Assembly: GCA_012033195.1 (NCBI GenBank)
Contig: JAAUSQ010000003.1
Span: 1-55,319, forward strand
From: Chloroflexaceae bacterium
GTDB taxonomy: Bacteria > Chloroflexota > Chloroflexia > Chloroflexales > Chloroflexaceae
DNA: 55,319 bases
Direction: 5' to 3'
The position numbers and the translations under genes are program-made. This document shows, one piece after another, positions 1-55,319 of the stretch. The notes under the pieces were generated by a model. It worked only from the letters and a program-made list of their open reading frames with translations. It had not been told where the DNA came from and made no database searches. Every line of letters starts with the position of its first letter. Position 1 is the first letter of the stretch.

Positions 1-2966
1 CGCTTGGCAGGTAGGTGCTGAAGCACGGCGTGCCGCGTTCCACCTCTACCGCGTAGCGTGGCGAGCCAGAAACCTGTACCACCAACCCCTCGCTGCGTAG
101 CTCTGCCGGGTAGGGTGTCTGGGTTGATGGCGGGTACACGATAGCCCCGTTGATACGGACCAACCCATCGACCGTATGCGGCAGCACCAGCGTGCCCGCG
201 CCCTGATCGGGGGGCGTAACCGAGAGCGTCAGCGCTTCGCACGATTGCTGCCACGCCACTGCCAGCGTACCACCCGTTGGCAGCGGTATCTGCCCGCTTG
301 CACTGCTCAGGCTGCCCGGTTGCGGCATCACCTGCCACTGCCCCGGCTGATCGGCCTGCAAGCCGAGCACGTGTCGCGAGAGAAACCACGTCGGCGCACC
401 ACCCCATGCATGCGACAGGCTGGCATCGTAGCGGTCAATCGCCCCGAAGGTTTCCCACCACGTCACCGCGCCCCGGTCGAGCAGGCGGCCATAGTGCGTT
501 TTGATCAGGTGCATGGCCGCATCGGTGTGGCCCTGTTGTCCCAGTGCTTCCAGCACCCAGGTAAAGCCATACAATTCGACAACCGGTGTGCCATACTCCG
601 GACTGATAAACGGGTCGAGTGTGTCGAGCAGGCTCGCAGTTACGGCGGTGCGCGAAGCGGTCGGTACCACCCCATACACGAGTGGCCACGCCTGCGATTG
701 TGGCGACGGCTCGAAGAAGGTGCCATTATACAGCGTGGTTGCGTAGGCGTTGCGGTCGGGCAGGTACAGCCGCTCGTTGATAGCGTTGCGGATCTGGACG
801 GCGCGGCGGTTGTAGCTCTCGTTGCCAGCTTGCCCGATTGCCGTGCTCAGTTCGCCCAGCCAGCCGTGCGCCGCGCTATAAATCGCATTCAGTGCAGTTG
901 ACTCTCCAAAGCGGCTGAGGAACCCGCTCCAATCAATCAGCACCAGGCGCTCCAGCGTGATCGGGTCGAGGTTGGGGGGCGGCTGTGGGGTCAGTGCCGC
1001 CAGACTCAGCCCGGCTTCATCAAGCGGAATATCAAGCAGGCCATGCTGGTTCTCGAAGGTGCGGAGGTAGGCCAGATACTGCTCGGCGGTGGGCAGAAGC
1101 TCTGCTACCAATTCGGTATCGCCCGTGAGCCGCCAGTACTGGTACAGCGCCTCGACCCACAGCAGGCCATAGTCCATCAATACTTCGCTGGTGCCGTGGC
1201 GCGGCGCATAGGGGGCAAGGCGGCCCTGTGCGTCCTGCGTTTCGGCAATCTGGCGCAGGCCACGCCGCCATACTGTCAGGTCGCCCACACTGGCACGGTT
1301 GACATAGATTGCAGCATAGGCATCGCCCCACCACTGCCCCCGTTCGCGCCACGGGTCGGCGTAGGCATCGGTCAGGCTTGGGATAAGTGTATCAACACCC
1401 ACCTGCCAGATGCGGTCGAGCCGTGCATCGCCAGAGCGAAAGCTGCCGCGTACTTGCTCGACCATCGTTTCTTCGTAGGCGCGTACCTGCGACAGCCGCA
1501 CCGCACCGCTGCCCCACACGACCAGCAGCGCATAGCGTCCAGAGCGCGTGTCCAGGGTAGTCAGGCGGCGAGCGGTGCCATCCAGCACCCACGAGTCGAC
1601 CTGTTGCCACAGATTACGGTGCAGCGGGCCTGGAGCAGGCAGCGGGCGGCCATGCAGCAGGCGCTCGTCCCAGCCAATATCAACAAGCGTGCCGCGTTCG
1701 CCTGCTGCCACCAGATCGACGCGGGCATGGATTGTGCGCCCAAAATCGAGCACGACATAACGCGGCGAAACGTTGTTGCGGTCGGGGTGGGTTGGCAGCG
1801 CCGGAATATCGATGCTTGCGGTGCCATCGGCCAGTGTCACGACGGGCGCAGCGGTGGCACCAGCAACGGGGTTGCCGAGCAGCATTCGCCGTCCGGCGGT
1901 GGTGCCCTGACTGAGCACATAGTTGGTAATACTCAGATTGGCGGGCAGGGCCAGCGCCACGCCTTCGGGGGGGATGGGCACGGTGAGCGTTGAAAAGCCA
2001 GCCGCAAGCGTGCCCGTCACCTGAGAGATCCCTGGTCGGCGTGTGTCGGTGATCGGTTGCCAGGTGTCGAGCGGTTGCCCGTTCAGCGCGAGCGTGCGGA
2101 TGTAGGGTGCCTCTATGGTGAGCGAGATTGGTTCGCCGGTTGCCAGTTCAAACTCGCGGAAGACCGTTTGATTGCCCTGCCCGTCGAGGTCGATGATCTG
2201 CTGCCCCGGCGAAAGCACGCCCGTTTCGATGGTTCGCACGGGGGCACGTGGCTGATGGGCCAGCAATGGAATACTGCGCGGCATTAATGCCGAGAAGGTG
2301 TCGGTGGGCAGTTGTTGCGCAACCCGCCATTCTCTATCGTCAAAGGTAGAGCTTGTCCAGTCGGCGGGCAGGGCACGCAGGTCAAGCTGTTCTTGATTGC
2401 CCAGCAACAGCCCAACGTGAACCTGCCGTGCGTGCTGGTTCCAGGCGGGTGAGATGATGCCGCGCCAGAGCGAACTGGTAGCAGTGAGGATGGAGGGTAC
2501 ACCGCCGACCATGCCAACCAGACTGGCCTGCAACCCGGCGCGGATCGACTCGGAGCGGCGGGTGTTGGGGTCGTACTGCACCAGCACCGCCAGCACGTGT
2601 GTGCCCGCCGCGAGATCGGGCGCGTCCAGGATGTCGTATTCCTGGCGCACCAGCGAGAAGCGCGCCGGCCCCCGGCCGAGCCATGCCCCATCGAGCCACA
2701 CCGCATAGCGGGTATCAGCGAAGATCTGCAACTGTACATTGCTGGCAGGCGCACGCAGCGTGAAGCGTGCCCGAAACAGCGCCACGCTACCCGCCTCGTT
2801 GTTGCCGTCCACCCAGATTGGCTGGCTATCGAGGATAGCAGCGGGGTGCGGGTGGGGGGGGTGGGGATGAAGGGGGTGCGGCGTGGGCGGGCGCACCATG
2901 TGGCAGGGCACTGCTTATCAGCACCAGCACTAGCAGCACCTGCCAGGGGAATGAATAGAATCGCAT
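1..2966 (-). CDS. secreted GH78-type alpha-L-rhamnosidase-like glycosidase (3' end outside window, one frameshift)
   Basis: The open frame covering 1-2838 on the minus strand encodes about 945 residues and leaves the window before its stop codon. It has an N-terminal beta-rich part, then a six-hairpin catalytic-type domain with the motif WRERGQWWGDAYA, then the C-terminal motif SHAWGGAPTWFLSRHVLG, typical of bacterial rhamnosidases (GH78). The signal peptide (MRFYSFPWQVLLVLVLISS...) starts at 2966 in another frame, 10 bp after the upstream glycosyltransferase stop. Removing one G from the G8 run at 2854-2861 joins the two frames. By family, it would hydrolyse terminal rhamnose from extracellular glycans or glycosides; the substrate cannot be read from the sequence. 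Plus-strand reading frames over this region are shadows. Confidence 0.8.
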
Positions 2967-2976
2967 AAAGTATTGT

Positions 2977-3717
2977 CTATTTCCTGAGGCGGTAGCGCAG
3001 CAGCGCCACGATTGCATACAATCCCTGGATCGGGCGCATCTTCTTGCCTTCTTCGTAGGTGCGGCCCAAGTAACTCACGGGCACCTCGTAGATGCGGTAG
3101 CCCTGCCGCAGCACTTTCGCAGTAATCTCTGGTTCCAATCGGAAATCGTTGCTTTCAAGCTGCATATTCCGCATAATCTCGGTACGCATAGCTTTGTAGC
3201 AAGTTTCCATATCGGAGATCCAGCTATTAAACAGGAAGTTGGTCAGGAACGTCAGGCCTTTGTTACCAAGTGCATTCCAGAAGTACATACCGGTGTGCCG
3301 CCCCATAAAGCGGCTACCAAATACCACATCGACACGCCCCGATAAGATCGGCTGCACCAGTTCGTAGTAGTCGTTGGGGTCGTATTCCAGGTCGGCATCC
3401 TGAATAATAACGATTTCGCCGCGTGCATGGGCCAGACCGCTGCGCACCGCCGCGCCTTTGCCCCGGTTGCGCGGGTGGCGAATAACGGTAATGCGCGGGT
3501 TGTTGACGGCTTCGGTTTCGAGGATGGCGAAGGTGTCATCCGAGGAATGGTCGTCAACTGCAATAATTTCGAGATCAAGGTCAACGGCACACACCCGGCG
3601 CAGTATTTCAGCAAGGGTGGCGGCTTCGTTGTAGCAGGGCATAATGACCGAAAGCTGCGGGCGCTGCGGGCGATTGGACGACTCGATCCGTGCAACGTGA
3701 TTCTCAAGCTCTAGCAT
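2977..3717 (-). CDS. family 2 glycosyltransferase, dolichyl-phosphate mannosyltransferase-like
   Basis: The protein has 246 residues and is a single GT-A domain. LSVIMPCYNEAATLAEIL forms the nucleotide-binding start, AVDDHSSDDT follows, IIQDADLEYDP carries the metal-binding DxD-type site, and the C-terminal part holds FRLEPEITAKV. Proteins of this group move a sugar from a nucleotide donor to polyprenyl phosphate on the cytoplasmic face of the membrane. There is no C-terminal membrane domain, so it is the short soluble form. The start at 3717 (MLELENHV) was chosen because the region upstream to 3846 reads as non-conserved sequence and a good promoter sits at 3778-3806, inside that extension. 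The next gene starts 10 bp after its stop, so the two are probably one operon. Confidence 0.88.
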   Translation of the reverse strand: MLELENHVARIESSNRPQRPQLSVIMPCYNEAATLAEILRRVCAVDLDLEIIAVDDHSSDDTFAILETEAVNNPRITVIRHPRNRGKGAAVRSGLAHARGEIVIIQDADLEYDPNDYYELVQPILSGRVDVVFGSRFMGRHTGMYFWNALGNKGLTFLTNFLFNSWISDMETCYKAMRTEIMRNMQLESNDFRLEPEITAKVLRQGYRIYEVPVSYLGRTYEEGKKMRPIQGLYAIVALLRYRLRK

Positions 3718-3777
3718 AGTGATGTGCCGAACGGTGTATTCCTGACTCTTCGAATGCAATAAGGAACAACGCGGCAC

Positions 3778-3806
3778 AGTATACCATGGGGCAGATACAA
3801 GCGCAA
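3778..3806 (-). promoter_or_regulatory. sigma70-type promoter of the glycosyltransferase operon
   Basis: On the minus strand, -35 TTGCGC (3806-3801) and -10 TATACT (3783-3778) are 17 bp apart. The start codon at 3717 is about 55 bp downstream of the predicted transcription start. Confidence 0.6.
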
Positions 3807-3902
3807 AAGGTGGGCAAGGTGCGAGCGGGCGAGGGGTGCCCGGCACTGAAGCACCGGGCTGATACCCACAGCTCCGCCGGGGCTATCCTCCTCGCTTGCG
3901 CC

Positions 3903-4755
<853 letters not shown>

Positions 4756-4777
4756 TCAGCCTGCACGCGCCCCGTTG

Positions 4778-5766
4778 TTAGGGGGTATCGGTGTTATCGG
4801 ACATGCTGGCCCAGTCCATTGGTTGTACATAGCGGGCAGTGCTGGCCTCCGGGCTATCGGGTGCGGGTTGGTAGCGATATTCCCAGCGGGCCAGTGGTGG
4901 CAACGACATCAGGATCGCTTCGGCATCGCCCTGCGTTTGCAACCCGAAAATGGTGCCCCGGTCGTAGACCAGATTAAACTCGACATAGCGCCCCCGCCGA
5001 TACAGTTGCCACTGACGCTCACGGTCACCGTAGGGCATCAGGCGGCGGCGCTCCACAATTGGCAGATAGGCTTCCTGAATGGCGGTGATGCCATCTTCTA
5101 CAAATTGGTATGCCTGCTCCCATCCTTCGCTCTCAGTCGGGTGCAACATATCAAAGAAGATACCACCAATGCCGCGCATTTCGTGGCGATGCTTGATATA
5201 AAAATACTCGTCGCAGGTGCGCTTCAGTTCGGCATAGTTCACAATGCCGTGCTGGTCGCAGTAGTCCTTGAGGGTGCGGTGAAAGTGGATTGCGTCGGTA
5301 TCGAAGCCATAGGTGGGGGTCATATCCATACCGCCGCCGAACCACCAGTCGTCGCCCACTTCAAAGTAGCGAAAGTTGGCATGAAAGGCGGGCACATACG
5401 GGGTGCGTGGGTGTAGCACCATCGAGATACCGGTGGCAAAAAAGGCCTTGTCACGGGTTGCAGGGCGCGTCTGCCAGATGCTGGGGGGCACCTGTTCGCC
5501 AAACACCACTGAGACATTCACCCCGGCACGTTCAAATACCAACCCGTCGGTGAGCACGCGTGGGGTCCCACCGCCGCCGCCGGGCCGCTCCCATGCACTG
5601 CCCGTAAAGCGTCCGGGTTGCCCCATGTGGGGCTGTGCAGTGCGCAAAGCATCTTCTTGCTGCTCGAAGGCGGCACACAGCCGTTCCTGGCTGCGCCGCA
5701 TCAGGGCAACAACCTGTTCGCGGCGGTCGTCTCGGCAGGGGGGACGGGTGGGGTTGCGTGGTTCAC
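4778..5766 (-). CDS. hemF: oxygen-dependent coproporphyrinogen III oxidase HemF
   Basis: HemF converts coproporphyrinogen III to protoporphyrinogen IX using O2. The conserved blocks are all present: VFGEQVPPSIW, HPRTPYVPAFHANFRYF, WWFGGGMDMTPTYGFD, EYFYIKHRHEMRGIGGIFFD and a C-terminal YVEFNLVYDRGTIFGLQTQG. The start is uncertain. The open frame extends to 5926, but that lies on the promoter itself. A GTG at 5766 preceded by AGGAG is the best-placed start, and it joins the HemF frame if one base is added to the G6 run at 5738-5743. The first in-frame ATG is at 5701. bchL follows on the same strand, so haem/chlorophyll precursor supply and protochlorophyllide reduction look co-expressed. Confidence 0.9.
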
Positions 5767-6187
5767 GGCGGCTCCTGTAGCACGGACTAGAAACTACATC
5801 ACCACAAAAAGGCTTTTGACAGGATCGATTGCTGCTGAATGTGACACAGACATACACCAGCCGATACATACAATGCTCTTTACGATGATTTAATGCGATT
5901 GTATCACGCACCAGTATGATAGTCAAGATATTTTTTATATTCTAAAAGCATCTTTTTCCTAAAGCATGAAAAAGATTGTGCAATAACCGTGCAAAAAGAT
6001 GATATGTATAACATCCCGACAGCATATGTGGCTTTTTTCACAGCATTGTTGCTGTCTGGTTCTATTTTCAAGTATAAAAATGTACAAAATGCTCATAAAC
6101 GATGTGCATATGCTGTTCAGCTACCATGTGCTATACTGCAACGCATAACAAGGTTATTTCTCCTGAAGTGTTGAAGGAGCATTCGCA
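5767..6187. other. AT-rich divergent promoter region between hemF and ltaE
   Basis: This is the most AT-rich stretch of the window and holds no convincing gene. It carries the hemF promoter at 5898-5926 and an extended -10 (TGCTATACT, with the TATACT hexamer at 6132-6137) in front of ltaE. A 61-codon open frame at 5989-6174 has no ribosome-binding site or recognisable composition and was not called. Confidence 0.5.
5898..5926 (-). promoter_or_regulatory. sigma70-type promoter of hemF-bchL
   Basis: On the minus strand, -35 TTGACT (5926-5921) and -10 TACAAT (5903-5898) are separated by exactly 17 bp. The implied transcription start near 5890 leaves a leader of about 125 nt before the GTG at 5766. 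It also rules out translation starting at 5926. Confidence 0.72.
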
Positions 6188-7231
6188 ATGATTGATTTGC
6201 GTAGCGACACCGTGACGCTGCCCACCCCGGCAATGCGTGAGGCAATTGCACGGGCCGAACTGGGCGATGATGTATATGGCGAAGACCCGACTATTAACCG
6301 TATGCAAGCACTGGCTGCCGAAAAGGTGGGCAAAGAGGCGGCGCTGCTGGTGCCGACAGGCACCATGGGCAATCTTTCTGCGATGCTGGCCCACTGTGGA
6401 CGCGGCGATCAGGTGATTGTTGGCTCGGAGTGCCACATCTATCAATATGAAGCAGGCGGTGCATCGGTGCTTGGTGGGTTGATGTATAAGGTGGTGCCCA
6501 ATTTGCCCGATGGCACGCTTGAAAGTGGGGCGCTGCATGCTGTCCTAGCAAACTACCATTATGATTCGCACGTGGCGCGGCTCGGTCTGCTGTGCCTGGA
6601 GAACACCCATAATCGCTGCGGTGGTGCAGTGTTGTCGCCCGAATATATGGCGGAAATGCGCAGCCTTGCACAACAGCACGATCTCCCGGTGCATCTGGAT
6701 GGGGCGCGGGTGTTTAATGCAGCGGTGGCGCTTGGTGTGGATGTGCGCGAACTGACGCAGCACGTTGATAGTGTGCAGTTCTGTCTGTCGAAGGGACTCG
6801 CGGCTCCGGTTGGCTCGGTGATTGCTGGCTCGCGTGCGTTTATCACGCAGGCGCACCGCATGCGGAAGATCCTCGGCGGCGGGATGCGGCAGGCGGGTAT
6901 TATTGCGGCGGCGGGCATTGTAGCGCTCACCGAGATGGTTGACCGACTGGCCGAAGACCATTTGCACGCGGCAATGCTGGCGGAAGGGTTGGCAACAACG
7001 CCCGGTATTGTGCTCGATGTGACGACCGTGCAGACCGATATAGTGATCTTTGCGTTGTCCGAAGGCTTGCAGCAGCGGATGAATGCAACCCAGTTTGTGC
7101 GGGCACTGCACGCGGCGGGCGTGCTGATGGGTGAGATGGGCGGCGGGCGTATCCGGGCCGTCACCCACTATGGCATCGCGGCGGACGATATTCAGGAGAC
7201 ACTGGCCGCCGTGCGGCGGGTGGTGGCGTAA
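6188..7231 (+). CDS. ltaE: low-specificity L-threonine aldolase
   Basis: The protein has 347 residues, the usual length. It is a fold-type I PLP enzyme that splits L-threonine or allo-threonine into glycine and acetaldehyde. The family start IDLRSDTVTLPTPAMREA is present. HLDGAR around residue 171 gives the Asp that pairs with the PLP pyridine nitrogen, and Lys202 in CLSKGLAAPVGS is the Schiff-base lysine. The ATG follows GAAGGAG at a suitable distance. It stands alone, with promoter elements only in the AT-rich region upstream. In a phototroph it is likely to serve glycine supply, though glycine is not the precursor for tetrapyrroles in organisms using the C5 pathway. Confidence 0.93.
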   Translation: MIDLRSDTVTLPTPAMREAIARAELGDDVYGEDPTINRMQALAAEKVGKEAALLVPTGTMGNLSAMLAHCGRGDQVIVGSECHIYQYEAGGASVLGGLMYKVVPNLPDGTLESGALHAVLANYHYDSHVARLGLLCLENTHNRCGGAVLSPEYMAEMRSLAQQHDLPVHLDGARVFNAAVALGVDVRELTQHVDSVQFCLSKGLAAPVGSVIAGSRAFITQAHRMRKILGGGMRQAGIIAAAGIVALTEMVDRLAEDHLHAAMLAEGLATTPGIVLDVTTVQTDIVIFALSEGLQQRMNATQFVRALHAAGVLMGEMGGGRIRAVTHYGIAADDIQETLAAVRRVVA

Positions 7232-7435
7232 CTGGTTGAGGTCTTTCCCCGCCCTGCCCCCAATGCCTATAAAGTGGCGCGGCGAGGGGAGGGGCACTGT
7301 CTTACCGACCGCTCAGCAGGTCGCTCATACGCTCACCGTTGCTGGTGACTGCCCTCGTGCGCGTTCGGTCGTCTGATGTGCTAGTACTATAGTCATAAAT
7401 ATGATAAAATGCTGATAGAAAACTGATAAAATAAC

Positions 7436-7464
7436 TTGACAGGCGCTCGCTGGTTGTGTATACT
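7436..7464 (+). promoter_or_regulatory. consensus sigma70-type promoter upstream of the sugar transferase
   Basis: The -35 TTGACA (7436-7441) is a perfect match, the spacer is 17 bp and the -10 is TATACT (7459-7464). It is one of the best promoters in the window. It lies about 280 bp before the next start codon, so the transcript has a long leader. Confidence 0.75.
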
Positions 7465-7752
7465 CACCTTGCTTTAATCAAAATATCAGGCGTCTTGCCT
7501 ATCTGAACAATCGACTACTCTCTATGGTGAGGCGGCGTGAAGGATCTTCGCGCTGGTTGCTCCTGCGTACAATAGGCACCCGGTATGGTTATCGTCCCTC
7601 CAACTGTACGGCAGGTCACGGGGTAACACTACTGGCTTCCCTGTTGCGTCTACCGCAACGTACCCGGTGAGCCATATCACCCGCACCACACCGGCAGCGT
7701 TACCTGATACAACCATGGCCCTGCTATCAGCAATACAGAAAGACGAACGGAT
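7465..7752 (+). other. long untranslated leader of the sugar transferase
   Basis: About 280 nt lie between the promoter and the ATG at 7753. No known riboswitch or terminator-like hairpin with a U-run was recognised. A 48-codon open frame from an ATG at 7524 could encode a basic leader peptide, but it lacks a clear ribosome-binding site. A minus-strand frame at 7522-7716 has protein-like composition but no family match I can name. Confidence 0.35.
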
Positions 7753-9162
7753 ATGTTGAAACGCTACAGTATCTTCTGGTCACGGCTGTTCCTGTTGTGC
7801 GACTGGTTCCTGATCCTGGTTAGCATTCAACTGAGCAACCTCCTGCTCACTGGTCAATGGCTCAACCCACTCGCATCGCCCTCGCTCCATATCTTCTCGT
7901 ACCTTATGCTGCTGCTCCTGTGGATGATTTTTGTACGGATGTTTGATCTGTACGCTTCCAAGCGCTTTTTCAGCATCTATGAAGATGCAAAATCGACGGT
8001 GGCGGCAGTGGTGGGTACGCTCACAACCTACTCGATTGTGCATCTCCTTTCGGACATAGTGTATGCGATCAACTTCCCGCTCACGCTTGTTATCAGCCTA
8101 GTTATTGTTAATGTATCGCACTATGTTGTACGAATTGTGCTGCGCTTCCTGCGGGCCGGTGGACACAATCAGCGCCGGGTGTTGATTTATGGTGCAGGGC
8201 AACTGGGCGAACTGGTGGCGCTCAATATCACCAAGCGCCCCTGGATGGGGTTGCGTATTCTCGGCTTCCTCGATGATGACCCGGCCAGACACCATACCAT
8301 GATCCAGGGCTACGAGGTACTGGGGGATGCCAACACAGGCCGCGAGATGATCCAGACAGATCCAGCCCTGATTGATGAGTTGATTATCACCCTGCCTGCC
8401 GATGGGTATGCCCATATCACCGCGTTTATTGTCGCCATTCAGCGTGCTCCGGTCAATATCCGGGTAGTGCCCGACCTGTTGCAGGTGGTGACGGTGAAGC
8501 CGCGTATCGAAGACCTGTGGGGTATTCCGGTGATTGGTATTCGGCAGCCGGTGATTGATGGCTTCGATGCGGTGATCAAGCGTATGGTTGATATTATTGG
8601 CTCGGCGTTCGGCTTACTGGTAGCCGGGCCAGTGATGATTGTTATCGCCATCTTGATTAAGCTCGACTCGAAGGGGCCTGTCTTCTTTGTCCAGGAACGC
8701 ATCGGGCAGAACGGGCGGCCCTTCAAGATGATGAAGTTCCGTACTATGGTGGTGGATGCAGAGCAGCAACTTGAAAAGTTGGTAGATTTCAAGAAGCTCG
8801 ATCAACCCATGTTCAAGATCAAGAACGACCCGCGCATTACCCGCGTGGGTCGCTTCCTGCGCCGCAGCAGCCTCGATGAACTGCCCCAACTCTTTAATGT
8901 GTTAACTGGCGAAATGAGCCTGGTGGGGCCACGCCCCGAAGAGAAGCGCATCGTGGATATGTACGACTACTGGCATCGGCGGCGGTTGGCAGCCAAGCCC
9001 GGTATCACTGGCCCGATGCAGATTGGCGGGCGCGGCGATATGTCGCTGGACGAGCGCATTACGGTTGAAGTCAACTACATCGAAAACTATTCAATCCTGC
9101 TCGATCTAGAGATTATTCTGCGAACAGTACCGGCGGTGCTGTTTGCCAAGGGAGCCTATTAG
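7753..9162 (+). CDS. polyprenyl-phosphate sugar-1-phosphate transferase for exopolysaccharide (WbaP/WcaJ type)
   Basis: The protein has 469 residues. The N-terminal 130 residues hold four to five membrane segments, a central part has the Rossmann-like [17 protein letters not shown], and the C-terminal bacterial sugar-transferase domain starts at about residue 275. That domain has the signatures [37 protein letters not shown] and [24 protein letters not shown]. Such enzymes move a hexose-1-phosphate from a UDP-sugar to undecaprenyl phosphate, the first step of capsule or slime polysaccharide assembly. galE follows after a terminator, so a UDP-sugar supply gene is adjacent but probably separately controlled. 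Confidence 0.92.
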
Positions 9163-9184
9163 GTACTCCCGATCTGTCCTCAAA

Positions 9185-9227
9185 GAGCACACGCGGACGC
9201 ACAGCAGTGTACTGCGTGTGTTCTTTT
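9185..9227 (+). terminator. rho-independent terminator after the sugar transferase
   Basis: A 10-bp stem (9185-9194 with 9214-9223, one G-U pair) is followed by TTTT. It lies 22 bp after the stop codon. Confidence 0.65.
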
Positions 9228-9296
9228 GTGCGCTACAATAGGGGCATACAGACAGAGCAGGACAAGTTTATGTTGGAACTGGTGTAGGAGGCTGTT

Positions 9297-10280
9297 ATTA
9301 AAATCCTCGTTACGGGTGGTGCCGGCTATATTGGCAGCATCACCACCACAGAACTGATACACGCAGGCCATCAGGCCGTGGTGTTCGATAATCTATATCA
9401 GGGGCATCGGCAGGCGGTGCATCCTGATGCGCTATTTGTGCAGGGCGATCTGGCGGATCACGATGCACTGGCGAAGCTGTTTGTAGCGCACCCCGACTTC
9501 GACGGTATTATGCATTTTGCATCGTATACACTGGTTGGCGAAAGTATGCAGCAGCCGCTCAAGTATCTCCGCGACAATCTTGTCAACGCGGCGAACGTGC
9601 TGGAGCAGGCCGCACAATATGGCGTGCAACGCTTTATTCTGTCGTCAACTGCCAACCTGTTTGATGAGCCAGAGCGCACGCCAATTGATGAGCACGAGCG
9701 CATTGTGCCGGGGTCGCCCTATGGCGAGTCGAAGTTTTTTGTTGAGCGGTTGTTGCACTGGTTTGAGCGCATTTATGGGATACGTTACGTGTGTCTGCGC
9801 TACTTCAACGCCGCCGGAGATACGCCTGACCGGGGCGAAGACCATACGCCCGAAACCCATCTAATACCACTTATCTTGCAGGTGGCACTCGCCCAGCGCG
9901 AGCATATTACGGTCTTTGGCGACGACTACCCCACCCGCGATGGCACCTGTGTGCGCGATTATATTCACGTGGTCGATCTAGCTTCGGCGCACATTCTGGC
10001 AATGGAGAATCTCGACCGGGTCGGGAGTCGCAAATACAATCTGGGCAATGGTACCGGCTTCACGGTGATGGAGGTGATTGAGGCGGCCCGTCGTGCAACG
10101 GGGCATCCTATCCCGCATATTATTGGCCCACGACGGGCCGGCGACCCGGCGGTACTGGTGGCATCATCCGAAAGCATTCAGCGCGAACTGGGCTGGAAGC
10201 CACGCTATCCCGATATCGATGCGATTGTGCAGAGCGCATGGGCATGGCATCGTACGCACCCGCACGGGTACAAACATTGA
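9297..10280 (+). CDS. galE: UDP-glucose 4-epimerase, apparently starting with ATT
   Basis: GalE interconverts UDP-glucose and UDP-galactose using bound NAD. Read from 9297 it has 327 residues, the full family length, and begins with the NAD-binding motif TGGAGYIGS (about residues 6-14). Catalytic Tyr142 and Lys146 lie in SPYGESK. The conserved LRYFNAAG and [14 protein letters not shown] blocks are present. The first ATG, at 9378, would delete the NAD-binding motif. Between the in-frame stop at 9285-9287 and the motif there is no ATG, GTG or TTG. ATT at 9297 fits exactly where family members have Met, 5 nt after a perfect AGGAGG (9286-9291). Either a rare ATT start or a one-base consensus error is likely. 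Confidence 0.9.
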
Positions 10281-10443
10281 AGAACGCAGCCGGAGATTTT
10301 GCGTGGAGCGTACCACACACCAAGATAGCAACCCACCACACAACCTGATGTATCACCCTGGCGTACCAGAAAGGTTGTTCGTGGTATATCTATCGTAGAG
10401 CAACACCAGCAAACTGGTGGCAAAAAACTGGGAAAAGGGCAGG

Positions 10444-10590
10444 TTAGCCGCGCGTCCGGCGAACCATACGGCCGTGCTTGCGGATGTAGAGCCGCACAGG
10501 AAGGTGATTGCGCTGGTTGTGGCGAAGGCTCTGCACTGCAACAAATGACAGGAAGAGGAAAACCACGAGCAGCAATATGACTTGATCCAT
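10444..10590 (-). CDS. small single-span membrane protein, 48 residues
   Basis: The frame begins MDQVILLLVVFLFLSFVAV, a clean transmembrane helix at residues 3-19. An Arg/Lys/His-rich tail follows (LRHNQRNHLPVRLYIRKHGR...), ending in RRTRG and a TAA. An AAAGGA ribosome-binding site precedes the ATG and a TATAAT hexamer lies upstream in the AT-rich 10591-10680 region. The positive-outside-membrane layout would put the tail in the cytoplasm. I do not recognise a family. It is short, so the call rests on the signal-like composition plus the ribosome-binding site. Confidence 0.5.
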   Translation of the reverse strand: MDQVILLLVVFLFLSFVAVQSLRHNQRNHLPVRLYIRKHGRMVRRTRG

Positions 10591-10716
10591 AATGGGTTCC
10601 TTTCAAGTGGTTATCTGTTTTGCGAGGTACTTTAACATTAGTTTCTATTATAACGACTTTCGCAAGCTTCGTCTACTCTTTTCCGGAACTTTTTTGGTTA
10701 AATCCTTGTCTACGAT

Positions 10717-10745
10717 TTGACACTGAAAATAGACTTGGCTACACT
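10717..10745 (+). promoter_or_regulatory. sigma70-type promoter of the small lipoprotein
   Basis: TTGACA (10717-10722), a 17-bp spacer and TACACT (10740-10745). The start codon is 42 bp further on. Confidence 0.7.
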
Positions 10746-10786
10746 GGACGCCATCGGATTGCTGAATATGGAGGACGTAACTGAGG

Positions 10787-11008
10787 ATGAAACAACACTG
10801 GAAGCGTATTGTGCTTGCTGCTGCGCTGGGCGCAGCGCTCATCGCAAGCTGTGGCCCAGGCCCGGAACCAACCCCTTCACCGCCGCCGGCAGCCCCTGCA
10901 CCGGGTGGGTACCCCTACCCGTACCCGCAGCCGACTCTTGAGCCATACGGCCCACCCGCTACGCCGACGCCGTTCCCACAGGGGTATGTGCCACCAGAAG
11001 AACGCTAA
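10787..11008 (+). CDS. small proline-rich lipoprotein
   Basis: The protein has 73 residues. It has a basic N-terminus (MKQHWKR), a hydrophobic segment and a lipobox LIASC with Cys22 as the likely lipid anchor. The mature part is almost only Pro, Tyr, Gly, Thr and Ala (for example GGYPYPYPQPTLEPYG). It is probably an exported, lipid-anchored spacer-like peptide. No function can be assigned. It has its own promoter and a strong terminator, so it is a monocistronic unit. Confidence 0.72.
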   Translation: MKQHWKRIVLAAALGAALIASCGPGPEPTPSPPPAAPAPGGYPYPYPQPTLEPYGPPATPTPFPQGYVPPEER

Positions 11009-11022
11009 ACGCCAGCCCTATA

Positions 11023-11057
11023 CCCCCACCTTCATTCATTGAAGGTGGGGGATTTTT
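11023..11057 (+). terminator. strong rho-independent terminator
   Basis: A perfect 11-bp stem (11023-11033 with 11041-11051) with a 7-nt loop is followed by five T. It ends the lipoprotein transcript and sits between convergent genes. Confidence 0.88.
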
Positions 11058-11080
11058 GATGTATACCAGCGTGAAATGTA

Positions 11081-12730
11081 TTACATCCGTACCAGCAGGC
11101 GGGCCAGATCGCGGCGGTATGTCTCGCCGCAAATGCGTTCCCAGCGCTGTGGCACTTCCGTAAAGAGCGTGGCAGATTCGGCGGTGCGGGTGGCGGCATA
11201 GGCTACAACATCAGGCTCAAGTTCGCCGGTACGCTCTTGCAGGCGCTCGATGTAGCCATGCGCTACGGCAATATCTTGCAGTGCGCCGAGATGTTCTTGC
11301 AGCGCTACCAGCGGCTTGAGGGTGCGGTCGGCCTGGTCGCCAAACAGCGGCGCAAACATTTCGAGCACATAGCGCAGGCGTTTGCCTTCAATCCGCGCCT
11401 CGTGCAGTGTAACGCTCTGCGGCTCCATCTCGGCACTGGTATCGATATGGGCTTCGTATGCACGCAGGGCTTCGTAGTTTTGCCAGATCAGGCTGCCCGC
11501 AATATCGCGTACCCGCACGTGCATCGCCCAGTCGTTGGGTGGGGCCGTCATAAACGCCGCAAAATCACGCTTAAAATCGGTGTAGCGCGTGCTATCAAAG
11601 TAGGTCATTGCATCACGGTAGGCGGCCTCGCGGTCGCTGCGGAGCGTGTCAATCAGGCTACTTAGGTCGATGGGAGCATCTTCGGGTTGCCCCTCCTGAT
11701 AGCGGAGCACGCGCCCCAGCAATACATCGGTGTCGCGCATCGGGGCCAGTGCCTGCGCCAGCAGGCGCAGTTCTTTGCGGAAGTAGCGCACGGCGCGCTC
11801 TGGTGCAACGGGGCGGATAATTTGCATGATGGCCCGCAGCCGACGGGTTGCAACCCGCATCTTGTGAACAGGTTCCGGGGTGTCGCCCGCCTGCACACCT
11901 TTTTCTTCAATCAGCAACTGCTGAAAGTAGGTACGCAGCAGTCGCCGCCCCAGGTCGGCCAGTCGATCCTGGGCGGTGAACGTAGGGCGGATGGCAGGCT
12001 TGCCCGCTGGCTCGACGGGTGCTAGATCAGGCGCAGCGGGAGTGTCAACTTCTTCGAGTGTGGCTCGGTCAGTGCTAGCTTCTACATCATCAAGGCGAAT
12101 AGTGTGCGGGGCAATAAAGGCGACTGTACCATTTTCGAATGCCATCGCAGCCACGGCATCGGGGGTGGGAGTATCGGCAATCAGTTCCAGCGAAGGGTTG
12201 AGTACCTTGCGCCACAGATCGGCCTTGCGGTTGGCCCGCTTGAGATCGTCGGCCATGTGGGGCACATCCAGATGCAGGATTGTCTGCTCGTCGGTGATAC
12301 GCAGCGCATTGATGCGGCTGGTCTGTGTTTCGGAGTAGTCAAGCCCATCGGCAATCCGCAGGATTGCGGCGAGCCGCAGGACCATCTGCCGATCTTTGCG
12401 GCCCAGCCGCAGAAAGGCCGGTTCGAGGTGGGCCCGCACTTTCTTGCGATGGAACATTACCAGACACGCAACAACAGCCCGTTCATCTTCATCGAGATCG
12501 GCCAGCGGTTCATCGAGCACAATATCGCGGCCTGCAATATGGTGTTGCTCTTCGTCAACGTGCATGCCCACGTTGTGCAGCAATGCGCCAACTTCGAGCA
12601 GGCGGCGGGCACGTTTGGACATAGCGTGCAGCGGACGCGACTCATCGAACAGTTTGAGCGCAAGGTCGGCGACGTGACGGGCATGCGCTCTGTCTACATC
12701 GTACTGGTCTAGTAATGTTGTAACGTTCAT
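11081..12730 (-). CDS. HD domain plus CHAD domain protein
   Basis: The protein has 549 residues. Residues 1-190 form an HD-type domain (HARHVADLALKLFDES, LLEVGALLHNVGMHVD, AILRIADGLDYS) like the C-terminal part of Ppx/GppA exopolyphosphatases. A linker rich in Ala/Pro/Glu follows. Residues from about 260 form a CHAD domain with the helix start VHKMRVATRRLRAIMQII and the later IEGKRLRYVLEMFAPLFG, whose conserved His/Arg/Lys residues bind polyphosphate in characterised members. The HD metal ligands are only partly conserved (LLHNVGMH in place of HDIG). It follows the CYTH gene by 73 bp on the same strand. A polyphosphate-linked role is inferred from this pairing. Confidence 0.85.
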   Translation of the reverse strand: MNVTTLLDQYDVDRAHARHVADLALKLFDESRPLHAMSKRARRLLEVGALLHNVGMHVDEEQHHIAGRDIVLDEPLADLDEDERAVVACLVMFHRKKVRAHLEPAFLRLGRKDRQMVLRLAAILRIADGLDYSETQTSRINALRITDEQTILHLDVPHMADDLKRANRKADLWRKVLNPSLELIADTPTPDAVAAMAFENGTVAFIAPHTIRLDDVEASTDRATLEEVDTPAAPDLAPVEPAGKPAIRPTFTAQDRLADLGRRLLRTYFQQLLIEEKGVQAGDTPEPVHKMRVATRRLRAIMQIIRPVAPERAVRYFRKELRLLAQALAPMRDTDVLLGRVLRYQEGQPEDAPIDLSSLIDTLRSDREAAYRDAMTYFDSTRYTDFKRDFAAFMTAPPNDWAMHVRVRDIAGSLIWQNYEALRAYEAHIDTSAEMEPQSVTLHEARIEGKRLRYVLEMFAPLFGDQADRTLKPLVALQEHLGALQDIAVAHGYIERLQERTGELEPDVVAYAATRTAESATLFTEVPQRWERICGETYRRDLARLLVRM

Positions 12731-12803
12731 CGATGTTCCTTTCTACCTTGTGGGTACACTACTCCTGATGAAAAATACAGTGGAGGGGAGCGGGTGGAAT
12801 ACC

Positions 12804-13421
12804 TTAAGCTTGCGATAACAGCGCCAACCCGCGAGCCAGTTTTGAGCGCTGTTCAGGGATAAGAGCGGTATACTGTTGCAGGGCTGCCGTGAGTGCGGCG
12901 ATGTCCTCGGGGGTGCCATCGGACAGCAGTTCAATCTCAACCTCGCGAAAGGTGGTACTCTGCCCACCTGCATCGATGGTTGCTTCATCCAGGCTTACTT
13001 CGGCAACAGCCCGATTATCGCGCAGGGCGAGGCGGCGCTGTCGCAGGGTGCGGATGGTCAGGCGTTCTTCGAGGTGCGCTTCGCCGAGCAGTTCGAACGC
13101 TTTCTCACGGGCCTCGCCCGCAGGCCAGGTAGCCGGGTGCGGGTCGGTGGCTTCTACTTCCCATTCGCCACGCTGAAAAACACCATCGCGGGCTTCTTCC
13201 TGCCCCTTGAGCGTGGCAATATGGCGGTCGCCCACCGTGCGGATACGAAGCCCGTAGCGCTGCTGCTCCAATGTGCGCTCAGCGGTATCGTAATAGGTAT
13301 TGCGCTGCTCTTCGCTGTCTTCCATCTGAAGTGTATAATGTTCAAGACGGGATAACCCCGCCAGTATCTCCAGATCGGCAGCGGTAGCAAGGCGGTATTT
13401 CGCTTCGATTTCTTGACCCAT
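12804..13421 (-). CDS. CYTH domain protein (triphosphate tunnel enzyme family)
   Basis: The protein has 205 residues. It starts with the signature EIEAKYRL (ExExK), followed by alternating charged strands (YYDTAERTLEQQRYGLRIRT, ATLKGQ, RGEWEVEA, LTIRTLRQRRLALR, AEVSLDEATID, FREVEIEL) that form the eight-stranded tunnel. CYTH enzymes hydrolyse tripolyphosphate, thiamine triphosphate or related substrates, or act as adenylate cyclases in a few cases. Pairing with CHAD points to inorganic polyphosphate. ATG at 13421 was preferred over an upstream TTG at 13433. An extended -10 (TGCTATAAT) lies at 13463-13468 on this strand. Confidence 0.85.
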   Translation of the reverse strand: MGQEIEAKYRLATAADLEILAGLSRLEHYTLQMEDSEEQRNTYYDTAERTLEQQRYGLRIRTVGDRHIATLKGQEEARDGVFQRGEWEVEATDPHPATWPAGEAREKAFELLGEAHLEERLTIRTLRQRRLALRDNRAVAEVSLDEATIDAGGQSTTFREVEIELLSDGTPEDIAALTAALQQYTALIPEQRSKLARGLALLSQA

Positions 13422-13575
13422 TGTAGCTACCAATATAGAATGCTGAGACTATATGAAATAGTATTATAGCACAGTTCTTATGGACTATGTACAGCGACTC
13501 CTGTTTTGATATACAATACAAGTCAGGCATTATCACGGGTTGATAGATGCAAAGCATACAGTCTACGTATTACGT

Positions 13576-14040
13576 ATGGTTACACTAGGCTACAGCACAG
13601 ACACAATCGTCTGTCTTTTGTTCCGGCTCGGCAGCGAAGAATTCGCCCTGCCTGGTACCGTCGTGCGCGAAGTATTGCGCTGGCGCGATCCGACCCCCGT
13701 ACCCAGTGCGCCCACCCTGCTACCCGGTATCATCACTCAGCGGGGGGGGGTGCTCACGGTGGTAGACCTGCGGCGCTTGCTGAGTTTTGCCGCGCCACCG
13801 CCTACCCGCCTGACACGCTATGTCGTGGTGTCGCACGATGGGCTTGAACTGGCGCTGATTGCCGATGCGGTGGTTGACTTGCTGGAACTCCCCGCCTCCA
13901 TCCTGGAAGTGCTGCCGCCGGCTTTTAATCCGCAGCGGGCACAACTGTTGCAGGCGATTGCCAATCGTGGGGGCCGACCGATTGCGCTGCTCGACCCAGC
14001 CGAGCTTGTAACGACGCTCCGCGCCGAGGCACAGGCATGA
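13576..14040 (+). CDS. cheW: CheW-like adaptor protein
   Basis: About 154 residues form a single CheW/SH3-like domain. The pattern is VCLLFRLGSEEFALPGTVVREVLRW, then LLPGIITQRGGVLTVVDLRRLLSF, then VVVSHDGLELALIADAVVDLLELP. CheW couples chemoreceptors to the CheA kinase in the membrane-associated array. It is the first gene of a long co-directional run and its stop overlaps the next start (ATGA). A TACAAT hexamer lies at 13512-13517. The start is not certain, as a TTG at 13540 is also in frame. Confidence 0.82.
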   Translation: MVTLGYSTDTIVCLLFRLGSEEFALPGTVVREVLRWRDPTPVPSAPTLLPGIITQRGGVLTVVDLRRLLSFAAPPPTRLTRYVVVSHDGLELALIADAVVDLLELPASILEVLPPAFNPQRAQLLQAIANRGGRPIALLDPAELVTTLRAEAQA

Positions 14041-14474
14041 ACCTATCGGCGCATATGCTGCTCTCGGTCGAAGTGGCAGGCGCAATGTATGTCGTGCAGC
14101 GTGAGCACATCGGGGCCATGCGGGGCATTTTTCGGCCCGCCGATCTGGAATACCCCGACGAGCATGGTCGTCCGATGCTTACCCGGCGGCTCGCCGACCT
14201 GTTCGCCCTGACGGACAGCGCCGCGCCGCCACCCACGCGCCAGCACGCCCTGATTGTCCCCACCCGCCGCCGCAGCGTGGCGCTGCTGGTTGATCGTGTC
14301 GATGAGCTTGACTTGAGCGGCGCACTGATTAACAACATTCAACCGCTCCCCGATGTGCTGGCCCGCCGACTGGGGCGGCCCTGGTTCAGTGGGGTGCTGG
14401 TCTGGGAAGAGTGGTGTCAGCTTGTGCTCGACCTGCGGCGCATCGCGCAGGATGTGCTGAAGCTTCCAGCATAG
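14037..14474 (+). CDS. second CheW-like protein
   Basis: The protein has 145 residues. It is a diverged CheW-type domain (LLSVEVAGAMYVVQREHIGAM, LTRRLADLFAL, HALIVPTRRRSVALLVDRVDEL). It overlaps the preceding cheW by 4 bp, so translation is coupled. The similarity is weaker than that of its neighbour, and it could act as a pathway-specific coupling protein instead of a true receptor adaptor. Two adjacent CheW-type genes suggest that the array has two coupling positions filled by different paralogues. Confidence 0.68.
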   Translation: MNLSAHMLLSVEVAGAMYVVQREHIGAMRGIFRPADLEYPDEHGRPMLTRRLADLFALTDSAAPPPTRQHALIVPTRRRSVALLVDRVDELDLSGALINNIQPLPDVLARRLGRPWFSGVLVWEEWCQLVLDLRRIAQDVLKLPA

Positions 14475-14586
14475 TCGTTGTATTTGGTGCGGCACTGTGA
14501 TCGTCCAATCAGGCTGGCTGAAAGTCAGCGGCAAGCGTACAGGGTCGTCCTGTGGTTCAAGCGTTCAGCAGCAAGAAGTGTGCACT

Positions 14587-16077
14587 ATGTTTGATCGAAT
14601 GTCTATGACTTCCTCAGTGCTCGATATTCTGGATCCATCGGAGAATGGCAGTAATAGCGATACCTTGATACGCTATATTCTGATTGGTACCATCACGGCG
14701 GGGGTTGCCATTCTGCTTGCGCTGGTGATGGGATTGTTGATCACGAATGTGTTTTCTCGCGATATGGCATTGCCATTTATGGTGATGGCAATCGCAGCCA
14801 TCAGTATATCGCTGCTGGCGTTCCAGTTTCTGCGGCGCAACAATCTAATTGCAGCGATGCGAATTTACTCGTATAGCATGGTGTTTATTCTTACGATTGC
14901 CGCACTGTACTATGGCGGCGCTGGTAGCCCGCTGCTGGTGGCGTACCTTGCGCCGATTTCGATTATGGGCCTGCTGGCGACCGATATGGACAACGGGGCG
15001 ATCAGCATCTGGGCGGCAGTCTGCTTTTTTGCACTGCTGGTGCTCCAGCCAACGGGCCTGCGCCCGATCAGTGGCGAGGTCGTCTTTGTCATGCTGGTAG
15101 TACTGGGCATAACAATCGGGTTGCTGGCCTCGATCACCGCATCGGTGCGCCGCAGCCTCAAGGCTGCGCTCGAAGAGTCGCACGCCCGCGCCGAGAAGAT
15201 TATGGCCGATACCGAGCGGATGATTGAAAAGGGCGTGCAGCAGATGGAACTGGGCAGCGAGCTATCGGCGGCGGCTTCGGAGTTGCAAGCCACCTCGCAG
15301 CAGCAGGCCAGCGGTGCCGCAGAACAGGCTAGCGCCGTGTCACAGGTCAGTACCACGGTGGAGGAGCTTGGTGCAACGGCCCGCCAGATTGCCCAGACTG
15401 CCGAGCACGTGGCGCAGGCGGCGCAGCAGACGCTTGAGCACCTGAGCAGCGGGCAGACCGCCGTAGACGAAACAATCCAGTCAATGGAGCGTATCCGGGT
15501 GCGGATGCAGGATATTTCGGTGCGGGTGCTGGGCCTCGGCGAACGGTCGCAGCAGATCGGCGAGATTATCGACCTGATTGACGATATCTCTGATGAAACG
15601 CACCTGCTCGCGCTCAATGCCGCTATCGAAGCGGCGGGTGCCGGCGAACACGGGCGGCGCTTTAGCGTGGTGGCGGCAGAAGTAAAGAACCTTGCCAACC
15701 GCACCTTGCAGGCCGCCAAAGAGGTGAAAGACGTGATTGCCGAGATACGGCAGGCCACCAACTCGGCGGTATTGGCGGCGGAAGAGGGCGGCAAAGAAGT
15801 GGCTATCGGTTCGGAACTGACCTACCGCGCTGGTCAGGTGATGGATACCATTTTGATGATGGCCGAGCGCACCGCCCAGAGTGCGGCAGAAATTGGCATG
15901 GCGACGGCACAGCAGCAAAGTGCCAGTGAGCAAGTGGTAGAGGCGATGCGCGAAATTGCGGAAGTGGCCCGCCAGACGGCCAGCGGTGCCCGCCAGATGG
16001 CTGAGTCATCGGCGATGCTGGCCGCAATTGCCGACCGCCTGCTGGGGGTAGCGCAGGGGCAGCAGTACGAACATTAG
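14587..16077 (+). CDS. methyl-accepting chemotaxis protein with a polytopic membrane sensor
   Basis: About 496 residues. The N-terminal 200 residues contain about six membrane helices and no large extracellular loop, so the signal is probably sensed in or at the membrane. A long coiled coil follows, with the kinase-control tip motif ETHLLALNAAIEAAGAGEHG and RRFSVVAAEVKNLANRT. ATG 14587 was chosen because the 30 codons before it do not look like protein. It lies between the CheW genes and cheA. No HAMP domain was evident. The receptor could respond to membrane state, energy status or redox, but this is inference. Confidence 0.88.
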   Translation: MFDRMSMTSSVLDILDPSENGSNSDTLIRYILIGTITAGVAILLALVMGLLITNVFSRDMALPFMVMAIAAISISLLAFQFLRRNNLIAAMRIYSYSMVFILTIAALYYGGAGSPLLVAYLAPISIMGLLATDMDNGAISIWAAVCFFALLVLQPTGLRPISGEVVFVMLVVLGITIGLLASITASVRRSLKAALEESHARAEKIMADTERMIEKGVQQMELGSELSAAASELQATSQQQASGAAEQASAVSQVSTTVEELGATARQIAQTAEHVAQAAQQTLEHLSSGQTAVDETIQSMERIRVRMQDISVRVLGLGERSQQIGEIIDLIDDISDETHLLALNAAIEAAGAGEHGRRFSVVAAEVKNLANRTLQAAKEVKDVIAEIRQATNSAVLAAEEGGKEVAIGSELTYRAGQVMDTILMMAERTAQSAAEIGMATAQQQSASEQVVEAMREIAEVARQTASGARQMAESSAMLAAIADRLLGVAQGQQYEH

Positions 16078-16136
16078 ACCGTCGGTGGTTCTCGCCTGAG
16101 GCTGCGGCCTCGTTGGATGCATGCAGTACATGGGCT

Positions 16137-18464
16137 ATGGATCTGTCTGTTTTCTACAACCAGTTTCGCGAGGAAACAACCGAGAATCTGCGGATCTTCG
16201 GCTCTGATCTGCTTGAACTGGAACGGGTTACCGATCCGGCTGCGCCCGAAGCCCGCGAGCGGCTGAACCAGATGTTTCGTGCCATCCATACCGTCAAAGG
16301 CTCGTCGCGTATGCTGGGCTTCGGACAGATCGGGCAGTTGGCCCACACGATGGAAAGCCTGCTTGGGAATCTGCGCGACGGCAAACAGGTGCTCACCCGT
16401 GAACTGACCGATGCGCTGCTGCGGAGTAGCGATGCCCTGCTGACGATGACCAACGATGCGGTTGAAGGGCGCACCACCGCAGTTTGATATTCAGCCTTTG
16501 CTGGCGGCCTTCGGTGAGGTGCAGAGGAGCACGCCTGCCCCGCCTGCGGCTCCACCGCTGCGCCGGGTGCGTGTGCCGAAGGCTCCACTGGGCAAGACCC
16601 CCCCCCGCCACCTGTTGTATCTCGCCCCACCTGGAGCCTGCCCCTGCTGTTGTCGGCCCTGCCACGCCAGCGACACAGGCCCCCCCCCCACGCCTGCTGC
16701 TGCGCCGGTTGCACGCGGACGCAGTGCGGCTATAGCAACTATCCGGGTACGCACCGACCGCCTCGATCAGCTTATCAACCTGACGGGTGAACTGGTGATC
16801 GGTGAGCAGGCACTGACTGCACACGATATGGCATTGCGCGAAATGATTGCCCTGCAACAGCAGCAGATGCGCGGCTTGCTGGCGCTCGAAGGTGATATCC
16901 ATCAGCTCACCATACCCCAGGCGCGGCGCGAGTTGTTAGCACAACAGGTCAACAGCCTGCTAAATGTGAGCGAACGCATGTACCGCCAGTTGCGCGAAGA
17001 GTACGAGCAGTTTCAGCGCTATGCCAACCATCAGCATACCCTGCTGGGTGATCTCGAAGAAGAAGTGATTAACACCCGGCTGCTCCCGATTTCAAACCTG
17101 TTTGCAACCCTGCCGCGTGCCGTGCGCGAACTGTCGCACGAGACCGGCAAAGAAATCAATCTGGTCATCCACGGTGAAGAAACCGAGCTTGACCGCAAGT
17201 TGCTCGAAGCACTGAGCGACCCGCTGCTCCATATTGTTCGCAATGCGATTGATCACGGCATCGAGCCGCCCGATCTGCGCACCGAGCGGGGCAAGCCGCT
17301 TAAAGGGTTGATCGAGGTACGCGCCGAGGCAACCAGCGGCAAAGTGCGTATTACGGTGCGCGACGATGGGCGCGGTATCGACCGCAGCGGATGCGGCACG
17401 TTGCGGTGCAGCGCGGGTTGGTCAACGCAGAGCACGCGGCCCGCCTGACCGACCGGGAAGCGCTGGATCTGATTTTCCTGCCCGGCTTTACGACTGCCAC
17501 CCTGATCACCGATATATCGGGGCGCGGCGTGGGGATGGATGTTGTACGCACCAATATCAGCGAGTTGAGCGGGCAGGTGTTGCTAGAATCGCAACTGGGC
17601 GAGGGTACCACCATTACGCTGCTGCTGCCGATGACGCTGGTGACAACGCGGGTTGTGCTGGTGCAGGTGGGCACGCAGATGTTTGGCTTGCCCGCCGCCG
17701 GGTGCCAGGGCATTGTCTGGGTGTATCAGAGCGATATCTACCCCATTGAGGGCCAGTCAACGATGTATTATGATGGGCGTACGGTGCCGGTGGTCACGCT
17801 GGCAGATTTGCTGGTGATCGAAGCCCGCCCGCTCTTTGCGTTGGATGAGCGTATGCCTGCCGTGTTGCTTGGCGATGGGCAGCGCCTGGTGGCAATGCTG
17901 GTGGAGCGTATTATCGATGAACGTGAGGCCGTGATTAAGCCGGTTGGCCCGCTGATCGAACGGCAGCGCGTCTACAGTGGTGCTATTCAGCTTGGCGATG
18001 GGCGGGTGGTGTTGCTGCTCAATCCGATGGTGCTGTTGCAGGCGGCCAGCGGCATCTGGGGCACACCCGCCGAAGCCCCAACCGAGATAGAAAATCAGTA
18101 TCATCTGCTGATTGCCGATGACTCGTTTACTACCCGCGAACTGGTTCGGAGCATCCTGCAATCGGCAGGGTATCAGGTGACGGCTGCCGTCGATGGGCGT
18201 GACGCGCTTGACAAACTGCGTACTCATCCCTACGATCTGGTAGTAAGTGATGTGGAGATGCCACGCCTGGATGGATTTCAGCTCACCGCCAGCATCCGCC
18301 AGGAGTTGGGTCTGAAGGAACTTCCTGTTATCATTGTAACAAGTCTGGCCTCCGACGAACACAAACGCCGTGGAATGGAGGTTGGAGCGCAGGCATATAT
18401 CGTAAAAAGCCAGTTCAACCAGGATAATCTGTTGCGCACTATCGAGCAGTTGCTCGGTCGCTAG
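16137..18464 (+). CDS. cheA: hybrid chemotaxis histidine kinase CheA with C-terminal receiver (several frameshifts)
   Basis: Reassembled, the gene encodes about 775 residues. The order is an HPt domain (His51 in AIHTVKGSSRMLGF), a Pro/Ala-rich linker, dimerisation helices, an ATPase domain (HIVRNAIDHGIE, VRDDGRGID, ISGRGVGMDVV), a CheW-like regulatory domain, and a receiver domain (LLIADDSFTTRELVRS, DLVVSDVEMPRLDGFQL). Breaks occur near 16467 (one extra G) and near 17382 (one missing C). The linker probably shifts again at the C9 run 16598-16606 and the C10 run 16680-16689. CheA autophosphorylates in response to receptors and passes phosphate to CheY, CheB and its own receiver. The receiver probably acts as a phosphate sink or an output. 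Confidence 0.92.
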
Positions 18465-18539
18465 CCGTGTGTGCAGCGATGCTGGCCTGTGGATACAAAC
18501 TGGTGAGCAGCACTCTGCATAGTCGATAGAGGTTGTGGA

Positions 18540-18902
18540 ATGGCAGAAAAAATTCTGGTTGTGGACGATAGTCGTCTGGTGACTGATATTGTCAAGATGC
18601 GGCTGGAGATGCACGGTTATACTGTGCGATTGGCCCACAGCGGCGAAGAGGCCCTGGAACGGATTGCTGATGAAGTGCCCGATTTAATGGTGTTGGATGT
18701 GCAGATGCCGGGGATGGATGGCTACGAGGTATGCCGCCGCCTGCGCGAAAACCCGGCACTGGATGACCTGCGGATTATTATGCTGACATCGAGCGAAGAT
18801 AAACAGGCTGCGTTCGAGGCAGGGGTGGATGATTATTTAAACAAGGACGTTGATCTGCTCAACCTGCCCAATCGCGTCAAGCTGGTGCTCGAAATGACAT
18901 AG
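18540..18902 (+). CDS. cheY: CheY-like single-domain response regulator
   Basis: The protein has 120 residues and is a receiver domain only. It has the acidic pair Asp9/Asp10, phospho-acceptor Asp53 in VLDVQMPGMDG, Thr83 in IIMLTSSE and Lys102 in YLNKDVD. It is preceded by GAGG at a good distance. It lies between cheA and cheB in the same direction and is the expected diffusible output of the array. With no flagellar motor in this lineage, the target is probably the type IV pilus or gliding machinery, or the downstream partner-switching proteins. Confidence 0.88.
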   Translation: MAEKILVVDDSRLVTDIVKMRLEMHGYTVRLAHSGEEALERIADEVPDLMVLDVQMPGMDGYEVCRRLRENPALDDLRIIMLTSSEDKQAAFEAGVDDYLNKDVDLLNLPNRVKLVLEMT

Positions 18903-18918
18903 AGGTACATGCTCCCCA

Positions 18919-20142
18919 ATGACACACTATGAAAAGGAACCATCTTCTGGGGGGCTGGAAGTAGGGCGAGGCGGGCCGATACGGGTTTTAGTTGTGGATG
19001 ACTCGCATGTGATGCGGCACGTCCTCCGCCTGATCCTCGAAAGCGATACCGGCATTCGCGTGGTTGGTGAGGCCCGCAACGGACAAGAAGCACTTGAACA
19101 GGCACGGCTGTTGCAGCCCAATGTTATTACCATGGACGTGCGTATGCCCGTCCTCGATGGGTTGGCAACGACCGAACAACTGATGGCCTTTCAGCCGACC
19201 CCTATTCTGGCGGTTACTGGCTCGCTGGCAAGCGCCGAGGTGGATATTGCGTTTCGGATGCTGGCAGCGGGGGCGCTGGATGTGGTGGAGACGCCCGAAC
19301 TGCACAATCAGGGGGCGCTCGATAGCTACCGGCTGATGCTGATACGGCGGGTCAAGTTGCTGGCTGGTATGCGGGTGGTTACGCATCTGCGCGGGCGACG
19401 GTCGGCGCGGCGCTCTGCCGACGAACCCGCAAGCCCCCAACCCGAAACAGTGGCGCGGCGGTTGCTGCCCGCTCCTGCCGAGCCTGTAACACACTGGAGC
19501 GAACGGGTTGGCGGCAGGAGTCAGCTTGAGCAGGCCCGCACGCCACAACGCCCCACCCGGGAAAGGCAGGTGCCCTTCCCGGTAGTGGTGATCGGCTCTT
19601 CGGCAGGGGGGCCGCGTGCCGTGCAGCATATTCTGAATGTGCTGCCTGCTGCGCTGCCTGCCGCAATTGTCATCGCACAGCATATCGCCGAGGGCTTCAG
19701 TGCTGGCTTTGCCGACTGGTTGAATGGTAACAGTGCCTTACAGGTGCAGGTAGCGCAGGAGCAGACAGTGCTCAAGCCGGGGGTGGTGGTGCTGGCCGAC
19801 GATGGCTGTGATATGGTGGTGAGCCAGGACTATTCGGTGATGTTGCGGCGCGTTAGCGGTGTATCGCAACGCCCGCGTCCATCGGTCGATCTGCTAATGG
19901 AGTCGGCTGCTGAGGTGTTCGGGCGACATACGATTGGTGTGTTACTTTCGGGAATGGGCCGCGACGGGGCAGTGGGGCTGCAACGTATCCGGCAGCAAGG
20001 CGGCTACACGCTGGCGCAGAACGAGGCCACCTGCCCAATTTATGGCATGCCACGTGCGGCGATTGAACTAGGGGTGGTTGATGCTATCCTGACCCCTGAC
20101 GCGATTGCTCAGGCTATTCGGGAGCGGTTGGGGATATACTGA
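18919..20142 (+). CDS. cheB: protein-glutamate methylesterase CheB
   Basis: The protein has 407 residues. The N-terminal receiver has phospho-acceptor Asp73 in VITMDVRMPVLDG, then comes an Arg/Pro-rich linker of about 80 residues. The C-terminal methylesterase has the nucleophile region VVIGSSAGGPRAV, the histidine in IAQHIAEGFSAGF and the aspartate in LLSGMGRDGAVG. CheB removes methyl groups from receptor glutamates and gives adaptation together with CheR. It starts 16 bp after cheY. Confidence 0.93.
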   Translation: MTHYEKEPSSGGLEVGRGGPIRVLVVDDSHVMRHVLRLILESDTGIRVVGEARNGQEALEQARLLQPNVITMDVRMPVLDGLATTEQLMAFQPTPILAVTGSLASAEVDIAFRMLAAGALDVVETPELHNQGALDSYRLMLIRRVKLLAGMRVVTHLRGRRSARRSADEPASPQPETVARRLLPAPAEPVTHWSERVGGRSQLEQARTPQRPTRERQVPFPVVVIGSSAGGPRAVQHILNVLPAALPAAIVIAQHIAEGFSAGFADWLNGNSALQVQVAQEQTVLKPGVVVLADDGCDMVVSQDYSVMLRRVSGVSQRPRPSVDLLMESAAEVFGRHTIGVLLSGMGRDGAVGLQRIRQQGGYTLAQNEATCPIYGMPRAAIELGVVDAILTPDAIAQAIRERLGIY

Positions 20143-20165
20143 GCGACGCACCACGCGGCGCACAC

Positions 20166-21793
20166 GTGAAACGAGCAACAAGCGGTATGGTCTTTTCTTT
20201 CGACAACACGTCACACTTGACACGGTTGCTACTGTCACCAGAGCAGTTCGAGTTGGTGCGAACTATTCTGGCAAATTACAGCGGCGTGTATCTCGATATA
20301 GCTAGCCAGCGTGCGTTGTTGGTGGCACTCGATCAGCGCCTTGCCGTAACAGGCCTTGCTCTCGAAGGCTATCTGAACCATATTCAGAAGCCGATTGGTC
20401 GGGCCGAGTTGCAGCACCTTGCGGAATTGCTGCTCAATCATGAAACGATCTTTTTTCGTAATCTCGCACATATGCACGCACTACGCACCCACATTCTGGC
20501 GCACTTGCACGAACGCAAGCCCGTCGGTCAGCCAATCCGGATCTGGAGTGCAGGCTGCTCAACCGGCGAAGAGCCATACTCGCTGGCAATTCTGGCGCTC
20601 GAAAGCTTGGGCTACCCGCTGCCGCGTCCGGTCGAAATTTACGGTACCGACCTGAGCACGGCAGCACTCGCCAGAGCACGCCAGGGTATCTATAAGGGCG
20701 CTCGCTGACAAACGTGGCCTGGGATATGAAGGCGCACTACTTCGAGCATCGTGAGGCAGGCTGGTCGATCCGGCCTGCGGTGCGAAAAATTGTGCGCTTT
20801 GAGCAAGTTAATCTCCTAGAGCCGTTTCCGCAGTGGGCGCAGGGGGTTGATATTATTTTCTGTCAGAATGTCACCATCTATTTTCAGATTGACACCTTCC
20901 GCAGCCTGGTCGAGCGGTTCTACACGTTGCTGCCCGAAGGCGGCATGCTCTTCCTGGGCTTTTCAGAAACGCTGTGGAATGTGTTCGACCGCTTCCGGCT
21001 GCGCGAAATTGGCGGAGCCTTTGTTTATGTCAAAGAGACGCCGCTGCTAACGGCCCCGGCAACCGTGCGCCCCCCTGCGCTACCTGCACAGCCACCCGCC
21101 CCCATCACACAACCGCCTCGTAGCATTCCAAAGCCGCCGACTGCGGCTGACAATCTGGCTTCGCCTATTGACACGGGCCGTGCTCAGCGCATCACACAGC
21201 GGTTGAATGATATGCTGCCACCTGTCGCGCAGCCTGCGCCGATTGATCCTGAGATGCTGGCACGCGGACGGGCGATGTTGGATGCAGGCCAGATGGATGA
21301 GGTGATTGCCCTGTTTGAGCAGATGCCGCCCGGTGGCGCACATACGCCGCAAGCGCTGGCGCTGCTGGCACGTGCCCACGCCAACCGGGGCGATGTGGAA
21401 CTGGCAATAGCGGAAGCACGGCGGGCACTGGCGCTTGATACGCTGACGGTGGATGCCTACGTACTGCTGGGGGTGATTGCCTTGCAGCAGGGGCGCTTCG
21501 CTGAGGCGGTACAGCATCTGGAGCGAGCACGCTACCTCGCGCCCGATGCAGTGCTGATCGCGTTTTATCTGGCAGAAGTATATCGCCAGTTGCAGCGGAT
21601 GGAGGCGGCACTGCGCGAGTATCGCAATACCGAACGCAGCCTGGCCGAACATCCACCCGACCAGATTATCGATGGCGTAGCTGTCGCGTGGCTCCGCGAG
21701 ACGTGTGAACGTTACATTCAGCAACTCGCACGCACCAAACACGACGAGGGTACAAACCCCTGTTTTAATTACTATAAACGGTCGTATCGATGA
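20166..21793 (+). CDS. cheR: chemoreceptor methyltransferase CheR fused to TPR repeats (one frameshift)
   Basis: The N-terminal CheR domain has WSAGCSTGEEPYSLA (SAM-binding), DLSTAALARARQGIY and, after the break, DIIFCQNVTIYF and FLGFSETLW. A Pro-rich linker and about four TPR repeats follow (LALLARAHANRGDVELAIAE, VLLGVIALQQGRFAEAVQHL). The break near 20697-20703 is repaired by adding one G. The canonical FCRNVLIYF motif is changed to FCQNVTIYF, so Arg is replaced by Gln. The stop overlaps the start of the phosphatase gene by 4 bp. TPR fusions in CheR are usually protein-docking modules, here perhaps linking to the partner-switching proteins. The GTG start is uncertain; an ATG lies at 20187. 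Confidence 0.88.
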
Positions 21794-22944
21794 TAGAACA
21801 CGATGATACTCGAGAACAATTGATAAATACCAATGGGCATCGGCAGAGCCATAGCTCGCTGGTGGGGCACCGGGTGCGGTCGCGGCGGCGGGCAGTTCTT
21901 GCTGCCCCCGAACCAGTGACGCCACCTGTACCGGGTGCGCCGGGTACACCGAGTACACCATCCCGCGATGAGCAGCGGCAGGCCGAGCTTGAGCAGGAAT
22001 TGCAACTGGCCCGTGATATTCAGCAGGGTATTTTGCTGGCGGCAGTGCCCTACCTGCCCGGTTGGGAGATGAGCACAGTATCGGTACCGGCCCGCGACCT
22101 GGGCGGCGACCTGTACGACTTTGTGCCGCTGCCCGATGGCAAGCAAGGCATCATGATCGGGGATGTATCGGGGAAGGGCTTGCCCGCTGCGCTGCGGATG
22201 GCAGTAGCACGCACGGTCTTTCGGCACGAGGCACGCAAGGGCGACTCGCCGGGACGCACGCTCGAAGCGGTCAATCGGATTATTTGCAGCGATATTCCGC
22301 AGGGCATGGTCACGATGATCTATATCCAGCTTGACCCGCTGCGGGGCACGATCCGGTTTGCCAATGCGGGGCATACCTACCCGTTTGTGCTGAACGATAC
22401 GGTTGGCGAACTGGAACTCTCCGGCCTGCCGCTCGGCATTTTTGAAGAGAGCGACTATGAAGAAGTTGAGCTTCTGGTTGAGCCGGGTACCAGTATGCTG
22501 CTTTACACCGATGGAGTGACCGAGGCCACCAATGAGGCTGAGGAGATGTTCGGGGCGGCTTCCCTGCCTGCGCTGCTGGAAGCGAATCGGCTGATGAAGC
22601 CGAGCACACTGCAACGGATGCTGCTGCGCGAGTTGCGTACCTGGAACCCGCAGACGATCCAGGATGATGATGTAACGATGGTGGTGATACGGCGGCGCTA
22701 TCTCCATATCTACGACGAATTGTACAACATTGCCGTTGATGTGCTGGGCACAGAACGGGCCGCCAATTTCTGGCAGCAGCACGTGGCAGGGCACGCCGTG
22801 CTGCGTGAGGTGGGGGCCTTGGCGGAAATATGGGCCGATCATCTGCCAGAACTGACGGCAATGGTGCACGAGCAGTTCGGGCGCGGCCTTGCGCGTGAAT
22901 TGCAACAGCAGATGCGGCTGGCGCTGGAAGAGTACCGCCAGTAA
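21790..22944 (+). CDS. SpoIIE/RsbU-type PP2C serine phosphatase
   Basis: The protein has 384 residues. It has a disordered Pro-rich start, a short coiled coil (LEQELQLARDIQQGILLAAVP), and a PPM-type catalytic domain with metal-binding Asp motifs ARDLGGDLYDF, IGDVSGKGLPAALRM and LLYTDGVTEATN. A C-terminal extension of about 100 residues of unknown role follows. Such phosphatases remove phosphate from a Ser of an RsbV-type STAS protein. They thereby release it to bind the RsbW-type kinase. It overlaps cheR by ATGA, which places it directly in the chemosensory operon. Confidence 0.9.
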   Translation: MIEHDDTREQLINTNGHRQSHSSLVGHRVRSRRRAVLAAPEPVTPPVPGAPGTPSTPSRDEQRQAELEQELQLARDIQQGILLAAVPYLPGWEMSTVSVPARDLGGDLYDFVPLPDGKQGIMIGDVSGKGLPAALRMAVARTVFRHEARKGDSPGRTLEAVNRIICSDIPQGMVTMIYIQLDPLRGTIRFANAGHTYPFVLNDTVGELELSGLPLGIFEESDYEEVELLVEPGTSMLLYTDGVTEATNEAEEMFGAASLPALLEANRLMKPSTLQRMLLRELRTWNPQTIQDDDVTMVVIRRRYLHIYDELYNIAVDVLGTERAANFWQQHVAGHAVLREVGALAEIWADHLPELTAMVHEQFGRGLARELQQQMRLALEEYRQ

Positions 22945-22994
22945 GTGGTCGAAAATGGCAGACCGTTGCTAGACATAAAGTACTAGGAAAAGCC

Positions 22995-23023
22995 GTGACA
23001 ACGACCGTTGACTGTGGTATCAT
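22995..23023 (+). promoter_or_regulatory. candidate promoter for the TPR-rsbW-rsbV unit
   Basis: GTGACA (22995-23000), a 17-bp spacer and TATCAT (23018-23023). Each hexamer is one change from consensus. It overlaps the dyad at 23008-23040. Confidence 0.5.
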
Positions 23024-23040
23024 TACTAATCCACGGTCAA
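23008..23040. repeat. operator-like inverted repeat over the -10 region
   Basis: Two 10-bp arms, TTGACTGTGG (23008-23017) and CCACGGTCAA (23031-23040), match in inverted orientation at 9 of 10 positions around a 13-bp centre. The dyad covers the predicted -10 and start site, a typical repressor position. Confidence 0.45.
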
Positions 23041-23136
23041 AATAGCTGATGTGCAAGCGGTAGAGTACGAATAGAAATAGTAGCGTGCCAAGTGAAAGCA
23101 ACAATCGCAGGTAAGGAACCGGTACGGGGTTTTGCT

Positions 23137-24709
23137 ATGGCTACAAATGAACCACTCCTGTTTATGCCGCTCGACCTGGATACTTTTTCTGGGAGTGAGC
23201 GCTTTATGGAAGGTACGCAGATGGGGGCTGCCTTCAGCCAGGGTATCCGGCTCTACCTGCGGGCTGCCTATGCTGAGGCTATCGAACAATTTCGCAAAGC
23301 GCTGACTGCCGCCTATGTGGAGGGCGAAGAGAAGGCCCAGATTTACGAGCGCGAACGGGCTATCATTTACCTCTATATCGGCAATGCCCTGGTGTTCCAG
23401 GAGAAGTGGGAAGATGCCCAGCGTGAGTACCTGGAAGCCGTGCAGACTGACCAGAAGCTTGCCGAGCACACTACACCTGGGCGTGTCGTTTGCATCAATG
23501 GGGCAGATCGACAGTGCCATTAACGCCTTCAAGAAAGCACTGGAACACAACCCCAACCTGTACGAAGCCCATTTTTCGCTGGGGCGCAGTTATCAACGCC
23601 TAGACGATGCAGGGCGGGCCTACATTCACTATTCCAATGCGTGCAACACCCGCCCACACGCCGCCGAGCCGCGCTATTACCTCGGCTTGATGCACCAGAG
23701 CCACGGTGCCCACGAGCTGGCAAAACGCTGCTTTGCCGAGGCGCTGCGGGTGGAGCCGACCTTTATTTCGCCGGAGGTTGAAGAAGACGAAACGCTGATC
23801 AATCGCAGCGAAGAAGAGGTTGTGCAGTGGTATTACCGCCTGAGCGACGACCTGAAGCATCAGGGTTACGAAGAAGAGGCCGAGCGTATTTATCGGGCGC
23901 TGTTGCAGTGGCGACCGATTGAATACACGGCGCACTATCTGCTGGGCAACCTGCTGGCGCGTACCCGGCGCTGGGACGAGGCGCTGGGCGAGTACGGGTC
24001 GATACCGCCGCAGGATAAGCACTATGTCACGGCCCGCCTGCGGATGAGTGCAGTGCTACGGTTGCTGAAGAAGACCAAAGAAGCCTACGAATTGCTGTAT
24101 GAGTGTGCCAAGCTGCACCCCGGCAATGGGCAACTCTTCCTGAGTATGGGCAAATTGCTCTACGATATGGGGCGGCTCTCGGCGGCGCGGCGGGCCTTCG
24201 AGCGGGCCGTGCAACTCCTACCGCAAGACCCACAGGCCAACTACCTGCTGGGCTTCCTGTATATGACGCTGGGGCGCGAAAACTGGACGCTAGCGGCGTG
24301 GCGCAAGGCGGTAGAACTGGCCCCCGATAGCCATTCGTTGCGCTACGACCTGGGCTATATCTACGTGCGGCGCGGGCGCTACGACCTCGCGGCGCGTGAG
24401 TTTGAATATGTGCTCGATAAATGGCCGGAGGATGTCGAGACCAACTTTATGCTCGGCCTGTGCTACAAGGAACTGATGGAGCCTGGTCGGGCGATTGCGC
24501 TCTTCGAAAAAGTGCTGCGCCGTAACCCGCGCCACTCACAGGCGCTCTTCTACCTGGGAGCCTGTTATCTCCAGATTGGCAATACATCGCTTGGGAAGGC
24601 GTATCTGCGGCGCTACGACCATCTGCTGCGGCAGAACCAAACCACCTATGCAGCCCAACGCAATGGACGCTTGCAACGCCCGGTGCCGTCGATCAGTTCA
24701 TCAATGTAA
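23137..24709 (+). CDS. tetratricopeptide repeat protein (one frameshift)
   Basis: About 520 residues made almost wholly of TPR units (for example EAIEQFRKAL, AIIYLYIGNALVFQEKWEDA, EAHFSLGRSYQRLDDAGRAY, LGFLYMTLGRENWTLAAWRK, LGLCYKELMEPGRAIALFEK). It has no signal peptide, so it is a cytoplasmic scaffold. The frame breaks near 23465-23480. The upstream part ends in LEAVQTDQKLAE and the downstream part resumes with LHLGVSFASMGQID. It lies between the phosphatase and the RsbW-like kinase. A scaffold that holds chemosensory or partner-switching proteins together is plausible but not shown. Confidence 0.85.
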
Positions 24710-24729
24710 TCTGGTGGAGCGCAGAGGAA

Positions 24730-25170
24730 ATGGGTATGGAACGCATTGAAGTACATATTCCTTCAGATCTGACCTTTGAGCGGGTTGTGCGGGCCAGCAC
24801 CGACGAGATCGGCAAGGTGCTGGAGATCCCGACGGATCGCCTCGAAGATCTCAAGCTGGCCGTGAGCGAAGCCGTGTGTAATGCTATCGAACATGGCAAC
24901 CAGCAAATGGCAGATAAGCTCGTAATGGTCGTTTTTACAGTAGATACAGAAAAGCTCGAAGTTCACGTTATTGATCAAGGAACCGGTGTCGATATCGAAC
25001 GGCTCGACTTTTCTGAGCAACACGTGGAAGATGCCCACATCGAAGGGGAGGGGCGACGCGGCTTTGGCATGTTCCTGATCAGCGCATTGGTAGACCAGTA
25101 CGAGGTAAAATCTTCGGAAGAAGGCACAACATTGACCCTACGTCTGTATCGGAAGGAAATCGAACCATGA
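24730..25170 (+). CDS. RsbW-type serine kinase / anti-sigma factor homologue
   Basis: The protein has 146 residues and one GHKL ATPase domain. The N-box is SEAVCNAIEHGN (Asn51), the G1 box is VIDQGTGVD, and the G2 box is RRGFGMFLISALVD. The size and layout match RsbW/SpoIIAB, which phosphorylates the RsbV partner on serine and otherwise sequesters a sigma factor or other target. Its stop overlaps the rsbV-like start by ATGA. No sigma factor gene is adjacent, so the sequestered target is unknown. Confidence 0.9.
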   Translation: MGMERIEVHIPSDLTFERVVRASTDEIGKVLEIPTDRLEDLKLAVSEAVCNAIEHGNQQMADKLVMVVFTVDTEKLEVHVIDQGTGVDIERLDFSEQHVEDAHIEGEGRRGFGMFLISALVDQYEVKSSEEGTTLTLRLYRKEIEP

Positions 25171-25493
25171 CAACACTCGTAGAACGCGAAAAGTTTGGCG
25201 AGGTCGTTATTCTGCATATTCGTACCAATAGCATTGATGCCGTATCTGCCGCATCGATAGAGGCGAGTTGCAATGAGATGCAGCCGATTACCGTGCTGAA
25301 CTTTCGTGAGGTGGCATTCATCAACTCGGCAGGCATTTCGGTATTGCTCAAGTTTGTGGTCAAAGCACGCAAGGCCGGCTACAAGCTGTTTGCGATGAAC
25401 CTGAGCCCGCACCACCAGAAAATCTTCAAAATGGTAGAAATGTCGCGTTTTATGCCCACCATTGAAGAACGCGACCTTGCGGCCTATCGCTGA
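25167..25493 (+). CDS. RsbV-type STAS anti-anti-sigma factor homologue
   Basis: The protein has 108 residues and is a single STAS domain. The phosphorylatable serine region is FREVAFINSAGISVLLKF (Ser54 in the position of the DSxG serine). In known systems the unphosphorylated form binds the RsbW-type kinase, and the PP2C protein restores that form. It is the last gene of the run. About 60 bp further on, a new promoter starts the Uma2 gene. Confidence 0.9.
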   Translation: MTTLVEREKFGEVVILHIRTNSIDAVSAASIEASCNEMQPITVLNFREVAFINSAGISVLLKFVVKARKAGYKLFAMNLSPHHQKIFKMVEMSRFMPTIEERDLAAYR

Positions 25494-25510
25494 GGATGAC
25501 TAACGGCTTA

Positions 25511-25540
25511 TTTACAGTAGTACACTTTCCAGGGTATACT
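25511..25540 (+). promoter_or_regulatory. sigma70-type promoter upstream of the Uma2 gene
   Basis: TTTACA (25511-25516), an 18-bp spacer and TATACT (25535-25540). It leaves a leader of about 170 nt before the ATG at 25718. Confidence 0.55.
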
Positions 25541-25717
25541 GTTAAAAATATAATGTCAATTCTGTATGTCTATCAGAGATGGCTTTTGCCTCCATGTTTC
25601 TATGGGAATTAGGCAGGGTTCATCTACTGAATATTTACAGAACCACTACATCGTACTACAAACCGTAGCTTGTTTCTTCAGACATAGGCTGTATGATAGA
25701 AGTCGGGTGCAGTATCC

Positions 25718-26356
25718 ATGGCTACATCGATGATTGAACATGTTCAGACGGTGGTATTGCCAGCGAACTTATCGGATATCAACGGGCCACGCCAGGGCAA
25801 ATGGACATTCAACGATTTTGCCTCCCTCCCGGCCAATCCCAATGCCGAAAAGCAACAACGGTATGAAATTATCGATGGGGTCCTCTACGCCGCACCACTG
25901 CCCAACGAAACGCACCAGAAGGTTGTCGGCTGGATCTATTACTATCTTACCTCGCATGTGCGCCTTGCCAATCGTGGTAAGGTGTTTGTTGCGCCCTTCG
26001 ATGTTGAGATCGGGGCTGATGCGGTAGTCCAGCCCGATGTGCTGGTGGTGCTGAATGATAACCTGGGCTGCATTGTGACACCCAACCGTGTGATTGGTGC
26101 GCCCGATCTGGTGGTGGAAGTGTCCACCCCCGACACGACCGGCTACGACCGCCGCGAAAAGCAAGATGTGTATGCACGGGCTGGCGTGCGTGAGTACTGG
26201 GTGGTGGATGCCGCCGCCGAGACAGTTGAGGTGATGGTGCTGCGTGGCGGTACGTTTCGTCCGGTCAAGGTGTGCTATGGCAAGTCGCTGATCCCTTCGA
26301 AGGTGGTGCAGGGCATGCCCGTCATTGCCGAGCAGTTCTTCGCGGATAAGCGCTAG
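25718..26356 (+). CDS. Uma2 family (DUF820) PD-(D/E)XK nuclease-like protein
   Basis: The protein has 212 residues. It has the family layout: RYEIIDGVLYAAPLPN, the active-site strand VVQPDVLVVLND, then APDLVVEVSTPDTTGYDRRE and KQDVYARAGVREYWVVDA. Asp, Glu and Lys of the PD-(D/E)XK core are present (QPDVLVV, VVEVSTP, K in RREKQDVY). Uma2 genes occur in many copies in Chloroflexota and Cyanobacteria; their biological role is not settled. It stands alone with its own promoter. Confidence 0.9.
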   Translation: MATSMIEHVQTVVLPANLSDINGPRQGKWTFNDFASLPANPNAEKQQRYEIIDGVLYAAPLPNETHQKVVGWIYYYLTSHVRLANRGKVFVAPFDVEIGADAVVQPDVLVVLNDNLGCIVTPNRVIGAPDLVVEVSTPDTTGYDRREKQDVYARAGVREYWVVDAAAETVEVMVLRGGTFRPVKVCYGKSLIPSKVVQGMPVIAEQFFADKR

Positions 26357-26443
26357 GATATCAGGCAAGGGGCAAGCGGCGAACGCCTGCGGGCCTGATG
26401 CCCCGCACCCCCGGCCCCTAACTCCCACTGCGGGCGCAGGGTA

Positions 26444-27118
26444 TTAACCTTCCGGTGAAGCCTCGGTGAGCAGCGATTCACGGATACCCATATACAGCGC
26501 CAGAATGCCCGCCAGTTGCACTAGATGGTAGACTGAGTTGGCGTCCAACTCTACACCCACCTTGAGTGCGGCCCGTCCATCGGCCTGAATACCCGCCGCC
26601 GCCATACTGAGCAGAATACCCGTCACCATCCACGCGGCTCCCGGCGTGCCACGCAGCGCCAGCCGTCCGTAGCTCCCCAGCGCCAGCAGCATTCCCGCCG
26701 CCTGATAGATCAGGAAGGGCCAGAACTCGGTCTGACCGACCGGAATAGTTTTCCAGAACGCGCCCCCTACTGCCAGCGCAGGCAGCAGGGCGCGGCGGGC
26801 CGTTGCTTCGCCCCACGTATCGTACACCGTGCCAACAACAAACAGCGCCACGGTGGTACTGAGCGCCAGGTTGAGCGGTTGCCAGATGCGTGTATTGGTG
26901 GCTTTCGACATTTCAAAGCCGTGTGCAATAGCGCCAAGCGTTGCGCCCGTTGCCACCGTGCCATACGCTGCCGTCCAGATAGCGGCCTTCCAGGGGGCAC
27001 GCGCCCGCAACCCACGCACGCCAGTGGCACAGGCAATGGCGGCCCCGGCAATCAATACATCGGTGGCAGCAGTCATCTGCTCGGTCGGGCTTTGTATAAT
27101 ACGGAGACGGTGGAACAT
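26444..27118 (-). CDS. seven-helix integral membrane protein of unknown function
   Basis: The protein has 224 residues with seven evenly spaced hydrophobic helices, among them DVLIAGAAIACATGV, IWTAAYGTVATGATLGAIAH, LALSTTVALFVVGTVYDTW, WPFLIYQAAGMLLALGSYG and VYHLVQLAGILALYMGI. Conserved polar residues lie inside helices (His in AIAHGFEMSK, His in VYHLVQLAG). There is no signal peptide and no recognised family. The start is 30 bp after the stop of the lipoprotein/TPR gene, so the two are probably one transcript. An internal ATG at 27076 is an alternative start. Confidence 0.7.
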   Translation of the reverse strand: MFHRLRIIQSPTEQMTAATDVLIAGAAIACATGVRGLRARAPWKAAIWTAAYGTVATGATLGAIAHGFEMSKATNTRIWQPLNLALSTTVALFVVGTVYDTWGEATARRALLPALAVGGAFWKTIPVGQTEFWPFLIYQAAGMLLALGSYGRLALRGTPGAAWMVTGILLSMAAAGIQADGRAALKVGVELDANSVYHLVQLAGILALYMGIRESLLTEASPEG

Positions 27119-27148
27119 ACGCTATCCTATCCAGGGTATCTATCGCGT

Positions 27149-28810
27149 TATTGTGATGAGACCGCAATATCGGCAAACATATCTTCTGGCACTCCGGCGT
27201 TGCGCAGGTCGCCCATGTCGCGTTCGGTGCCTGAAACTTCGCTCAGCACGCGCCAGTCGTCGCCGTCGCGCCGCAAAACACCAGCGACGAACCAAGCGCC
27301 AGCGGTGCAATTTTCACACGGGCATAGTCGCCCCGCAACCGCTCAACCATCATCTGATAGGTTGTATCAGGGCCATTGGTGCGCCAGTACTCCGCGATAG
27401 TGCGCCCAATCGCTTCAAGCTCGGCAGTAGCACTGGCACTGTCGGCAGACCCGATATTGAGATAGGCCACGCTCTGCAAAAAGAGCGTTTCTGTTGGGCT
27501 GAGCACTGCCGCCTGCTGCAAGTCGGCACGCGCCTGCACACTCTCCGGGTTCTGCAAGTAACCCGCCCAGCCCCGCACAAAATACGCGCCCGCGAGGTCG
27601 GGCCGGAAGATCAGGGCGGGCAGGGTTTCGCTCTGGATACGCGCCAGCATTGCGGCGGCCCATCCCTCGGCAGGCGTGCCTACAATCAGCGGGTTCTGAT
27701 CAGGTGGCAAAAAGAGTGCCTCAACCGGATGGCCTGCCATATACGCAGTTGCGGCGGCATAATCACCATAAAAGACATATGGCAGCAACGTGTTGGGCAG
27801 CATTGCGGCGGCCCGTCCCTCGGCAATCGTTGTAATGATACCAACATTAAGCCTCACTGTTGGGTTGCCGGTGGTAGCATTGAGTGCGGCGGCCTGCTGT
27901 GCAAGATGATGCGCATCTTTCCACAAGCCTACTTCGGCATGCGCTATCGCCTCGTTGTTCAGGTTGGCAAGGTCGGGCGGCATCGTTGCCGAAAGCGGGC
28001 CAGCGCGACCGGCTCCATCGTGGTGCCATTCCAGCGCATAAAGCTATAGGACACTTCACGTATACCACAGCATAACAGTATACATAATCATCAGTCTGAT
28101 TGATAAGCACCTCAGGCGTGGTCGTCGCCGTTGATATCATGCAGGCGACCGGCTCCGGCGGGTGATGAATGGGTGGCGGTGACTTCACGCCGCAGAGAGG
28201 TGCCGTCGAAACTCAGCAACACGTACACGCCGCTATGGGCACCAACGCCCCCTTTCACCTCGATCCAGATGCGTTCGGGCACGACCCACGCCTGATTAAT
28301 GCCGCTCCAGTCGTCCAGCACTTCCACGGTTTCCAGCGACTCGCGTTCCAGTTCTTGCCACGGTTGTGGAGCGGCGGGGTGGTAGGTATAGAGCGCTACA
28401 AAATGGTAGGTATCGCTAACCGGGTTAACCTTGCCAAGCGAGTAGGCTAGCCACAACGGGCGATCATCAATGGTATTTTCGATAGAGATTGCCCGCACCG
28501 ACGTAATACCTGTACCGATAGCATCCGGCTCGGCGGCGACCGGCGGCACCTGTGTTTGCAGATAGGCGGTTAATTCGTTGGTCAGTGTGCCCATCGGCAG
28601 CGGCGTTGGCGTGGGCAGTGGTGGCACTGCCTCGGTTGGAGTGGGGCCTGCCGCCGCAGACGTTGCAACAGCGGGCGTGGGTGTGGTTGGGGCAACGGTG
28701 GGCAGGGGCGCAGCAGGGGGTGGGGCGCTAACCTGTTCGGCGCAGGCAACAAGCAGCAGCAGGCAACTTGCACACAGAACAAGCGCACACCAGCGTATCA
28801 TTCCAATCAC
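27149..28810 (-). CDS. lipoprotein with TPR-like C-terminal half (about four frameshifts)
   Basis: The gene starts with a lipoprotein signal (MIRWCALVLCASCLLLLVAC, lipid-anchor Cys in LVACAEQ), then a Thr/Pro/Ala spacer. A beta-rich domain ends in GRLHDINGDD...PEVLINQTDDY, which resembles an FG-GAP calcium-binding repeat. A TPR-like part follows (LANLNNEAIAHAEVGLWKDA). The true C-terminus reads GAWFVAGVLRRDGDDWRVLS to a TAA at 27149-27151. Shifts occur near 28112, 28055, 28000 and 27300. Read separately, the pieces would look like two or three unrelated proteins. It is probably an exposed, membrane-anchored binding protein. The 7-TM gene downstream is likely co-expressed. Confidence 0.72.
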
Positions 28811-28907
28811 AATCCTTTCCTCCTGCACGAGAACCCACCGGGGTCGCGCCTCATTATACCATTGCCGGTCCGAACGTCACCGCTGAACCTGCTCTCTGCA
28901 AACAATA

Positions 28908-28932
28908 CCCCCTCTCCGTGTCGGAAAGGGGG
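28908..28932 (-). terminator. hairpin terminator of the RND efflux operon
   Basis: An 11-bp stem with one mismatch (28908-28918 with 28922-28932) and a 3-nt loop lies 25 bp past the stop of the six-repeat protein. On the minus strand it is followed by TATTGTTT. Confidence 0.6.
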
Positions 28933-28956
28933 CAAAAGAGGCGTATATGGGGACAC

Positions 28957-30861
28957 CTACCGCTGCCGGATAGTGAAAGGAATACTCACCTGGATGTTGC
29001 TCACCACCTCGTCAACGGGCGAACTCTGGATTGTCATCAGCCAGTCGCCGGGGGGCGCATCGTCAGGTGCTGTCCATGTCCATTCCAGGCTGCCATCCTG
29101 CGCCACAATAAGCTGCTCTTCGGTGGCATAAATGATGCCGTTCGGGTCGGTGGCCCAGTAGCCCATCCGCTCGCTTGAGACAAGGCCCGTTACCCCGAAG
29201 GTGAAGGTATCGCCGGGTGCTCCCACCGAGGGAATAACCTCAACCGAAATGGGCGACGGGTCGGGCAGCGAGGGGGCTACTTCGTCGTGTGTTACGGTGA
29301 AGGGGATGATACGCTGGATATTGCTCTCAACGCCCTTCGCTATCATCTGCCAATCGCCTGCCGCCGCGTCGGTGGGTACCGCCCACGTCCACTCAATGCG
29401 CTGGTCGCTACCTGCGTTGATCTCCACCTCGCCCGGATACACCCGTCGGCGCGGGTCAGTCACCCACCACGATACCCGCTCGTCACGCCGGAAGCCCTCG
29501 GCGTAAAAGCTCAGCGTGGTGCCAGGGTTGGCAACGTCCTGCGATACACCGCCGCCGGGAGCTTCGGCGTTGCGCTCGGTGACGCGGAAGGTAGCCTGGG
29601 TCTGAATGCGGTTGCGGGTGCCAATCACATGCACGGTCCACTCGCCCACCATTGCATAGGGTGGGCTGGGCCATTCCCATGTTGCAATGCCACTCAGCTC
29701 AACGCGGGTGGTCACTTCGCCTTCGGTCAGCGTTGCGCCCTGCGGGTCGCTCAGCCAGAACTGGAGCTGTTCTTTCTCGCCATAGCCGCGTGCAGTAAAG
29801 CTGAAGGTGGTGCCCGCCGGAGCCGCTGCCGGGTTTATCTCGATGAACGGGCCAGTCTCGCCCGTTGGCGTTCCCGATGAGTCGAGCACGGTGAAGGCAA
29901 CCTGCCACTCAACAAAACTATCACGTCCGGCCAGCGTTGCCGACCACGCCCCGGCTTCGGCATCGGCGGGAATTGTCCACTGCCAGCGCACTTCGCCATC
30001 GCCATCGGCAAACACTTCTTCAATGCCCGCACTGGCAACGGGGGTATCCGAGCCGGGTGCATTGATCCAGGCGGCAATCTCTTCGCCCGCCTCGAAGCCA
30101 TTAGCAAAAAAATCGAGCGGGGTACCCGGTGCGCCCGATGTCGGGCTAACGGTGGCATAGGGCTGTTCGGGCGGCGGTGCATCGATAAAGAACGGGATCT
30201 GTACAAAGATATCGCTATACTCGCCGCGTGCGTTCATTGTCCAGGTACCGCCCCACACATTCGGCGAGGCTTCCCAACTCCATGTTGTATAGCCTTCTGC
30301 GTTGGGGGCACCATACAGCTTTTCCAGTGCAAATGGTTCGTCGGAGTTGGGCGGCAACACCCACACATCAACCGGGTCGCCTTTGGGCCATGCATCCGTG
30401 TAGAAGCGGAACAGCGTTCCTGGCCCGCCACTGGACGGGGTCACACCCGACTCGATGCCGGGCAGCGGTGGCGCACCAACAATCTCAAATGAGATGCTGG
30501 TGGTGAGGTAGTTCTTCAGGCCACGTGCATGCATCGTCCAGGTGCCGTTCCACACGCCAGAGGGGGCCGTCCATGTCCAGGTGGTGCGCCCTTCGGCGTC
30601 TGGCTCGTTGTCGAACTGGCCCTCTTCGAAGTTGTCGAGCGCACCCGGCCCGATCACCCAGTAATCAATATAGTCTTCGCTGTCGCCCCAGCCATCAAAG
30701 CTGAAGGTGAACGCAGTACCGACCGTGCCCTGATCGGGGGTGACGGTGGAGGTATAGTTTGGTGCGGGCTGTGCCTGCAAATGCCCGACGGGAGCCAGCG
30801 CCACAAACAACAACAGCGTACCGCAGATACGCAGCATTATCAGCGAAAGATTGCTATACAT
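28957..30861 (-). CDS. secreted protein with six Ig-like repeats
   Basis: The protein has 634 residues. A signal peptide (LRICGTLLLFVALAPVGHLQAQ) is followed by six repeats of about 100 residues. Each begins with V-P-x(3)-GAPGTxFxF, has ExxxxWxxxP and ends with GxWxxxARG then PFxV (for example VTPSSGGPGTLFRFYTDAW, VSPTSGAPGTPLDFFANGF, VIPSVGAPGDTFTFGVTGL). Trp and Gly positions are conserved through all six. No enzymatic motif, membrane anchor or sorting signal was seen. It is the last gene of the marR-RND-fusion protein unit, 57 bp after the fusion protein. In a cell envelope that may lack an outer membrane, it could be a cell-wall or S-layer part of the exporter, or an exported cargo. Confidence 0.82.
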   Translation of the reverse strand: MYSNLSLIMLRICGTLLLFVALAPVGHLQAQPAPNYTSTVTPDQGTVGTAFTFSFDGWGDSEDYIDYWVIGPGALDNFEEGQFDNEPDAEGRTTWTWTAPSGVWNGTWTMHARGLKNYLTTSISFEIVGAPPLPGIESGVTPSSGGPGTLFRFYTDAWPKGDPVDVWVLPPNSDEPFALEKLYGAPNAEGYTTWSWEASPNVWGGTWTMNARGEYSDIFVQIPFFIDAPPPEQPYATVSPTSGAPGTPLDFFANGFEAGEEIAAWINAPGSDTPVASAGIEEVFADGDGEVRWQWTIPADAEAGAWSATLAGRDSFVEWQVAFTVLDSSGTPTGETGPFIEINPAAAPAGTTFSFTARGYGEKEQLQFWLSDPQGATLTEGEVTTRVELSGIATWEWPSPPYAMVGEWTVHVIGTRNRIQTQATFRVTERNAEAPGGGVSQDVANPGTTLSFYAEGFRRDERVSWWVTDPRRRVYPGEVEINAGSDQRIEWTWAVPTDAAAGDWQMIAKGVESNIQRIIPFTVTHDEVAPSLPDPSPISVEVIPSVGAPGDTFTFGVTGLVSSERMGYWATDPNGIIYATEEQLIVAQDGSLEWTWTAPDDAPPGDWLMTIQSSPVDEVVSNIQVSIPFTIRQR

Positions 30862-30917
30862 AGCGGTTCCTCCATGCTCAGGGGCGGGTGGTGGCCCGCC
30901 CCGTCTACACTACGAGG

Positions 30918-32528
30918 TTAGTTGCTCTCCTCGACATCAATAGTTGCGGTTACCCTCATCCCAACGCGCAGCGGGATGTTGTCCTCGGTCAGTTCCACAC
31001 GCACGAGGTAGTTGGTCACGCCCTGGATATCGCGGGAGGTGGGCGAGATAAACACCACTTCGCCTGCAAACTCACGGTCTGGGAGCGCGTCGGCGACGAC
31101 TGCCACTTCCTGGCCCAGTTCAACGCGGGCAATGTCGGCATCGCTGACATTCACTTCAACATACAGCGTGCTCAGGTCAACCAGGCGCATCGCGGCAGTA
31201 CCGCCACCTGTGGGGGCAGCGTCACCGGGGTCAATATTGATAACAGCGATTTCCCCCCCAAAGGGTGCCCGCAGTTCGGCATACTCGCGGTTGAGTTGGG
31301 CTCGCTCAAGGTTGGCCTCGGCGCGGGTGATACCTGCACCGACCCGCTCCTGCTGCGACTCGGTCGGGTTCGGATTGGTCAGCCGATCCAGGTTGGCCTG
31401 GGCATTGGCAACGCCCGCCTGCGCCGAAGCAATCTGGCCCTGGCGCTGCAAGCCGGTCAGCCGATCCAGGTTGGCCTGGGCATTGGCAACCCGTGCGCGG
31501 GCCGAGGCAAGTTCGGCGGCTTCGGCAGGCTCTACCACCTGCGCGAGGTTGTTCTCGGCCTGCCGCACGCGCTCTTCTGCCGCCCGTATCCCGTTGATCT
31601 CGTCCAAGCGGGCCTGCTCAACCTGCTTCTCGGCGGCCTGCAAGTTGGCCTCGGCCTGGGCCAGTCCAATCTCAGTCTGTGTCAGGCGGTCGCGGTAGGC
31701 CTGCTCGGAATGGTCGGACAGTTCTGGCCCCAGCGACTCGTTGGGGTTGCTGGTGGTGGGCGGGGCGCGGTTGTAGTCCTGCACATAGCGCCAGTCCCAG
31801 TAGGCGGCGCTGTAGTCGGTCTGGGCCGACTGCACCTGCTCGGCGGCAGTGATCAGCCCGATCTCGGCCTGGGTCTTGGCCTGCGAAAGCTGATCACGCT
31901 GTGTTTGCAGGTTCACCAGTGCTTCGTCAATCTGAAGCTGCGCCGACTGCACCACCAGGTCATCGGTGCCGTCTTGCAGGTCGTTCAGTGCTTCAATCGC
32001 TTCGTTGAGCGAGGCACGTGCGGCGGCGATGTCGGCTTCAGTTACGCTGCCCTGCGCCTGGGCCAGGTTGCCCGCCGCCTGTGCCACCGAAGCCTGGGCA
32101 GCGCGCACTTCTTCTGCGCTGGCTGGCTCGGTCAGCGCAAGCTGATCGGCACGGGCGCTGACCAGGGCGGCCTCGGCATCGCGCACGTTCTGGTCGAAGC
32201 TGCGAACATCCAGGATAGCAAGCAGTTCCTGGGCCTGCACCTGCGAACCTTCTTCGACCAGGATGCGATCAACCGTGCCATTGATCTGGAAGACCAGTTC
32301 GGCATCCTGGGCGGCTTCCACCGAACCAGTTGCAATCACATCCAGGTTGGCCGATAGGTCGGCAACGTCCGCCGGTTCGATGGTGGGCAGGGTGATGGTC
32401 GGCACCTGAATTGCGACTGTCGGTGCTGCTTCTTCCGCTTCGGGTTCCGTACCACCCAGCCCACATGAAGCCAGGATGAACGCTACACAGAGCAGGACAA
32501 ACGATACACCATACGCTGATGATTTCAC
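30918..32528 (-). CDS. RND efflux membrane-fusion (adaptor) lipoprotein
   Basis: The protein has 536 residues. It starts at GTG 32528 behind GGAGGAG. An earlier in-frame start would add a long Pro/Arg-rich stretch that reads backwards through the pump gene. The lipobox is ILASCGLGG. A lipoyl/barrel-sandwich half (VFQINGTVDRILVEEGSQV) is followed by a very long alpha-hairpin of about 270 residues, including the duplicated ANAQANLDRLT. Then come the second lipoyl half (LRAPFGGEIAVINIDPGD) and beta-barrel parts. HlyD/AcrA-type adaptors connect the pump to an exit duct. It lies 50 bp after the pump gene. Confidence 0.92.
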   Translation of the reverse strand: MKSSAYGVSFVLLCVAFILASCGLGGTEPEAEEAAPTVAIQVPTITLPTIEPADVADLSANLDVIATGSVEAAQDAELVFQINGTVDRILVEEGSQVQAQELLAILDVRSFDQNVRDAEAALVSARADQLALTEPASAEEVRAAQASVAQAAGNLAQAQGSVTEADIAAARASLNEAIEALNDLQDGTDDLVVQSAQLQIDEALVNLQTQRDQLSQAKTQAEIGLITAAEQVQSAQTDYSAAYWDWRYVQDYNRAPPTTSNPNESLGPELSDHSEQAYRDRLTQTEIGLAQAEANLQAAEKQVEQARLDEINGIRAAEERVRQAENNLAQVVEPAEAAELASARARVANAQANLDRLTGLQRQGQIASAQAGVANAQANLDRLTNPNPTESQQERVGAGITRAEANLERAQLNREYAELRAPFGGEIAVINIDPGDAAPTGGGTAAMRLVDLSTLYVEVNVSDADIARVELGQEVAVVADALPDREFAGEVVFISPTSRDIQGVTNYLVRVELTEDNIPLRVGMRVTATIDVEESN

Positions 32529-32577
32529 CTTGTTTACTCCTCCGTCATCATACCTATGCAATGCAATCTCGCTAAAG

Positions 32578-35500
32578 CTATCGTTCGGGGCGTTCGGTGC
32601 GGCCTGTTTCGCTGGCCGGAGCCGACTCGCCTGGATGTGTATCGCCATGCTCGACAGTGTGGGCACCATTGCCAGGTGGGTTGCCGTGCGGGGCGCTATC
32701 ATGTCCGTTGCGCGGCGTGCCATCGGCGGCAACGGCTTCTGCGTGCTGTCCATTCCCATCCGGCGCGTGGACGGGTTTGAAGTGGGCGGCTGCCTCGGTG
32801 TGTGACACCCTATTGGCTGCATACACTTCCGGTTGTGTTTCTGCGTCGTGCGGCGGGAAGAAGCGATACCGCAGGTTGTTGACGCGCTGGGCAATCGACT
32901 TGAGAATGCTATACGACGAGGGCACAATCAGCAGAGTGAGCAGGGTGGATGTAATCATACCGCCGATGACCACCACCGACAGGCTGCGCCGCACGTCGCC
33001 ACCTTCGCCAAGGCCAATGGCGGATGGCAATGCACCCAGGATCAGCGTCAGCGAAGTCATCAGGATCGGTCGCAGACGAACAGCGCTAGCTTGCTGGATG
33101 GCGGCATTCTTTTCGACCCCTGCATCAAGCAGACGGTTGGAGAAGTCCACCAGCAGGATTGAGTTTTTCACCACCAGACCCATCAACATAATCATACCGA
33201 CCATACCAAAGATGGTAAGTTCAACACCAGTCAGGCTGAGGCCCAGGAAGGCCCCCACAAAGCTGAGCGGCATTGCAATCATAATTACGATGGGCTGGAA
33301 GAACGAGCCAAACTGCGATGCCAGCACCATATACACAAACAGGATCGAGAGACCCATCGCTATCAGCAGGCTCTCGAAGCCTGCGCCCTGTTCGGCGGTG
33401 TCGCCACCGAAGGCCACCGCGACATTGGGCGGCAGGTCGATAGTAGCAATTGCCGTCTGCATATCGGCCTGAACTTCATTGATGTTTCGTCCGAAGTTGT
33501 TGCCACCCACCACAATCATGGTCTGGCGGTTTTCGCGGCGAATGCTGGTGGGGCTTTCATCAATCGAAATACTTGCCACCGACGCAAGCGGGACCATCTG
33601 CCCTTGCAAGGGGACCCGCAGGGTTGAGATCGAGGTAAAGTCGGTGCGGTCTTCTGCTTCGAGCCGGACCACAATATCATAGTCGCTGCCATCGTCGCGG
33701 AAGGTCGCGGCGGTGTCGCCGTCAACTAGGGTGCGCAGTGTAACGGCAAGGTCGTTGTTCGAGAAGCCAAAATCGTTGGCGCGACCCGGATTGATCAGGA
33801 AGCGAATCTCAGGTTTGCCAGGAGCATAAGTCATATCAACGTCTTCGAGGTTGGGGATGTCTTCGAACTTCGCCTCGATTTGCTGGGCAATCGGGATAAT
33901 ATCTTCCAGGTCGCCCGTCGTCAAAATCTCGGCCTGCAACGGGCGGTTAGTCACATCGGTGCTGGTGCCGTTGAAGCTGGCAATGCTCATCGCACTGTCG
34001 GGGAACGCAGCAAGCTGTGGGCGCAGGCGTTCCTGTACTTCGTTGGTGACGGCTTCTTCGTGCAGCTTAACATAGAACTCAACCTCTTCGGCGGAACCAT
34101 CCACACCAACACTTGTTAGTACCGCTTCGACTTCGGGATCAGCCAGCAGGATTTGCTCGGCCTGCCGTGCAAACTGGTCGCTCACTTCGAGCGGTGTCCC
34201 CGGCGGCATCGAGAAGCCATAGCCAAACTCGCCTGAGTCCTGGCTGGGGAAGAATGCAAACTTGACATTGCCCGCCGCCAGTACACTGAGGATAATCACA
34301 AACACACCGAGGCTCAGCGTAATCAGGCGGTGGCGCAGCGTCCAGCCCATCACGCGCCCGTAGAAGTGCCCCAGTGGGCCAACCTCTTCGCGCAGTTCTT
34401 CGGGAATGCGCGGGTCGGTGAAGCGATCATTAGCCTGCTTGTGTTCTTTGCGGGGTGTCCTGGCGAATGCACGGGCCGAAATCATCGGGGCCAGTGTGAA
34501 CGCTTCAAAGAGCGAGATAGCGATAGCTGCAGCCACCGGAATACCGAAGCCAGCGAAGATAATACCGACGGTGCCAGTGGTGAAGGTCACCGGCACAAAT
34601 ACCGCGATCACGGTGAGGGTCATTGCGAGCACCGAGAGCGCAACTTCGGCGGTACCTTTGCTGGCAGCGACCAGCGGCGAGTAGCCTTTTTCGATGTAAC
34701 GTATGATATTTTCACGCACCACAATCGCATCGTCAATCACCAGACCGACCGAGATAGAGAGCGCCAGCAGCGACAGAATGTTAATGGTCTGGTCGAAGAT
34801 TTGCATCGCCATAAACGTGGCAATGATAATCACGGGGATACCGATAATCATGGTGAGGGTGTTCCGCAGATTCCGCAGGAACAGGAACAGCACCAGCGCC
34901 GCGCCGCCGATAGCGAAGAAAATCTCTTCGAGCGCAGCATCAACATTCAGGCGCACTTCTTCGGCATCGTTACGTACAATCTGATATTGCAGGTTCGGGT
35001 ACTCGTCAAAAGCCGCGTTGAGAACTTCCAGGGCATTCTCGGCAACCTCAACGGTATTGGTTCCGCTCTGCTTGCGGATGTCAATATTGATTGCGTCGTC
35101 ACCGTTCAGGCGTGTCAGTGTATCGACATCTTCGAAGCCGTCCTCAACCGTGGCAACATCGCCTACGTCGTAGTTGGTACCCAGAATGCCAATCTCGGTG
35201 ATATCCTGCGGGTCTTCGATGGCACTCGGCGCACGCAGGTTGACATCCAACCCCTGAATACCAATATCACCCAGACCACGGTTGATATTGGCATTGGAGA
35301 TGGCCTGCGATACCTGCGAGGGCAGAATTTGCAGCGCGGTCAGCCGATCCAGGTTCATATTGACATTGATCTGGCGAATCAGACCACCCTGGACTGTAAC
35401 CGAGCCAACCCCTGGTACTCGTTGGATGCGTGGAACAATCTCATCATCGAGCAGTGAGCGCAACTCTTCCTGGGTCTCAGCGCCCGTGCTGGTTACGGCG

Positions 35501-35958
35501 AGTGAGATAATTGGCGACTGGGCCGGGTCGAAGCGCTGGAAGGTCGGGTCGTCGATATCGTTCGGCAGTTGATTGCGGATGCGGTTGACTTCCTCACGCA
35601 CATCGGTGAGCGCCTGCACCGGGTCGCGCTCCTGCACAAACTCGATAATTGCATTCATCCGGCCTTCCGACGAGATGGTCGTAATCGTCTCGACACCGTT
35701 AAGCGTCGAGAGGGCTTCCTCGATTGGTTCGGCAACCTGATCGGCAACTGATTCGGGGTTGGCACCCGAATAGCCGACGCTTACCGTCACAACCGGCGGA
35801 CTGATTTCTGGCAACAGGTCAACAGGCATCGTGCGGTAAGCCAGCAAACCGAGGACGATCAGGGCGAGCATCACCATCGTGACAAACACGGGTTGCTTGA
35901 TCGATGTGTCTGCAAGCCAGACGCCATTTAATTCTGGTTTTCGGCGGGGGCTGCTCAT
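32578..35958 (-). CDS. RND family multidrug efflux pump (AcrB/HAE1 type)
   Basis: The protein has 1126 residues, slightly longer than usual because of a Pro/His/Gly-rich C-terminal tail of about 80 residues. It has the N-terminal helix and RTMPVDLLPEISPPVVTV, the porter repeats, and the proton-relay helix with GLVIDDAIVVRENIIRYIEKG. The second half mirrors the first (MGLVVKNSILLVDFSNRLL). RND pumps use proton influx to expel hydrophobic compounds. No outer-membrane channel gene is present, which fits the presumed single-membrane envelope of Chloroflexota. It follows marR by 63 bp. Confidence 0.95.
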   Translation of the reverse strand: MSSPRRKPELNGVWLADTSIKQPVFVTMVMLALIVLGLLAYRTMPVDLLPEISPPVVTVSVGYSGANPESVADQVAEPIEEALSTLNGVETITTISSEGRMNAIIEFVQERDPVQALTDVREEVNRIRNQLPNDIDDPTFQRFDPAQSPIISLAVTSTGAETQEELRSLLDDEIVPRIQRVPGVGSVTVQGGLIRQINVNMNLDRLTALQILPSQVSQAISNANINRGLGDIGIQGLDVNLRAPSAIEDPQDITEIGILGTNYDVGDVATVEDGFEDVDTLTRLNGDDAINIDIRKQSGTNTVEVAENALEVLNAAFDEYPNLQYQIVRNDAEEVRLNVDAALEEIFFAIGGAALVLFLFLRNLRNTLTMIIGIPVIIIATFMAMQIFDQTINILSLLALSISVGLVIDDAIVVRENIIRYIEKGYSPLVAASKGTAEVALSVLAMTLTVIAVFVPVTFTTGTVGIIFAGFGIPVAAAIAISLFEAFTLAPMISARAFARTPRKEHKQANDRFTDPRIPEELREEVGPLGHFYGRVMGWTLRHRLITLSLGVFVIILSVLAAGNVKFAFFPSQDSGEFGYGFSMPPGTPLEVSDQFARQAEQILLADPEVEAVLTSVGVDGSAEEVEFYVKLHEEAVTNEVQERLRPQLAAFPDSAMSIASFNGTSTDVTNRPLQAEILTTGDLEDIIPIAQQIEAKFEDIPNLEDVDMTYAPGKPEIRFLINPGRANDFGFSNNDLAVTLRTLVDGDTAATFRDDGSDYDIVVRLEAEDRTDFTSISTLRVPLQGQMVPLASVASISIDESPTSIRRENRQTMIVVGGNNFGRNINEVQADMQTAIATIDLPPNVAVAFGGDTAEQGAGFESLLIAMGLSILFVYMVLASQFGSFFQPIVIMIAMPLSFVGAFLGLSLTGVELTIFGMVGMIMLMGLVVKNSILLVDFSNRLLDAGVEKNAAIQQASAVRLRPILMTSLTLILGALPSAIGLGEGGDVRRSLSVVVIGGMITSTLLTLLIVPSSYSILKSIAQRVNNLRYRFFPPHDAETQPEVYAANRVSHTEAAAHFKPVHAPDGNGQHAEAVAADGTPRNGHDSAPHGNPPGNGAHTVEHGDTHPGESAPASETGRTERPER

Positions 35959-36021
35959 ACGCTCCTCACTTGGTTTGTTGTGTATAAGATTAATGCCGCT
36001 TCACAGCGAATCTACAATCTG

Positions 36022-36483
36022 TTATGCCGTGTGTTGGGTCTTGAAGAAGGCCACAATTTCGTGCAGGACATCAAACAGCCGTGCCCGTAAATCTTCGGGC
36101 AGGCATAGAATATCGTTTGTGAGTACCCGCAAGCGTGCATCAACGAGTCGCTGGGTAATGGCAAGGCCCTTGCTGGTAATGCGCAGTTGTTTGTGGCGAC
36201 GGTCGTTGATGTCCTCGCTGCGTTCCAGAAAGCCCTGCTGTACCAACTGTTCAACCAGATGACTGGTCGCCGCCAGTGATAACCCAAGATTCTGGGCCAT
36301 GGCCGAGATAGAGAGTGGGCCATCACATTTGAGTATATGGAGCGCCGCAATTTGAGGCATCGAAAGGCGGGATTCGCTCTTGACGGCGAGCAGTTCGGGC
36401 ACTGAGGCTTGCATATGCTCATCCATCATCTTCCCGATAATTTCGATCAATTGGCGGTCGCGAGGTGAAATATTGTGTTCCAA
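36022..36483 (-). CDS. MarR family transcriptional regulator
   Basis: The protein has 153 residues with a winged helix-turn-helix (SMPQIAALHILKCDGPLSIS, MAQNLGLSLAATSHLVEQLV) and a wing with SEDINDRRHKQLRITSKG, including the typical D-x-R-D/R pattern. It is the first gene of the unit that encodes the efflux pump, so it is probably an autorepressor released by an exported compound. A palindromic site lies upstream of its promoter. Confidence 0.9.
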   Translation of the reverse strand: MEHNISPRDRQLIEIIGKMMDEHMQASVPELLAVKSESRLSMPQIAALHILKCDGPLSISAMAQNLGLSLAATSHLVEQLVQQGFLERSEDINDRRHKQLRITSKGLAITQRLVDARLRVLTNDILCLPEDLRARLFDVLHEIVAFFKTQHTA

Positions 36484-36550
36484 ACTTAAGTACCTCTTAA
36501 TTGTTCACCATTTTGAATAGTTCTATAATTCGAAGTATCTTGCCGATGAA

Positions 36551-36578
36551 AGTATACCACGGTTAACACCCTTGTCAA
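36551..36578 (-). promoter_or_regulatory. promoter of the marR-efflux unit
   Basis: On the minus strand TTGACA (36578-36573), a 16-bp spacer and TATACT (36556-36551). The ATG at 36483 is about 60 bp from the predicted start site. Confidence 0.68.
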
Positions 36579-36587
36579 GGTCAACCA

Positions 36588-36604
36588 TTGGTTATATAAA
36601 CCAA
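36588..36604. promoter_or_regulatory. candidate MarR operator palindrome
   Basis: TTGGTT and AACCAA arms (perfect 6-bp inverted repeat around ATATA) sit 9 bp upstream of the -35 box. MarR proteins bind palindromes of 16-20 bp near their own promoters, so this is the best operator candidate. Confidence 0.4.
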
Positions 36605-36752
36605 ACCGCGTTTCTACTTTGAAGACGTGGGAATAATTGTGAAGGGACAAGCGTTGAAGCCTGGAGTCAGTTTACCACAGGTGTACGGAAATAATCCCCT
36701 ACTTTTAGTCTATTTCTGGAGGGTTTTATACTATCTCTGCGAAATAGGTGCA

Positions 36753-36773
36753 GGCGCGGTCTCACACCGCGCC
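36753..36773 (-). terminator. hairpin directly after the GT-C-like gene
   Basis: A perfect 7-bp GC stem (36753-36759 with 36767-36773) begins at the base after the stop codon. There is no U-run, so terminator function is uncertain. Confidence 0.4.
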
Positions 36774-39188
36774 TTATTCCTGTCGTACGATAATAATACG
36801 GGTAAGCCACAGCGAAAGCGCCGAAGCAGTGAGGTACAAATAAAAGAGGATGGTGACGCCGTGCAGCACGCGCCCGCGCTGCCAGAGCCAGTCGAGCACG
36901 GCAGCAGTAGCGATCACAAGCAGGGGGATTGCCACAAAGAAATGCTTATCAACCATGGAAATGGTATACGCCAGCGGAAGAAAGAGCAGCATCACGCCGT
37001 ACCAACCGGCGACCGCCGCCCACAGCACCACGGCATGAGTATCGGGGGGGGTATCGGCGGGCGCGGCTGGCTGCCCGATGCGGAAGCGCGAGAGCCAGCC
37101 CCAGATCAGATACACGGTTGCCAGCACGAGCGGCACAACAAGGCCGTATGTTTCGAGGCGCACGTGCCGCAGCAGATAGGCTCCCAGCGTGTCGCCAACC
37201 CTGCCGCTATCCTCGTGGCCTTCGGTGAACGCTTCGACAAAATAGGGTACGGTGCGCTCCAGTATGGGCGCAATGTACTGCCCGTAATAGATAAGCATCA
37301 CCAGTACTACCGCCGCCGCCACCGCCAGCCAGAGCGGGCGCAACGGGCGGGTCAGGTCGGGTAGCTTGCTGCGCCACGCCGCCAGCCACACTGCCAGCGA
37401 GAAGAGCACCAGGAACAGCCCGGTGAAGGCTCCCGCTACGGTATAAATGAGGAAGGCACCAAGCAACAGCCCGATCAGGCCGAAGAACGGCCCGCGTTGA
37501 TGCAGGCGCGGCCACACACTAACAAGCAGCGCTGTGACCACACAGGCCCACCACAGCCCGAAGGTAGTGGGGGCATTGCCCCACGAATGCAGCAGGAAGT
37601 TAACAGGCAGTACCGCCAGCAATGCCGCCGCCAGCAGTGCCCCACGCTGGCTCAGGCCGCCCCGCAGCGCCACCAGCCCGACAATCAGGATCCGGCTGGT
37701 ATCAACCAGCGCACTGAACATATTATTGGTGAACTCAAGCGACCACGGCGACAGCGCAAACAGCGTTGCAAACATATGGAAGTAGGGCGAGTAGGGGATG
37801 ACCGGACGATTGACCCCCCACTCGGCAACCGGCATGGTCGACTCGTTGAGCGGGCTATTGGTGCCATAGAGCAGCGGCAGTTGCCCATCGAGAATCCAGC
37901 GCACCCGCGCCATATGCCAGTGGACATCGATGGCGATAAAGTAGGGGTAGAGCATCCCAACCGCTTTGAGCCAGTAGCTTACAAAAAACAGCAGCAGAAT
38001 GGCATGGGTGAAGCGGGCCGATGGAAACACCCGCAGCAAGAGCCAGCGCAGCGCCACCAGCAGCAGCACACTCCACGCCACCAGACCAGCCACACCAGGC
38101 AGCATAAAGCTGGTCGGGAAGCGGTGGGCCGCCAGTGCCCACGCCAGCACGCCTATTACCAGCACAGCCCCAGCCGCTGCACCCCACACCGCCCTGGTCG
38201 GTTGCGGTGCGGCAGGCGGGTATAGTCCACGGAAGAGCACTACCAGACAGGCGTACAGGCCCAGCACGGTCGTCAGGCCCGCGAGCAGCACACCGCCGGG
38301 TGGTACTGGTTGGAGCGTACTTGTGACACCCGCAGGCGCAACCCGCACCCCTTCAACAAAGAGACCAAGCGGGCGCGGGTCGTCGTAGGTGTTCGAGCGC
38401 AGGGTGATCTCCAGGTCGCCGTTTGCCATCAACGAGGCGGGCACCAGCAAGCTCACACGCCGCAACTCGCCGTGGTCGGGCAGGTTCGCCAGCGCCGTAC
38501 CATTGGCATAGATTCGTGCTTCAACCGGTTGCCCGTTGGGGTGAGCCGCCACAATCGCCAGATCAACGCGCCAATCGCCGCGCCCCAAGCCGGGAAACAC
38601 GATCTGGCTTTCGTCGCGGCTCCAGCGATATGTGCGCGCCGGGGCAATCGTTGCCTGTTCTACAACACCAGGCGTCGGCTCCTGCCCACCGGTGAGCGCC
38701 GGACGCAACCGCAGCGTAAGGGTTGGCGCGGCGGCAAGCTCGGCAGGTACAAAGGCAGTGAAACGGTGGGAGCTACTGCCCGAAATACGCACAGGTACAT
38801 CGTTGACGGTGAGCGCCACCAGGCTGAGCGGACGGTCGGGCAGGTCGTCAAACGCTTCAATGGTGATGAGTTGATCACCGTTGCGCTCACCGGGAATCGT
38901 CAGCGCCTGAATATCGGCAGGCCAGGGCACCGTCTGCCCAACATTGATGGCATCAAGCTCGCGGGCGTGGAAGCCCTGCACATAGATAGAGTCGTAATAG
39001 TCACCCAGATCCACCTGCACGGTGGGGCGCACACTATAGGCGGCAATCAGCGCGAGCAGTGTCAGCAGCGCCAGCACCAGCGGCGGCCATGGTGCCGCCG
39101 CTCCCAGGCGTGGCAACGCCAGTGCGCGGGGTGGGCGCTGGGTAGCGGCAGATGGTAATGTACGGTCGGATGGCGCAGCGTGGGCCAT
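36774..39188 (-). CDS. large GT-C-like polytopic membrane protein
   Basis: The protein has 804 residues. It has an N-terminal membrane helix at about 35-52, then an extracellular beta-rich domain of about 230 residues (for example DYYDSIYVQGFHARELD). About twelve more helices follow. After the sixth there is a loop with IDVHWHMARVRWILDGQLPL and IPYSPYFHMFATLFALSP. This layout, with acidic/His residues in an outer loop, is that of membrane glycosyltransferases that use polyprenyl-linked sugars. No specific family name is offered. It has its own promoter and a ribosome-binding site (GAGGAA). Confidence 0.65.
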   Translation of the reverse strand: MAHAAPSDRTLPSAATQRPPRALALPRLGAAAPWPPLVLALLTLLALIAAYSVRPTVQVDLGDYYDSIYVQGFHARELDAINVGQTVPWPADIQALTIPGERNGDQLITIEAFDDLPDRPLSLVALTVNDVPVRISGSSSHRFTAFVPAELAAAPTLTLRLRPALTGGQEPTPGVVEQATIAPARTYRWSRDESQIVFPGLGRGDWRVDLAIVAAHPNGQPVEARIYANGTALANLPDHGELRRVSLLVPASLMANGDLEITLRSNTYDDPRPLGLFVEGVRVAPAGVTSTLQPVPPGGVLLAGLTTVLGLYACLVVLFRGLYPPAAPQPTRAVWGAAAGAVLVIGVLAWALAAHRFPTSFMLPGVAGLVAWSVLLLVALRWLLLRVFPSARFTHAILLLFFVSYWLKAVGMLYPYFIAIDVHWHMARVRWILDGQLPLLYGTNSPLNESTMPVAEWGVNRPVIPYSPYFHMFATLFALSPWSLEFTNNMFSALVDTSRILIVGLVALRGGLSQRGALLAAALLAVLPVNFLLHSWGNAPTTFGLWWACVVTALLVSVWPRLHQRGPFFGLIGLLLGAFLIYTVAGAFTGLFLVLFSLAVWLAAWRSKLPDLTRPLRPLWLAVAAAVVLVMLIYYGQYIAPILERTVPYFVEAFTEGHEDSGRVGDTLGAYLLRHVRLETYGLVVPLVLATVYLIWGWLSRFRIGQPAAPADTPPDTHAVVLWAAVAGWYGVMLLFLPLAYTISMVDKHFFVAIPLLVIATAAVLDWLWQRGRVLHGVTILFYLYLTASALSLWLTRIIIVRQE

Positions 39189-39258
39189 GCGAATTCCTCG
39201 TGAATTGGATTATACTGATAGTAACAGGCACGGTATAAGCATTTGCCTTCGATGGGCG

Positions 39259-39287
39259 ATTGTACCACGCCTTGTACAGATCGACAA
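39259..39287 (-). promoter_or_regulatory. sigma70-type promoter of the GT-C-like gene
   Basis: On the minus strand TTGTCG (39287-39282), 17 bp and TACAAT (39264-39259); ATG at 39188. Confidence 0.55.
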
Positions 39288-39389
39288 TGAGCGGTGGGTG
39301 AAAGGACGGTGGAGCGCGGCGTTGCTGGCAAAGTTTAAAAAAACTTCCAAAAGAAGCAACTCTATACCCGTTCTTTTACCGAACTCGAC

Positions 39390-39418
39390 TTGCACAACTT
39401 GGCAGCTTGTTGTACTAT
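39390..39418 (+). promoter_or_regulatory. candidate promoter of the UPF0158-like gene
   Basis: TTGCAC (39390-39395), 17 bp and TACTAT (39413-39418). The GTG start is at 39525. Confidence 0.45.
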
Positions 39419-39524
39419 CCACATGGAATTGTGGCTAAAGCAAACACTGCCACGAGTACGACGTGGAAGCGTCTTTGTGGTAAGTTTTTCAAAGCGCGTT
39501 GATTGAACGCACTGGGAGAAATCT

Positions 39525-39767
39525 GTGGCAACCTACGATCGTGAGCAGATTCGCGCTGCCCTGACCGAAGTTGATAATAGCTACAGCAATTACCTCGACC
39601 TGGAAACTGGTACCGTATTGCGTATCAACGACACCGACCCGAGTCAAGAAACCTTGCGTAACCAGCTATTTGAAGGGTACGGTGCACGCTACCGCTATAT
39701 TCCGGGGGGCAATCCAGGCGCAACCGATTCGGATGTGCAGATCTGGATTGAGGCTGAAGGTATTTAA
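39525..39767 (+). CDS. small UPF0158-like protein
   Basis: The protein has 80 residues, starting at a GTG behind GGGAGAAA. The N-terminal pattern DREQIRAALTEVDNSYSNY then YLDLETGTVLRIND resembles the first part of UPF0158 proteins. The usual C-terminal half is missing and is replaced by YRYIPGGNPGATDSDVQIW. It has no signal peptide or membrane segment. Its function is unknown. It is a single-gene unit with a hairpin after it. Confidence 0.65.
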   Translation: MATYDREQIRAALTEVDNSYSNYLDLETGTVLRINDTDPSQETLRNQLFEGYGARYRYIPGGNPGATDSDVQIWIEAEGI

Positions 39768-39795
39768 AAAACGTCCTGTACTCTACACATTGCCG

Positions 39796-39818
39796 GTGTG
39801 GGCAACGGCTGCCCACAC
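39796..39818 (+). terminator. hairpin after the UPF0158-like gene
   Basis: A perfect 9-bp stem (39796-39804 with 39810-39818) with a 5-nt loop, 29 bp after the stop. It has no long U-run. Confidence 0.5.
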
Positions 39819-39844
39819 AAGGATATTTGTGTGGTTCAACGATA

Positions 39845-39889
39845 AAGGGTAGTATACTGTCTGGCCTGTGCAACAGCTATACTACCCTT
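39845..39889. repeat. long inverted repeat between convergent genes
   Basis: Perfect 12-bp arms (39845-39856 and 39878-39889) extend inward by CTGT/ACAG with one bulge, giving about 16 paired bases and a short loop. It lies between two convergent genes and could be a bidirectional terminator, a transcript stabiliser or a protein-binding dyad. Confidence 0.6.
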
Positions 39890-39922
39890 GATTAACAGCC
39901 CTTGTCATCTGGCAAGCCGATA

Positions 39923-41260
39923 TCATTTCTCGTAAGGTTGCCCAATCGCCGCAGGTGGCGTGGCACGTCCGATCAAACCTGCCAAGACAATAATCGTTGT
40001 GACATAGGGCAGGATTTGCAGAAACTGCACCGGCAGGAGCCACCCGAACATTTGCACCTGAAGCAATTGGAAGCGGGTTGCAAGCGCTTCAGCGAAGCCA
40101 AACAGCATTGCCCCGCCAAATGCCCCGAAGGGGGTCCACTTCCCGAAGATCATGGCCGCCAGCGCAATAAAGCCCTTGCCCGCTGTCATACCATCATCGA
40201 AGTTGCCCACGGTTTCGAGCGAGAACCACGCCCCACCCAACCCGGCGATCAGGCCGCTGATGAACAGATTCAAGTAGCGCGTGCGGTAGACATTGATGCC
40301 GAGCGTATCGGCGGCACGCGGATTTTCACCGACGGCCCGCATACGCAGCCCCCAACGTGTTGAGAAGATGACGATATTGGTGACAATCACCAGAATGAAC
40401 ATGGCATAAAAAATCGGCTTGCCCGAAAACAGAATGTCGCCCATAATCGGTATCTCGCTCAGCACAGGAATAGGGATTTCAGGCAGCGTCACGCGCCCAC
40501 CCTGCGCGTCAACCAGATAAACCCGCCGCAGATAGCCAGTCATACCAATTGCCAGAATGTTGATCACGGTGCCGCTAATAATCTGGTCGGTGCGAAAGTT
40601 GATCGAAAGCAGGCCATGCAGCAGGGCCGCCAATCCCCCCAGCAGCATCGCTGCCAGCACGCCGATGCCAATTGGCAAGAAACAGAACAGCGGTCGCACA
40701 TCCGAGGCACGGCACACATCGACCGTTTGCCCAAAGGCTGCCGCAATGCTTTCGGCAAACACAATATCGACAAAAACAAAGGCCGCAAAGCCAAACGCCG
40801 CACCAATCAGCATCATGCCTTCAATGGCAATATTCACAATGCCCGAACGCTCGGCATAGATGCCCGCCAGCGCCCCAAGTACCAGCGGCGTACCAAGCCG
40901 CAAAGTCTCTGCAATCATCGTGGAGGCGTTGGTTTGGGTGCCAGCAGCAGCGGCTATCAGCACAGCGGGAATGATCAGCAACCCGCTCAGCCAGAGCAGC
41001 GGCGTTGCCACCCGTTCCAGTGGCCGGAAAAACCCCAGTACCCCGCTTGCAAGATACAGTGCGCCGATCAGTAACATCGTGGGAACGGTTGGAAAGTCGA
41101 GGGCGGGTGCCTGCGGCCCGATCCCAAACGAGAGGCGCGAGATTTCGGCTTCGGGCGCACCAACCAATGGGAGATACCCGAACATGATGAGGATACCAAC
41201 AAAGAGGAAAAAACCCGCAATCACCAGACGACGGGTGCCACCAGTAGGGCGCACGGTCAT
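39923..41260 (-). CDS. ABC transporter permease, nucleoside/simple-sugar type
   Basis: About 445 residues. The N-terminal 120 residues carry three to four extra helices. The conserved permease domain then starts at AGIYAERSGIVNIAIEGMML, with LRMRAVGENPRAADTLGINV and AGKGFIALAAMIFGKWTPFGA further on. This is the BmpA-linked branch that imports nucleosides or simple sugars. The usual length is about 310, so the N-terminal extension is unusual. The start at 41260 follows GGAAAGGAAACA. Its partners (second permease, ATPase, BmpA lipoprotein) are not in the window; the gene upstream is a tRNA on the other strand. Confidence 0.85.
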   Translation of the reverse strand: MTVRPTGGTRRLVIAGFFLFVGILIMFGYLPLVGAPEAEISRLSFGIGPQAPALDFPTVPTMLLIGALYLASGVLGFFRPLERVATPLLWLSGLLIIPAVLIAAAAGTQTNASTMIAETLRLGTPLVLGALAGIYAERSGIVNIAIEGMMLIGAAFGFAAFVFVDIVFAESIAAAFGQTVDVCRASDVRPLFCFLPIGIGVLAAMLLGGLAALLHGLLSINFRTDQIISGTVINILAIGMTGYLRRVYLVDAQGGRVTLPEIPIPVLSEIPIMGDILFSGKPIFYAMFILVIVTNIVIFSTRWGLRMRAVGENPRAADTLGINVYRTRYLNLFISGLIAGLGGAWFSLETVGNFDDGMTAGKGFIALAAMIFGKWTPFGAFGGAMLFGFAEALATRFQLLQVQMFGWLLPVQFLQILPYVTTIIVLAGLIGRATPPAAIGQPYEK

Positions 41261-41426
41261 ACCCTGTTTCCTTTCCATGCCAGATCTATCTGGTGCTGCT
41301 ACTACGCGGCAGCAAGGCCGCGTGTAGTGCATGTGGATGGGTTAATGTGTCAATATGTATCATACCATATCACAGCAGCTCGCTTGATGACATGGTACAA
41401 AAATACAAAATTTGTATATAATCGTC

Positions 41427-41455
41427 TTGCAATGTGTTGGAGAATGTGCTATACT
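41427..41455 (+). promoter_or_regulatory. promoter of tRNA-Gly (and probably rplY)
   Basis: TTGCAA (41427-41432), 17 bp and TATACT (41450-41455); the mature tRNA starts at 41472. A 15-bp palindrome (41403-41417) lies just upstream. Confidence 0.7.
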
Positions 41456-41471
41456 CTCCAAAGTGCCGTAC

Positions 41472-41547
41472 GCGGGAGTAGCTCAGTTGGTAGAGCGACA
41501 CCTTGCCAAGGTGTAGGTCGCGGGTTCGAACCCCGTCTCCCGCTCCA
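41472..41547 (+). tRNA. tRNA-Gly (anticodon GCC)
   Basis: 76 nt with a complete cloverleaf. The acceptor stem is GCGGGAG/CTCCCGC, the D arm GCTC...GAGC, and the anticodon arm ACACC-TTGCCAA-GGTGT with GCC. The T arm is GCGGG-TTCGAAC-CCCGT, and a CCA end is encoded in the DNA. Confidence 0.97.
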
Positions 41548-41589
41548 TTGTGAGCACAGCACGTGACCCGAAATAGTGACAGGGCACCG

Positions 41590-41613
41590 CCGACGTTTGT
41601 ACGTCGGTTTTTT
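41590..41613 (+). terminator. terminator between tRNA-Gly and rplY
   Basis: A 7-bp stem (41590-41596 with 41601-41607), loop TTGT and six T. No separate promoter was seen between it and rplY, so partial read-through from the tRNA promoter is likely. Confidence 0.8.
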
Positions 41614-41663
41614 ATGTAATGAAGTGACAAGAGCACGCTGCCCTCAGGAGACAAAACGCTGTT

Positions 41664-42245
41664 ATGACAACGCCTATTCTTTTGGAAGCACGACCACGCG
41701 AGGTGCTTGGCAAAAAAGTCAGCACCCTGCGCAAGCAAGGCATTCTGCCTGCCACCGTCTATGGCAAGAACGTCGAACCGATTGCTATTCAGATTGACGA
41801 GCGTGCGTTTGCCAACACCTTCCGCAAGGTGGGTACAGCCGTGCTGGTCGATTTGCACATTGCTGGTCACGACCCGATCCAGGCTTTTATTCATACCATT
41901 CAGCGCCACCCGGTGAGCCGCAACGTTGTGCACGCTGACTTCCGCGCCGTCAACCTCAACGAGGAGACCCGCGCTGATGTGCCAGTTGGTCTGGTGGGGA
42001 TGTCGTCCGTGGTGGCCCGTGGTGATGCGATTGTAAACCAGACCCTCTATGCAGTGCGGGTACGCGCCAAGCCAACCGATATGCCGCCGCGTGTGGATGT
42101 GGATATGAGCAAGGTGGAACGTCTGGGTCAGCCGGTGTATGTACGTAACCTCGCGCTGAGCGATGTTTACACCATTGAAACACCCGGCGATACAATTATC
42201 GTTTCGCTGACTGGTATCAAGCGCCGTGGCCCCGGTGGTGCCTAG
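41664..42245 (+). CDS. rplY: 50S ribosomal protein L25 (general stress protein Ctc form)
   Basis: The protein has 193 residues, the long form with the N-terminal 5S rRNA-binding domain (RPREVLGKKVSTLRKQGILP, TVYGKNVEP) and the C-terminal TL5/Ctc beta domain (VPVGLVGMSSVVARGDAIV, VDVDMSKVERLGQPVYV). It binds 5S rRNA in the large subunit. It lies downstream of tRNA-Gly and ends at a strong terminator. A long antisense frame over it is a shadow. Confidence 0.95.
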   Translation: MTTPILLEARPREVLGKKVSTLRKQGILPATVYGKNVEPIAIQIDERAFANTFRKVGTAVLVDLHIAGHDPIQAFIHTIQRHPVSRNVVHADFRAVNLNEETRADVPVGLVGMSSVVARGDAIVNQTLYAVRVRAKPTDMPPRVDVDMSKVERLGQPVYVRNLALSDVYTIETPGDTIIVSLTGIKRRGPGGA

Positions 42246-42295
42246 GACACGTGTCGCGCTGTTTGCCCGAAATGCAGGTCTAACGATCAACGATG

Positions 42296-42323
42296 CCCGG
42301 TCAGCAATGGCCGGGTCTTTTTT
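42296..42323 (+). terminator. rho-independent terminator of rplY
   Basis: An 8-bp stem (42296-42303 with 42308-42315) with a GCAA tetraloop is followed by TCTTTTTT. Confidence 0.88.
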
Positions 42324-42349
42324 GTGCAAACAGATCGCTCGCTGGCGGG

Positions 42350-42811
42350 CTACCACAGTCCGGCAGCCATGCCAAAGAAGTAGACCAGTGTTAATGCACC
42401 TGCGCTCACCATCACCCACTGCAATTTCATAGCGCGTTGCAACGTTGTGCGTGCCTGCGCCGAGAGGTCGGGGCGCTGTAAAATGCTGGACGAGAAGATC
42501 CACAGGCCAATGCCGAGGCTGATTGCGCCGAGTGAGGGAATGCCCCACAGAAAGCCTTCGATCCACAAATTCAAGCGTGAGCCAATCACCCCGGCAAAGA
42601 GCAACGTGAGGCTGATCACCATTGTGATAGGGGTGCGCCGCGCCAGGGTATAGGCAAATTGATCGGCTGAGCGAAGCCGGACCGACCAGCCTTCGATCAC
42701 CTTTGCCATCTGGTGCACCTGCCCACCCATTGTGGCAGCCTCTTCGGGTGAGGGGGCCGCCGTTCGTGTAATCGGCTCGTGATGATCCCGCATGATATTA
42801 TGTTCCGACAT
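42350..42811 (-). CDS. three-helix membrane protein of unknown function
   Basis: The protein has 153 residues, starting at ATG 42811 behind GGAAAGGA. A charged N-terminal half of about 65 residues (EHNIMRDHHEPITRTAAPSP...) is followed by three hydrophobic helices (ITMVISLTLLFAGVIG, GIPSLGAISLGIGLWIF, VMVSAGALTLVYFFGMAAGL). No family recognised. Its start overlaps the end of the upstream glycosyltransferase by 14 bp, so translation is probably coupled and the two may act together. Confidence 0.65.
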   Translation of the reverse strand: MSEHNIMRDHHEPITRTAAPSPEEAATMGGQVHQMAKVIEGWSVRLRSADQFAYTLARRTPITMVISLTLLFAGVIGSRLNLWIEGFLWGIPSLGAISLGIGLWIFSSSILQRPDLSAQARTTLQRAMKLQWVMVSAGALTLVYFFGMAAGLW

Positions 42812-43959
42812 ATGTTCGTCCTTTCCAAGTAACACCGCGCCCGCTTGTTACATACCATACACTGCGTAAGAGAATAAGACCATAGCACACCATCCCAATG
42901 GGCCATAGGAGGCCATATGCTACAGGGAGTCGGTATAGTCGATGGAGCATCAGTCCCCAGCAGGCGAGTGCGCCTACCAGCGTGATACCTGCCTGAAGTA
43001 GCACGATCCATGCTAGTGGTGCGCCCGACAGCGTCAGCCACAAGCCCGACAGCGCCAGCCAGAAGGGGCCAAGCGCCAGCAGGTATTGATAGCTTCCGCC
43101 CAGCAGCGAACGTCTGCCGCCACTCCGAAAGCCTGCAACTGCATTTTTTGGTTAGCCCCTCCAGCACCTCGCGCCCATTGGTATACATTCGCACCCGGAT
43201 ATACTGGTCGGCCATTGCCACGCCGACGGCAGCACCAGCGGCACGCAGACGTTGCGCCAGCAAGACATCTTCCAGCACATCGCCGCGTACTGCACCGTGG
43301 CCCCCGATGGCGTTATAGGTGCTGCGGCGTACCAGCAAACACTGCCCATTGGCAAACACAGCGCCAGGTTGGGCGGCGGGTGCGTTGGCCTGCTGAAATG
43401 GGAAAGTCGCCCGAATCATCGTTCGGAACGCAGGCAGAATAGCCTGCTCCCAGAATGTGTCCAGTTCGAGGAACGGGAACACGCTCAGCAGATCGAGGCG
43501 CTGCTGTTGTACGTGGGTCAGCAGGGCCGCCAGCAGTTCGGGCGCGGCGGCGGTATCGGCATCCAGAAAAAGCAGCCACTCACCCCGCGCTACTGCCGCT
43601 GCCCGCTGACATGCAAAGGCTTTGCCCGTCCAGCCTTCGGGCAGGGCTTCGCCATGCAGAACGCGCAGGTGGGGGTGGTGTGCGGCGTAGCGAGCCAGAA
43701 TTGCGGGCGTTGCATCAGTTGAGCCATCGTCAACCACAATCACCTCATATGATGGGTAACGCTGGCGCAGCGCACCTTCGACACAGCGTGCAATGCCGCG
43801 CTCTTCGTTGCGGGCGGGTATCAGGATCGAAACCACGGGTACGGCACCAACCGCATCGGCGGGAGCCACCAGGGAGGGCAGGCGACCTGACCGCCAGTAT
43901 TCATATAGGAGGCCAGCCAGCACCAGAAGTGCTGCTGTGCTTGTACAAACAATAAGCAT
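42798..43959 (-). CDS. family 2 glycosyltransferase, carotenoid glycosyltransferase-like (one frameshift)
   Basis: About 386 residues: an N-terminal helix, a GT2 catalytic domain, and a C-terminal membrane domain. The catalytic domain has VVSILIPARNEERGIARCVE, VIVVDDGSTDAT, LLFLDADTAAAPEL and HGAVRGDVLEDVLLAQRL. The membrane domain includes LAWIVLLQAGITLVGALACW. The frame shifts at the A6 run (T6 at 43144-43149 on the plus strand). Dropping one A gives LTKNAVAGFRSG and restores the C-terminus. The layout fits CrtQ/CruC-type enzymes that glucosylate carotenoids, and CruC acts on the gamma-carotene derivatives of Chloroflexaceae and green sulfur bacteria. The gene sits beside bchJ-bchE. The specific CruC assignment is inference. 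Confidence 0.75.
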
Positions 43960-44319
43960 AGCTGAATTGAGAACGGCTTGCTGCCGTCGTATCTACATCG
44001 TAAACGCTTACTGTTTATTGTAGGGAGAAAGCAAGCGGGTGTCAAAAACTTTGCCCTGCCGGACACGCTGCCGCTGTTTGCTCCGTTGTTCTTCGTGAAG
44101 AAATGATCGTTTCGGGTTAGCTTAGTTTCGCCCCGTGTATAAATGTTGCATGCTACGATAGACCATAACCAGATGCGCGAGGCAGGGGACAAATACCACA
44201 CCTGACAAGTTCTAAGCAACTTCATGTGTAGTACCAACTCTGCGATACAGGCAGCCAGTGCAGCATCGCTTGCCATCGGTACGAGGACTGGCGGTCGTGT
44301 GAAGGGAAAGCAATACGCA
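43960..44319. other. divergent region between the glycosyltransferase and bchJ
   Basis: It contains the minus-strand promoter at 44017-44045. No strong plus-strand promoter was seen for bchJ. An in-frame extension of bchJ to 44224 reads as non-conserved sequence and was not used. Confidence 0.4.
44017..44045 (-). promoter_or_regulatory. sigma70-type promoter of the carotenoid-type glycosyltransferase
   Basis: On the minus strand TTGACA (44045-44040), 17 bp and TACAAT (44022-44017). The start codon is at 43959. Confidence 0.72.
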
Positions 44320-44925
44320 ATGATAGCAGCGAGCGCCAGGATCGGGCCAAACGCAATTATCCAGACGGTGGACGCTATGCAGCAGCGCTACGGTGAGGCC
44401 ACCGCTCGCCAGATGCTTTGCCAGAGCGGGCAGCCGGTGCTGGCCGCCTTTGCCGAGCATTTACCAGGGGAGATGGTTGATGAGCAGGCGTTTTATCTGC
44501 TGGTGCAGCACCTGATGGTCACTATCGGGGGCACTGCCGCCGCCGAACTGCTCGGGCATGCGGGCCGCCAAACCGCCGACTACTTGCTGGTCCATCGTAT
44601 TCCGTACCCTTTCCAACGCATCATAAAACCACTCCCGCCGCGTGTGGGGTTGTGGCTGTTGCTGCAGGCAATCCGACAACACGCCTGGACATTTGTTGGC
44701 AGCGGTACCTTCCGCTTTGTGTGTCTCAACCCTACTCGTCCGCCAACCCTTGATCTTACCTATGCGCCGACGGTGCCCGTGCTCGCAAGCCATTTTTATG
44801 GCGGTACATTTGCACGGCTCTTTGCAGTCCTGATTAATCCGCACAGCAACCTGGAACCTCAGATAGAACATGAACACGATGGCAACGGTGCCGGATACTT
44901 GCGATTTCGCTATACGTTGAGATGA
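44320..44925 (+). CDS. bchJ: BchJ, V4R-domain bacteriochlorophyll biosynthesis protein
   Basis: About 201 residues. The pattern [56 protein letters not shown] and then [17 protein letters not shown] is that of BchJ. The last part is the V4R (4-vinyl reductase) domain. BchJ was first named a 4-vinyl reductase; later work in other phototrophs suggests that it helps substrate delivery, and BciA/BciB do the reduction. ATG 44320 was chosen; a GTG at 44299 is also possible. bchE follows after 22 bp. Confidence 0.88.
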
Positions 44926-44947
44926 AACGGAAATAAAGGAGCACACC

Positions 44948-46555
44948 ATGCGTATTTTGATGATCCAGCCCAACTACCATTCAGGTGGTGCCGAGATTGC
45001 CGGAAACTGGCCCGCTGGATGGGTACCGTATATTGGCGGCACGCTGCGAAAAGTTGGCTTCGAGAATCTGCGCTACGTCGATGCAATGTCGGACGATCTC
45101 TCGCACGAGGTGCTCGAAGAGATTATGCGCCAGAACAAGCCCGATGTCGTGATGACAACCGCCATTACGCCGCAGATCTACAAAGCCCAGGAGACGCTGG
45201 CGCTTGCCAAGAAGGTCAACCCCAATACTGTCACTATTCTGGGGGGTGTGCATCCAACGTTTATGTATGCCCAAGTGCTCACCGAAGCACCCTGGGTTGA
45301 TTACATTGTGCGCGGCGAAGGCGAAGAGATTATCGTCAACTTGATGAACTCGATTGCTGCCGGTAGCGACCACAAAGACCGCGAGACGATCCAGGGCATT
45401 GCCTACCTCGATGAGCACGGCACCGTTACCGCCACACCCGCCCACCCGCCGATCCAGAACCTCGACGACCTCTCGCCCGACTGGGGCCTGCTCGATTGGG
45501 ACAAGTATATTTATATTCCGATGAATACGCGGCTCGCCGTGCCCAACTTTGCGCGTGGCTGCCCCTTCACCTGCCGCTTCTGCTCGCAGTGGAAGTTCTG
45601 GCGGCGCTACCGCGTACGCAGCCCGCACAAGTTTGCCGACGAGATCGAAACACTGGCGCGTGACTATCAGGTAGGCTTCTTTATCCTGGCCGACGAAGAG
45701 CCAACCATCAACAAGAAAAAGTTTGTGGCGCTGTGCGAAGAACTGGTGCGGCGCAAGCTGCCGATTCACTGGGGCATCAACACCCGTGTCACCGATATTC
45801 TGCGCGACGAAGACCTGCTGCCGCTCTATCGTAAGGCGGGGTTGGTACACGTCTCGCTGGGCACCGAAGCCGCCAGCCAGATGAACCTGGATCGCTTCCG
45901 CAAAGAGACGACGATTGATCAGAACAAGCGGGCTATTCAGGTGCTGAAGAATAACGGCATCGTCACCGAAGCGCAGTTCATTATGGGGATGGAGAACGAA
46001 ACGCCTGAGACGATCCAGGAGACGTTCCGCATGACGCTCGACTGGAACCCGGATATGGCAAACTGGACGATGTACACCCCCTGGCCGTTTGCCGAACTGT
46101 TCGAAGAACTGGGCGATAAGGTGGAGGTGCGCGACTATTCGAAGTACAACTTTGTCACCCCGATTATGAAGCCCGAAGCGATGGAGCGCGAAGAGGTGCT
46201 CAAGGGCGTGCTGCGCTGCTATGCCAACTTCTATATGCGGAAGGCCGTGCAATACCCCTTCATCCGCGACTCGTTCAAGCGCCGCTATATGCTCGGCTGT
46301 CTGAAGGCCTTTGCTAATACTACCTTTACCCGTCGCTTCTACGACCTGGGCCGCGTGCATCAGAAGGGCCTGCAAACCACCATCGACCTGGGCTTTGATG
46401 ACAGCAAGGTGCTGACTCGCGAACAGATTGCCAACCTTGCCATTGAGCACCCCGAAATGATGGCCGATATGGAGTTTGGCCGACGCAAGATTGCCCCTGG
46501 CCCGCGTGAAGTTGCCGATATTCAATTGGTAGATAAAGAGGAACTCAACGTATGA
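44948..46555 (+). CDS. bchE: anaerobic Mg-protoporphyrin IX monomethyl ester cyclase BchE
   Basis: The protein has 535 residues. The N-terminal half is a cobalamin-binding domain ([31 protein letters not shown]). The radical SAM core follows, with C205-x3-C209-x2-C212 in [18 protein letters not shown]. BchE uses water-derived oxygen and radical chemistry to form the isocyclic ring E of chlorophylls without O2. GGAG precedes the ATG. The hemN start overlaps its stop (ATGA type), and bchJ is just upstream, so three tetrapyrrole genes form one unit. Confidence 0.96.
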
Positions 46556-47931
46556 CAATGCTGACGATAACGCCGGATACTGTTGCTCGCTACAACCGAC
46601 CCGGCCCACGTTATACAAGCTACCCGACTGTGCCCGTCTGGAGCAAAAACTTTAGTGAGATTGACTATATCCAGACGTTGACAACGCTGCGGCAGCACGC
46701 CGCCGAGCCACTGGCGCTGTATGTGCATCTGCCCTTCTGCGCCGAGCGCTGCCACTATTGCGGCTGCAACGCTACCGTTACCCGCCGTGCCCCGGTGGTA
46801 GATGGGTATCTCGACCGCCTGGAGCGCGAGATGCATCTGGTGACGGCGCATCTGGGCACAGGCCGCCGCATCGTTGAGATGCACTGGGGCGGCGGCACCC
46901 CCAACTTTCTGGATGCCGCGCAGACCCGCCGCCTGGTGGCGCTGGTGCGAAGCCTGTTCGACGTTGCCCCCAATGCCGAGCTATCGGTGGAGGTTGACCC
47001 GCGCATTGCGACTTACGACCAGTTTGCGCTGTACCGTGAACTGGGCTTCCGGCGGGTGAGCCTGGGCGTGCAGGACTTCGACCCGGCGGTACAGAGGGCT
47101 ATCGGGCGTCTGCAACCCGTGGAGCAGACCATTGCCAGCTACACCGCCTGCCGCGACCTGGGCTTCGCGAGCATCAACTTCGACCTGGTGTATGGCCTGC
47201 CCGCCCAGACCGAGGCCACCTTCGGCGACACGCTGGCTCGTGTGATTGAACTGGCTCCCGACCGTATCGCCACCTTTAGTTATGCCCACGTGCCGTGGGT
47301 CAAGCCCAACCAGAAGTACGTCGATATCACTGCCATGCCCGATGCTACCACCAAGCTTGGCCTGCTTGATATGGCAATCGAGCAACTTGGCGCAGCGGGC
47401 TATACCTGGATCGGACTGGATCATTTTGCGCTGCCCGACGACGAACTGACAATTGCACAGTGCGAACGACGGCTGCACCGTAACTTTATGGGCTACACCG
47501 CACAATCAACCACCAATGTACTGGCCTTCGGGATGAGCGGTATCAGCGACCTTGCCAATTCCTATATTCAGAACGATAGCAAGCTCGGCACCTATCAGAA
47601 AGCCATCGACGCCGGACACCTGCCTGTCGTGCGCGGGCACCATCTCAGCTCCGACGATGTGCTGCGCCGCCATGTGATCAATCATCTTATGTGCAACCTG
47701 GAACTGCCCGAACACCTGACCTTGCCGACCTGTGGCGCGACGCTGTCGGAGATGCTGCCCGAAGCGATGGAGCGTGTCGAGCACTACATTGATGAAGGCT
47801 GGCTGGTGCGCGAACCCGGACGGCTAACCGTGACGATGACGGGCCGCTTCTTCCTGCGTAATATTGCAATGGAATTTGACGGCTATTTCCAGCAGCAGAC
47901 CGAAACCCCAATTTTTTCAAAGACGGTATAA
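46552..47931 (+). CDS. hemN: oxygen-independent coproporphyrinogen III dehydrogenase HemN
   Basis: The protein has 459 residues, the length of true HemN. The radical SAM motif is C63-x3-C67-x2-C70-x-C72 in [13 protein letters not shown]. Other family parts are [16 protein letters not shown] at the N-terminus, [23 protein letters not shown] and [13 protein letters not shown]. It performs the step of HemF without O2. It overlaps bchE by 4 bp. This places the anaerobic version of the porphyrin step in the anaerobic cyclase operon, while hemF sits 40 kb away with bchL. Confidence 0.96.
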
Positions 47932-47961
47932 CTGCTGACCTGAAACGCAACCTATATCCAT

Positions 47962-47989
47962 CCCCCTCGCCCCGCAGTGGACGAGGGGG
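47962..47989. repeat. GC-rich hairpin after hemN
   Basis: Arms CCCCCTCG and CGAGGGGG (47962-47969, 47982-47989), 12-nt loop, no U-run. It is one of several C5T/AG5 hairpins placed after genes in this window. Confidence 0.5.
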
Positions 47990-48123
47990 CCAGGGGGGGA
48001 GGGGAATAACCCTTGCCCCTGCGTGGCCTCTGTTTCCTCGCCCGCTGCTCTACCCTTGAGGTGGTACACTATAGGTAGCTGTGTTTGTTACAGCCGCACT
48101 CATCATATAAGAAGGATAGAGCT

Positions 48124-48854
48124 ATGGAACCATTGGCAGACAAAATTATTGTTGTAGCCGGGGGTGCCGGCGAAGTGGGCGAAGGCATTGTACGCAGCAT
48201 GCTCACTAAGGGGGCAAAAAAGTTATTATTGCCTCGCGTAGTGCGAGCAAACTGGCTGAACTGCGCCGCCGCCTCGGAGACCGCGCAACCAATCGACTGG
48301 TTAGCTATACGGCCAACCTCAGCATTATTGCTGATGCACACGCGGTACTCGAATCTATTCAGCGCGACCACGGACAGGTACACGCGGTCATTGCGTCGCT
48401 GGGTGGCTGGTGGCAGGGTACACCCCTGCACGAGATACCGCTCGGCACGTGGTACACCCTCCTCGATAATAACCTGACCTCGCATCTGATTGTGGCGCGT
48501 TCGTTTTTGCCCCTGATCGGTCACATAGCAGGCAGCAGCTATACTTTTATCAATGGCGGTGCCGCCGATACGCCAATCGCGGAAGCCGGGCCGATGTCGA
48601 TTCTGTCGCAGGCGCAACTGATGATGAAAGATGTGCTGGTGCAAGAGTGGGCGCAGCAACCAGTCCGCATTAATACGCTGCTGCTGGCAACGCCCATTCT
48701 TACCCGCTCACGTCCGCACGGTCCCGATCACTGGCTGACTGCCGATGAAGTAGGCGCGTTTACCGCTTATCTGGTTTCCGACCGGGCCGCTGATGTACAC
48801 GGGCAGACGATTCGGCTTCAGGGCCGCGAGCAGGTGCGTGAGGTTGGCAAGTAA
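48124..48854 (+). CDS. short-chain dehydrogenase/reductase-like protein (one frameshift)
   Basis: About 243 residues after repair. The NAD(P)-binding start is KIIVVAGGAGEVGEGIVRSM. After the shift at the A6 run (48216-48221) the frame continues VIIASRSASKLAELRRRLGD, then VHAVIASLGGWWQGTPLHEI and LDNNLTSHLIVARSFLPLI. The C-terminus has VRINTLLLATPI and the SDR end DVHGQTIRL. The catalytic YxxxK is absent: the matching stretch reads AEAGPMSILSQAQLMMK. It may therefore bind nucleotide without classical catalysis. It lies downstream of hemN; no separate promoter was identified. Confidence 0.75.
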
Positions 48855-48928
48855 GAAAGATGCCGTCGTATCCCCCTGTATCCCGTCGGCCAGCCTGGGG
48901 CAGGGGGCGGCTGCGGCGGAAGCGAGTG

Positions 48929-50445
48929 CTACGAGATGATTTCCTGTGTAACACTCGAAACAACCGGGAATGTGATGGTAAAGGTGGTGCCTACCCCCAC
49001 CTCGCTCTGCACCCGAATTTCGCCCGCGTGCTGCGTAACAATATGGGCCGATATTGCGAGACCAAGCCCGGTACCGTTTGGCTTGGTCGTATAAAACGGC
49101 TCAAACAGATGCTCCATATGCTCGTCGGCAATGCCCATGCCGGTGTCGGCAACATGGATCACAATGGCTTGCTCATCCTGTTCGCCCGTAGGCATACATT
49201 CGGTGATAATCCGCAATTCGCCTCCTGATGGCATCGCGTCGCAGGCATTGAGCACAATATTGAGGAACACCTGCCGCAACTGATCGACGTGCGCTATCAA
49301 GGGTGGAATGTTGCTATCAAGTTGCGTTGAGAGGTGGATATTGCCGTGGCGCAGGTAGGTACGCACAAAGTCGGCGGTATCGTGGAGCAACCCGTTCACA
49401 TCGGTTTCAACCAGTTCGGCCCGCGCCGGGCGGTAGAAGTCGCGCATCCGGGTGATGATGCGTGAGATGCGGCCCAGTTCGCCTTGGGCAATTTCGAGAA
49501 ACTGGCGCGGCGCAAAGTCCATCGGCAGATCTTGCTCCAGCAGGTAGAGGCTGTTGCGGGCGGCATACAGCGGGTTGTTGATCTCGTGTGCCACCGATGC
49601 GGCCAGCTCGCCCACGGCGGCAAGTTTGGCACTCTGCAACAACTGGGCCTGCGCGGTATCAAGCTGCGACTGGGCTTGCTTGTGCAGCAGGCGCACCCGG
49701 GCCAGGTCGCGTTCGAGCGTGGTCGTGCGCTCACGCTGATAAATTTCTACAATGGCCACCGCCGCCAGGTTCGCCAGCGCCTGCACAAGGGTAGGTCGTG
49801 CGGTTGGTAGCTATACTCATGCTCACGGCTACAGATGATCAGTGCGCCCAATCGCTCGTTTTCGGTGCGCAGCGGAGCTAGTAGCACACTGCGCGGGCGG
49901 GTGGGGTCTGCCACCTCCCATAGGTCAAGGATATCGGTTGTTTCGGAACCTTGCAGCAACATCCGCAACTGGGTATTGCTCATCAGCATCGCACGTGGTG
50001 TCAGAAAGGCATGGCTGTACGATTGCTCCTGCGCAAGCGCGACCACCTCAACATCGGTCTGCCCGGTGACGTGCATATAGACCATGACCTGCGAGTTCTC
50101 GGGATCAAACAAGAACATCAATGAGCGGCTCTGGTTGGGAAAGAGGCGGTTGGCCTCGCGCACCACGAGATCAAGCAATGGGCGAATCTCGTGCGTCACC
50201 AGCAGAGTTGCGCTGATCGAGAGCAGCATATCAATGCGTGAATACGGCATGCTTTCGGGCGAGATTGGCCCACTGGCAAGCTGGCTCTCAAGCTGGGCAA
50301 TCCGGCGGTTGGCGGCTATCTCGCGCTGTGCAAGCACCGCAATGCGCTGTTCGAGCGCGGTAATATGACTTAGCGTACAGTCAGGCGAAAGTGACTCAGG
50401 CGTGGTCGGGTCGTTCGCTCCGTTGAGAACCGGTTCTTCTGGCAT
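48929..50445 (-). CDS. cytoplasmic sensor histidine kinase with GAF-like domain (one frameshift)
   Basis: About 505 residues. There is an N-terminal coiled coil, a GAF-like domain (IDMLLSISATLLVTHEIRPL, RSLMFLFDPENSQVMVYM, SVLLAPLRTENERLGALIIC) and a second coiled coil. The kinase core has the H-box AASVAHEINNPLYAARNSLYL, the N-box VFLNIVLNACDAMPSGG, and the G boxes HVADTGMGIADEHM and NGTGLGLAISA. The two parts join near 49787-49795 (DLPL/VQALANLAAVAIV) after a one-base correction. There is no membrane segment, so it senses a cytoplasmic signal through GAF. It is divergent from the response regulator, its likely partner. Confidence 0.88.
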
Positions 50446-50511
50446 TACGCATCTCCTGACTCTAGTATCTTTGCAGTAGCATAGCTGAGGTGGAAATTCC
50501 TTTAATTATAT

Positions 50512-50540
50512 ATTATACTTGACTAAGGCCTGCAAGTAAA
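50512..50540 (-). promoter_or_regulatory. promoter of the histidine kinase gene
   Basis: On the minus strand TTTACT (50540-50535), 17 bp and a perfect TATAAT (50517-50512). It lies in the AT-rich 225-bp space shared with the response regulator. Confidence 0.6.
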
Positions 50541-50670
50541 AATGATTCTCTATATATACCGATGCAGATTGGAATAATCTCGTGCGGTTGCTCATAGAAA
50601 GTGCCTGCACACAACGCTGGTAATCCCCGCTGGAACCAGGTTGTCTATAATTCTTCGGGAGATGATATCA

Positions 50671-51480
50671 ATGACGATGCAGCAAGCCCATATTCTGGTC
50701 GTTGATGACGAGTCGAATATTCGCCTGACACTGAGCACGTTGCTGACACGGGCCGGGTATGCCGTGACGACCGCCGCCAATGGTGAAGAAGCCCTGAACC
50801 TCCTTAAAGAGCACGAGTTTGCCCTGCTGCTGGTAGACTTGAAGATGCCAGGTATTGATGGAATGCAAGTTGTTGCCGCCGCCCGCGAACGGCAACCCGA
50901 TATCTCGGTGATTGTGCTCACCGGACACGGCTCGCTCGAAACCGCGCTCGATGGCATTCGGCAGCAGATTTTTGATTACCTGCTCAAGACAACCGACCCG
51001 AACTATGTTGTTGAGCGCGTAAAAGCTGGTCTTGTCGAGTTTCAGCGCCAACGCCGCCAGAACGAACTGATCGATACGATGAGCAGCGCTATGGGCGAAT
51101 TGCGCCGCCATCAGCAAAAGAGTGGCGCTGACAGTGCAACCGGGGCGATGGGTGGTAGCGAAGAAGGCTCCGACCGGGTAATCGCTATCGGCCAGTTGCA
51201 GATTGACACGTGGCGGCAGGCGGCGACGTTTGCAGGGCAACTGCTGCCGCTCACGCCGACCGAGTTTCGGGTGCTGCTGTGTATGGCCGAACATGTTGGC
51301 AAGATGTTGACCTATGCCCAGATTGTGCGCTGTGCCCAGGGCTACGACACCAGCGAACTGGAAGCTAGCGAACTGATCAAGCCCCATATTTACCATCTGC
51401 GCCAGAAGCTTGAACCCGACCCGACGACCCCGCGCCACCTGCTGAATGTACGCGGCAAAGGGTATATGCTCCAGATGTAG
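50671..51480 (+). CDS. response regulator with OmpR-type winged-helix output
   Basis: About 269 residues. The receiver has ILVVDDESNIRLTLST, phospho-acceptor Asp56 in LLLVDLKMPGIDGMQV, VIVLTGHGSLETALDG and Lys in YLLKTTDP. A helical linker of about 70 residues follows, then a winged helix (LPLTPTEFRVLLCMAEHVGK, IKPHIYHLRQKLEPDP, LLNVRGKGYML). The receiver half looks like an NtrC-type receiver, while the output is OmpR-type. ATG 50671 follows GGGAGA. It is the probable partner of the divergent kinase. Confidence 0.88.
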   Translation: MTMQQAHILVVDDESNIRLTLSTLLTRAGYAVTTAANGEEALNLLKEHEFALLLVDLKMPGIDGMQVVAAARERQPDISVIVLTGHGSLETALDGIRQQIFDYLLKTTDPNYVVERVKAGLVEFQRQRRQNELIDTMSSAMGELRRHQQKSGADSATGAMGGSEEGSDRVIAIGQLQIDTWRQAATFAGQLLPLTPTEFRVLLCMAEHVGKMLTYAQIVRCAQGYDTSELEASELIKPHIYHLRQKLEPDPTTPRHLLNVRGKGYMLQM

Positions 51481-51527
51481 ACAGCTCGTGCAGATGCCGC
51501 TCGACTGTCCCCACACCCCGCCGCACA

Positions 51528-51566
51528 ACGGCACCCCTCTCTCTGCTCTGGGGAGAGGGGTGCCGT
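51528..51566 (+). terminator. strong hairpin after the response regulator
   Basis: A perfect 14-bp stem (51528-51541 with 51553-51566) with an 11-nt loop. There is no U-run, so it may act as a rho-dependent or transcript-end structure. Confidence 0.6.
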
Positions 51567-51681
51567 GTGTTAGCGCGGTGCTTCCGTGCCGGCTAGAGAT
51601 GGCTACAAGATTCTTGCAAATCGGGGTGGATTCTGGCACACTGTTTGAAACGTTGCCGCACAAGTTCCGTATTAAGATTAG

Positions 51682-52389
51682 ATGCGCAGTATGAGTATGA
51701 GACAGCGCGAGGTGGACGACAATCAGGCTGAACTCGCTCCCGAAGATGCGGCGACACGTCAGCAACAGGCCGAAGAAGCCGCATGGATAGCACAGGCCAT
51801 CGCAGGCGATCAGGGTGCGTTTGCGCAATTGGTCGAGCGGTATAGTTCGATGGTCTATACCCATGCCTACTATCGCCTGAGCAGTGTGCAGGATGCCGAG
51901 GATGCCGTGCAGGAAATCTTTCAGCGGGCCTACCTGCGCCTGGACACCTTCGATACAGCGCGCCGTTTTCGTTCGTGGCTGCTCACGATTACATCGAACT
52001 ACTGCACCGATGTGCAGCGCGGTTGGGGCGCACTCAAGCGGCGCTTGACCGAACGGGTGCCGCTCGAAGATGTCGATTACTGGTTGTCGGACACGCAGGC
52101 CGACCCGCAGCGCTCAGTGCTTCAAAATGAGCGCTATGATGCTGTACGCGAGGCGGTGTTGCAATTGCCCGATAAATATCGTCATGTGATAACGCTCTTT
52201 TACTGGAATGATCTCTCGTATCGTGAAATTGTTGAGGTGACCGGTCTGCCCGAAAGTACTGTCAAAACGCATCTGAAACGTGCTCGCGAACGACTGGCGC
52301 AGTTATTGCAAGCAGTTGCCAGTGAAGACGACGACGGTCAGACCGACCGAGGAGATACACATCATGAACTATTCACCACTGAATCATAA
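51682..52389 (+). CDS. ECF-type RNA polymerase sigma factor
   Basis: The protein has 235 residues. Region 2 is FAQLVERYSSMVYTHAYYRL, AEDAVQEIFQRAYLRL and FRSWLLTITSNYCTDVQRG. Region 4 is LPDKYRHVITLFYWNDLSYR and TGLPESTVKTHLKRARERL. Its 3' end overlaps the next gene by 26 bp. ECF factors are usually held by a membrane protein encoded next door, which fits the neighbour. Several start codons are possible (51682, 51691, 51697). Confidence 0.92.
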   Translation: MRSMSMRQREVDDNQAELAPEDAATRQQQAEEAAWIAQAIAGDQGAFAQLVERYSSMVYTHAYYRLSSVQDAEDAVQEIFQRAYLRLDTFDTARRFRSWLLTITSNYCTDVQRGWGALKRRLTERVPLEDVDYWLSDTQADPQRSVLQNERYDAVREAVLQLPDKYRHVITLFYWNDLSYREIVEVTGLPESTVKTHLKRARERLAQLLQAVASEDDDGQTDRGDTHHELFTTES

Positions 52390-52873
52390 GACGCAAGAAC
52401 CGCTCGATGCGGATGATGCTGCATTGCGGAGCCTGCTCGCGGCCCACGCCCAGCCGCGCCCGGTGCGCCCGCCGAGCGATATGGCACAGCGCGTGCTCCG
52501 CAGCCTGCCAACGGATACGCCTGTACGCGCAGCGGCCCGAATGCGGTGGCGGCAGCAGCGCCAATGGATAGCAGGTATCAGTGGCCTGGTGCTGGTGCTG
52601 CTGCTGGCGCTGGTGGGTGGCTGGGCGGTGTTGGTCGATAGTGCGGCGGTGGTGGCGTTGTTTGGTGGCGCTACCTCGGTTCTGGGCTACGTTGTGTTGA
52701 GCTTGGTGCTGATCGCCACCGCGCTTGTCAACGCTGTCCTGGTCTTGAATGTGGGCACACCGATGCTGGGAGTCTTGCCAGTGCTGATCGCGGCAGCGTG
52801 GGCATGGTGGTTCCTTATTCAGCAACCGCTTCCGCGTCGGTTGGTCTCTGCAGAGGCAAACGTAAGGGTATGA
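52364..52873 (+). CDS. membrane protein next to the sigma factor, putative anti-sigma factor
   Basis: The protein has 169 residues, starting at ATG 52364 behind GAGGAG. The soluble N-terminal 65 residues (PLDADDAALRSLLAAHAQPR, DMAQRVLRSLP) are followed by three hydrophobic helices (IAGISGLVLVLLLALVGGWA, VLGYVVLSLVLIATALVNAV, LPVLIAAAWAWWFLI). No HxxxCxxC zinc motif is present, so it is not the common ZAS type. The anti-sigma role is inferred from position and topology only. Confidence 0.65.
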   Translation: MNYSPLNHKTQEPLDADDAALRSLLAAHAQPRPVRPPSDMAQRVLRSLPTDTPVRAAARMRWRQQRQWIAGISGLVLVLLLALVGGWAVLVDSAAVVALFGGATSVLGYVVLSLVLIATALVNAVLVLNVGTPMLGVLPVLIAAAWAWWFLIQQPLPRRLVSAEANVRV

Positions 52874-53805
52874 AAGGTATACAGGTTGTTCAAGCACTGC
52901 TGTGTATCATGCTGCTCGGCGGTGCCCTGGCGTTGCCCGGTCTGGTTGCCGCACAGGAGCGCCAGACGATGAGCGAAGCCGTGCATGTGCAAGCCGATCA
53001 ACAGGTCAACGCATCGGTTGCTACGGTCTGGCGTGATATTGTGATTGAAGGCGAAGTGTTGGGCGATGTCACCAGTCTTACGGGATCGATCCATATTTCG
53101 GGCGTAGTCCACGGTGATGTGGTCAGCTACAGCGGGGCGGTGTGGCTCGATGACACAGCGCATGTCGCGGGCAGTGTGCTGGTGCTGACGGGCAATGTCA
53201 CCCGTACCGCCCACGCTCAGATTGCGGGCACGCTGATTGGGGATACCAATATTGGCAGCGTGATGACTGCCAGTACCACCAACTTTGCCGCGCCTGCCCA
53301 GAGTGTCGCCTTCCAGCATGTCTGGTATGTGCTGCTGGGTGTGGTCGGCATAGTACTGACCCTGGCAATGACAGTAGCGGGGGCAACCATCTGGGCTGCC
53401 CGCACCATGGCGGCGGCGCACCTGGTGCAATTGGTGCCCGTGCGGGTCGCCACGGTAGGCCTGCTCACGCAACTGTTGCTTAATGTGCTGCTGGTTGTGG
53501 TCGGTATGGTGTTTACCTTCACCTTGATTGGTCTGCCGCTGCTGGTGCCGCTGCTGCTGGTGCTGCACCTGCCCTTCCTGTATGCGCTGGTGATCTTGGC
53601 GCGTGCATTGGTCCACCCGCGTACAGGTCGGCGTAGCGTACCGTTGGTCCTGGTGGGCAGTATTGGCTTGCTGCTGGTGCCGCTGGTCGTAGGCTGGTTT
53701 GTCCCTGTGGCAAGCCTGATCCTCTTTTATCTCCTGGCGGCTCCGGGCCTGGGGGCGCTGCTCCTGGGACGAGCAAGCTCCCTTGCCACTGCGCCCGCTG
53801 CCTGA
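52870..53805 (+). CDS. exported bactofilin-like domain joined to membrane helices
   Basis: The protein has 311 residues. It has a signal peptide (LLCIMLLGGALALPGLVAAQ) and a right-handed beta-helix-like stretch of about 90 residues with repeating V-x-G-D-V-x-S (IVIEGEVLGDVTSLTGSIHI, VHGDVVSYSGAVWLDD). Four to five membrane helices follow. The repeats resemble polymer-forming bactofilin domains, here placed outside the membrane. Its start overlaps the previous stop (ATGA), so sigma factor, membrane protein and this protein form one operon. It could sense or shape the envelope in this operon. Confidence 0.75.
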   Translation: MKGIQVVQALLCIMLLGGALALPGLVAAQERQTMSEAVHVQADQQVNASVATVWRDIVIEGEVLGDVTSLTGSIHISGVVHGDVVSYSGAVWLDDTAHVAGSVLVLTGNVTRTAHAQIAGTLIGDTNIGSVMTASTTNFAAPAQSVAFQHVWYVLLGVVGIVLTLAMTVAGATIWAARTMAAAHLVQLVPVRVATVGLLTQLLLNVLLVVVGMVFTFTLIGLPLLVPLLLVLHLPFLYALVILARALVHPRTGRRSVPLVLVGSIGLLLVPLVVGWFVPVASLILFYLLAAPGLGALLLGRASSLATAPAA

Positions 53806-53815
53806 TTATTCCGCG

Positions 53816-53844
53816 CCCCCTGTCCGCTTCCAGGCGGCAGGGGG
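53816..53844. terminator. GC-rich hairpin after the bactofilin-like gene
   Basis: An 11-bp stem with one bulged T (CCCCCTG.CCGC with GCGG.CAGGGGG) lies 11 bp after the stop and is followed by AATATGTTTGG. Confidence 0.55.
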
Positions 53845-53929
53845 AATATGTTTGGTACCGCTGCTCATCTGTAAGCGTTTTATCAGGAAGCTATACGCAT
53901 TGCTTGAGTTCGCTACAACAAACAGGTCA

Positions 53930-53958
53930 TTGTAGTGAGCTATTCTATCTGCTATACT
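53930..53958 (+). promoter_or_regulatory. sigma70-type promoter of the 54-kb secreted protein
   Basis: TTGTAG (53930-53935), 17 bp and TATACT (53953-53958). The ATG at 54030 has GAGGAGG upstream. Confidence 0.65.
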
Positions 53959-54029
53959 TGCCTCGATAGTGCAGTCTCCTATAAAAAATCAATTGGTGAC
54001 TGATCCAATGTAGAGGAGGATGAACAGCT

Positions 54030-55035
54030 ATGATGCGACGACGAATGCTTGGTGGGGTGATTGCAGTTGCCGTAGTAGCCCTGCTGCTGGTGCAGGCGGT
54101 GCAGTATGTATTTGCCGCGCCAGAGTTTGCCGATGAAGCGTTTGCGCGTGTGTGGAACCGCCAGGATCGAGCGGTGTTCGAAGCGGTCAGCGACCGCTCG
54201 TGGACGTGGGGGCCGGAGAATATCAGCGAAGGTCTACGTGAAGCGTTCGAGCAGGGCGAAGATGGCGAGCGCTGGTGCAGTATTACGACAAGAGCCGCAT
54301 GGAAATTAACAACCCGGATGGCAACCCGAACGACCGTTTTTTGTAACCAATGGTCTGCTGCCCATCGAGATGATGACGGGCCAGCTTCAGGTGGGTGAGA
54401 ACGAGTTTGAGACCCGCGCCCGTGCCAACATTGCGGCGATTGGCGACCCTGGCAACTTCCCGACCTACGCCGATCTGTCGGTGCTGTACAACCGTCAGCC
54501 TGATACGAGCATTGAGCAGGGCGAGCCGGTAACACGCTTCCTGAACACCAACGGTAACGTGACCAACGATTATGAGCAGTTTGCCAGCGACCCGAACACC
54601 TTCCTGGGCGCTGCCGACCCGCAGACGGGCTACCGGGTGGCGCAGGCCTTCCTGAACTTCCAGGGGCAGCAGGGCTTTGTGTTCGAGAATAACCAGTACG
54701 TCTTCGGCCCGGTGTTCGACCCGCTGTTTGTGTTTGGTCTGCCGGTGACCGATGCCTACTGGGTGAATGTGGAAGTGGCAGGCGAAGCAGTTCCGGTGCT
54801 GTTCCAGATCTTCGAGCGTCGCGTCTTGACCTACAATCCGGCCAATGATGCGTCCTTCCGGGTGGAGATGGGCAACGTGGGCCAGCACTACTACCAGTGG
54901 CGCTACGGCGACCAGCAGCCGACCCCAACAGCAACCGTGCAGGCTGACACTACAGCAACCGCGACGGTTGAACCGACTGCGGGCACTGCTGAGCCAACGG
55001 CTACCACGACCACCGCACCGTACCCCAACCCGTAA
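54030..55035 (+). CDS. secreted Chloroflexota-type protein with Thr/Pro tail (two frameshifts)
   Basis: About 335 residues after repair. A signal peptide (MLGGVIAVAVVALLLVQAVQ) and PEFADEAFARVWNRQD come first. Then, after a shift near 54270, comes QYYDKSRMEINNPDG and, after a second shift at the T6 run 54337-54342, FVTNGLLPIEMMTGQLQVG. The C-terminal domain has YWVNVEVAGEAVPVLFQIFE and NVGQHYYQWRYG, a signature I associate with secreted proteins of Chloroflexota. It ends in a Thr/Ala/Pro stalk. The role is unknown; peptidoglycan or surface attachment is possible. Confidence 0.75.
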
Positions 55036-55082
55036 GGGGCGCAAGCCGGTCGTGTGGGCAATCTTGCCCTTCAGCTAAAGAA

Positions 55083-55115
55083 CGGGCACCAGTATGCACT
55101 GGTGCCCGGTTTGTT
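55083..55115. terminator. bidirectional terminator between convergent genes
   Basis: A perfect 11-bp stem (55083-55093 with 55098-55108) with loop ATGC is followed by GTTTGTT. It lies between the secreted protein gene and the convergent STAS gene. Confidence 0.75.
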
Positions 55116-55135
55116 GCTGGCTGGTTCTTAAACTA

Positions 55136-55319
55136 TCACTTCCGCAGTGCGAAGGAAACCCCATCGAGCAGCGATGCACGAGTCACGATGCCGCGTAGTT
55201 CAACCCCCAGCGTTACCAGTGCGTGCGCGATCTGCGGCTGAATGCCGGTGATGATCACCCGCGCACAAGCAGTTGCACCGCCTGGGCCGCCTGAATAAAG
55301 CCGTTGGCAACCTGCGTAT
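55136..55319 (-). CDS. C-terminal part of an RsbR/RsbS-type STAS protein (5' end outside window, one frameshift)
   Basis: The final 60 or so residues are visible. They read TQVANGFIQAAQAVQLL, then, after a one-base correction near 55265, ARVIITGIQPQIAHALVTLG and VELRGIVTRASLLDGVSFAL to a TGA at 55136. This matches the end of the STAS domain in RsbR-like stressosome proteins. The N-terminal sensor domain lies outside the window. It indicates a second partner-switching or stressosome component 30 kb from the first. Confidence 0.7.
   Translation of the reverse strand, partial: YAGCQRLYSGGPGGATACARVIITGIQPQIAHALVTLGVELRGIVTRASLLDGVSFALRK

Follow-up and report, generated by a model that had tools for sequence, protein, structure and literature searches.

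The genes of a chemotaxis sensor array and those of a phosphatase, a kinase and a small STAS switch protein that elsewhere usually control sigma factors are joined in one conserved cluster across the Chloroflexales, an order of filamentous, mostly gliding Chloroflexota. This linkage suggests that the sensor array drives a protein on/off switch for surface movement rather than a gene-expression factor, a reading to which we assign a probability of about 0.5. We analysed the cluster in a 55,319-nt stretch of a draft Chloroflexaceae assembly (GCA_012033195.1, contig JAAUSQ010000003.1; the window) and compared it with related loci in 82 genomes. A scan of the genome contigs with the phosphatase alone found no relatives by its patterns, and relatives were therefore collected with a profile of the TPR protein. 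The cluster (13576-25493) comprises the following features:

13576..14040 (+), cheW (Pfam CheW 1.8e-27), conserved at this place
14037..14474 (+), second, divergent CheW-like protein (CheW2; Pfam CheW 20.9 bits, below the cut-off), conserved in position in two families
14587..16077 (+), MCP with six membrane helices predicted from hydropathy and no recognised ligand-binding domain (MCPsignal 1.1e-39)
16137..18464 (+), cheA with C-terminal receiver (CheA:REC), frameshifted in this assembly (breaks about 16470-16720 and about 17382); a single ORF of about 740-880 aa in relatives
18540..18902 (+), cheY-like single receiver (Response_reg 8.3e-29), the most conserved protein of the set (median 84% identity)
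18919..20142 (+), cheB, receiver plus methylesterase (CheB_methylest 3.4e-59; NCBIfam CheB above cut-off)
20166..21793 (+), cheR with C-terminal TPR (CheR:TPR), frameshifted in this assembly at about 20699; a single ORF of about 510 aa in relatives
21790..22944 (+), PP2C (SpoIIE-type) phosphatase (SpoIIE 5.2e-49; AlphaFold pLDDT 84) with a disordered N-terminus carrying the conserved motif [ST]L[LV]xH, the phosphatase domain and a C-terminal helical domain (about 307-383)
22995..23023 (+), promoter-like site in the PP2C-TPR gap, a consensus match only (10 of 12 positions)
23137..24709 (+), TPR scaffold protein (Pfam TPR), frameshifted in this assembly (two 1-nt deletions, about 23466-23474)
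24730..25170 (+), RsbW/SpoIIAB-like serine kinase (HATPase_c_2 2.3e-24; PDB RsbW 6m36, 2e-21)
25167..25493 (+), RsbV/SpoIIAA-like STAS protein (STAS 2.3e-9; AlphaFold pLDDT 90.6) with phospho-acceptor Ser54 in FINSAG

The observation made in the sequence-only reading, a co-directional chemosensory operon continuous with a PP2C/RsbW/RsbV module, is confirmed: all named genes are present on the + strand, and the cheR stop overlaps the PP2C start by 4 nt (ATGA, 21790-21793), as RsbW and RsbV likewise overlap (25167-25170). The features of an MCP-CheW-CheA system are present, namely the MCP signalling domain, CheW, CheA with HPt, dimerisation, ATPase and CheW domains, and receivers, together with the methylation adaptation enzymes CheB and CheR. 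That reading missed, however, that cheA, cheR and the TPR gene are frameshifted in the window, although in most relatives they are single frames with stop-free medians of about 770, 510 and 540 aa, respectively. We considered whether the TPR frameshift is a conserved programmed frameshift, since genome G018 has the identical two 1-nt deletions. In the TPR tree the window groups with genomes G021 and G022, in which the gene is intact, and G018 groups elsewhere, and no other genome has the motif at this gene. An error or recurrent mutation is more likely, and the coincidence is left unexplained. A possible second promoter before the TPR gene was also missed. PP2C and TPR are separated by 192 nt containing the promoter-like site, and in Chloroflexaceae a gap of 70-770 nt precedes the TPR gene, so TPR-RsbW-RsbV may have their own promoter and full co-transcription is not certain. 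The cheR-to-PP2C distance, by comparison, is mostly under 50 nt.

The gene order is far more than chance, since it recurs in the same order and strand in about 30 relatives. It is conserved across all four families of the order, where 31 of 40 loci carry the uninterrupted MCP-to-RsbV series, and the linkage thereby passes the test set beforehand, that the phosphatase-kinase-STAS genes might be absent from this position in related genomes. Orthologues of TPR (58-86% identical), PP2C and RsbV occur in 67, 63 and 62 of the 82 genomes, respectively. Outside the order, the same genes occur in another order beside cheA, or as a TPR-phosphatase-kinase-STAS block alone; locus L145 keeps the linkage as RsbW-RsbV-PP2C-TPR-CheW-CheW2-CheA:REC-CheY-CheR:TPR on one strand, its CheW2 being recognised by Pfam CheW at 3.9e-7. 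The distribution is nested: every genome with RsbV has the TPR protein, whereas TPR without the switch occurs with Che in Chloroploca or alone in genome G056, and switch plus TPR without adjacent Che occurs in genome G341. These natural exceptions were not noticed in the sequence-only reading, which had named the CheR-TPR fusion, the CheA receiver and the TPR protein as candidate connectors. Since every genome with RsbV has the TPR protein and Chloroploca keeps Che plus TPR without the switch, the TPR protein is the likely connector. TPR, PP2C, RsbV and CheA are jointly lost in two genera (g34 and g27), with no CheW in the three members tested. Mere co-inheritance of adjacent but functionally separate systems, kept together by chance or shared expression, is conceivable in that operons can stay stable without protein contact and the link rests on sequence alone. 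Linkage in two different gene orders, its presence in four families and the correlated losses argue against it, and we consider it the least likely alternative.

We next examined whether the switch proteins retain the residues required for a partner switch of the RsbU/RsbW/RsbV type. The metal-binding Asp residues of PP2C (D107, D125, D241, D293/D294) are invariant in 19 aligned rows, and the N-box and G-box residues of the GHKL kinase (E47, N51, D82, G84, G86, F112-G113) are invariant in 18 rows. In the STAS protein, Ser54 at the start of helix 2 and the flanking NSxGIS motif are invariant in 19 rows, and Ser54 aligns with the Ser of TM1442 and SpoIIAA. The three proteins share folds and catalytic residues with the RsbU-RsbW-RsbV and SpoIIE-SpoIIAB-SpoIIAA switches of Bacillus, which control sigma factors. 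They differ from these in that (i) no SigB/F/G-type sigma factor accompanies them, (ii) none of the NCBIfam equivalog cut-offs for RsbW or the antagonist is reached, (iii) a TPR partner is present, (iv) they are embedded in a che cluster, and (v) N-S-A-G replaces D-S-(A/S/T)-G at the acceptor.

The absence of an adjacent sigma factor, noted in the sequence-only reading, holds: no sigma gene lies next to RsbW in the examined loci, and 0 of 82 genomes contain a SigB/F/G-type sigma over the curated TIGR02980 cut-off. A classical mode of action, in which RsbW sequesters an unlinked sigma factor and the cluster co-regulates chemotaxis proteins with a transcriptional response without a direct protein link to the array, is nevertheless not excluded. 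RsbW resembles RsbW/SpoIIAB in kinase and fold, several sigma-70-type sigma factors not of the SigB/F/G type exist in every genome, and the PP2C-TPR gap with its promoter-like site suggests separable regulation in Chloroflexaceae. We consider this alternative unlikely, since the strict co-occurrence with TPR and the slower evolution of RsbV compared to RsbW fit RsbV as output. CheY, TPR and RsbV are the slowest-evolving members of the cluster (84, 75 and 74% versus 42–59%).

The phosphatase differs from its relatives outside the order. Outgroup PP2Cs carry a membrane domain; the Chloroflexales phosphatase lost it, with no membrane segments in 19 of 19 rows, and gained the C-terminal helical domain and the short N-terminal motif, which is found in 26 of 28 versus 0.26 in shuffles. 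A structure search with the C-terminal domain returned best matches that cover the phosphatase and not the C-terminal bundle. That the MCP membrane domain was taken from the ancestral phosphatase is not supported (hhalign probability 9%). A more far-reaching reading, which remains doubtful, is that in Chloroflexales a partner switch lost its own membrane sensor and was rewired, through a dedicated TPR hub and a new docking motif and helical domain on the phosphatase, to take its input from a chemoreceptor array, which would then speak in serine phosphorylation of a STAS protein to drive non-flagellar gliding. The reverse flow is also possible, although we regard it as unlikely: RsbV or its phosphorylation state would act through the TPR protein on CheA, CheR or array position to set sensitivity. 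The retention of TPR with Che in Chloroploca after loss of the switch is as expected if the switch is an optional input, and the PP2C is soluble and lies inside the che transcription unit. On the other hand, the array already has CheB/CheR adaptation, and the lack of a sensory domain on the Chloroflexales PP2C argues that its input now comes from elsewhere.

In the explanation we favour, the cluster encodes one signalling device. A methylation-adapting chemoreceptor array (MCP, CheW, CheA, CheY, CheB, CheR) would set the activity of the co-encoded soluble PP2C phosphatase, with the TPR protein, and perhaps the CheR TPR domain, as the docking platform. Phosphatase and RsbW-like kinase would set the phosphorylation of Ser54 of the RsbV-like protein, and unphosphorylated RsbV (or freed RsbW) would be the output and act on a non-sigma target that modulates gliding and its surface apparatus, in the manner proposed for HmpU/W/V of Nostoc. 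The sequences themselves establish gene content, order and conservation, the intact catalytic residues, the lack of a SigB/F/G-type sigma above cut-off and the nested distribution with the TPR protein as common member, whereas physical contact, alternative binding of RsbW to RsbV and to a target, the direction of signalling from array to phosphatase, RsbV as output and gliding as the process are inferred in the absence of interaction, expression or mutant data. Chloroploca, reported to be motile (PMC6180586), lacks the switch, so it is not required for movement. Tad pili cannot be the only target: the Tad-pilus protein CpaB is lost together with the cluster in genus g34, but is absent or weak in most Herpetosiphon that keep the cluster.

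The interpretation offered in the sequence-only reading, a chemosensory system coupled to a partner switch controlling surface motility as for the Hmp proteins of filamentous cyanobacteria, is thus supported in part: linkage, lack of an adjacent sigma factor and the TPR protein as candidate connector hold, while control of gliding is not established and an independent or shared solution with Hmp remains a suggestion by analogy. In Nostoc punctiforme, chemotaxis-like proteins (HmpA-F) occur together with PP2C, RsbW-like and STAS proteins in a gliding filament, and the STAS protein is proposed to be the output without a known sigma factor (PMC8256260, PMC6495340). The same gene classes are present here. 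The Nostoc hmp chemotaxis genes (Npun_R5959-F5964), hmpU/hmpW (R5135/R5134) and hmpV (F5169) carry separate locus tags (PMC10581220) and are not one cluster as here. A dedicated TPR protein, CheB and CheR:TPR are encoded in the present locus, and Chloroflexales are reported to lack key type IV pilus genes and to have Tad pili (PMC7332563). A literature search found no paper on this cluster in Chloroflexales, which is not proof of absence.

Phosphatase-antagonist switches of the HsbR/HsbA and SiaABC type in Pseudomonas use a PP2C plus an antagonist-like protein to control motility or biofilm without the classical sigma output, and the PP2C described here resembles the SiaA (6k4e) and RssB (3f79) structures. 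The Pseudomonas phosphatases carry their own REC or membrane sensor; here the phosphatase has none and follows a full che operon. Alternative, non-flagellar chemosensory systems such as Frz, Dif and Pil-Chp also combine MCP-CheW-CheA with receivers and adaptation enzymes in bacteria moving on surfaces, but those clusters are not known to contain partner-switching genes.

The locus bears on the unsolved question of how filamentous Chloroflexota steer their gliding, for which it names a concrete candidate output path (PP2C-RsbW-RsbV via a TPR protein), and on what sigma-free STAS switches such as HmpV act on, by offering a case where sensor, switch and scaffold are genetically joined into one unit across an order. 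We had considered that this locus holds the only CheA in Ca. Viridilinea and hence certainly encodes the array seen there by cryo-ET, but a CheW census shows a second cluster (C219 of genome G040), and this assignment was withdrawn. In several genomes the locus is the one chemosensory cluster found. The CheA of Herpetosiphon aurantiacus and of the 4,684,931-bp Chloroflexus genome G006 is the one in this locus, and C. aggregans is reported to glide and respond to oxygen (PMC8004040).

The window, which is part of a 430-contig draft assembly (86.9% complete), carries on the + strand genes for CheW, a second CheW-like protein, an MCP, CheA with a receiver, CheY, CheB, CheR with TPR, a SpoIIE-type PP2C phosphatase, a TPR protein, an RsbW-like kinase and an RsbV-like STAS protein. 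The cheR stop and the phosphatase start overlap (ATGA, 21790-21793), as do the RsbW stop and the RsbV start. The description of these genes in the initial sequence-only reading is right, with the one omission that cheA, cheR and the TPR gene are broken by frameshifts in this assembly:

16470-16720 and about 17382, + strand, frameshifts in cheA, including two C9 runs in a Pro-rich linker
about 20699, + strand, frameshift in cheR
23466-23474, + strand, frameshift in the TPR gene

In most relatives these genes are single frames of about 770, 510 and 540 aa, respectively, so that the breaks are private to this sequence and reflect assembly error or decay in this organism; one of them is shared with a single other draft genome.

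We searched 82 genomes of the order and found the TPR protein in 67, the phosphatase in 63 and the RsbV protein in 62. Of 40 loci retrieved, 31 carry the uninterrupted series from MCP to RsbV in the same order and on the same strand, over four families, as counted by hand. Named records include Chloroflexus islandicus, Roseiflexus, Herpetosiphon aurantiacus DSM 785, Oscillochloris, Ca. Viridilinea and, as a partial contig, Kouleothrix. Absence of the switch genes from this position in related genomes had been set beforehand as the main condition that would refute the linkage, and the conserved order answers it. Flanking genes (CHAD/CYTH upstream, Uma2 downstream) are shared only with one genus (g10); the upstream genes at 11081-13433 (minus strand), assigned by eye as CHAD/HD-like and CYTH-like, are shared in place only with this genus. 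The conserved block thus ends at the limits that the sequence-only reading had proposed. In several Chloroflexaceae (loci L053, L054, L052, L062 and L065) the cluster is followed, downstream of RsbV or TPR, by a single-domain receiver and/or a REC protein with HD-GYP-like motifs recognized by eye, possibly a c-di-GMP phosphodiesterase, which are absent from the window and from g10.

The exceptions to this arrangement are informative. (i) Ca. Chloroploca (genomes G014-G016) keeps the che genes and TPR but has no phosphatase or RsbV orthologue at the thresholds used. (ii) One genome (G056) keeps only the TPR protein, and no CheA or CheW was found in it. (iii) Two genera, g34 (11 genomes) and g27 (2 genomes), lack TPR, CheA, phosphatase and RsbV together, and the three members tested have no CheW. 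(iv) Outside the order, locus L145 has RsbW-RsbV-PP2C-TPR-CheW-CheW2-CheA:REC-CheY-CheR:TPR on one strand, a different order of the same genes. (v) G341, a genome of a related lineage, has RsbW-RsbV-PP2C-TPR without che genes next to it; its CheW/CheA genes lie on another contig. Thus, every genome with RsbV has TPR, while TPR also occurs with Che alone or by itself. The TPR protein is the common member of both sets, the simplest sign that it connects them. Adjacency is, however, not absolute, since in one draft (locus L097) RsbW and RsbV are inverted near TPR, and in some Herpetosiphon RsbV lies about 30 kb away. In a further locus (L066, genome G051) CheY-to-RsbV is kept but no CheA, MCP or CheW was detected upstream, and an 886-aa ORF stands in their place.

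The distance from cheR to the phosphatase is below 50 nt in most genomes, whereas the distance from the phosphatase to TPR is 0-16 nt in several genomes of the Herpetosiphonaceae and of another family (f3), but about 70-770 nt in Chloroflexaceae. In the window it is 192 nt and holds a promoter-like site. The phosphatase therefore belongs firmly to the che unit, while TPR-RsbW-RsbV may have an additional promoter.

Across 18-19 aligned rows, the phosphatase metal ligands, the kinase ATP-binding residues and Ser54 of the STAS protein are invariant. RsbW matches Bacillus RsbW (6m36, 2e-21) and SpoIIAB. The STAS protein aligns its Ser54 with the known acceptor position and is predicted to fold as a STAS domain with pLDDT 90.6. 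The chemistry of a partner switch is thus expected, with the switching itself inferred from sequence alone. No genome of the order has a match to the SigB/F/G model over its curated cut-off, while one of the 14 control genomes does. Other sigma factors exist, so that an unusual sigma target is not excluded. RsbV (median 74% identity) is more conserved than RsbW (57%), and CheY (84%) and TPR (75%) are far more conserved than CheA, CheB, CheR and PP2C (47-58%). This would fit CheY, TPR and RsbV as the members with most contacts, but is an inference.

The phosphatases of L145 and G341 carry an N-terminal region with at least four to five membrane segments by hydropathy, whereas those of the Chloroflexales have none in 19 of 19 rows. 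Instead, they have a confidently predicted C-terminal helical domain (residues about 307-383) that no PDB match covers, and a disordered N-terminus with the motif [ST][LM][LVIA]xH in 26 of 28 sequences, against 0.26 expected from shuffles. A phosphatase that lost its own sensor and moved behind cheR plausibly takes its input from the array. Of the proposals made here this would be the most novel; gene order, membrane segments and motif counts are read directly from the sequences, but the loss of the sensor, the rewiring to the array and the role of TPR as connector are inferred from them.

C. aggregans glides and responds to oxygen (PMC8004040). A 4,684,931-bp Chloroflexus genome (G006) has one CheA, the one in this locus, plus an orphan CheW, and Herpetosiphon aurantiacus has only this cluster. 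Chemoreceptor-like arrays near septa were seen in Ca. Viridilinea, and Tad pili were proposed to drive its movement (PMC7332563), but that genome has a second che cluster. Tad CpaB and the cluster are lost together in g34, but Herpetosiphon mostly lacks a clear CpaB and keeps the cluster, so that this distribution does not identify the effector. Chloroploca is reported to be motile (PMC6180586) without the switch, so that the switch would modulate rather than enable movement.

By analogy, the system would work like HmpU/W/V plus the Hmp chemotaxis proteins of Nostoc as summarized in PMC8256260 and PMC6495340, a comparison already drawn in the sequence-only reading, whose interpretation is partly supported. 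It differs in being one cluster (in Nostoc the sets have separate locus tags, PMC10581220), in the TPR protein, in the soluble phosphatase and in the reported pilus type. It is a variant in which a chemosensory system and a partner switch, each of a known kind, are joined. The RsbV protein (25167-25493, + strand) also matches the cyanobacterial slr1659 STAS superfamily below its cut-off (33.9 of 100 bits), a possible hint of kinship with cyanobacterial STAS regulators.

The window and one other draft genome (G018, loci L048/L093) share two identical 1-nt deletions in the TPR gene (window 23464-23478), although they belong to two genera that do not group together in the TPR tree: the window groups with two genomes in which the gene is intact (G021 and G022), and G018 does not. 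The motif is found at this gene in no other genome. A systematic sequencing error or recurrent mutation is more likely than a programmed frameshift, although something stranger is not excluded. Finally, a record labelled Candidatus Gracilibacteria (locus L119, JAAUTF010000469.1) carries a Chloroflexales-type CheB-CheR-PP2C-TPR stretch, with the TPR protein 77% identical, and is probably mis-binned.
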